The notes beneath the pieces are model-generated. The model was not told where the DNA came from, searched no databases, and saw only the letters and a list, made by a program, of their open reading frames with translations. From Methanosarcinales archaeon (GTDB lineage Archaea; Halobacteriota; Methanosarcinia; Methanosarcinales; Methanocomedenaceae): 41,769 nt of DNA. A program made the translations under genes and the position numbers. Position 1 is the first letter of the stretch, and each line of letters starts with the position of its first letter. This document shows, one piece after another, positions 1 to 41,769 of the stretch. The stretch is taken from assembly GCA_030600695.1 (NCBI GenBank), contig JAUVLO010000002.1, forward strand, positions 1-41,769. The letters run 5' to 3'.

Positions 1-194
1 AGTTTAATGAAGAGCAGATGAACTGGCTGAGGATGATGAAAGAACATATTGCAACAAGTTTTCACATTGAAGTGGAAGATCTGGACTACACGCCGTTTGA
101 TGCAATCGGAGGACGTGGTAAGATGTTTCAGCTCTTTGGGACTGGAATGAATGCGGTTATTAGTGAAATGAATGCAGCATTGGCGGCGGCGTAA
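1..194 (+). CDS. hsdR: Type I restriction endonuclease R subunit, C-terminal end (truncated by window start)
   Basis: Open frame from nt 3: FNEEQMNWLRMMKEHIATSFHIEVEDLDYTPFDAIGGRGKMFQLFGTGMNAVISEMNAALAAA*; typical HsdR C-terminus, followed immediately by hsdS. Confidence 0.8.
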   Translation, partial: FNEEQMNWLRMMKEHIATSFHIEVEDLDYTPFDAIGGRGKMFQLFGTGMNAVISEMNAALAAA

Positions 195-195
195 G

Positions 196-1716
196 ATGGC
201 TTTAGGATTAACCCCACAACAAATAATTGATAAAGATGTACATCCTTTGTTAAGGATTAGTGAAAATTGGACACGAGTAGACCTAAATCTTGTAGCTAAT
301 ATTCAAAACGGATATGCTTTTCCTTCAAAAGAATTCTCTAAGGACAGCGGATTGCCCTTGATAAGAATTAGAGATATTTTAAAACATGAAACTGAAGACT
401 TTTATACTGGAAACTATCCAGTAGAATTTCTTGTAGACAAAGGTGATATTCTAATTGGTATGGATGGAGATTTTAATGCATCTGTATGGAAAGGGCCAAG
501 GGGGTTATTAAATCAACGAGTTTGCAGAGTACTACCAACCAGTAATAATTATTTTGATACATTTTTAATTATATGTTTACAGCCGTATTTAGATGCAATA
601 AACAGTGAAACATCTGCCGTAACGGTCAAGCACTTATCATCAAAGACAATCCAACAAATTCCAATACCACTTCCTCCTCTTCCCGAACAACGAGTTATAG
701 TCTCCAAAATCGAACAGCTTTTCAGTGATCTGGACAACGGCATAGATAACTTCAAAAAAGCGCAGGAGCAGCTTAAGCGCTACCGCCAGTCAGTCCTCAA
801 AGCCGCCTGTGAGGGAAAACTCGTACCCACCGAGGCTGAACTTGCGCACAGCGAGGGGCGCGACTACGAGCCTGCGGATGTGTTGCTGGCGCGGATAGTG
901 GAGGAGCGGCGCGAGAAGTGGAACGGCAAAGGTAAATACAAAGAGCCTGCAACGCTGGATACGAGTGGGTTGCCAGAAGGCTGGATGTGGACTATCAGTG
1001 ATGCTATTTTCTGGTTTGTAACGAGTGGATCTCGAGGTTGGGCAAAATATTACTCAGAGACTGGTCCAATATTTTTACGTGTTGGTAATTTAAATCACGA
1101 ATCAATTAGCTTGGATTTAAATTATATTCAGAGAGTGCAGCCACCCGTAGGAACTGAAGGCACAAGAACCCAGATTATCGCAGGAGATATTTTAATTTCT
1201 ATTACTGCTGATGTTGGTATGGTTGCTCTTGTGCCTGATGATATGGAAGAAGCATATATCAACCAGCATGTGAGTCTTGCGAGACCAGTTTTAGCAATTA
1301 ATCCACATTATCTCGCATGGTTTTTAGCAAGTCAAGTGGGAGGGCAGAAGCAATTTGTACAGTTGCAACGAGGTGCAACTAAAAAGGGTTTGGGATTAGA
1401 TGACATTCGTTCAATTAACATCCCCCTCCCCCCTCTCGCCGAACAGCACCGCATCGTTTTCGAAATCGAAACCCGCATCTCAATCTGTGACAAAATGGAA
1501 GCAACCATAGCAGAATCCCTGCAAAAAGCAGAATCCCTGCGCCAGAGCATTCTGAAAAAAGCCTTTGAGGGTAAACTGCTAAACGAAATAGAGCTGGAAG
1601 AAGCCCGTAATGCTCCAGACTGGGAACCTGCTGAGAAACTGGTGGAGAGGATACGCCAAGAAAAGCAGATAAAGGAAAACAACAATAAACCAACAAGGAG
1701 AAAAACTCATGGATAA
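196..1716 (+). CDS. hsdS: Type I restriction-modification specificity subunit S
   Basis: Two target-recognition domains, each ending in PLPPLPEQRVIV / PLPPLAEQHRIV plus coiled-coil; the ORF opens at 172 but the ATG at 196 follows the hsdR stop. Confidence 0.93.
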   Translation: MALGLTPQQIIDKDVHPLLRISENWTRVDLNLVANIQNGYAFPSKEFSKDSGLPLIRIRDILKHETEDFYTGNYPVEFLVDKGDILIGMDGDFNASVWKGPRGLLNQRVCRVLPTSNNYFDTFLIICLQPYLDAINSETSAVTVKHLSSKTIQQIPIPLPPLPEQRVIVSKIEQLFSDLDNGIDNFKKAQEQLKRYRQSVLKAACEGKLVPTEAELAHSEGRDYEPADVLLARIVEERREKWNGKGKYKEPATLDTSGLPEGWMWTISDAIFWFVTSGSRGWAKYYSETGPIFLRVGNLNHESISLDLNYIQRVQPPVGTEGTRTQIIAGDILISITADVGMVALVPDDMEEAYINQHVSLARPVLAINPHYLAWFLASQVGGQKQFVQLQRGATKKGLGLDDIRSINIPLPPLAEQHRIVFEIETRISICDKMEATIAESLQKAESLRQSILKKAFEGKLLNEIELEEARNAPDWEPAEKLVERIRQEKQIKENNNKPTRRKTHG

Positions 1717-2080
1717 AGATGAGTGGTTTAATCAAGCTGATTATGACATGGATACTGCGGAATTCATGTTCAGCGGAGAGAGGTATTTTTATTCCGTATT
1801 CATGTGTCATTTATCCATAGAAAAGGCTCTCAAAGGACTATATATTCGGAAATTCAAGGATGCTCCACCTAAAACCCACAATCTATTATATCTACTTGAA
1901 TTTATTGATCCTGGCCTTCCGGAAGATATGTATGATTTTGTTTTCACCCTGAACAGAGTAAGTGTCCTGACTCGATATCCAGATAACCTTCAGAAAATGC
2001 TGAAAGATTATAACAAAGAAAAAACAAATGAAATACTTGGGAAAAGCAAGGAGTTATTAAGATGGTTAAAAGAAAAGTAA
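1709..2080 (+). CDS. HEPN domain protein (putative toxin of HEPN/MNT pair)
   Basis: HEPN-like sequence (CHLSIEKALKGLYIRKFKDAPPKTHNLLYLLEF ... RVSVLTRYPDN); overlaps the MNT ORF. Confidence 0.85.
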   Translation: MDKDEWFNQADYDMDTAEFMFSGERYFYSVFMCHLSIEKALKGLYIRKFKDAPPKTHNLLYLLEFIDPGLPEDMYDFVFTLNRVSVLTRYPDNLQKMLKDYNKEKTNEILGKSKELLRWLKEK

Positions 2081-2394
2081 CTGATGCTGTCAGGTTCTTT
2101 GAAAAATGCCTGAAAGAAAAAGGATTGAAAATCTCAAAGATAATTTTATTTGGATCACAGGCCAAAGGAACAAGCACAGAGGAAAGCGATGTTGATATTC
2201 TAATTATATCAGAAGATTTTCGCGGCAAAGACATTTTTGAAAGGGCAAGATTAACTAAATACGCTGAAATAATGACTCTTAAGAATTTCATGATGCCTCT
2301 TGATATTGTTACCCTGACTTCAGAAGAGTTTGAACATGGAACTTCCCTCGTTGTTGAATATGCCAAAAGTGGGAAAGTAATGTATGCCGCATAA
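2062..2394 (+). CDS. MNT-type nucleotidyltransferase (putative antitoxin of HEPN/MNT pair)
   Basis: GSX10DXD motif: GSQAKGTSTEESDVDIL. Confidence 0.88.
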   Translation: MVKRKVTDAVRFFEKCLKEKGLKISKIILFGSQAKGTSTEESDVDILIISEDFRGKDIFERARLTKYAEIMTLKNFMMPLDIVTLTSEEFEHGTSLVVEYAKSGKVMYAA

Positions 2395-2456
2395 TCACTA
2401 TTTTCCGTCGCCGAGCAATGCTGCATCAAAAAGAACATGAAAAAAATGGATAAATA

Positions 2457-3944
2457 ATGACCAACACAGGAGCCATAGTATCAAAAGTATGGAGTTTCGC
2501 AGACGTACTCCGGGATGATGGTGTCGGCTACGGCGACTATCTGGAACAGTTGACATATCTGCTTTTTCTAAAGATGGCAGATGAATATTCAAGACCACCG
2601 TATGACCGTAAACTCCCGATTCCGGAAAAATATAACTGGGAAAGCCTGGTATCGAAAAAAGGCGCCGAACTGGAATCCCATTATACAGAACTGCTCCGTG
2701 AATTAAGTCAAGCCAGGGGCATCCTTGGACAGATATTTACAAAATCACAGAACAAGATACAGGATCCTGCCAAGCTCTATCGCATCATAGGCATGATCAA
2801 TAAAGAAAACTGGAGCATGATGGGTGCTGACCTTAAAGGGAAAATCTATGAAGGTCTGCTGGAAAAAAATGCAGAGGACGTGAAATCCGGGGCAGGTCAG
2901 TATTTCACTCCTCGTGTGCTAATCATGGCAATGGTTGAGTGCATTCATCCAGAACCTGAAAAAACAATCTGTGATCCTGCATGTGGAACAGGGGGCTTCT
3001 TCCTTGCATCGTATGATTTTATCAGCAACCCAGAAAATTACCGTTTGGATAAAGAGCAGAAAGAATTTCTCAAAGACAGAACCTTTTCAGGAAATGAGAT
3101 TGTTGCAAGCGCAAGAAGAATGTGCCTCATGAATATGTTCCTTCATAATATCGGCGAGATTGACGGTGAATCTTCCATATCATCAGTGGATTCATTAATA
3201 TCCGATCCGGGCGAGCGTTATGATTACGTGCTGACTAATCCTCCTTTTGGTAAAAAAAGCAGCATGACCTTTACCAATGAAGAAGGGAAACAGGAAAAGG
3301 AAGACCTTGTTTGTAATCGTCAGGATTTCTGGGCAACTACTTCCAATAAGCAGTTGAACTTTTTGCAGCATATCAATACTCTCCTGAAATCAGACGGATG
3401 CGCCGCAGTTGTCCTGCCTGATAATGTACTGTTTGAAGGAGGTGCCGGGGAGACAGTCCGTAAAAACATACTTGAAACAACAGATCTGCATACAATTTTA
3501 CGGCTTCCAACAGGTATTTTTTACAAGCAGGGTGTAAAAGCAAATGTTCTGTTCTTTGACAATAAGCCAGCAAGTAAAGACCCCTGGACAAAAGAGGTAT
3601 GGATTTATGATTTCCGTACCAATGTTCATTTCACATTGAAAAAAAATCCGATGAAATTTGAAGATCTACAGGATTTTATTAGCTGTTACAATCCTGAAAA
3701 TAGGCATGAGAGAAAGGAAACATGGTCTGAAGATAATCCTAATGGACGCTGGAGAAAATTCTCTTATGATGATATAGCATCACGAGATAAAACAAATCTT
3801 GACATTTTTTGGGTAAAAGATGAAAGCCTGGCTGATCTGGATAACCTGCCGGATCCAGATATACTGGCAAACGAGATAATTGAAAATGTGGAGGCTGGAC
3901 TTGAAAGTTTTAGGGAAATAGTTGAAACGATAAATGGTGGATAA
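2457..3944 (+). CDS. hsdM: Type I restriction-modification DNA methyltransferase subunit M
   Basis: GQYFTPRVLI, DPACGTGGFFL and NPPFG methyltransferase motifs. Confidence 0.96.
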   Translation: MTNTGAIVSKVWSFADVLRDDGVGYGDYLEQLTYLLFLKMADEYSRPPYDRKLPIPEKYNWESLVSKKGAELESHYTELLRELSQARGILGQIFTKSQNKIQDPAKLYRIIGMINKENWSMMGADLKGKIYEGLLEKNAEDVKSGAGQYFTPRVLIMAMVECIHPEPEKTICDPACGTGGFFLASYDFISNPENYRLDKEQKEFLKDRTFSGNEIVASARRMCLMNMFLHNIGEIDGESSISSVDSLISDPGERYDYVLTNPPFGKKSSMTFTNEEGKQEKEDLVCNRQDFWATTSNKQLNFLQHINTLLKSDGCAAVVLPDNVLFEGGAGETVRKNILETTDLHTILRLPTGIFYKQGVKANVLFFDNKPASKDPWTKEVWIYDFRTNVHFTLKKNPMKFEDLQDFISCYNPENRHERKETWSEDNPNGRWRKFSYDDIASRDKTNLDIFWVKDESLADLDNLPDPDILANEIIENVEAGLESFREIVETINGG

Positions 3945-4016
3945 TCTAATTGGTAGCAGTCACAATATACTCCATACAATATACCGCAACTACATATAGC
4001 AATTCCATTTTTCCAT

Positions 4017-4147
4017 TCAAAGGAACCTAATCCCCTCAGGCAGTTCCCCAAAAATCTCCCTAAACGCTTCAGGCTATTTATCCGGATCCTGCCCATTCTG
4101 CGCATAAAAAGCACTCGCCCAGCGTTCAAGCCCTATCCCGCTACAGC
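4017..4147 (-). pseudogene. 3' fragment resembling the C-terminus of type-2 (methanogen-type) seryl-tRNA synthetase, decayed copy 1
   Basis: Minus-strand translation [42 protein letters not shown]; internal TAG at the position where copy 2 has Trp; no start. Confidence 0.6.
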
Positions 4148-4159
4148 ACAGTTTCTGAA

Positions 4160-4390
4160 TTAAAGTTCTTCCCATTCTTCCAGGGAAATTTTTCTTCCGA
4201 TGAGTTTCTCCAATTGTTTGATCATCATTTTAAGCTGCGGGACTGAATACTCATCATTGCTGGGAATTGTTAAAACTTTGGTGCCATATCGCATATAGAA
4301 ATGTCGTCCACCTGGTTCAGGCGCATTGAAACCCAGTTTTACCAGTTTTTTGATAAAAACTCTGCGTTTACATGGTTTCCATTTAGGCAT
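4160..4390 (-). CDS. hicA: HicA family toxin
   Basis: MPKWKPCKRRVFIKKLVKLGFNAPEPGGRHFYMRYGTKVLTIPSNDEYSVPQLKMMIKQL, HicA-like; ORF extends to 4426, ATG at 4390 preferred. Confidence 0.85.
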   Translation of the reverse strand: MPKWKPCKRRVFIKKLVKLGFNAPEPGGRHFYMRYGTKVLTIPSNDEYSVPQLKMMIKQLEKLIGRKISLEEWEEL

Positions 4391-4658
4391 GAGCCCCAGC
4401 CTCAATGCCATGTGGGATACCTGCATTGATATCCAGATGATCTATCACAGGCAAAGTATCGCCATGCCGTATTTTTACTATGAGCCAACCTTCAAGGACT
4501 GATTCAAGTTCTTTCTGACATTCAAAAAGCGTCTTACCAAAAGCGAGAACACCCGGACATTTCGGTATTATACCGGAAAAGGTACAATCTTCAAGCTTAT
4601 CGTATTCAGCTTTGCTCAACGCTTTGTTAATATAATCTATTAGCATCAGGATCACCAA
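4383..4658 (-). CDS. hicB: HicB family antitoxin
   Basis: SGIIPKCPGVLAFGKTLFECQKELESVLEGWLIVKIRHGDTLPVI; overlaps hicA by a few nt. Confidence 0.85.
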   Translation of the reverse strand: MVILMLIDYINKALSKAEYDKLEDCTFSGIIPKCPGVLAFGKTLFECQKELESVLEGWLIVKIRHGDTLPVIDHLDINAGIPHGIEAGAHA

Positions 4659-4774
4659 TTTTGCATTCTGTATGTTAACTTATATACTTTTTTATACATA
4701 GCAGTATCTTATTATAAAACAGGTGACAGGATGAGTATAGTGGTAAAGGAAATATTAAATGAAATATTGTGATT

Positions 4775-4859
4775 GAACACGGATTGAACGGATGACGCGG
4801 ATGCGCACGGATAAAAAAGAAATCTGTGAAAATCCGTCTAATCAGTGTTATCCGTGTTC
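4775..4859. repeat. Palindromic REP/MITE-like element with 10-bp perfect terminal inverted repeat
   Basis: GAACACGGAT (4775-4784) / ATCCGTGTTC (4850-4859), with internal acggat/atccgt motifs. Confidence 0.7.
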
Positions 4860-4981
4860 GATTTAGATCAATTGTAAAACCACAAAAAGGCATAATTTTT
4901 TGGAAAACGATGCACATTTAGCCAATTAATCTCCTTAACCGATTACGTATGCAATTGCTTATTACAATTATATTTTCCCAT

Positions 4982-5134
4982 TCAAAGGAACCTAATCCCC
5001 TCAGGCAGTTCCCCCACAATCTCCCGAAACGCCTCAGGCCACCCATCAGTATCCAGCCCCTTCTGAGCATAAAAAGCAATCGCCCACCGCTCAAGCCCGA
5101 TCCCCCAGGCACCCCGCCCACAACCCCACACCTA
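4982..5134 (-). pseudogene. 3' fragment resembling the C-terminus of type-2 seryl-tRNA synthetase, copy 2
   Basis: Minus-strand translation [49 protein letters not shown]; no complete gene upstream. Confidence 0.6.
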
Positions 5135-5229
5135 TCCCAACAGCCACATCAACATTTTCTCACACATCCAGATAACACCTTCACCTTAATATCTTCAACA
5201 TTAAATACTAACAAAGAAATGTACCACCT

Positions 5230-6231
5230 ATGAACACACCTGCCATTGAGACATTCAACCTGACCCGCAGATTTGGTGACATAGTGGCAGTAGACAACAT
5301 CAATATCCAGGTAAACAACGGAGAACTATTCGGCCTGTTAGGACCAAACGGAGCAGGCAAGACCACACTCATCAACATGCTATCCACCATGGTAACACCA
5401 AGCAATGGCAGTGCAAAAGTATGGGGTGCCGACATCACCAAAAACTCCTCACTGGTCAGGAAAAATATCGGCATGGTATTCCAGGGTACCACCCTTGACG
5501 ACAAGCTCACAGGCAAGGAAAACCTGGACCTCCACGGGCGGCTGTACGGCCTGCCAAAACAACTGCGAAAACAAAGAATCGCAGACGTACTTGAACTGGT
5601 CGAACTGGACGACAAAGCCGATGTGATCGTCAAAACATACAGCGGTGGGATGATGAGACGCCTCGAAATTGCCAGGGGACTTATGCACCATCCAAAAGTA
5701 CTGTTCCTTGATGAGCCCACCCTCGGACTTGATCCACAGACCCGCAACCATATATGGGACTATATACGGCAACTGAACAAGGAAAAAAACGTCACCATCA
5801 TGCTGACAACACATTATATGGAAGAGGCCGACCACCTGTGCAACCGCATAGCCATAATCGACTTCGGCCAGGTAAAAGCCCTGGACACGCCAGAAAACCT
5901 GAAGAACGCACTGGGCGGGGATGTGATCATACTTAGCGTGGAAACCCGCAAGCTTGCTTCAAGACTGCTCGACCTCTACAACAGGAACGGTTCTGCCGGA
6001 AGCGTCCAGCAAAAGGACAGCAGCATCTATATCACTATCAAGGATGGGGCGGGCCAGATACCCCATGTCCTGAAGATCGCATCCGACGCCGGTATCAACG
6101 TCCTGTCCGTTGACCTGCACCGTCCCACACTGGACGACGTATTCCTATCCTATACAGGCAGGGCCATCAGGGAAGAAGAGACCAGCAGCGTTGACAGGAT
6201 AGCCCATAATCTCCAGGCAAGGAGACACTGA
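5230..6231 (+). CDS. ABC transporter ATP-binding protein (DrrA/daunorubicin-resistance-like)
   Basis: Walker A GPNGAGKTT, signature YSGGMMRRLEIARG, Walker B LFLDEPTLGLD. Confidence 0.95.
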   Translation: MNTPAIETFNLTRRFGDIVAVDNINIQVNNGELFGLLGPNGAGKTTLINMLSTMVTPSNGSAKVWGADITKNSSLVRKNIGMVFQGTTLDDKLTGKENLDLHGRLYGLPKQLRKQRIADVLELVELDDKADVIVKTYSGGMMRRLEIARGLMHHPKVLFLDEPTLGLDPQTRNHIWDYIRQLNKEKNVTIMLTTHYMEEADHLCNRIAIIDFGQVKALDTPENLKNALGGDVIILSVETRKLASRLLDLYNRNGSAGSVQQKDSSIYITIKDGAGQIPHVLKIASDAGINVLSVDLHRPTLDDVFLSYTGRAIREEETSSVDRIAHNLQARRH

Positions 6232-6232
6232 T

Positions 6233-7027
6233 ATGGCAAACCAGGTATCAAGTTTGTCTGAAAATATCGTCATTGCCCTGAACACAGTATATACCATGTG
6301 GCTCCGTGAAATGCTCAGGTTCAGGAGGTCAAAGAGCAGGATCATTGGCTCCCTGGCCACACCCCTGTTCTTCCTGGTAATCCTGGGCACAGCATTCAAT
6401 TCATCATTTGAGATGCGCGGCGGCGGACAGACTAATATCGATTTTTTAGCTCCCGGTATCATCGGTATGGCCATCCTGTTCTCATCCCTTATAGGAGGTG
6501 TCAGCATCATCTGGGACAGGGAATTCGGATTCCTGAAGGAAATACTCATTGCCCCGGTGCCCAGGTTCTTTGTAGCACTGGGAAAGGCACTCGGGGGTGT
6601 GACCACGGCTATGATCCAGGGCACATTGATCATGCTGATAGCTTTTGTCATCGGGGTAGAGTACCAGTCCTATATTGGGATGGCTGCCAGTGTGGGTGTG
6701 ATGCTTCTCATCGGACTGGGTTTTATCGGGCTGGGCATTGCCCTGGCCTCGCAGATCGAGAGCCATGAAGGGTTCCAGTTGATCATGACCTTTATCACCA
6801 TGCCTGTACTACTGCTAAGCGGTGCATTCTTCAGGATAGGTGACCTGCCTTCGTGGCTGAAGACGCTGGTCTACCTTGACCCGCTTACATACGGTATCAT
6901 GGCGCTGCGATATACCCTGATGGGTGAGACCGAGATCCCGATACACATATGCATTGCAGTTTTATTCTTATTTGCTGCTGCCACCATAGGTCTGGGTGGT
7001 TACATGTTCCAAAAGGCAAAGACCTGA
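6233..7027 (+). CDS. ABC-2 type transporter permease
   Basis: Hydrophobic multi-TM protein directly downstream of the ATPase; DrrB-like FLVILGTAFNSSF and FLAPGIIGMAILFSS. Confidence 0.93.
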   Translation: MANQVSSLSENIVIALNTVYTMWLREMLRFRRSKSRIIGSLATPLFFLVILGTAFNSSFEMRGGGQTNIDFLAPGIIGMAILFSSLIGGVSIIWDREFGFLKEILIAPVPRFFVALGKALGGVTTAMIQGTLIMLIAFVIGVEYQSYIGMAASVGVMLLIGLGFIGLGIALASQIESHEGFQLIMTFITMPVLLLSGAFFRIGDLPSWLKTLVYLDPLTYGIMALRYTLMGETEIPIHICIAVLFLFAAATIGLGGYMFQKAKT

Positions 7028-7039
7028 TAAATATCGTCC

Positions 7040-8446
7040 TTAGAAGTGGTTGAGGGTCAACTGGCGCCGCTTGCAATTCTCACCCGGTATCTCCACCGGA
7101 TACACCCCTGTCAGGCAGCCAAGGCACAGGTCGTCCTCGGGTATTCCAACAGCTTCCACCAGTCCTTCCACGCTCACATATCCCAGGCTGTCAGCATTGA
7201 TGACCGCTTCCACACCTGCCACGGTCTTGTGGGCCGCTACCAGTTCTTCCCTGGTTGCCATATCGATACCGAGATAACAGGGCGACACAATAGGCGGGCT
7301 GCCTATACGCATATGCACCTCCTCAGCACCTGCCTTGCGCACCATATCCACAATACGCCGGGAAGTTGTACCCCTGACAATGCTGTCATCCAGCAGGATA
7401 ACCTTCTTACCTTCAAGATTCTGCCTGATGGTATTGAGCTTCAGCCTGACCGCAGTCTCCCGCATTTTCTGGTCAGGCATGATAAAGGTCCTGCCAATAT
7501 ACCTGTTCTTCATCAGGCCTTCTATATAATCAATACCTGCTTTCTTACTGTACCCGATGGCGAAAGTTATACCGCTATCCGGGACAGGTGAAATAATATC
7601 GGCATCAATGCCATGTTCATCCAGCAGCCTCTCACCAATGCGTATCCTGGTCTGGTAGACAAGCTGCCCGTCAATAATAGAATCAGCGCGGGCAAAATAG
7701 ATATATTCGAACACACAATGGGCAGTGTTCTTTGCCCTGTACAACTGGTGGCTGGAATATCTGCCGTCCTTGAATATCAGGACCTCTCCGGGCCGTACAT
7801 CACGAATAAGCTTACCGCCGATGGTATCAATAGCAGCACTCTCGGATGTGACCACATATCCCCCATCCAATTCACCCAAACATAATGGTTTGAAACCAAG
7901 GGGGTCCCTTACGACCACTAACGTATCATCCACAAGGATGGTAAGGCTGTATGAACCCACCAGTCTCCTCATGACCTCCTCGACTGCACCCAGAATATCA
8001 CTTTTCAGAAGTTCCTTGACCAGCAGGCGGGCTATAACCTCGGTATCCGATGAAGTGAGGAATACCTGGCCTTCAGCCTCGAACTCTGCTATAAGGTCCG
8101 CACTATTGACCAGATTACCATTATGGGCTATGGCAATGGTCCGGTCCATGAAATTTACTATAAGGGGCTGGCTGTTCTCTATAGTGGAATCACCGGTTGT
8201 AGAATACCTTACATGCCCGATGCCCACAAAACCTTTCAGGTCGCTGAGGTTATATTTCTTAAAAACATCAGGCACAAGCCCCATACCTTTGAGGGTCCGG
8301 GCACTTTTGCCATCATGAACCGTAATACCTGTGGATTCCTGGCCCCTATGCTGCAGGGCATATAATGCATAATAAATCGGTAATGCAGCGTTATCCGATT
8401 CCCTGTCATTTAATGCGAGACCGACAATCCCGCAGGATTCACGCAA
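7040..8446 (-). CDS. purF: Amidophosphoribosyltransferase
   Basis: MRESCGIVGLAL N-terminus, LQHRGQESTGI, PRPP motif VILLDDSIVRGTTSRRIV. Confidence 0.96.
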   Translation of the reverse strand: MRESCGIVGLALNDRESDNAALPIYYALYALQHRGQESTGITVHDGKSARTLKGMGLVPDVFKKYNLSDLKGFVGIGHVRYSTTGDSTIENSQPLIVNFMDRTIAIAHNGNLVNSADLIAEFEAEGQVFLTSSDTEVIARLLVKELLKSDILGAVEEVMRRLVGSYSLTILVDDTLVVVRDPLGFKPLCLGELDGGYVVTSESAAIDTIGGKLIRDVRPGEVLIFKDGRYSSHQLYRAKNTAHCVFEYIYFARADSIIDGQLVYQTRIRIGERLLDEHGIDADIISPVPDSGITFAIGYSKKAGIDYIEGLMKNRYIGRTFIMPDQKMRETAVRLKLNTIRQNLEGKKVILLDDSIVRGTTSRRIVDMVRKAGAEEVHMRIGSPPIVSPCYLGIDMATREELVAAHKTVAGVEAVINADSLGYVSVEGLVEAVGIPEDDLCLGCLTGVYPVEIPGENCKRRQLTLNHF

Positions 8447-8499
8447 TAAGGTTCACCTGATTGTTTGGTTGTTAATAATTTAATTAAACAATGTAAAGG

Positions 8500-8679
8500 T
8501 CAGTCGCCATTTAATCCTGATTTTCTCTGCCATTTATAACTTCTCATACGAGTTGTCTTTTTGAATCCGCATGCAACACAGACCTTCTTATGAATATTCA
8601 ATGAAACTCTGCCGCAACGCCTGCACTTGATATGGAGGCGCTTCTGCCTCTTTCCCATTGATGGAGTACCTTTCGACAT
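8500..8679 (-). CDS. rpl37e: 50S ribosomal protein L37e
   Basis: Manual translation [59 protein letters not shown]; two CXXC motifs; absent from the supplied ORF track. Confidence 0.92.
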
Positions 8680-8819
8680 ATTATTCTACCTTTTATGATT
8701 ATAACTTTATGAATATAATTTTTAATTATGACTTTATGATAATTCCTGCTTGAGGGCAATTCCCTATGTGTTCAGAGTAAATATATATTGTGGATATATA
8801 TTGTGGAGATCACACCGGT

Positions 8820-9074
<255 letters not shown>

Positions 9075-9266
9075 TTATTTATCTATCCCGTGTTTTAATT
9101 GCGTATTTCTTTTACATATAAGTGACATATCATTTTTATTGGTATATCATTTTCATTGGTAAATGTGGATAATGTAACCATTTCCATATCCAATAGCATT
9201 GCAAAAGCTTAAATGCCAAACTATGAATAGTGCTTCAAAGTAGTTATATGCCTACTTAATATTATC

Positions 9267-9314
9267 GAGGATTTCTATCGAGGATTTTTATTTAAATCCT
9301 CTATCAAAATCCTC
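9267..9314. repeat. Compound palindrome of four GAGGATTT/AAATCCTC octamers
   Basis: GAGGATTT at 9267 and 9280; AAATCCTC at 9294 and 9307. Confidence 0.75.
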
Positions 9315-9339
9315 TATCGAATAATGAGGAATAAGATAC

Positions 9340-9822
9340 GTGAAAGCAAAACCCAGGCATCAACTCCGGAAAAGCCAGCAAAAAGAAATAATAGATACGA
9401 TCCGGAATATTCTTGAGGATGCCGACACTGTTATTGGAAAAAAGCGCATTGAGTTAGCCCAGGCAGAGGATTATAAACTGATACTTGTGGATGGAAAACC
9501 GCTCTTTTTTATTACAGATGGTAAGCCATTCTTTACTGTCCGGGGCGCATTGGAACTCCAACCTCAAAAAAGGCTGGTAATGGTAGATGCAGGTGCCGTT
9601 TCCTTTATTGCCAAAGGTGCTGATATCATGCGCCCGGGCATTGTTTCTGCCGACCCTGGTATTGAAGAAGGGGATCTGGTCATAATTGTAGAACAGGCAC
9701 ATGGTAAACCCCTGGCCATTGGCAGGGCGCTGGTGTCCGGTGAACAGATGACAGGGGATAGTGGAAAGGTTGTCAAGACAATACATTATGTGGGTGACAG
9801 GATATGGAATATCGAACTGTAA
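9340..9822 (+). CDS. PUA domain-containing RNA-binding protein
   Basis: GTG start; C-terminal half VMVDAGAVSFIAKGADIMRPGIVSADPGIEEGDLVIIVEQAHGKPLAIGRAL is PUA-like. Confidence 0.88.
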   Translation: MKAKPRHQLRKSQQKEIIDTIRNILEDADTVIGKKRIELAQAEDYKLILVDGKPLFFITDGKPFFTVRGALELQPQKRLVMVDAGAVSFIAKGADIMRPGIVSADPGIEEGDLVIIVEQAHGKPLAIGRALVSGEQMTGDSGKVVKTIHYVGDRIWNIEL

Positions 9823-9935
9823 CAGGGGAATCAACACAATGCTTGCAGTTGCAGGAAAACAAAAACATATATGTAATGGCAATCGTATAAGTTTATCAGG
9901 TTATCCTGTTTAGATTATTATAAGGGTGAATACTA

Positions 9936-10313
9936 ATGGCAGCACTCAAAGAACTATTTAAGGGCGCAACGAAGAAGTCCATATCCAAAGTTGACGAATA
10001 TGTTGACCTTGATCTCAGTGATTATGAAGAGGTAATTGAGAACGAACCGGCAGAGATGTATATCCGCATTGCAGAGCTTAATAATTTAAATGAATTGCCT
10101 GACCTCAAGAAGGAAGTCTATGATGGCAATATGCTTTTAGTTGACATTTCTTTGTTAAAAAGGGACAAATTCAATCTCGACCGTGCTATCAAGGAACTTA
10201 AACAGGTAGTGGAAGATGTCCACGGCGATATTGCCGGTGTGGGCGAAGAGCAGGTGATCGTCGCTCCTATGGGTGTAAGGATTGACCGTTCCAAGATTTT
10301 CGGTGGCAAATAG
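9936..10313 (+). CDS. sepF: SepF-like archaeal cell division protein
   Basis: Short N-terminal amphipathic stretch, central ELNNLNELPDLKKEVYDGNMLLVDISLL core; upstream of zpr1-like gene. Confidence 0.78.
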   Translation: MAALKELFKGATKKSISKVDEYVDLDLSDYEEVIENEPAEMYIRIAELNNLNELPDLKKEVYDGNMLLVDISLLKRDKFNLDRAIKELKQVVEDVHGDIAGVGEEQVIVAPMGVRIDRSKIFGGK

Positions 10314-10918
10314 TGAATAAGGACCCGAAACCTTTTTTTACTAAAACCAACTGTCCGCTGTGCCAAAACTCCATTTTAATTACCTGGCAGCCGGATAATA
10401 TCCCGTTTTTTGGCGATATTATGCATACCTGCTCCCAATGTGACTGTGGGTTCAAGTATGCAGATACATTGATCTTAACCCAGCGTGAGCCCATGAGGTT
10501 TACCCTGGAAGTGGAATCACCCAAAGACCTTGATATAAGGGTGATACGCTCTACTTCAGGGACTATCAGGATCCCTGAACTGGGAATTAATATCGAACCC
10601 GGACCTGCAAGTGAATCCTATGTATCAAATGTTGAAGGGGTGCTTTGCCGTATTGAGGATGTAGTGGGGATGGTGACACGGTGGAAAGATGAGCCGCCCG
10701 AAAGCATAGAAAAGGCATATGAGATACTTGGGTCATTACGACAGGTGAGGCTGGGTGAGCTTGGTATTACCATTATTATCGAGGACCCCCTGGGTAATAG
10801 TGCAATAATATCTGATAAGGCCAGCATTGACGTACTGACACCTGAAGAAGCCGAGGGTCTGAGAACAGGTGAGATCATACTGGAAAAGGATGAACTGCCT
10901 GATCATTTTAAGGAGTAG
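10313..10918 (+). CDS. ZPR1-type zinc finger protein
   Basis: CPLCQNSILITWQPDNIPFFGDIMHTCSQCDCGFKYAD Cys4 finger; GTG start overlaps the sepF TAG. Confidence 0.88.
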   Translation: MNKDPKPFFTKTNCPLCQNSILITWQPDNIPFFGDIMHTCSQCDCGFKYADTLILTQREPMRFTLEVESPKDLDIRVIRSTSGTIRIPELGINIEPGPASESYVSNVEGVLCRIEDVVGMVTRWKDEPPESIEKAYEILGSLRQVRLGELGITIIIEDPLGNSAIISDKASIDVLTPEEAEGLRTGEIILEKDELPDHFKE

Positions 10919-10930
10919 AGTACCAGTTCA

Positions 10931-10990
10931 GTAGTTAACAATCCGGCAGTTACCAATTCGGCAGTTACCAATTCGGTAGTTGCCAATTCA
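10931..10990. repeat. 15-bp minisatellite, four copies
   Basis: gtagttaacaatccg / gcagttaccaattcg / gcagttaccaattcg / gtagttgccaattca. Confidence 0.85.
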
Positions 10991-11154
10991 TAGGTTCGCT
11001 ATTTGAGTTCAACTATTTTAGGCAGGCTTTGGTAAGAATCATATATCGTGAACAAAACGAAGCAAAGAGCTTAAGTAATTGATACAAAATATATTATTAC
11101 AAATATTCGCATCATTCTGAAAAATATATATAGAAAAAAAATGCAATCATTTCT

Positions 11155-11538
11155 ATGGGAGTGTTAAAAATGCAATCGTTTGCAGTAATAAGGGCAGAGA
11201 ACACCACAAAAGTGAATGTGGCACTCAGGGACCTGGTCAGGTACGGTCATCTATCCTTTGATGATAGCCCGAAAAAAATGGACCCTGGAAAGGCAGATAA
11301 AGTACTGGAGGATGTAATGCATACCAACCTCAGGAAAAACTGCAATTCAGCTGCAGTAGTTCCTCTGGGAGACCATGCAAGTTCAGCCATTGGAAGGTTA
11401 AAAAAAATCCATCCCCCCGCCCATATTATAATAGTAAGCCCAAGGCATACTGTATTTTCATTACTAGCTAAGGATATTGACGAAATGCCTGAAATGGAAT
11501 TGGGTGCCGGAAGCGATGAAGAATACCAGGATTATTAA
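11155..11538 (+). CDS. DUF356-like conserved archaeal protein
   Basis: MQSFAVIRAENTTKVNVALRDLVRYGHLSFD...; family call from recall, start may be 11170. Confidence 0.55.
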   Translation: MGVLKMQSFAVIRAENTTKVNVALRDLVRYGHLSFDDSPKKMDPGKADKVLEDVMHTNLRKNCNSAAVVPLGDHASSAIGRLKKIHPPAHIIIVSPRHTVFSLLAKDIDEMPEMELGAGSDEEYQDY

Positions 11539-11542
11539 GAAA

Positions 11543-11599
11543 CAAGAAAATCCTCCCTTCGGTCGGATTAACTTGAGTACATAATCTTATAGATTATAT
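11543..11599. repeat. Dispersed 57-bp repeat, copy A (ends in 7-bp stem hairpin)
   Basis: 52/57 identical to 22101-22157. Confidence 0.85.
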
Positions 11600-11655
11600 C
11601 TACCAGAAATGGCAAATGTATCAATAATAATTAGAAATGGTTGAGTCGTAACCTT

Positions 11656-12153
11656 TTACTTTCGTTTAATTTTAACAATATCTCCAAGCGTGGTGCCCTG
11701 GAACCCGGCTCCGTGCTCCATGATATCATGGCTGACCCGTTCGGTGAGTTTGATCTCCAGGCTGCGTTCAAGTTTCTTTCGCAAATTATCTTCAGGTTTG
11801 ATCTCAGAACGCTCGATCTTGCGTATCAGGGCTGCCTTTTCCTTGATATTCAGGCCGAGTTCCTCAAGTGTCCATCCCTTTGCTTCCCTAGCCTCACGGA
11901 TGATCCTGCTATAATCTGATACAATCTCATCATCCATATCATCAAGGGGTCGGCGTTTGGTTTTTCTTATACCTGGTTTGGGTTTGGGTTTTGGTGTAGC
12001 TGCAACGGGTGCAACCTTTCTTGAAACAGGGGTCCAGCCCTGGGGTGCCTTGCCATACTGGGAACAACTGCCGCAAACATCAAGTTCTGTTCCTTCAACA
12101 ACTACTTTCCTTGCAGATCCAATGATCTCTACGCCGCATATTTCACACTGCAT
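11656..12153 (-). CDS. Multiprotein bridging factor aMBF1 family transcription factor
   Basis: N-terminal [10 protein letters not shown]...CGSCSQYG zinc ribbon, C-terminal [31 protein letters not shown]. Confidence 0.93.
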
Positions 12154-12216
12154 TATAATTCAACCTTCGAAAAGGCTATATATCGTATGGACTTAAATAT
12201 TATTCGGAGATTAAAT

Positions 12217-13476
12217 ATGACAGGGATCATTGAAGATGACAGTGTAAAAGGATTATCTGTCGACATTCCGCCAGAACTCAGAAATGATGATTTTTCACGA
12301 TACCTTATTGATAGGATGCACCAGCTGGAAGAAAGGAATCACATCCTGAGGGAGCAAAATCATAAGATCGAATCAGAGAAACGTTATGCTGAGTCTCAAA
12401 AAATAAAATTTGAACGGGATTTGAGGACACTTACCAATGAACTGGAAGGCTTGAAGAACTCACCTCTTATCGTAGGCACCATAGCTGAAGTTCTTGAAAA
12501 TGACAAACTGATAGTAAGGAGCAGCACCGGACCCCAGTTTGTAGTTGGGATGTCTAAATTCATAAGAGAGTCTGACCTGGAACCAGGGGCCCAGGTGGCC
12601 ATGAACCAGCAAACCCTGGCAGTAGTGGGAGTGCTTCCTTCATCCACAAGTGCTCTTCTTAAAGGTGTAGAGGTCATAGAAACGCCAGATGTGGATTATG
12701 CACAAATTGGAGGACTTGATGAGCAGATCAGGGAACTGAGGGAAGCTGTAGAACTGCCCTTAACCAAACCCGAAGCCTTTACAAAGATCGGCATAGACCC
12801 GCCCAATGGTGTATTGCTTTACGGCCCTCCCGGGACCGGGAAGACCATGCTTGCAAAGGCAGTTGCAAATCATACAAATACCACTTTCCTGCGTATCGTT
12901 GGCTCCGAACTGGTCCAGAAATACATCGGTGAAGGGGCACGCATGGTCAGGGAATTGTTCAAACTTGCCCATAATAAGGCACCCAGCATCATTTTCATTG
13001 ACGAACTGGATTCTATCGGAGCCAGTCGATATGACGGTGCCACCGCCGGTGATCGGGAGGTACAGCGTACCTTGATGCAGTTACTGTCCGAGATGGATGG
13101 TTTCAATCCCAGGGGCGAGGTAAGGCTGCTGGCAGCCACAAACAGGCTGGACATCCTTGACCATGCACTGCTACGTCCGGGAAGGTTCGATAGGTTCATA
13201 GAAGTATCTATGCCAGACCAGGTGGCCAGAGCGAATATCCTGGGTATACATACCCGGAATATGGCGCTTTCGAAGACCATTGACTTTAATTATATGGCTA
13301 AGATCACTGAAGGGGCTAACGGTTCTGAATTAAAGGCCATTGTTACAGAGGCAGGGATGTTTGCCATTCGAAAAGCGAAGGAACAAGTTGAGGTTGACGA
13401 TATGGAAAGTGCCGTTTCAAAGGTACTGCTCAATAAAAATAGCTCAAATACAGTTTCAGAAGGCATGTTTGTGTGA
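12217..13476 (+). CDS. pan: Proteasome-activating nucleotidase (AAA ATPase)
   Basis: N-terminal coiled coil, OB domain, [26 protein letters not shown], second region of homology [23 protein letters not shown] opens at 12187. Confidence 0.93.
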
Positions 13477-13620
13477 AAAAATATGATTTCCAAGTAATTT
13501 CCCAATGTGTGAAATAAAGTAAAATATATAGCATTGAACGATAGATAAGGAGCAATATTGAACAAGAGTGCTAGTTCAGATATGAACAAAAAGTGCCCGT
13601 TTAGATAAAGGGAGAAATAA

Positions 13621-13968
13621 ATGGATAATATTTTTTTTATTTTCGATGCGATTGATTTCGTTGTCCGGCTGATAATCGTGGTAATCTTTTTCTTGATAGC
13701 TTCCACTATGAGAAAAACAGATGCCGATGTCATCCGGTCCAGGTTGTTCCTTGAATATAACCAGATTATTAAAGCATTTAATATAATGTTTGTCGGGTCG
13801 ATCTTTTTCTTTATTGCAGCAGTGATCGAATATTTGATCAATCCCCCACTAGAAGCTGATATGGCCCTTATTATGAAAATATCTCTCACTGTGTTCCAGA
13901 TTACTGTAATATATTTTATTTTCATATTACACATAGCCATAAATGCAGTTGGGAGACGTGGGATGTAA
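13621..13968 (+). CDS. Small multi-TM membrane protein of unknown function
   Basis: 115 aa, several hydrophobic spans; stop 1 nt before the roadblock gene ATG. Confidence 0.7.
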   Translation: MDNIFFIFDAIDFVVRLIIVVIFFLIASTMRKTDADVIRSRLFLEYNQIIKAFNIMFVGSIFFFIAAVIEYLINPPLEADMALIMKISLTVFQITVIYFIFILHIAINAVGRRGM

Positions 13969-13969
13969 T

Positions 13970-14335
13970 ATGGCAACATTAAAGGAAAACCTTGAAGAAA
14001 TTTTAATCCAGTTGGAATCATTGGGTGATATCAAGCTATCTGCCATAATCTCCCGACATGGACTGTTAATGGTATCCAGGGCCACCCAGGATTCGGACAG
14101 TGAGGCCTTTGCAGCCCTGACAGCCACACTTCATATGTCTGCAGAGTCCACTACAAAGAGACTCAGCAAGGAAGATACTAATTCAATTATTGTGGAAACC
14201 AATGAGAACAACCTGATCACCTATTCTGCGGGTCCCAATGCCCTGATTGTGGTACTGGCCAGCAAAGAAGGGGGCTTAGGTCTTATTTTAAATGAGTTGA
14301 AGAAAGCTGCCGAAAAGGTGGATAACCTGATTTAA
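13970..14335 (+). CDS. Roadblock/LC7 domain protein
   Basis: MATLKENLEEILIQLESLGDIKLSAIISRHGLLMVS...AFAALTATLHMSAESTTKRL...; fold typical of roadblock/LC7. Confidence 0.85.
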   Translation: MATLKENLEEILIQLESLGDIKLSAIISRHGLLMVSRATQDSDSEAFAALTATLHMSAESTTKRLSKEDTNSIIVETNENNLITYSAGPNALIVVLASKEGGLGLILNELKKAAEKVDNLI

Positions 14336-14415
14336 CGTCCAGTCGGTTATTTTCCCAACCGGATCCCATCAAAGATTTTATCACATAAAACTTATATCAC
14401 TGATGTGAGGAACCT

Positions 14416-15615
14416 ATGGAAAACTTATACCAGGATACTATGAAAGACTTATACCAGGATATTATTGAAAAGGATTCGAAGTATGTCTTCCAGAACTATA
14501 CCCGCCAGCCCATAGCAATTACCAGCGGACAGGGTGCATTGGTCCGGGATAGTCAGGGTAAGGAATACATAGATTGTGTTGCAGGGATTGCGGTCAACAA
14601 TATCGGCCACTGTCATCCGGCCATAGTGGAAGCGGTTAGCAGGCAGGTGTCAGAACTTATTCATGTCTCTAACTTATATTATACCCATCAACAAGCCGAA
14701 CTGGCAGCCCGATTCGTACCCAGGACAGGTATGGACCGTGTGTTTTTCTGCAATTCAGGAACCGAAGCTGTAGAAGGTGCGTTAAAACTTGCCCGCAGGG
14801 CCACAGGTCGTACCGATTTTGTGGCTGCAGAACACAGTTTCCACGGCAGGACCATGGGTGCGCTGAGCGTGACCCACAAACCGCAGTACAGGGAGCCATT
14901 CCAGCCTCTCATCCAAAAGGTGGAGTTTGTACCCTATAGTAATGTGGAGGCACTGAAAGGTGCCGTGAACAACGATACGGCCGCCCTGATACTGGAACCT
15001 ATCCAGGGTGAAGGGGGTATCCGCGTTCCCGAGGAGGGTTACCTGCAAGCAGCAAAGGATATCTGCGAAGATGCTGGTGCACTGCTCATATTTGACGAGG
15101 TGCAGACCGGCATGGGCAGGACAGGGAAGTGGTTCGCACGTGAACACTCAGGTGTAGTGCCCGATATCATGACAACGGCCAAGGCAATGGCAGGTGGATT
15201 ACCCATGGGTGCACTGCTGGCAAGGGAGGAGACCGCTTCAAAGATGCAAAAAGGTGACCATGCAGCCACCTTTGGCGGCGGGCCACTGTTATGTGCGGCT
15301 GCCCTGGCATCACTCAAAGTTATAGAAGATGAGGGGCTGGTAGACAGGTCGGCCCGGATGGGACGTTACCTGATTGAAAAACTGGAAGGACTTGAACTGG
15401 AAGCTGTCAGGGAGATAAGGGGAAAGGGATTGATGGTAGGTATGGAACTGGCAGTCAAATGCGGGCCCGTTGTCGACTATGCAAGGGAGAACGGTGTTCT
15501 GCTTAACTGTACGTCAGACTCTGTGCTGCGATTCGTGCCGCCCCTGGTGATAACACCAACGCAGATAGATAGAGTGGTAGACGTTGTGGCGCAGGGTATC
15601 GAGAGGGCAGAATGA
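14416..15615 (+). CDS. argD: Acetylornithine aminotransferase family (class III PLP aminotransferase)
   Basis: DCVAGIAVNNIGHCHPAIVEA, NSGTEAVEGALKLARRATGR, LLIFDEVQTGMGRTGK. Confidence 0.92.
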   Translation: MENLYQDTMKDLYQDIIEKDSKYVFQNYTRQPIAITSGQGALVRDSQGKEYIDCVAGIAVNNIGHCHPAIVEAVSRQVSELIHVSNLYYTHQQAELAARFVPRTGMDRVFFCNSGTEAVEGALKLARRATGRTDFVAAEHSFHGRTMGALSVTHKPQYREPFQPLIQKVEFVPYSNVEALKGAVNNDTAALILEPIQGEGGIRVPEEGYLQAAKDICEDAGALLIFDEVQTGMGRTGKWFAREHSGVVPDIMTTAKAMAGGLPMGALLAREETASKMQKGDHAATFGGGPLLCAAALASLKVIEDEGLVDRSARMGRYLIEKLEGLELEAVREIRGKGLMVGMELAVKCGPVVDYARENGVLLNCTSDSVLRFVPPLVITPTQIDRVVDVVAQGIERAE

Positions 15616-16709
15616 CGCATGCTGAGGAATTCATAAAGGATTCCATCAAGGGAATAAAGGAATACGTACCAGGCAAATCCACAGAGGAGATAGCGGCCGG
15701 CTATGGTATTGAACCTGGTAATATCATCAAACTGGGCTCGAATGAGAACCCGCTGGGTCCCTCGCCAAAGGCAGTCGAAGCTGTGCATAACATGGCTGAT
15801 ACCATCAACGTATACCCTTCGGTAGACGCTGCCGAACTCAGGTGTGCCCTTGCAGACTACATTGGTTATCCGGAAGATAATGTGGTTCTAGGTGCAGGCA
15901 TGGACGGTGTGGTTGACACACTGATGCGACTCTTCGTGCAGCCCGGTACAGATGTCATTATCCCCACCCCCACTTTCTCATACTTTGAGATCACTGCCAG
16001 GTCGGCAGGCGGGTTGCCGGTCTATGTGAAGCGGCTGCCCGATTACAGCGTGGATACTGACTCTGTGATCTCTGCACTTCGCGATTCCACACGTTTCATC
16101 TACCTTGTCTCACCCAATAATCCATCAGGCAACACTGTACCAGAAGCCGATGTCAGGAAGATTGTAGAATCCACCAGGGCGCTGGTATTCCTTGACGAAG
16201 CCTATGTAGAGTTCGCAGACAGGAGCCTTACGGGCCTGGTAACAGAATATGATAATCTCATCGTTGGCCGTACCATGTCCAAGGCTATGGGACTTGCAGG
16301 TCTCAGGGTTGGTTATGCCGTGGTACCGCAGTGGATGACCAGGGAATACATGAAGGTGACCACCCCATTTGCCATAAGCAGGATATCTGTAGCAGCAGGA
16401 CTGGCAGCCCTGCAGGACACTGATTACCGGAAAAAGACCATAGAAAATGTGTTAACAGGCAGGCAGTTTTTGAATGACGGATTATCTGGTCATTGCAGGG
16501 TATTTCCTTCTGAAGCGAACTTCATTATGATCGACGTATCTCCCAGGAAGAGCAAAGACGTTACGGAGGCATTGTTGGAATTGGGCATCATTGTACGTGA
16601 CTGCACATCATTCAGGGATGCGGGGGAGAGCCTGATACGGATAACTGTAGGCACCCCTACCCAGAATACCAGGCTTGTGGACGTACTTACCCGTATATTG
16701 CAATCATGA
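15612..16709 (+). CDS. hisC: Histidinol-phosphate aminotransferase
   Basis: IIKLGSNENPLGPSPKAVEA, YLVSPNNPSGN, RTMSKAMGLAGLRVGY. Confidence 0.93.
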   Translation: MTHAEEFIKDSIKGIKEYVPGKSTEEIAAGYGIEPGNIIKLGSNENPLGPSPKAVEAVHNMADTINVYPSVDAAELRCALADYIGYPEDNVVLGAGMDGVVDTLMRLFVQPGTDVIIPTPTFSYFEITARSAGGLPVYVKRLPDYSVDTDSVISALRDSTRFIYLVSPNNPSGNTVPEADVRKIVESTRALVFLDEAYVEFADRSLTGLVTEYDNLIVGRTMSKAMGLAGLRVGYAVVPQWMTREYMKVTTPFAISRISVAAGLAALQDTDYRKKTIENVLTGRQFLNDGLSGHCRVFPSEANFIMIDVSPRKSKDVTEALLELGIIVRDCTSFRDAGESLIRITVGTPTQNTRLVDVLTRILQS

Positions 16710-16820
16710 TAATTGCATTGACAGGCACACCCTTATGATAATCGCATTTACAGGCAACTCCCTATGATAATCACATTGACAGGCACACCCCATGATAATC
16801 GCATTAACAGGTACACCCGG
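16706..16820 (+). repeat. Four tandem ~29-bp copies of the AK6-like gene's start/P-loop codons
   Basis: ATGATAATYRCATTnACAGGyaMmyCC at 16706, 16735, 16764 and 16792 (the last is the gene start). Confidence 0.92.
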
Positions 16821-17337
16821 CACTGGTAAGACCACTATATGCCACATCCTTGGTAAAAAGTACAGGATCATCGATATTAACCGGATGATAACTGATGAAG
16901 GACTGAATACCGGAAGGGATGAACTGCGCGGTTCCCTTATGGCAGATATGGAAGCACTCCAGGGACGGGTGGATGAACTGGTAAAGGGTGAGATCGTAAC
17001 AATAATCATTGAAGGACACTTATCCCACTATCTTAAAGGGAGCGATGCGGTCATTGTGCTGCGGACCAGACCCGGCAGACTGGCCCATAGGCTTGAAGAG
17101 AGGGGATATTCTAAGGAGAAGGTTAGGGAAAACATGGAAGCAGAAGCACTGGATGTGATACTGGTTGAAACCACCCAACAGCACGACAGGGTCTATGAAG
17201 TAGAGACAACCACATCCTCACCTGAAGATGCTGCCATCCTGGTGGATTCGATAATTGGGCATCTGGCGGCTGGTAACTTTGAGCAGGTGGAAAAGTACCT
17301 GCCAGGGCGGTTCGACTGGAGCGAGGAGGTGTTCTGA
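16792..17337 (+). CDS. AK6/Fap7-like adenylate kinase family NTPase
   Basis: MIIALTGTPGTGKTTICHILGKKYRIIDIN; IIEGHLSHYL; VLRTRPGRLAHRLEERGYSKEKVRENMEAEALDVIL. Confidence 0.9.
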   Translation: MIIALTGTPGTGKTTICHILGKKYRIIDINRMITDEGLNTGRDELRGSLMADMEALQGRVDELVKGEIVTIIIEGHLSHYLKGSDAVIVLRTRPGRLAHRLEERGYSKEKVRENMEAEALDVILVETTQQHDRVYEVETTTSSPEDAAILVDSIIGHLAAGNFEQVEKYLPGRFDWSEEVF

Positions 17338-17954
17338 TGACCCTCAACACCTACAGGCCGTATATTAGCTTTATCCTGGAACCTTCAGCCTCGGCCCTTT
17401 CCCGCATGGGACTGACCCCGAACAAGGTCTCTATGCTCTCGCTCATATTTGCGCTGCTGTCAGGTGCATCCTACTATTATTCCCCAGACAACCGGTTGTA
17501 TCTGGCTGCAGCCCTGGTATTCGTTATTCTAAATTCGTTCACTGACGCCGTGGACGGCGTGATGGCACGCCAGAAGAACATCCAGTCAGACCGGGGCGAC
17601 CTGCTGGACCATGTCATTGACAGGTATGCCGATACCCTCATCATCTGCGGTATATTTTTTGCCGGATATGCCCACTGGATGATAGGAGCGGCTGCCATCA
17701 CGGGAGTGCTGATAACCAGCTACATGGGCACCCAGGCCCAGGCTGTAGGAGTGGGGAGGGACTACGGCGGTATCATGGGACGGGCAGACCGGCTGGCACT
17801 TATCATAATGGTCACTGCCGCAAATGTTGTTTACCCTTTCGAGATATATTCTATGCAACTGCTGGGCTGGGTTATCGTGGTGATTGCAATCACGTCCCAC
17901 TTTACGGCCCTGCAGCGGTTTTTACGCATATGGAATGAGATGGAGCAACAATAA
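17337..17954 (+). CDS. CDP-alcohol phosphatidyltransferase (archaetidylinositol phosphate synthase-like)
   Basis: DAVDGVMARQKNIQSDRGDLLDHVIDRYAD = DGX2ARX8GX3DX3D motif. Confidence 0.92.
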   Translation: MTLNTYRPYISFILEPSASALSRMGLTPNKVSMLSLIFALLSGASYYYSPDNRLYLAAALVFVILNSFTDAVDGVMARQKNIQSDRGDLLDHVIDRYADTLIICGIFFAGYAHWMIGAAAITGVLITSYMGTQAQAVGVGRDYGGIMGRADRLALIIMVTAANVVYPFEIYSMQLLGWVIVVIAITSHFTALQRFLRIWNEMEQQ

Positions 17955-18005
17955 TTATCCAATTGGTATCCAACTTCAAATCTGAGGGTAATTTAAAAAT
18001 TATTA

Positions 18006-18064
18006 GACAGGATCGACAGGATTGACAGGATACGAGGCAACATTAATATCCTGTAAATCCGGTC
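18006..18064. repeat. gacaggat(n) tandem 9-mers with partial inverted repeat
   Basis: gacaggatc gacaggatt gacaggata ... atcctgtaaatccggtc. Confidence 0.6.
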
Positions 18065-18275
18065 AAAATACCATGCTTTTTGAAGTGGATACTCCAATTG
18101 TTTTATGGCGTGTCAAATTAGAAGTGCTGGATGTTGGAGCTAATTTGAATCTCTCTGCATAACTTGATAAACAAAAGAAAACTTAATAAACTATAATGTT
18201 TAATATATATATTGGCAAAAGTTGAGTATTATTTATCCCCTCATATCCCGTTCATAAACTTGACTTTTGCCATCT

Positions 18276-18331
18276 TTTCCAATATATTATTTTCAATATA
18301 TTATTTCCAATATATTATTTCAAATATATTT
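18276..18331. repeat. AT-rich 14-bp tandem repeat, four copies, 3' of porB
   Basis: TTTCCAATATATTA/TTTTCAATATATTA/TTTCCAATATATTA/TTTCAAATATATTT. Confidence 0.85.
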
Positions 18332-18360
18332 TTTTACAATTATTCTTTGAGCATGAATTG

Positions 18361-19233
18361 TTACAACAGGCCGTAATGCTTGACATTCCAGTCGGCAATA
18401 TCCTGTATCTTGGATATCTCCTCTTTTCCGCCTTCCATTGTGAACAAGTGCTTGAACCTGCCCTGTGCTTTGAGATATTCTTCCACAGGCTTTGGTTTTT
18501 TCACCTTCCTGACACTGGCGATCTCACCATCCTCTATCTCGTACAAGGGCCACAGTGCGGTCTCGACTGCCAGTTTACCGATCTCCACAGTCTTGGAGCT
18601 ATCAAACCTCCAGCCAGTTGCACATGGAGCATGGACATGGATATAGGTCGGACCTTCAATGTCCACTGCCTTTTTGACCTTGCGTATCATGTCCTTAGGA
18701 TAGGAAATTGATGTAGTGGCCACATAAGGCGAACCATGGGCCACTATAATAGCGGGCATATTCTTCTTGGGCCTGGAGTTGCCGAAACTCTGGCTGCCGG
18801 GCGGGCTGGTTGAAGTTGAAGCATTAAATGGAGTGGCTCCACTGCGCTGTACACCAGTGTTCATGTATGCCTCGTTATCGATACACACATAGGTGATATC
18901 ATCACCGCGCTCGAAAGCCCCTGATATTCCCCGAATGCCAATATCCACTGTAGCGCCGTCGCCGCCCATGGCTATGACTTTTGTATCACCTTTACGTCCA
19001 AGTGCCCGCAGGGCCGCCTCAATACCCACTGCCACGACTGCAGTGTTCTCGAACAACGAATGTATCCAGGGCACTTCCCAGGATGACTCAGGGTACGGGG
19101 TGGTCATCACTTCCAGGCAGCCGGTGGGATTTACAACTATGGCATCGTCACCTACTGCTTCCAGTACGAAATTAGCTGCCATGGCATCACAACAGCCAGC
19201 ACAACCCCTATGGCCTGGTGCCAGTCTGCTCAT
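18361..19233 (-). CDS. porB: Pyruvate ferredoxin oxidoreductase beta subunit
   Basis: [59 protein letters not shown] (TPP binding). Confidence 0.93.
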
Positions 19234-20423
19234 AAGAGTTCACCTCGCAGATCAGCATATTCACTCTCAACCTTGATACCGGATTTTATGGCCTGTGCGG
19301 CCTTATCTATGATCATTTGAATGGTGCTCATCGGGATATCCCGCCCGCCGTGTCCCAGCATAAAGCCCATCACAGGTACACTGATATCTGAATTGTACAG
19401 GCAGGATTTAACTTCGGTAAACAAGGCACCTTCGTTCAGGCCAATTGAAATGTTCTTATCCAGGGTCACGACGATGGCAGCATCTGAGACCGCACTATGT
19501 ATGGCTTCCACAGGGAAAGGCCTAAATGTCCTGACCTTGATCAAGCCCACCTTGATACCCTGGCTGCGGGCTTTATCAACTACATCCTTGATAGTGCCTA
19601 CCACCGAGCCCATTGCCATTAACAGGATCTCGGCGTCCTCTGCCATATATGGTTCAATAAGTCCACCGTAGTAACGGCCGAATATCTTCTTGAAATCCTC
19701 GGCAGCCTTCTCTATCTTACCAAGGGCTACATCCATTCCTTTCTGCTGCAGGTACCTGAATTCAGTATAGGCGGACGGATCAGCAAAAGCGCCAAATGAT
19801 AATGGGTTACTGGTGTCAAGTATATGCTCTGGGCCATAGGTAGGCAGGAACTCGTCTGTCAGTTCCTGCTCCAAAAGTATCACAGGTTCAAATACATGTG
19901 ACAGGATGAAACCGTCCATGCAGACCATGGCTGGCAGCATGACATCTTTATCCTCTGCTACTTTGAAGGCCTGGGCTGTCATATCGCTCATTTCCTGGAG
20001 ATTTTCCGCATATAACTGTATCCAGCCTGTATCGCGCTGGGATATGCTGTCCTGGTGATCATTCCATATGCTGATGGGTGCACTCACGGCCCGGTTTACT
20101 ATAGTCATAACGATCGGCAGCCGCATACCTGAAGCATTGAACAGCACTTCGTGCATCAGTTCCAGTCCCTGGGAAGATGTGGACGAATATGTCCTGGCGC
20201 CCGTAGCACTGGCACCTATCAGTGCGGAAAGTGCAGAGAACTCGCTCTCTACATTGATATATTCACAATTGGGTATTTCACCATCAGCCATGAACTGGGA
20301 CAGGTCTTCCACAATATGGGTCTGTGGTGTGATGGGATATGCCGATATTACATTGGGCCTGCAAACCTTTACAGAATGGGCCACTGCATAAGAACCTTCT
20401 ACCACTGTCATTTTTCCAGACAT
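19230..20423 (-). CDS. porA: Pyruvate ferredoxin oxidoreductase alpha subunit
   Basis: [54 protein letters not shown]. Confidence 0.93.
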
Positions 20424-20424
20424 A

Positions 20425-20685
20425 TTATTTTTCCTCCAGCACCATTTCTATGGCATCCTTGGGACATTCATTGGCACAGATGCCGCAGCCTTTGCAGAAA
20501 TCAAAATCGAATGTAACGTACTTGTCTTCCTGTTCGTGGATACTGCTATCCGGGCATAACAACGAACACAGTCCGCACTTGACACACTTGTCCTTGTGGT
20601 ACAGGGGCCTGAAATTCCTCCAGCCGCCGGTCTTGTTGACCCTGGTAGTACCAGGCTTTACAGCTCCGCCAATTGTGACCTTCAT
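20425..20685 (-). CDS. porD: Pyruvate ferredoxin oxidoreductase delta subunit (2x[4Fe-4S])
   Basis: [13 protein letters not shown] and [12 protein letters not shown]. Confidence 0.92.
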
Positions 20686-21227
20686 TGTCCCGCCCCCATG
20701 CGGTGATAAGCTTCAAGCACGGCCTGGGAATTCTTTTCGCCCACTTTACCGGGGAAGCGTTCAGCTACGGCGTTCTGGATGCTTTCAACCCTTATCTCAC
20801 CTGTGGCGCCAGCAAAGGCACCCAAGAGAATAGTATTAACAATGGGGCGCCCGATAATGTCAAGGGCAATCCTTGTGGCATCTATTGTTATAACCTCTGC
20901 CTCTGTGTCAAGGTCAAAGGTATCAGGTGAAAACTCAGTGTTTATCAATATCTTACCACCAGGCTTAGCACCCGATGCCACGTCCACTGTCTCAATGAGC
21001 GTGGCGTCCTGTACGATCACATAATCAGGTTCGTATATCTGGCTGCGAAGCCTGATGAATTGTTCGTTGATTCTTGTAAAAGCCATTATCGGAGCGCCTC
21101 TCCGTTCTACTCCAAAGGCAGGGAATGCCTGGGAATATTTTCCATCCTCGAATGCTGCAACTGCCAGCAGTTCGGCGGCTGTAACTGAACCCTGTCCTCC
21201 ACGGCCATGGATACGTATTTCCTTCAA
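20682..21227 (-). CDS. porC: Pyruvate ferredoxin oxidoreductase gamma subunit
   Basis: [46 protein letters not shown]. Confidence 0.93.
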
Positions 21228-21405
21228 GTAAAGCTTCCTCCAAATTAGTATAAAATGTGTTGTTTTCTTAACAGATGATGAGAAGTGATTCGTAATTGTT
21301 TAATTATTATTTATTACTTATGATAGGTACTGCAATATGGGGGTCGAATTAACAAAAAGTTAATGTTCGAAATCTTTTTTATAACGTATCACATACTATA
21401 ATCAT

Positions 21406-22065
21406 ATGTTACTTGATCTTCACATCCATTCCTGTTATTCCAAGGATTGCACCTCACCGGTAGCAGCAATCCTGGAACGGGCCATTAGGACAGGACTGGA
21501 CGGAATTGCTATTTGTGACCACGATACGGTGGAAGGATCGCTTGAAGCCAAGCGTCTGGTAAAGGAAATGGGTCTTGACCTGGTGATAGTTCCAGGGATT
21601 GAGGTAACAACTAACCGCGGTCATCTGTTGGTATTGGGCGCAGATGAAGCGTTCCCAATAAATTCTGACCCCAGCGACATTATTAAAATGGCCAGGGAGC
21701 ATGAATGTCTTATAGTGGCACCCCATCCCTTCAAGGGCTACCCAAAAAGTTTAGGCGATGTATCTGACCTGGACGTGGATGCTATCGAAGTCCTGAACTC
21801 CAGGTTCATCCTTGGTAAATTCAATGAACGGGCAGTGGAAATGGCCGAGACCCTGGGTCTGCCTATGCTAGGTAACAGTGATGCTCATTTTGTGGAGATG
21901 GTGGGCAGGGCTTACACTGAAATTGATGCTGAGCCGTCGGTTGAGGGCGTATTTAAAGCAATAAGGGATGGAAAGACTGTAGTACATGGTACCAGGACTC
22001 CACTTGGAGTCCAGTTCTACCAGGCATGCCTGGGGGTTAAAAGAAGGATGCTGAACTTGATATAG
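21406..22065 (+). CDS. PHP domain metal-dependent phosphoesterase
   Basis: LDLHIHSCYSKDC, ICDHDTVEGSLEA, APHPFKGY, GNSDAH. Confidence 0.92.
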   Translation: MLLDLHIHSCYSKDCTSPVAAILERAIRTGLDGIAICDHDTVEGSLEAKRLVKEMGLDLVIVPGIEVTTNRGHLLVLGADEAFPINSDPSDIIKMAREHECLIVAPHPFKGYPKSLGDVSDLDVDAIEVLNSRFILGKFNERAVEMAETLGLPMLGNSDAHFVEMVGRAYTEIDAEPSVEGVFKAIRDGKTVVHGTRTPLGVQFYQACLGVKRRMLNLI

Positions 22066-22100
22066 TAATGAAAGATGAAGGAAATCATTCATTAATATTA

Positions 22101-22157
22101 CAAGAAAATCTTCCATTCGGTCGGATTTACTTGAGTACGTAATCTTACAGATTATAT
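22101..22157. repeat. Dispersed 57-bp repeat, copy B
   Basis: 52/57 identical to 11543-11599, also 3' of a + strand CDS. Confidence 0.85.
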
Positions 22158-22168
22158 ACTAAAAAACT

Positions 22169-22205
22169 AAAAAAAAAGGAAGGGAAGACAGAATAACTAT
22201 CTTCC
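22169..22205 (-). terminator. Hairpin plus T9 terminator for the multiheme cytochrome gene
   Basis: GGAAGACAG-aataa-CTATCTTCC (22183-22205), nine-A run at 22169-22177 = T9 on the minus strand after the hairpin. Confidence 0.6.
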
Positions 22206-22221
22206 GGACGGCAGTTAAATT

Positions 22222-23175
22222 TTAATTCCTGGTTTTCCTGATCACAAATAACATAGCCAGTGATGTCAATGCCATCAAGACTCCAAACCCTGGAACCCCG
22301 GAAGGTCCATCATCACCTTCGATTGGAGTGTCTGCAGGTCCTGCTGTGGTAGTATGGACAGCAGTTGGTGCTGATGTCGGTTTATCATCTGCTACCATTG
22401 GGTGGCATACCGAACACTTTAAACCTGTGCTGGAGGTTTTAAGGGATATCTGGTTGTATCCGTGAAGTGATTCAACACTGTGGCATAGTATACATTCCGG
22501 GATCATGATCTTTCCCGTACCCTGGTCTATGTGGCATTTTTCACATGCTACATCAGGTATGTGGATAAAGTGAGGGATCTCACTTGCGGTCACATTGACT
22601 GAGCCAGGTCTATGGCACCTGTAACATGAATTCGGATCAGAAGCCTCGCCATGAAGCACTGCAACGTCTGCAGAGACATGGCAGGCCTGGCAGACAATTA
22701 CGTCGCCCGCACCTGTTACTGGTGAAACAATATTCGCTGCTGAACCATGGCACTTGTCACAGGATTCTGTTGGTCCGCCGTGAACGTTCAACAGGTCACC
22801 GTGGCAGTGTGCACACAGGGTATCTGACATCATTTCCAAATGTAAACTATCAAGCCCTGCATGGCAGTACGAACAATCTTCAGTTTGTACCTTTTTAAGG
22901 TGAACATTATGTATCGAACCTGTATGGCATTTGTAACATGAAGGTTGCCGATCAGTCAGTGTTTTACCGTGACATCCCTGGCATGTGGCTGATGTCGATT
23001 CATGTATCACATGCGTATCCTGGTTATGGCAGACCGCCTTACAATTCGTGTCTTCTGCCATTTTACTTACTGTCTCATATTGTGCCACTTCTGCTTGAAC
23101 CGCAGTGACCATTGAGAATATTACTATTAATAATAGCAAAACTTTAATTTGCTTCAATTTTTCTCCTCCTTTCAA
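22222..23175 (-). CDS. Multiheme c-type cytochrome with signal peptide and C-terminal PGF-CTERM-like anchor
   Basis: Ten CXXCH (CQGCH, CYKCH, CSYCH, CAHCH, CDKCH, CQACH, CYRCH, CEKCH, CILCH, CSVCH) plus one CX3CH (CKAVCH); Thr/Pro linker and PGFGVLMALTSLAMLFVIRKTRN tail. Confidence 0.93.
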   Translation of the reverse strand: MKGGEKLKQIKVLLLLIVIFSMVTAVQAEVAQYETVSKMAEDTNCKAVCHNQDTHVIHESTSATCQGCHGKTLTDRQPSCYKCHTGSIHNVHLKKVQTEDCSYCHAGLDSLHLEMMSDTLCAHCHGDLLNVHGGPTESCDKCHGSAANIVSPVTGAGDVIVCQACHVSADVAVLHGEASDPNSCYRCHRPGSVNVTASEIPHFIHIPDVACEKCHIDQGTGKIMIPECILCHSVESLHGYNQISLKTSSTGLKCSVCHPMVADDKPTSAPTAVHTTTAGPADTPIEGDDGPSGVPGFGVLMALTSLAMLFVIRKTRN

Positions 23176-23305
23176 TATTTGGTATATACTAATATTTGGT
23201 GTATAATTATTGATTTCATCATCCTTATGCTATTATTAACTTTTCGTTTTAATCATAGCATATGGATAGCACATGGTTGAGTAGGTACTCATTATTGTCA
23301 AGTGT

Positions 23306-24142
23306 TCACCTGAATACAATCAGTGGTCTTTTCTCCCGTGGTTTTTTCTTATGTTCTTCGTGTGCACCCTCAACAACTTCTACGTATTCGTTCATAGTCT
23401 CCTTACCGGTTATGAACAAGGCCTTAACATTTTGTGACATCCTCGGATCTGTTCCCAGGAATCCCAGATGAATGATGAGTTCAAGCACGAACCAGTATGT
23501 TGCCCACAAATGTATTGTCCTGATAAGTTCAACTCCGCTCATGCCAATAAATGCACCTGCACTACCGGTTATGTCATTAACGAACCAGGCCATAAAATTA
23601 TTCCACACAGGTATATCAAAATTCACAAATCCGAATTTCAGGTCTATCATTATGATGCCTGTCAGGCCAATAAAGAGAATGGCCATTGCTTCAAATACCA
23701 CCATAAGTTTATAGCCCGGATGAAGTTTATTTTTATAATGACCAGTGGTTTTATCGTAAATCGTGTATTTTGGATATTCCTCAGGGGGTTTAAATACGCC
23801 AACAATGGCTTGATAAAGCCTGGCAAAATCTTTCAGGCTGAATAAGTCACTCAACAGGTGACCGCTGGTTATCAGATTGAACGGTATGAATGTCCAGTTA
23901 ATCACCAAGAACAGGATACCTGCAATCACATGGATCAAACGGAGGGTTTGATATGACATCAATTCCCATGCATGTAAGCTACAGGTATTGAACTGTATAG
24001 CCATGTACAGTCCTGTAATTATAAGCAGAACACAAGTTATCATATGTGACTGGTGAGCTATCATATCCCTCAGTCTATACCGTCTTCCTACAACATCATT
24101 ATCAAAGTTTTGATTTCCCTGCATACACATCCTCCATTTCAA
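23306..24142 (-). CDS. Membrane cytochrome b subunit (VhtC/HydC or cytochrome b561-like)
   Basis: His-bearing TM segments HQSHMITCVLLIITGLYMA, LRLIHVIAGILFLVINW, IRTIHLWATYWFVLELIIHLGF. Confidence 0.82.
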   Translation of the reverse strand: MKWRMCMQGNQNFDNDVVGRRYRLRDMIAHQSHMITCVLLIITGLYMAIQFNTCSLHAWELMSYQTLRLIHVIAGILFLVINWTFIPFNLITSGHLLSDLFSLKDFARLYQAIVGVFKPPEEYPKYTIYDKTTGHYKNKLHPGYKLMVVFEAMAILFIGLTGIIMIDLKFGFVNFDIPVWNNFMAWFVNDITGSAGAFIGMSGVELIRTIHLWATYWFVLELIIHLGFLGTDPRMSQNVKALFITGKETMNEYVEVVEGAHEEHKKKPREKRPLIVFR

Positions 24143-24315
24143 ACATATAATTGTAAATCACCGATTTGGAAGCTCAATACACTCCACAAACGTACACAGA
24201 TGTTTTACTCTATATTTATCAGATTATATTTTTGTAGATTACATTGTTAGATATAGTTTTCGTTTAAGTTCTGCTGAATCGCATATATTATACTCCCATA
24301 TACCCTGTCAATCTA

Positions 24316-24924
24316 TCAAATGTGCTTGATAATATGGGGTGCCTCCGGAATGATCAACTCCTTTAAGGCAAGCTCGACCGCTGCCGGTGAGCCAGGTAAA
24401 CAGAATACCACGCATCTGCCCACAACCCCGGCAGATGCCCTGGAGAGCATAGCAGCAGTCCCTACGTCTTCCAGGCTTTTCAGCCTGAACAGTTCACCAA
24501 AACCGGGAATGGTCTTGTCAAAAAGTGGTTCCACCGCTTCCAGGGTCACGTCTTCTGGCGCAAGACCGGTGCCGCCACTGATGACGATAGCATCAATATC
24601 CGCACCAATTTCCAGACCTATATCTACACCCATATCTGCACCAATTTTTGAACCTATATCTACACCTATATCTGTGCCTGTTAATTCCCGGACATGCCCG
24701 GCAATCAAGGTCTCATTATCAGGCAGCAGTGAATATGTTTTGACCTCAAAACCTGAACCTGATATCAGGTCCATCATGACCGTTCCGGATATGTCATCAG
24801 CAAGCTGGGGCCCGGATACACTGCCATAAGTCTCATACCTGGATGTGCTCACTGTAATAATTGCGAATTTCACTATTGCTGGAGCATTCTTCTTGTGTTG
24901 TGCTGGCGTATCGTCCCAGGGCAT
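24316..24924 (-). CDS. moaB: Molybdenum cofactor biosynthesis protein MoaB (MogA family)
   Basis: FAIITVSTSRYETYG, DAIVISGGTGLAPEDVTLEAV, VFCLPGSPAAVELAL. Confidence 0.9.
   Translation of the reverse strand: MPWDDTPAQHKKNAPAIVKFAIITVSTSRYETYGSVSGPQLADDISGTVMMDLISGSGFEVKTYSLLPDNETLIAGHVRELTGTDIGVDIGSKIGADMGVDIGLEIGADIDAIVISGGTGLAPEDVTLEAVEPLFDKTIPGFGELFRLKSLEDVGTAAMLSRASAGVVGRCVVFCLPGSPAAVELALKELIIPEAPHIIKHI
24601..24672 (-). repeat. In-frame 36-bp tandem repeat (2 units) inside moaB
   Basis: 24601-24636 and 24637-24672, 30/36 identical; encodes DIGVDIGSKIGA / DMGVDIGLEIGA. Confidence 0.88.
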
Positions 24925-24968
24925 GAAGAGATTTATGTTGTTATGGATTATATGAATTAATCGATTCT

Positions 24969-26018
24969 ATGCAGATAATGGCTATTGACGTAGGAATGGG
25001 TACACAGGACATACTGCTGTACGACGATGCACAGCATATTGAGAATAATATTAAGATGGTGCTCTCCTCCCAGACCCGGATAATTGCACAGCGTATCAGC
25101 CGTGCCACAGGTGCAGGGCATGATATATTCCTCACTGGTACTACCATGGGCGGCGGTCCCTCGGGCAAAGCTGTACGTAAACATATCAAGGCAGGGTTGA
25201 AGGTCTATGCCCGATCGGATGCTGCCCTGACCCTGCACGATAACCTGGAGAAAGTGACGCGAATGGGTGTGACGCTGGTGGGCGAGGAGGACACGGTACC
25301 CAGGGGGGCAGAGCAGATCGAGATGTGTGATGTGGATACTCATGCCCTTGGCACAGCATTGGGGCTGTTCGAGACACAAATGCCCAGGGACTTTGCAGTG
25401 GCAGTACAGGATCACGGAGAAGCTCCTGACATGAGCAACCGCGTGTTCAGGTTCCGGCATTTCAGGGAACTGCTGGAGCAAGGCGGTGAACTGGAGCGGT
25501 TCGCCCATCTGAATAAGGTGCCGCCCCACCTTTCTAGAATGCAGGCAGTCATGGAGACCTTGAAACGGGACGGGAACAATGTACTGCTCATGGATACAGG
25601 GCCTGCTGCCGTTTGCGGGGCGCTGGCAGGCAGTTCCGGCGGCCCGGTAGCTGTGGTGAACATCGGTAACGGGCATACCCTGGCTGCCGTGGTGGCAGGG
25701 AACAGGATGCTGGCATTGTTCGAACATCACACCCGGTATGTGGATGCACAAAAGATGGATGGACTTATCAGGCGGTTATGTGATGGAGAACTCGGTTTTG
25801 ATGACATTTTCAACGATGGTGGGCACGGTTGTTATATCCGGCAGATCGTGGGGTTCAGGAACATCGAATCAGTGATAGTGACAGGTCCAAACCGCCAGAT
25901 TATGGAAGATTCGGCGCTTGATGTGGAATTTGCAGCACCTCACGGTGATATGATGCTTACCGGATGTTTCGGACTTGTGGAAATGTTTGGGAAGAAGATG
26001 GAAAGCAGGCACGACTGA
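24969..26018 (+). CDS. DUF1786 family protein
   Basis: MAIDVGMGTQDILLYDD N-terminus and actin/ASKHA-like organisation; family call from recall. Confidence 0.72.
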   Translation: MQIMAIDVGMGTQDILLYDDAQHIENNIKMVLSSQTRIIAQRISRATGAGHDIFLTGTTMGGGPSGKAVRKHIKAGLKVYARSDAALTLHDNLEKVTRMGVTLVGEEDTVPRGAEQIEMCDVDTHALGTALGLFETQMPRDFAVAVQDHGEAPDMSNRVFRFRHFRELLEQGGELERFAHLNKVPPHLSRMQAVMETLKRDGNNVLLMDTGPAAVCGALAGSSGGPVAVVNIGNGHTLAAVVAGNRMLALFEHHTRYVDAQKMDGLIRRLCDGELGFDDIFNDGGHGCYIRQIVGFRNIESVIVTGPNRQIMEDSALDVEFAAPHGDMMLTGCFGLVEMFGKKMESRHD

Positions 26019-26025
26019 ATTCTTA

Positions 26026-27099
26026 TTACATCTTTATCCTGCCGATCTCCAGATACATGATCTCTTCTCCCCTCTGCCAGGCAAAAACCATCTGTTTTCT
26101 CACACTATGGGCAAGCCTGATCGCCCTTGATAGCTGGGGGAGGTTGAACACGTGTTCGATGTTCACCGCATGTACAAGGAATTGGGAATGCATCATCATA
26201 TCCAATCCGTCAATTTTTTTATAAACCCGGTAATGGGTGCCGAACTTATACCCGGTCTTGGCTACCATCCCTGAATCCCTAAGGTCCCTGTAGACTGCCA
26301 GTTTTTCCTGGAAATCGCTTTCTACATTGATTGCACTATCTACAAATTCCATGCTGGCGAGTAGATCGTCCCCTTTGCTGTCCCTGAGGTCCAGTACCTT
26401 TTTCTCCTGCAAATATGCTGCCTCAACTAATGATAACTGGAGGCGGACTTCATCCAGGGGTTTACCGTAAAAGAATTGTCTATGCAGCATGGCAGATGCA
26501 CCGGCATCCCAGACCATGACCCTGTCTTCCAGGAGGGTGGCCTCAATACCAGGACCCGGGACATTTTCAGTCATCTCACCTTTCATTGTGCGAAGCTTCA
26601 CACCGTAGAAGGTGATGTCGCTCTCTTCGTCCACTACAGCAATCACAAGTTCTTTGCGCATGTTGGCGGTGGTCTCAAGCTGGCGTACCAGGTCTTTTAA
26701 GGGCATAGGATTACGTTCGGAGAGTGCGTACACGAAATATTTCGAGGGGGTCTTACCGGGCCGGCCACCTCTGGGATATACCCTGAAATCTGTGACACCG
26801 GGCTTTATGAAATAACCCCTTTCACGCATGTCTTTGTATACGATGTATTTTACTTCAAAATTCCCTTTTTCCCTACTTGCATAGCTGATGAGGTCCTTGA
26901 GATCAAGTTCCTTTTTATCCCTGGTGACCTTGATCCTGTTTTTGTAAGTGAGGTAGGCAGCTTCGATGAGGGTCAGTTCAAGGGAATCGTCTTTTGGGTT
27001 ACCATAGAAACTGGTGTTGTAAAGCGTCTCCTTAGTATCAGGTTCCAGTTTAACGATATGGCCGTCCAGTTTGCCGTTAAGTGCGTGGTTCTCGTTCAT
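26026..27099 (-). CDS. endA: tRNA-splicing endonuclease
   Basis: Two homologous halves (FYGNPKDDSLELTLIEAAYL / FYGKPLDEVRLQLSLVEAAYL); C-terminal YRDLRDSGMVAKTGYKFGTHYRVY. Confidence 0.9.
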   Translation of the reverse strand: MNENHALNGKLDGHIVKLEPDTKETLYNTSFYGNPKDDSLELTLIEAAYLTYKNRIKVTRDKKELDLKDLISYASREKGNFEVKYIVYKDMRERGYFIKPGVTDFRVYPRGGRPGKTPSKYFVYALSERNPMPLKDLVRQLETTANMRKELVIAVVDEESDITFYGVKLRTMKGEMTENVPGPGIEATLLEDRVMVWDAGASAMLHRQFFYGKPLDEVRLQLSLVEAAYLQEKKVLDLRDSKGDDLLASMEFVDSAINVESDFQEKLAVYRDLRDSGMVAKTGYKFGTHYRVYKKIDGLDMMMHSQFLVHAVNIEHVFNLPQLSRAIRLAHSVRKQMVFAWQRGEEIMYLEIGRIKM

Positions 27100-27240
27100 T
27101 TCACTTCACTTATGAGGGGTTTTAGTTAAATAGCCTTCCTGGTGGATGCAGGTTAATAATCGTAAGGTATTTATTTTAGCTCTCCATTAGATTATTTCTG
27201 ACCGGGATTTATATGCCGGGTATAAAAGGAGAGAAATTAT

Positions 27241-27420
27241 ATGGTAGCAAAAGTAAATGTTGATGAATGTACAGGATGCGGAACGTGTGTGGATGAATGC
27301 CCTGCAGAAGCCATTTCAATGAACGATAATGATATTGCTGTGGTAAATGCAGATGAGTGTACAGATTGTGGAATGTGTGTGGATGCATGTCCCACTGAAG
27401 CAATTACGGTAGAAGAATAG
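27241..27420 (+). CDS. 2x[4Fe-4S] ferredoxin
   Basis: Manual translation [59 protein letters not shown]. Confidence 0.95.
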
Positions 27421-27480
27421 GCACACAGATATATTTTCAAATCGGCCAACATATCAACGTGCTTGGTCTGAGAAAAAAAC

Positions 27481-27657
27481 ATGGCAGTAAAAGTAGATAT
27501 AGATGAATGTGTAGGATGCGGAACCTGCGTGGACGAATGTCCACAGGAAGCCATCTCAATGAATGACGATGACATTGCGGTTATCAGTGATGAGTGCACT
27601 GATTGTGGATTGTGCGTAGAAGCATGTCCTACTGCCGCAATTTCATCGGATCGATGA
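27481..27657 (+). CDS. 2x[4Fe-4S] ferredoxin (paralogue)
   Basis: Manual translation [58 protein letters not shown]. Confidence 0.95.
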
Positions 27658-27695
27658 TCAATATTCAATTTTTTTTATTTTTTCCGGAGGTTGCA

Positions 27696-28727
27696 ATGAC
27701 TGAAACTATCAAAACAGCCGTTTTAGGTGCAACAGGAGCGGTAGGACAGAGGTTTGTTGAGGCTCTTGCCAGCCATCCCTGGTTCGAGATAACTGCCCTG
27801 GCAGCATCTGAGCGTTCTGCAGGAAAGAAATACCGTGACGCTGCCAACTGGCGGCTGGAGTCCCAGATGCCTGAAGAAGCAGCCGATGTCGAAGTGGTAC
27901 CAGTCGATGTTGGAGCAGTGGACGCTGACCTGGTGTTCTCTGCACTGCCTGCGGACCTGGCAAAAAAGGTGGAAGCTGATTTTGTCAGGGCGGGCTGTGT
28001 GGTTGCCAGCAATGCAGGAGCGTTTCGGAAGGAGGCAGATGTACCTCTGATGATTCCTGAGGTCAACCCGGAGCACCTGGGGCTGATCGATGTACAGCGC
28101 GACAACCGCGGCTGGGACGGATGTATCGTGACAAATCCCAACTGCACTACGATCATGTTCACTTTGACCTTAAAGCCCCTGATGCAGTTCGGGCTTGAGA
28201 ATGTGAATATTGCGTCCATGCAGGCCATTTCTGGTGCGGGTTATGACGGCATCCCGGCTATGGCTATACTGGAGAACGTGGTGCCCTATATCGGCGGTGA
28301 GGAGGAGAAGGTGGAGAGTGAACCCTTAAAACTCCTTGGCGAATTCGACGGCAGCCAGGTAATCCCTGCTGATTTTAATATCAGTGCAAGCTGTCACCGT
28401 GTGCCTGTGATGGACGGGCACCTGGAGGCATTGTGGGCTGGCATGGCTGATGACCCTACACCCGAACAGGTGCGCCAGGCGTTCCTTGACTTTGACCCTG
28501 GACTTTCAGACCTGCCCACCGAGCCTGAGAACCCGATTATTGTGCGGGATGAGCCCGACAGGCCCCAGCCCAGGCTGGACAGGAATGCTGGCAATGGTAT
28601 GAGTGTGTCCGTGGGCCGGATACGGGAAGGTATCAGGTACATAGTAATGGGGCACAATACTATCAGAGGCGCGGCAGGGGCCAGTGTGCTGAATGCTGAG
28701 TTGATGCATAAGAAAGGGTATCTCTGA
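27696..28727 (+). CDS. asd: Aspartate-semialdehyde dehydrogenase
   Basis: TAVLGATGAVGQRFVEAL, VTNPNCTTIMFTL; ATG at 27696 after TCCGGAGG; ORF opens at 27603. Confidence 0.94.
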   Translation: MTETIKTAVLGATGAVGQRFVEALASHPWFEITALAASERSAGKKYRDAANWRLESQMPEEAADVEVVPVDVGAVDADLVFSALPADLAKKVEADFVRAGCVVASNAGAFRKEADVPLMIPEVNPEHLGLIDVQRDNRGWDGCIVTNPNCTTIMFTLTLKPLMQFGLENVNIASMQAISGAGYDGIPAMAILENVVPYIGGEEEKVESEPLKLLGEFDGSQVIPADFNISASCHRVPVMDGHLEALWAGMADDPTPEQVRQAFLDFDPGLSDLPTEPENPIIVRDEPDRPQPRLDRNAGNGMSVSVGRIREGIRYIVMGHNTIRGAAGASVLNAELMHKKGYL

Positions 28728-28937
28728 GCCCGGTTGGGCTTGGATTGCCTTGGTTTTTTTATTTGTTTTATTCCACCTTGGGAAGTGCTGTGCCGGGTTC
28801 CTGAGTATCGACAGCCACAGCCCGAAGCGCAAACGAGCGTACTATTTTTTCAGTAGATTGTGAAGCAGTGTGTGGTACCAAATTCCATCCCCAACCTTTA
28901 TTACCCATTAACGTATCTATAATCCCCTTACAACATG

Positions 28938-29005
28938 CCAGTTTCATAGGCGGGATACGTCCCGCAGGAATGTGGCCCCTTCAAGGGCTGAACCGTGAAA
29001 CCTGG
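28938..29005 (+). ncRNA. Candidate structured 5' leader of rpl15e (three-way junction)
   Basis: CCAGUUUCA/UGAAAcCUGG closing stem, GCGGGA-UACG-UCCCGC hairpin, GCCC-CUUCAA-GGGC hairpin; TATA-like tctataat about 20 nt upstream. Confidence 0.5.
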
Positions 29006-29029
29006 AAACTAATTAGGAGATAACGAAAC

Positions 29030-29620
29030 ATGGCAAGATCAATGTATAGTCATATCAGGGATGCCTGGAAGAAACCTGACTCAACGTATGTACACGAACT
29101 CAGATGGCACAGGCTCCAGGAATGGAGACGTGAAGCCTCAGTACAGAGAATAGACAAACCCACACGGCTTGACCGGGCACGCAGCCTGGGCTATAAGGCC
29201 AAGCAGGGTATAGTCATGGTCAGGGCAGGTATCAGGCGGGGCAGTGCCCGGAAATCACGATATATCAGGGGCCGCCGGACCAAGCGTATGGGCATGAGCA
29301 AGATCACTCGCGGCAAGAGCATACAGCGTATTGCAGAAGAAAGGGCAGCACGCAAATTCCCCAACCTGCAGGTGCTCAACTCATACTGGGTAGGCGAGGA
29401 CGGTAAGCACAAATGGTACGAGATCATCATGGTGGACACGTCACATCCGGTCATCAAGAACGACCCAAAATTGAATTGGCTATGCCATCCCAACCAGAAA
29501 GGACGGGTCTTCAGGGGCAAGACAAGTGCCGGAACAAAGGGCAGAGGCCAGCGCAAACGCGGCAAAGGTACTGAAAAGACCAGGCCCAGCATAAGGTCCC
29601 GGGGCAATTTAGGTAAGTGA
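29030..29620 (+). CDS. rpl15e: 50S ribosomal protein L15e
   Basis: [60 protein letters not shown]. Confidence 0.96.
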
Positions 29621-29646
29621 GGTCTGTGACCTCACATCATTTTTTT
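29617..29646 (+). terminator. Intrinsic-like terminator overlapping the rpl15e stop codon
   Basis: GTGAGGTC-TGT-GACCTCAC perfect 8-bp stem, then T-run at 29640-29646. Confidence 0.65.
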
Positions 29647-29766
29647 CAGGTTTTTTACTAGGTAAATACAACAAAATGGAGTTTTTTCCTGTAAACCTGA
29701 ATGCCCGATCAACTATCGGTAATAGCGGGCAATTTATTGTACTTTAAATGAAAATTAGATGCAGGA

Positions 29767-30225
29767 ATGATTCATTATATCTATCTGCGCACAAGTGCAC
29801 AGGCCACGGAAGACCCGGAAAAGGTACGATCAGCCCTGAAGCTACTTCTCCCGCCTCCAGGACGATCCGCAAAAAAAGATTCAATAACCGTGCATGAGAC
29901 CGTTACTACAGGGTACCACGGCAACCCCATTATCGTGATGGAGGCAGAGCTAAAGCAAAACAAGGACTGCCAGTATGTGGTTGACCGTATAAGGGAACAC
30001 CTGGGGCCTGCAGGTATTTCCAGGCTTGCAGCCGAACTGCCCCAACGTGTGGATGATGACTGCAACCTGTACATCAGGTTTAATAAGCAGGAAGCATATC
30101 TGGGCAAATTGATGACTACCGCAAAATCCGATTCCATCCTTGTACGGATAAAAATAAAAGCCTATCCGGCCAGACCTGAAAATGCGATACAAGTCGCCCG
30201 GTCACTTTTAGGCGGGGGAGAATGA
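29767..30225 (+). CDS. RNA-binding protein, DUF54 / COG1325 (predicted exosome-associated)
   Basis: MIHYIYLRTSAQATEDPEKVRSALKLLLP; position ahead of rnp3 in the exosome superoperon. Confidence 0.85.
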   Translation: MIHYIYLRTSAQATEDPEKVRSALKLLLPPPGRSAKKDSITVHETVTTGYHGNPIIVMEAELKQNKDCQYVVDRIREHLGPAGISRLAAELPQRVDDDCNLYIRFNKQEAYLGKLMTTAKSDSILVRIKIKAYPARPENAIQVARSLLGGGE

Positions 30226-30941
30226 TCATGGGCATAATAAAGAGTTCGAACTTCTATGACCTTAACGTTCATGCACTGCCTGGCTATGCAGATTCCCCAT
30301 CAAGGATGATACTGGAAGCAAAAGATATGGGATATTCAGGCATCTGCCTGACCTCGATAAACACTGCCAATACGTTTAGTAGTACTGACATCACCATGCC
30401 AATACCAAGGGATTTTGAGATATATACCGGAATCGAGATTCAGGCGGATAATTTATCCAAACTGAACAAATATATAAACAGGTCAGAAAATAAAGTGGAT
30501 ATCATCAGTGTCAGTGGGGGGGATGAGGACATAAATCGCGGGGCTGTAGAGAATGGGCGCGTGGACATACTTGCCCACCCTGTAGACCAGGGTAAACCCC
30601 TGAACCATGTACTATCCAAAGCGGCGGCAGATAACGGAGTGGCCATTGATTTCAATATAGATGCCCTGATCCGGCACAGGGGGGCCAGCAGGGTCAGGAT
30701 ACTCAGTGCTCTCAGGCAGAATGCCAGGCTGGCACGTAAATATGACGCACCCATGGTCATCACCAGTAATGCCAGGTCACACTATGACCTGCGCGGACCC
30801 AGGGAGATGATGGCACTGGGAATGCTAATGGGTATGACCCGGGAAGAAGCATTACATGCACTATCAACGGTACCCAGCTCTATTATTAACAGGAACCGGA
30901 ATAACGATCGCATAATGGATGGAGTGGAAGTGGTACAATGA
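30222..30941 (+). CDS. rnp3: Ribonuclease P protein component 3 (Rpp30)
   Basis: FYDLNVHALP..., DILAHPVD, VAIDFNIDALIRHRGASRVRILSALRQNARLARKYDAPMVITSNARSHYDLRGPREM. Confidence 0.93.
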   Translation: MIMGIIKSSNFYDLNVHALPGYADSPSRMILEAKDMGYSGICLTSINTANTFSSTDITMPIPRDFEIYTGIEIQADNLSKLNKYINRSENKVDIISVSGGDEDINRGAVENGRVDILAHPVDQGKPLNHVLSKAAADNGVAIDFNIDALIRHRGASRVRILSALRQNARLARKYDAPMVITSNARSHYDLRGPREMMALGMLMGMTREEALHALSTVPSSIINRNRNNDRIMDGVEVVQ

Positions 30942-31495
30942 AGATCCTGCCCCCTACTTTGAGAGAATCGAACAGGTATCTGGCCATTTCCGTAACATCA
31001 GAAGGGGACATACCAAGGCGGGACCTTGTTAATGAAATACTCTTTTGTGCAGCGACACTTCTCGGGGATGCAGGGAGCAGTGAGATGGGTATCCGTCTCC
31101 TGTCGTTTGAGGAGAACAAGGGTATAATACAGTGCAGGGTAGATAGAGTATGGGAGACTAGGGCCGTGCTTGCAACCGTAACATCGATAAAAGGGATGCG
31201 GAGCAGGATAAAGGTACTGGGTGTATCGGGAACCGTTAGGGGAGCGACAGAAAAGTATTTACTAGCGCAAGACATAAATGAGCCCGAACCTGAGAGAAAA
31301 AGAACCCAAACAATAGAAGAAAGTAAGATGATCATAGATGTGGGGACTATTTCCGGTAAAATAGTAAACCGGAATAATAACGAAATTGATTTGTTGTCAG
31401 AGGACCCACATTCTTTAGAAATACTAAATCGTTCTAATACCAAGTATTTTGGTATTACGGTTTTTGATATTAAAAATAAGGAGATTGATGTATAA
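30938..31495 (+). CDS. rnp2: Ribonuclease P protein component 2 (Pop5), with C-terminal extension
   Basis: [35 protein letters not shown]; overlaps rnp3 stop. Confidence 0.9.
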
Positions 31496-32316
31496 TGCAG
31501 ATGGCACCTCAAATGGGATATGATAGAGCGATAACGGTTTTTAGTCCTGACGGCAGGTTGTTCCAGGTGGAATATGCCAGGGAAGCTGTCAAACGCGGAA
31601 CAACGGCAGTAGGAGTAAAGGCAGTAGACGGCGTTGTACTGCTTGTAGATAAACGAATAACAAGTAAATTACTTGAAGCTGGTTCTATTGAAAAGATATT
31701 CCAGCTTGATGATCATATGGGTGCAGCCACATCTGGTCTTGTGGCTGATGCCAGGGCACTTATCGACAGGGCGCGGGTAGAGTCCCAGATCAATAAAGTA
31801 TCGTATGACGAGCCCATTGGCGTGGAAGTCCTGGCTAAGAAGATCTGCGATTTCAAGCAGACCTATACCCAGTACGGCGGCGTCAGGCCATTTGGCACGG
31901 CACTATTGATCGCCGGTGTGGAGGATAGTGCGGCAAGGCTTTTCGAGACCGACCCCAGCGGTGCCCTGCTTGAATACAAAGCTACCGGAATAGGTGCAGG
32001 CCGGGCTGAAGTGATGGAGGTCTTTGAAGAGAAGTATACCGATGACATCAAGCTCACTGACGCAATTTTACTTGGTCTGGAAGCTCTTCATAATACAACA
32101 GAGGACAAGTTTGATGCTTCTACCATTGAGGTAGGTGTGGTTGAACTTGAAACCAAGCAGTTCAAGAAACTCAGTTCCGAAGAAGTTGCCGATTATGTCA
32201 ATGTGATACTGGAAGCCCATTCAGGGGAAGAAGAAACCGGAACTGAAGAAGCTGACGAAACTGAAAGTGAAGAGAAGACCGGTGAAGAGACCAAAGAAGA
32301 CACCGGGGAAGAATAA
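31495..32316 (+). CDS. psmA: 20S proteasome alpha subunit, acidic C-terminal tail
   Basis: [36 protein letters not shown]. Confidence 0.97.
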
Positions 32317-32340
32317 CCGATCTCAATACAAATTGTTGGT

Positions 32341-33042
32341 TTGATCATGGTCACGCTGGATAATGCCGTAATTGCCAGACTTAAGAAAGGTGGGAAGCAG
32401 TTCGAGGTATATGTAGACCCTGATGCAGCTTTATCCATGAAAAAGGGTGAAGAGATAGACATGGAAAAGGTACTGGCAGTTGAAGAGGTTTTTGAAAATG
32501 CCAGTGTGGGCGACCGTCCTGCAGAAAAGGATATTGATAATACATTCAAGACACAGGATGTAATTGAAATTGCCAGACAGATCGTCATGCATGGTGAGAT
32601 ACACCTGACAACAGAGCAGCGGAAAAAGATACTTGAGGACAAAAAACGCCAGATAATCAGCATAATCGCTGCCAATGCCATTAATCCCCAGACCAAAACC
32701 CCGCATCCGCCTATGAGGATCGAACATGCCATGGATGAAGCGGGTGTGCATATTGATGCCATGAAGAGCGTGGATGACCAGGTGAATATCGTGATGAAGG
32801 CGATACGCCCTATAATCCCTATACGTTTTGAAGAGATCAGCATCGCAGTAAAGATCGGTACGGATTATGCCCCGAAAGCTTACGGCCCGTTATCTAAATT
32901 CGGTACTCTCACGAAAGAGGAATGGCAAAAGGATGGTTCATGGATCGGCGTGGTCACAATACCTGCAGGTTTGCAGGACGACCTGTTTGGCCTGGTTAAT
33001 CACCTGACCAAAGGAAACGCAGAGATAAAGATCCTGAAATAA
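32341..33042 (+). CDS. SBDS-family ribosome maturation factor
   Basis: ARLKKGGKQFEVYVDPDAAL; downstream of psmA. Confidence 0.95.
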   Translation: MIMVTLDNAVIARLKKGGKQFEVYVDPDAALSMKKGEEIDMEKVLAVEEVFENASVGDRPAEKDIDNTFKTQDVIEIARQIVMHGEIHLTTEQRKKILEDKKRQIISIIAANAINPQTKTPHPPMRIEHAMDEAGVHIDAMKSVDDQVNIVMKAIRPIIPIRFEEISIAVKIGTDYAPKAYGPLSKFGTLTKEEWQKDGSWIGVVTIPAGLQDDLFGLVNHLTKGNAEIKILK

Positions 33043-33082
33043 TTAAAATTTTTACAAGATTATCAGTTCGAGGTTATAAAAA

Positions 33083-33796
33083 ATGGAAAAACACATTGTG
33101 GTGCCTGGCGATTTTCTTTCTGACGATGTCAAGAAAGCAGGAGACGGCACCTATGTGAGGGAAGGAAAGGTTTATTCAAATCTTTACGGACTTACAAGTG
33201 AAAAGGAAAAGATACGGGTGGTTTCTTTATCAGGGAAATATATTCCGCAGGCCAGGGATTTGATCGTGGCCACTGTGAGCGAGATTACTTTCTCGAACTG
33301 GATAATGAATATCAAATCACCATATGACGGGCTGCTTAATGTGTCTGAATATCCAAGACGTATTGATTCCTCTGACATGGCTAAATACCTGGATGTTGGT
33401 TCATCCGTGCTCGTTATGGTTAAGAATGTCTCACGTTCCATGAAAGTAGAACTAACAATGAGGAACAACAAGTTAAGACCCATAACCAGTGGAAGGATTG
33501 TCCAGATCCCAACAGTAAAAGTGCCAAGAATGATCGGCAGAAATGGATCCATGATATCTATGTTGAAAAAGGAGACAAACTGCAACATTTTTGTGGGCCA
33601 GAACGGAGTTATCTGGATAACCGGCAAGGACCGTGATATGGATAAGGCTATAGAAGCGATACGGATTATTGAAAATGAAGCTCATATTAATGGACTCACT
33701 GATCGGATAAGTGGTTTCCTGAAAGGAAATGTGGAAAAAGAACAAGAAACAGTGAAACCGGCAGATCCAGGGATTCTAGACGAACTGCTGGACTGA
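33083..33796 (+). CDS. rrp4: Exosome complex RNA-binding protein Rrp4
   Basis: VVPGDFLSDD N-terminus, S1 region, KH VPRMIGRNGSMISMLKKETNCNIFVGQNGVIWI. Confidence 0.95.
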   Translation: MEKHIVVPGDFLSDDVKKAGDGTYVREGKVYSNLYGLTSEKEKIRVVSLSGKYIPQARDLIVATVSEITFSNWIMNIKSPYDGLLNVSEYPRRIDSSDMAKYLDVGSSVLVMVKNVSRSMKVELTMRNNKLRPITSGRIVQIPTVKVPRMIGRNGSMISMLKKETNCNIFVGQNGVIWITGKDRDMDKAIEAIRIIENEAHINGLTDRISGFLKGNVEKEQETVKPADPGILDELLD

Positions 33797-33832
33797 TTGA
33801 TTGAGTTGAGAGATGAAAGAGAGGAATTGTAA

Positions 33833-34834
33833 ATGACAAACAAACCAGAAAAGTTCATAGATGAAAATGGCATTCGTTCTGACGGAAGGCGGGCCAACGA
33901 GATAAGGGATGTTAAGATCGAGGTCGGCGTATTGAGCCGGGCCGATGGTTCGTGTTATCTTGAATTCGGTAAAAATAAGGTAATGGCAGCAGTTTACGGT
34001 CCGAGGGAAGTACATCCCAGGCACCAGCAAAAATCCAACAGGGCTATTGTAAGGTACAAGTATAATATGGCTTCCTTTTCGGTAGAGGACCGCAAGCGTC
34101 CAGGGCCTGACCGCCGCAGTATTGAAGTTTCAAAGGTAAGCCGTGAAGCTCTTGAGGACCAGATATTCACTGAATATTTCCCTAAATCTGCAATAGATGT
34201 TTTTGTGGAGGTCTTGCAGGCAGATGCAGGTACCAGGACGGCGGCCCTTAATGCGGCATCCGTTGCCCTGGCAGATGCGGGAATCCCGATGAGGTCACTG
34301 GTCTCTGCGTGTGCTGTAGGGAAGGTCGATGATACTCTTGTCCTGGACCTGAACAAGGATGAGGACAATTACGGCCAGGCAGATATGCCTATAGCAATGA
34401 CACCTGACGGTAAGATCACACTGCTCCAGATGGACGGCCACCTTACTGAAGAGGAGTTCAGGCAGGGCCTGGAAATGGCACAGGAAGGGTGCAGGCAGGT
34501 ATATGAAATGCAAAGGAAGGCACTGATGGATCATTATTCTAAGAAAACAGAGGTGTTGAGCACTGAGGTCACTGCTACAGAGGATGTCAAGGAAGATGCA
34601 CCAGGGGAACCTGAAGATATCACTTCGGCCGAGGTAACAGAAGAAACTAAAGATGCCGAAAAAATTGACGATACCAACGAAACCGGAGATGCCGAAGAAA
34701 CTGAAGATACCGTCAAGGTAGGCGATGTAGAAGAGTCGGAAGATTCCGGCGAAGAGGTTCCCGATACTGGGGAAAACGCTGATGAGACCGACGGTCAAAT
34801 GGATGAGAGTAAGGAGGAGAGTTCCAATGAATAA
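33833..34834 (+). CDS. rrp41: Exosome complex exonuclease Rrp41, long acidic C-terminal tail
   Basis: [51 protein letters not shown]. Confidence 0.96.
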
Positions 34835-35606
34835 GGAAATAGTTTCAATTATCCAGAAGGACCAGCTGTATAATCTAATGCTGAAGGGTGAGCGTGTAGA
34901 CGGCAGGGCGTTTGACGAGACCAGGGAAATCAAGATCGAAACCGGTGTAATAGAAAAGGCAGAAGGTTCGGCCCGTGTGGAAATTGGCGATACTAAATTA
35001 ATTGCCGGTGTAAAGATCAGCCCGGGAACTCCTTTTCCTGATACACCTGATGTAGGCGTGTTAATTACCAGCCTGGAACTTATCCCCCTTGCATCCCCTG
35101 AATTCGAATCAGGTCCTCCCCGGGAGAATGCCGTAGAACTCGCCAGGGTAACTGACCGGGGCATCAGGGAATCCGGCGCAATAGATTTAAAGAAGCTGTG
35201 CATTATTGAGGGCGAAAAGGTCTGGATGGTTTTCATCGACATACATGTGCTGGATGATGGCGGTAATATAATGGATGCTGCTGCACTTGGTTCGATAGCT
35301 GCATTGCTTACAGCCACAATGCCGGCAGAGCGTTATGGACTGGGTGAAGATACACCGCTGCCAATGAGGGATATACCCGTATCTGTAACTGCTGTGGATA
35401 TAGGTGGCGGAATTGTATTTGATCCATCCCTTGAAGAAGAAAGGGTCGCAAACACCAAGTTAACTGTGATATCCAATCAGGAAGGCGCACTTGCCGGCAT
35501 GCAGAAGAGCGGCAATGGGTCGTTATCACCGGATCAAATCAACCACATGGTAGAAGTGGCCTGTAAAAAGGCACAGGATATAAGAGAAAAATTCCTGGAG
35601 ATTTAG
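34827..35606 (+). CDS. rrp42: Exosome complex component Rrp42
   Basis: [50 protein letters not shown] 34827 overlaps the rrp41 stop. Confidence 0.95.
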
Positions 35607-35610
35607 GATT

Positions 35611-36102
35611 ATGGCGAAAAAATATACCCGTAAAGGTCACAAGACCCGGTCAGCAGGCAGGTTCGGTGTCCGTTACGGCAGGAAGAACCGGAAACTGGTT
35701 GCCGATATCGAAGAACGTATGAGACAGGGATATAAATGTCCAAGGTGCGGTATTGTTGCAATCCGCCGTACCGATACTGGTATCTGGAACTGTAAGAAAT
35801 GTGATTATACCTTTTCAGGCGGTACATATGTACCAAAGACATCTGTAGGGCTTGTTGCAGCAAGGTCTGTCAAGAAGGCAATGGAACTCGGCATGGTCTA
35901 TGAGGAACTGGAAGATATCACACCCGGGACCATTGAAGCTGAAGAGACTTCCCCTAAAGTGGAAACTAAAGTAGATGCTGTACCAGAAGTTACAACTGAT
36001 GTTGAAGCAGAAGTTGAAATGGATGCACAAGTAGATACAGTAGTGGATACTGAAGTGGAAATAGATACTACAGCTACGGATATTGCAGACGACACATTAT
36101 AG
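35611..36102 (+). CDS. rpl37ae: 50S ribosomal protein L37Ae with acidic C-terminal extension
   Basis: RFGVRYGRKNRKLVADIEERMRQGYKCPRCGIVAIRRTDTGIWNCKKCDYTFSGGTYVP. Confidence 0.95.
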   Translation: MAKKYTRKGHKTRSAGRFGVRYGRKNRKLVADIEERMRQGYKCPRCGIVAIRRTDTGIWNCKKCDYTFSGGTYVPKTSVGLVAARSVKKAMELGMVYEELEDITPGTIEAEETSPKVETKVDAVPEVTTDVEAEVEMDAQVDTVVDTEVEIDTTATDIADDTL

Positions 36103-36124
36103 ATAATTCACAGGTGACTGATAA

Positions 36125-36262
36125 ATGGTATATTTCTGCACTCGTTGTAAGCGTCTGGTCGAGATCGACTATGAAGCTATGGGTATCCGATGTCCTTATT
36201 GCGGACACCGCATACTGATAAAACAAAGACCCACCGTGGTGAAAAGGGTGGAAGCAGTCTAA
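36125..36262 (+). CDS. rpoP: DNA-directed RNA polymerase subunit P
   Basis: Manual translation [45 protein letters not shown]; missing from supplied ORF track. Confidence 0.94.
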
Positions 36263-36374
36263 CGTAAGGTTATTTGCAGGAGGGAACGGGATACTCTCCA
36301 TTTTTTTATTTTTACCTTCCCATGACTATAAAGGGGAGTTTGGTCTGGAAATTAAATCCGAGTTTGTTTTTGAA

Positions 36375-36584
36375 ATGGATGGGAACGTTCAGGTAGTGTA
36401 CTGGTCCCTCAAGCCTGAGCTGGATGCTGCTCATCAACGCAGTACCACAGAACTGGGGGTGCAGGGTAATTCACTGGTTCTAAGGATATGTTCCGGGGAT
36501 CTGGTATCTATGAGGGCAGCATTGAACGGATGGCTGCGACTTATAAGGATAGCGGATGAAATGAATGCGGCAATAGAAAGTTAG
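36375..36584 (+). CDS. KEOPS complex subunit Pcc1 (start uncertain)
   Basis: VVYWSLKPELDAAHQRSTTELGVQGNSLVLRICSGDLVSMRAALNGWLRLIRIADEM; in-frame sequence upstream (KGEFGLEIKSEFVFE) looks Pcc1-like but has no ATG. Confidence 0.8.
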   Translation: MDGNVQVVYWSLKPELDAAHQRSTTELGVQGNSLVLRICSGDLVSMRAALNGWLRLIRIADEMNAAIES

Positions 36585-36637
36585 AAGTACTATTGTGGCA
36601 TGAATGAAATCAAATTGATATGAATAGGTGAATTTTA

Positions 36638-37000
36638 ATGAGCGGAGAATTACCACCACAGGTCCAGAACCAGCTTGCCCAATTGCAGCAGGTACAGCAA
36701 CAGGCCCAGGCTTTGGCGCAGCAAAAAAACCAGTTAGAGATCATGCTAAAAGAGTCTGACATGGCCCTTGAGGAACTTGGAAAGATAAATGGGGATGCAA
36801 CTGTTTTTAAGAATATTGGCAACTTGATGATAAAAGCCGAGAAAGGCAATGTTGTCGAGGATTTAAAGGAAAAGAAAGAAACCCTTGATCTTAGACTCCA
36901 GACAATTGTCAGGCAGGAAGAGCGGATCCATAAGAGATTTACACAATTACAGGAACAACTCAAAACGTCTGTGGGTTCACCTGGAATGCATGCTGAATAA
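36638..37000 (+). CDS. pfdB: Prefoldin beta subunit
   Basis: Coiled-coil protein QVQNQLAQLQQVQQQAQALAQQKNQLE..., superoperon position. Confidence 0.93.
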   Translation: MSGELPPQVQNQLAQLQQVQQQAQALAQQKNQLEIMLKESDMALEELGKINGDATVFKNIGNLMIKAEKGNVVEDLKEKKETLDLRLQTIVRQEERIHKRFTQLQEQLKTSVGSPGMHAE

Positions 37001-37026
37001 ATTCCAGCTTTTGTAGGTATCAGACC

Positions 37027-37986
37027 ATGGAAGTCGATGAGTTCGGTTTTTATAACCGGCTCCTGGATTATTCAAATATCCTATTTCTCTGTCACCGGAA
37101 TGCAGACCCGGATGCAATAGGAAGTGCCTATACGTTAGCTGAAGCTGTAGGGGGAGTCGTGGGACTGGTAGATGGATGCAACCGTGTTGGCAAGATGTTG
37201 GTCAATGCACTTGAGATCAATGTGGTTGTAGATCCTGATCCTTCCAATTATGATTTTACTGTAGTTGTGGATACAAGTACTCATGCGCAGCTTAATGATA
37301 TAAAGTTAACAAAATACGCTGTCGTAGACCATCATTCCACGTGCTCAATAAAGGATGATGCTGAATTTTATATACACAGGTGTGCCAGTTCTACTGCAGA
37401 AATTGTGTTTGAAATAATCAAGAGTATGGGTGCTCCTGTCATGAGGAAGTCTGCCATGTCCCTCATTACCGGTATTATCACTGATACAGGTAATTTTAAA
37501 TATGCTTCACCCCAGTCATTCAGGACACTGGCTGAGATTATCGAGACCAGCGGAGTGGAATACGGGGAAGTGGTGGATATATTAGCTTCCACGCCCCAGG
37601 ATATCAGTATGAGGATAGCCATCCTGAAAGCTGCAATGAGGGCGCAGATCCAGCGGGTGGGCGAACATATCATTGCTATCAGTACTATAAGTTCTTTCGG
37701 CGGTACTGCGGCAGGTATGTTGACCCATATCGGTGCAGATGTGTCCTTTGTGGGTGCTGAGAAAGAAGGTGTTACCAGGATCAGCGGCCGGGCAAGACGC
37801 ACTGCTATTGAGGATGGTGTGAACTTGGGGCAGATCATGCAGGAGGTTAGTAAGGAGCATGGCGGTACTGGCGGGGGACATGATGGTGCCGCAGGGCTGG
37901 ATGTGGAAGGGGGAGATGTCCAGGCGATACTTAAAAGCTGTCTGGATATGACTGTAGGGATACTGCAGCAGCATAAAAACGGGTGA
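37027..37986 (+). CDS. DHH family phosphoesterase
   Basis: CHRNADPDAIGSAYTLAE, VVDHHSTCS, GITDTGNF-like GIITDTGNFKYAS, C-terminal GGTGGGHDGAAGL. Confidence 0.93.
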   Translation: MEVDEFGFYNRLLDYSNILFLCHRNADPDAIGSAYTLAEAVGGVVGLVDGCNRVGKMLVNALEINVVVDPDPSNYDFTVVVDTSTHAQLNDIKLTKYAVVDHHSTCSIKDDAEFYIHRCASSTAEIVFEIIKSMGAPVMRKSAMSLITGIITDTGNFKYASPQSFRTLAEIIETSGVEYGEVVDILASTPQDISMRIAILKAAMRAQIQRVGEHIIAISTISSFGGTAAGMLTHIGADVSFVGAEKEGVTRISGRARRTAIEDGVNLGQIMQEVSKEHGGTGGGHDGAAGLDVEGGDVQAILKSCLDMTVGILQQHKNG

Positions 37987-38120
37987 ATTTTGCGGCTGTT
38001 TTGAAGATTGAGCTGAAAAAGTATTCACATCACATTATCCAATTTCAAAACATATTTATAGATATTTTTAGTTTATGACAGATTATTTACCCCTATGAAC
38101 TTTATAATCTGGGTATATCC

Positions 38121-38206
38121 CATACCTATAGGATGTATGGGTATGTTGGGGTAGCGCAGGCCGATGTCTGTGAAGTACCGGGTAACTCTCATAGTGAAAA
38201 AAACCC
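38121..38206 (+). ncRNA. Candidate structured RNA between DHH gene and moaD (three hairpins)
   Basis: CCCATAC/GTATGGG; GGTAgCGCAG/CTGTGaaGTACC; CGGGT/ACCCG. Confidence 0.4.
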
Positions 38207-38248
38207 GAAGGAAATATTTATAATTAGAGCAATATCTTGAGAGGTCAT

Positions 38249-38521
38249 ATGGTTAAAGTTACAATAAAATTATTCGCAAACCTCAGGGAACATGTCGGAA
38301 AAGCAAAAATCGAAGCCGACGGCAGTGATCTTCGAGAAGTGATAGACATTCTCACAGGGAAATATCACGGTCTTGGAGAACTGATCATAAAAAACGGCGA
38401 GATACATCCGTTCATCCATGTTATGGTCAACGGCATCAGTGTAAAGGACAAGGACGGCCTGGACACTGTACTTAACGCGGGGGACGAGATTGCCTTATTC
38501 CCGCCCGTATCCGGCGGCTGA
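38249..38521 (+). CDS. moaD: MoaD/ThiS family sulfur-carrier protein
   Basis: VKVTIKLFANLREHVGKAKIE ... ALFPPVSGG* (C-terminal GG). Confidence 0.94.
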   Translation: MVKVTIKLFANLREHVGKAKIEADGSDLREVIDILTGKYHGLGELIIKNGEIHPFIHVMVNGISVKDKDGLDTVLNAGDEIALFPPVSGG

Positions 38522-38529
38522 GGGAAATT

Positions 38530-39714
38530 ATGGATAAACTGTTCAGGTCGCGTGTGGATTTGGATACTGCAGGAAAGACTTTTTTCGATACAATCCAGCC
38601 GATAAAAAGTATCGAGAGCATCCCGATCGAAAATGCTGAAAGCAGGGTGCTTGCTTCTGAAGTGGTTGCCGAATGTGACGTGCCCCATTACAGGCGTGCT
38701 GCCATGGACGGGTATGCAGTGAAAGCTGCCGATACCCTTGGTGCATCTACATCATCACCGATCGTCTTTACACTTACAGAAAATGATGTTAGTCCTGACA
38801 CCTGCCAGAGGGTGCATACCGGTTCGGCCATGCCCCCTGGTGCTGATGCCGTTGTGATGCTGGAGGATACCAGATCTATGGACGGTGTTGTAGAGGTTAT
38901 GGCACAGGTACACCCGGAAAAACATGTAGGTGGGATAGGTGAAGATGTGGCCGCCGGAGAGCGACTTTTCAGTACCGGACACCAGCTGCGTCCCTGGGAC
39001 CTGGCAGTACTGGCATCAACCGGTATCGTGGATGTAGAGGTATTCCACAGGCCACTGGTTACGATTATACCGACAGGTGAAGAAGTTGTGGAAAGGGGGG
39101 CACCCCTGGAGTCCGGACAGGTATGGGAGACCAACAGCCTGATGACTGCCTCCTTTGTCAAGAGAATGGGCGGCATCCCCAGGATCAGCAAGATAGTCAC
39201 CGATGACCCACAACTCATAGAGCAATCCATACTGGCAGGGTCAGATGCCGATATGATCATCATCAGCGGCGGCACGTCAGTGGGTGAGCGCGACCATGTA
39301 CCTGCTGCCATAGAAGCCTTAGGTGAACTGCTGGTACACGGCGTGGCTATTAGCCCGGGCAAACCAACGGCCCTGGGAGTTGTGGATAATAAGCCAGTGC
39401 TTTGTATGCCAGGTTATCCTGTTGCGGGTCTTATTGCACTTTTGGTGTTCGGGGAGGAGGCTATCAGGATACTCGGACATTTCCCAAAACAGCCGCCGAC
39501 AGTGATACGGTTACCTCTTAAGGAAAAGATCACATCACGCCAGGGATATCACACTTATGTGCGTGTACAAATAAGGCAGGGAGAGGTTGAACCACTAATG
39601 GCATCGGGTGCCGGGATACTGAGCTCAGTTGCCAGGGCCGATGGATATGTGGTAGTGCCGCCCAATATCGAAGGATACGGGGCAGGCACTGTAGTTGATG
39701 TTTTTTTATTCTAA
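38530..39714 (+). CDS. moeA: Molybdopterin molybdotransferase MoeA
   Basis: VPHYRRAAMDGYAVKA, IIPTGEEVV, MIIISGGTSVGERD, GKPTALG. Confidence 0.95.
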   Translation: MDKLFRSRVDLDTAGKTFFDTIQPIKSIESIPIENAESRVLASEVVAECDVPHYRRAAMDGYAVKAADTLGASTSSPIVFTLTENDVSPDTCQRVHTGSAMPPGADAVVMLEDTRSMDGVVEVMAQVHPEKHVGGIGEDVAAGERLFSTGHQLRPWDLAVLASTGIVDVEVFHRPLVTIIPTGEEVVERGAPLESGQVWETNSLMTASFVKRMGGIPRISKIVTDDPQLIEQSILAGSDADMIIISGGTSVGERDHVPAAIEALGELLVHGVAISPGKPTALGVVDNKPVLCMPGYPVAGLIALLVFGEEAIRILGHFPKQPPTVIRLPLKEKITSRQGYHTYVRVQIRQGEVEPLMASGAGILSSVARADGYVVVPPNIEGYGAGTVVDVFLF

Positions 39715-40439
39715 TCGCCGAGAAGTTTGCCGATTGACAGGCCGCCACCGCCGCTACTACCCGTATCCCCTAATGGGAGGTGGGGTCCAAGGGCAGCCGC
39801 CAGGTTGGAGATGCTGAGTGACTGGATGATTACCTTGCCAGGTCCTGTAAGTGATGTCAGGAACAGGCCTTCACCGCCGAACAGTGATGTCTTGATGCCG
39901 CCTGCCCTTGTAATGTCATACTGGACAGATGATTCGAACCCGACTACTGAGCCTGTATCCACTTTCAGGGTCTCACCGGGCTGCAGCTCTTTTACTACAA
40001 AGTCGCCGCAGGCGTGAATGAACACTGTGCCCTGTCCGCTGTATTTCTGGAGTATGAACCCTTCTCCGCCAAAGAATCCTGTACCAAGCTTTTTGGTAAA
40101 GGCTATGTCCATGTCAACTCCATTTTCTGCACACAGGAATGCATCCCGCTGCGCCAGGAATTCGTTGCCGGGGCTGATAGGTATTGCTTCGATCTTACCT
40201 GGGACATTGCCTCCGAATGCTACAAATCCATCACCCTGGGACGTGAATTCGGTAATAAAGAATGATTCGCCGCTGACCATGCGCTTAAAGCCTTTCATAA
40301 GACCGCCTTTGGCCTTGGCCTGCATGTCGATGTTACTGCTCATGTGGTTCATGGCACCTGCTTCGGCATAGACTGTTTCGCCTCCTTGTAGGTGAAGTGT
40401 TACCAGCTGGAGATTGTTTCCTGTTATTTCATATTCCAT
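39711..40439 (-). CDS. TIGR00266/AIM24 family protein
   Basis: VTLHLQGGETVYAEAGAMNHMSSNIDMQAKAKGGLMKGFKRMVSGESFFITEFT; Gly-rich C-terminus. Confidence 0.9.
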   Translation of the reverse strand: MEYEITGNNLQLVTLHLQGGETVYAEAGAMNHMSSNIDMQAKAKGGLMKGFKRMVSGESFFITEFTSQGDGFVAFGGNVPGKIEAIPISPGNEFLAQRDAFLCAENGVDMDIAFTKKLGTGFFGGEGFILQKYSGQGTVFIHACGDFVVKELQPGETLKVDTGSVVGFESSVQYDITRAGGIKTSLFGGEGLFLTSLTGPGKVIIQSLSISNLAAALGPHLPLGDTGSSGGGGLSIGKLLGD

Positions 40440-40656
40440 TATTTATTTCCTCCAATGCGGTTTTTGTGTTACACATTGTATGTATTTAGTGGCATATAGA
40501 GATTATTAAAGAAGTCGCTGGTATGAAACTGGAAGGTCAGGGGCATTAAAATGGATGCTCCTGTTTTAGATATGCTCTTTTTGAACGTCCGGGTTATTCT
40601 TCAGCCGCTTCCTCAACGTTTTCTGCAGCTTATTTAGCTACTTCTTCCGTTGACTC

Positions 40657-41061
40657 TTAGTCCGTCCCCTCTTCCCCAGCCCCGCCGCCAAGTAATTCAT
40701 CAATGGACTTGCTGCCATATTCCTCTACGAGCACATTGATCTGGCTGACATCAGATGAAATCTCTTCACCCCTCATGGTCTTGCGGCGCCTCATACCTTT
40801 AACAGCTGAATTGAAACCCACTCCACCAGTCACAAGTATCTTTCGCCTGGGTGAACCGGGAAGACCCCTGCGCATGGGAAAACCGCCCTTATCAGTCCCG
40901 CCCTTTATTTTCAGGGAATAGCCAGGAAGACCTACAGTGTCCCCGCTTACTACATCACCTATACTTTTACCTATGAAACCATTAGCATGGCTGCCAGAAA
41001 CCTCTATCTGGTGTGCCAATCCTGTTTTGCTGTCTGAAACTATAATTCGAAAATCTGCCAT
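40657..41061 (-). CDS. rps6e: 30S ribosomal protein S6e
   Basis: MADFRIIVSDSKTGLAHQIEV..., GGTDKGGFPMRRGLPGSPRRKILVTGGVGFNSAVKGMRRRKTMRGEEIS. Confidence 0.96.
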   Translation of the reverse strand: MADFRIIVSDSKTGLAHQIEVSGSHANGFIGKSIGDVVSGDTVGLPGYSLKIKGGTDKGGFPMRRGLPGSPRRKILVTGGVGFNSAVKGMRRRKTMRGEEISSDVSQINVLVEEYGSKSIDELLGGGAGEEGTD

Positions 41062-41251
41062 TCATTAACTCCTTTATGGGATTATTATCATTATTTGAAA
41101 TCAAATACGTGATTAATATCTGAGATATAACGGACTTAACAGGCTATAAACATATTTAATATTATCTAGGTAAGATGAGTTTTATCCCTGCTCCCGGATG
41201 TGCCTGACACAATTGGCAATTATTAACACATATTAGATGATGGAGATAAGT

Positions 41252-41769
41252 ATGAACCAGGACGGCCCGGTCATTGGCATCGACATCGGCGGCGCCAATA
41301 CCAAGATAGCTTCACACGATGGACAGATCACTGAACTGCATTATATTCCCCTGTGGAAGGATACCCGCCTGCCCGAAGTATTAGGGGAGATCATACACCG
41401 CCTCAAACCCGCAAAGGTTGGAGTGGTCATGACAGGGGAGCTGGCAGATTGTTTTACAGATAAGGAACAAGGTGTCAGTTTCATCATGAATGCCATAGAT
41501 GCTGTATTCCCGGGCGCACTGTACCTGAATAACAGGGGTGAGTTCATAGATCCAGGCGGCGATATCAGGTCACTGGCCGCAGCCAACTGGACCGCTTCAG
41601 CCCTGCTGGCAGGAAAAGGACGTGATTGCATATTCGCTGATGTGGGCAGCACAACTACCGACCTTATTCCGGTAAAGCACGGCCGCCCCCTGGCAGGTAC
41701 GACAGACTTCCAGCGGCTTGGACGCCATGAACTATTATACAGGGGCATACTCCGCACCAATATTGCAGC
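41252..41769 (+). CDS. Hydantoinase/oxoprolinase-like (H4MPT-linked C1 transfer pathway) protein, truncated by window end
   Basis: MNQDGPVIGIDIGGANTKIASHDGQ..., CIFADVGSTTTDLIPVKHGRPLAGTTDFQRLGRHELLYRG. Confidence 0.82.
   Translation, partial: MNQDGPVIGIDIGGANTKIASHDGQITELHYIPLWKDTRLPEVLGEIIHRLKPAKVGVVMTGELADCFTDKEQGVSFIMNAIDAVFPGALYLNNRGEFIDPGGDIRSLAAANWTASALLAGKGRDCIFADVGSTTTDLIPVKHGRPLAGTTDFQRLGRHELLYRGILRTNIA

Follow-up and report, generated by a model that had tools for sequence, protein, structure and literature searches.

In the archaeal DNA analysed here (the window, 41,769 nucleotides), the gene for ribosomal protein eL15 is preceded by an RNA element that is best explained as an autoregulatory eL15 leader of the RF03144 family with a two-state arm reaching the ribosome-binding site, a reading to which we assign a probability of roughly 0.55. 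The core of this element is already catalogued and is not new. Its outer arm, in which one 5' strand can pair with either of two downstream copies of its complement, suggests an undescribed addition to the known leader.

A catalogued leader core upstream of rpl15e

The rpl15e gene occupies positions 29030-29620 of the forward strand, starts with ATG (29030-29032) and encodes a protein of 196 amino acids that matches PF00827 (1.5e-82) and archaeal eL15 chains in the PDB. By sequence and spacing, AGGAG at 29015-29019 is its probable Shine-Dalgarno sequence. The closest named relatives by eL15 are Methanosarcinales and ANME-2 cluster MAGs with 88-96% identity. At 29617-29645, just past the eL15 stop, the hairpin GTGAGGTCTGTGACCTCAC and a run of T behind it resemble a terminator, and the leader may hence serve eL15 alone. 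Further downstream (29767-32316) follow, in this order, genes for an RNA-binding PF01877 protein, RNase P p30, Rpp14/Pop5 and proteasome alpha. Elsewhere in the window, two tandem ORFs of 58-59 amino acids with ferredoxin-like CxxCGxCxxxCP motifs lie at 27241-27657, and a tRNA-Gly(tcc) of 102 bases, perhaps with an intron, is predicted at 21777-21878.

The initial annotation had proposed a cis-regulatory rpl15e leader serving either ribosomal protein autoregulation or ligand sensing, and had suggested an Rfam search. This search returned RF03144, the "eL15-Euryarchaeota ribosomal protein leader", at 28951-28999 of the forward strand (50.9 bits against a cut-off of 33.7, E 6.7e-7), matched over the full length of the covariance model (positions 1-48) and located 30 nt upstream of the eL15 gene of an ANME-2a/HR1-type archaeon. 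The element lies upstream of rpl15e in Euryarchaeota, compensatory changes seen in hairpin 2 maintain the core helices in relatives, and its membership in RF03144 is virtually certain. The same family was detected in 45 of 60 relatives, in 153 of 238 class members and in 205 of 394 phylum members searched, including both Methanosarcina acetivorans and Haloferax volcanii. RF03144 was described by Eckert & Weinberg 2020 (PMC7247131), who rate the family as a likely candidate on the basis of covariation, name eL15 as the likely ligand and stress how little is known about archaeal cis-regulation at the RNA level. Our literature search retrieved nothing on eL15 autoregulation beyond that study, and no data on eL15 binding or on an expression effect of the RF03144 leader. 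With the family match in place, autoregulation by eL15 is a supported prediction, and negative control of rpl15e by eL15 via the predicted leader appears very probable.

The core consists of two hairpins and an internal loop. Hairpin 1 (GCGGGA-UACG-UCCCGC, 28950-28965) is followed by a helix at 28967-28994, the proposed eL15 site, which follows the Rfam consensus and comprises the GG/CC pairs, the internal loop AAUGU/GAA and the hairpin GGCCC..GGGCU; hairpin 2 (GCCC-CUUCAA-GGGC, 28975-28988) forms its tip. The most conserved part, missed in the initial annotation, is the internal loop, formed by AAUGU (28969-28973) and GAA (28990-28992) and closed by GG (28967-28968) and CC (28993-28994). The strands that had been assigned to a three-way junction, i.e., both hairpins, CCAGUUUCA (28938-28946) and UGAAAcCUGG (28996-29005), are present at precisely these positions, and the minimum free energy fold of 28920-29040 is this junction (-33.7 kcal/mol). 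The lone-sequence fold is unconvincing, because it exceeds shuffled sequences just modestly (z -1.83, 10/200).

Covariation analysis, also suggested at the outset, provided stronger evidence for the structure. Among 23 genus-level leaders carrying the outer 5' strand, compared with 500 shuffles, 90.3% of cells were paired (83.9% in shuffles) and 42 cells were double-changed (14.5 in shuffles); none of the 500 shuffles reached the paired cells and the covariation score of the structure, and this support collapsed when the structure was slid by one column. Hairpin 2 contributes most clearly, with 99.1% of cells paired and double changes retained, whereas hairpin 1 (92.7% of cells paired) is mostly invariant and GG/CC is mostly or entirely so. 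For the inner part of the closing stem, the yield was thin: its six pairs showed a single double change across the 23 leaders.

Two exclusive pairings of the outer arm

The 48-position RF03144 model stops at the core, and the outer strand, both of its complements and the pairing with the ribosome-binding site lie outside it. The words start codon, Shine and sequester do not occur in the main text of Eckert & Weinberg 2020 (PMC7247131). The switch strand UGCCAGUUUCA (28936-28946, forward strand) is the common 5' side of two helices, P1A and P1B, and its GUUUC is found in 15/15 HR1, 82/82 Methanosarcinaceae and 4/4 f15 unique leaders (f15 is probably Methanocellaceae). Copy A, UGAAAcCUGG at 28996-29005, forms the 3' side of P1A, which is the closing stem of the initial annotation and ends 10 nt 5' of the Shine-Dalgarno sequence. 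Copy B, GAAACaUGGCA at 29025-29035, forms the 3' side of P1B, where 10 pairs with 28936-28945 and one bulge engage the U and G of the start codon and leave its A bulged. P1A and P1B are mutually exclusive; the three-way junction survives as the minimum free energy fold but not as one with a fixed closing stem, and P1A has no counterpart in many relatives that possess the core.

The transcript 5' end matters for the arm, because the balance between P1A and P1B shifts with the 5' end that is assumed. The most probable TATA box is TTTATTAC (28897-28904, forward strand), which aligns with AACC-TTTAAAT of the Methanosarcinaceae leaders and would place the transcription start near 28925-28928. The TATA-like tctataat at 28915-28922, named in the initial annotation, is a less likely candidate, because at the usual archaeal spacing transcription would begin within the conserved 5' strand, near 28945. 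A scan for sigma-70 consensus promoters gave no hit; this consensus is not applicable to archaea.

In folding models, P1A forms with a probability of 0.88-0.94 in an RNA that ends before 29025. Once the start codon is included, P1B reaches 0.97-0.99 at 25-37 °C for 5' ends at 28928 or 28932 (0.97-0.98 at 37 °C), the balance is mixed for a 5' end at 28925 (P1B 0.54-0.94), and P1A is usually still favoured or level for 5' ends at 28920 or earlier (28900). The state held by P1B is calculated to be favoured over P1A by 2.8 kcal/mol. In RNA that begins at the predicted start site, P1B would mostly win as soon as the start codon has been transcribed. In per-leader folding of several Methanosarcina leaders, neither helix dominates.

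Recurrence of the arm and other possible routes to the ribosome-binding site

We compiled the features of 190 unique leaders, of which 103 contain GUUUC upstream of hairpin 1 and 87 do not. Copy A is present in 96 of the 103 leaders with GUUUC and in 4 of the 87 without, and copy B in 99 of 103 and 4 of 87, respectively, although these counts are not independent and, like all leader counts given here, are inflated by common ancestry. GUUUC occurs together with both copies in four families, i.e., HR1/ANME-2a, Methanosarcinaceae, f15 and the Methanoperedens family, the latter with all three elements in a single genus or member (L064). Leaders without GUUUC almost always lack both copies.

A rival account, close to that of the initial annotation, holds that eL15 stabilises the junction closed by P1A, that the resulting bulk blocks the ribosome and that copy B is a by-product of the sequence around the start codon. 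It would fit the prediction of P1A together with the core, the conservation of copy A alongside the 5' strand and the end of the P1A stem shortly before the Shine-Dalgarno sequence. The behaviour of copy B argues against it. Copy B is found at -5/-6 in HR1, at -6 to -8 in f15, at -10 in L064 and mostly at -16 to -19 or -8 in Methanosarcinaceae; it recurs at differing places relative to the Shine-Dalgarno sequence and AUG, but always near the ribosome-binding site; in relatives it adjoins or overlaps the Shine-Dalgarno sequence. In addition, Methanohalophilus has lost copy A yet kept copy B, and GAAAC near gene starts of the window occurs in just 1 of 47 cases, which is the eL15 gene itself. 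We regard this account as unlikely, though it is the strongest competitor of the two-state arm.

Even less probable is the view that GUUUC is kept as a promoter, start-site or protein-binding word, that its complementarity to the two copies has no role in the RNA and that the core alone exerts control. In Methanosarcinaceae, GUUUC is located 29-32 nt after the start of the TATA box in 76 of 78 leaders, about where transcription is expected to start, and lineages without GUUUC retain the core. In HR1, however, the distance from the box is 43-44 nt in 13 of 14 leaders, and GUUUC is present or absent along with its two complements. The sequence changes on both sides are also at odds with a promoter word: in L281, GUUUCA has become GUUUCG and both copies have changed to CGAAAC (GUUUCGU with ACGAAAC twice); in L064, GCGUUUCAC has two perfect 7-bp partners in a shifted register (GUGAAAC as copy A and GAAACGC as copy B); and in L142, UCCGUU is paired with AACGGA.

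Beyond such cases, covariation of GUUUC/GAAAC says little, because both words are nearly invariant, and at the flanking P1 positions it was weak and mostly uninformative. Within Methanosarcinaceae, conservation is 98-99% for the AU that follows GUUUC and 30-83% for most flanking upstream positions. Swapping partners between genera weakens pairing with copy B from -11.81 to -10.80 (fraction 0.0045 of draws) and also pairing with copy A (fraction 0.0165 of draws); the swap test for copy B inside Methanosarcinaceae alone was not significant (0.21).

In Halobacteria, a different pairing appears to reach the ribosome-binding site. Their leaders (e.g., L172, L181, L222, L241, L263) contain a hairpin CGCUGG..CCAGCG farther upstream, and its loop RCGGRC complements GYCCGY located 7-11 nt before AUG. 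Four covarying loop/site combinations were found: GCGGGC/GCCCGC (15), ACGGGC/GCCCGU (13), ACGGAC/GUCCGU (6) and GCGGAC/GUCCGC (5). Perfect matches are present in 39 of 56 sites, a count lowered by stray anchor sites among the 56, compared with 12.4 in shuffled sets (maximum 25 in 5000). This pairing, which the RF03144 model does not contain, would form a pseudoknot and, judged by sequence, is a clearer case of covariation than the window's own arm.

In leaders without an arm, the ribosome-binding site is nearer to the core, as expected if the occupied core must shut it directly: the median distance from core to start is 20 nt without GUUUC and 32 nt with it (190 unique leaders). In L231, L233, L221 and L229, which have no outer arm, the Shine-Dalgarno sequence is found 1-4 nt past the core (e.g., GAACC-UGAGGUGA). 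In these lineages, an occupied core could be enough to block the site directly; the outer arm would act on it from a distance. We consider it an even bet that the eL15 leader carries a true expression platform, with a 5' strand toggling, in the four families, between a core-side anti-sequestering partner and a partner that sequesters the ribosome-binding site, with the Halobacteria pseudoknot and the closer ribosome-binding site elsewhere as equivalents.

Likeness to 23S rRNA and a proposed mechanism

The internal loop of the leader core resembles a helix in domain I of 23S rRNA (RF02540 model positions about 251-290), in which AUGUGG faces C[CU]GAA; most 23S rRNAs checked also have GGG/CCC on one side. 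In most of them the strands read C[UC]GAAUCC / GGGA[CAG]AUGUGG, compared with CUGAACC / GGRAUGUGG in the leader; the internal loops are alike and differ by 1-2 nt, whereas the strands follow each other in circularly permuted order, with the hairpin loop at the opposite side. At positions 1751-1790 of L191 and at homologous 23S positions, the domain-I internal loop is closely similar, with permuted strands. A leader-like domain-I loop was present in 12 of 12 23S rRNAs checked, as defined by a loose pattern that was set after the match had been seen; both words of this pattern fall within 60 nt in 1.35% of shuffled 23S sequences. GAACC-UGAAACC, which we had taken to be a 23S segment and considered first as the element mimicked, is absent as such from the relatives' 23S rRNAs, and the AUGUGG/CUGAA helix was found instead. 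The likeness is suggestive, and the leader core may mimic a 23S domain-I element. In yeast, eL15 is associated with domain I (PMC12825303). Eckert & Weinberg 2020 (PMC7247131) saw a partial bulged-G likeness and called mimicry unclear; on sequence grounds, the 23S match sharpens the question that they left open.

The idea of a small-molecule riboswitch, for which the compact junction-like fold might speak, is hardly credible and the ligand-sensing alternative of the initial annotation finds no support, given that eL15 genes follow the element in the leaders examined, that its core resembles rRNA, that Rfam lists the family as a ribosomal protein leader, that no Rfam riboswitch family matches at the leader and that varied regulated genes were not seen in the leaders examined.

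For the two-state eL15 leader, we propose the following sequence of events. In the absence of eL15, P1A, which is made earlier, would keep the start codon open. Excess eL15 would bind the core because of its likeness to the presumed rRNA site of the protein, and the 5' strand would leave copy A once the core is bound, perhaps with eL15 also holding ACCGUGAAAC. Pairing of the freed strand with copy B would then cover the start codon and stop translation. Which state eL15 prefers is something that we infer; should P1B already be the ground state of the free RNA, closure of the site may not require eL15. Odds are roughly balanced that the predicted arm does toggle between copy A and copy B in this way.

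In bacterial ribosomal protein leaders that sequester the ribosome-binding site, a ribosomal protein binds an rRNA mimic and this site is closed as a consequence. The eL15 leader would work alike, but it is archaeal and unrelated in sequence, and its mechanism is deduced. If the proposal is true, an RNA switch for an archaeal ribosomal protein would be described, with a concrete, testable account of how such a leader acts on translation and a specific 23S element that it may copy.
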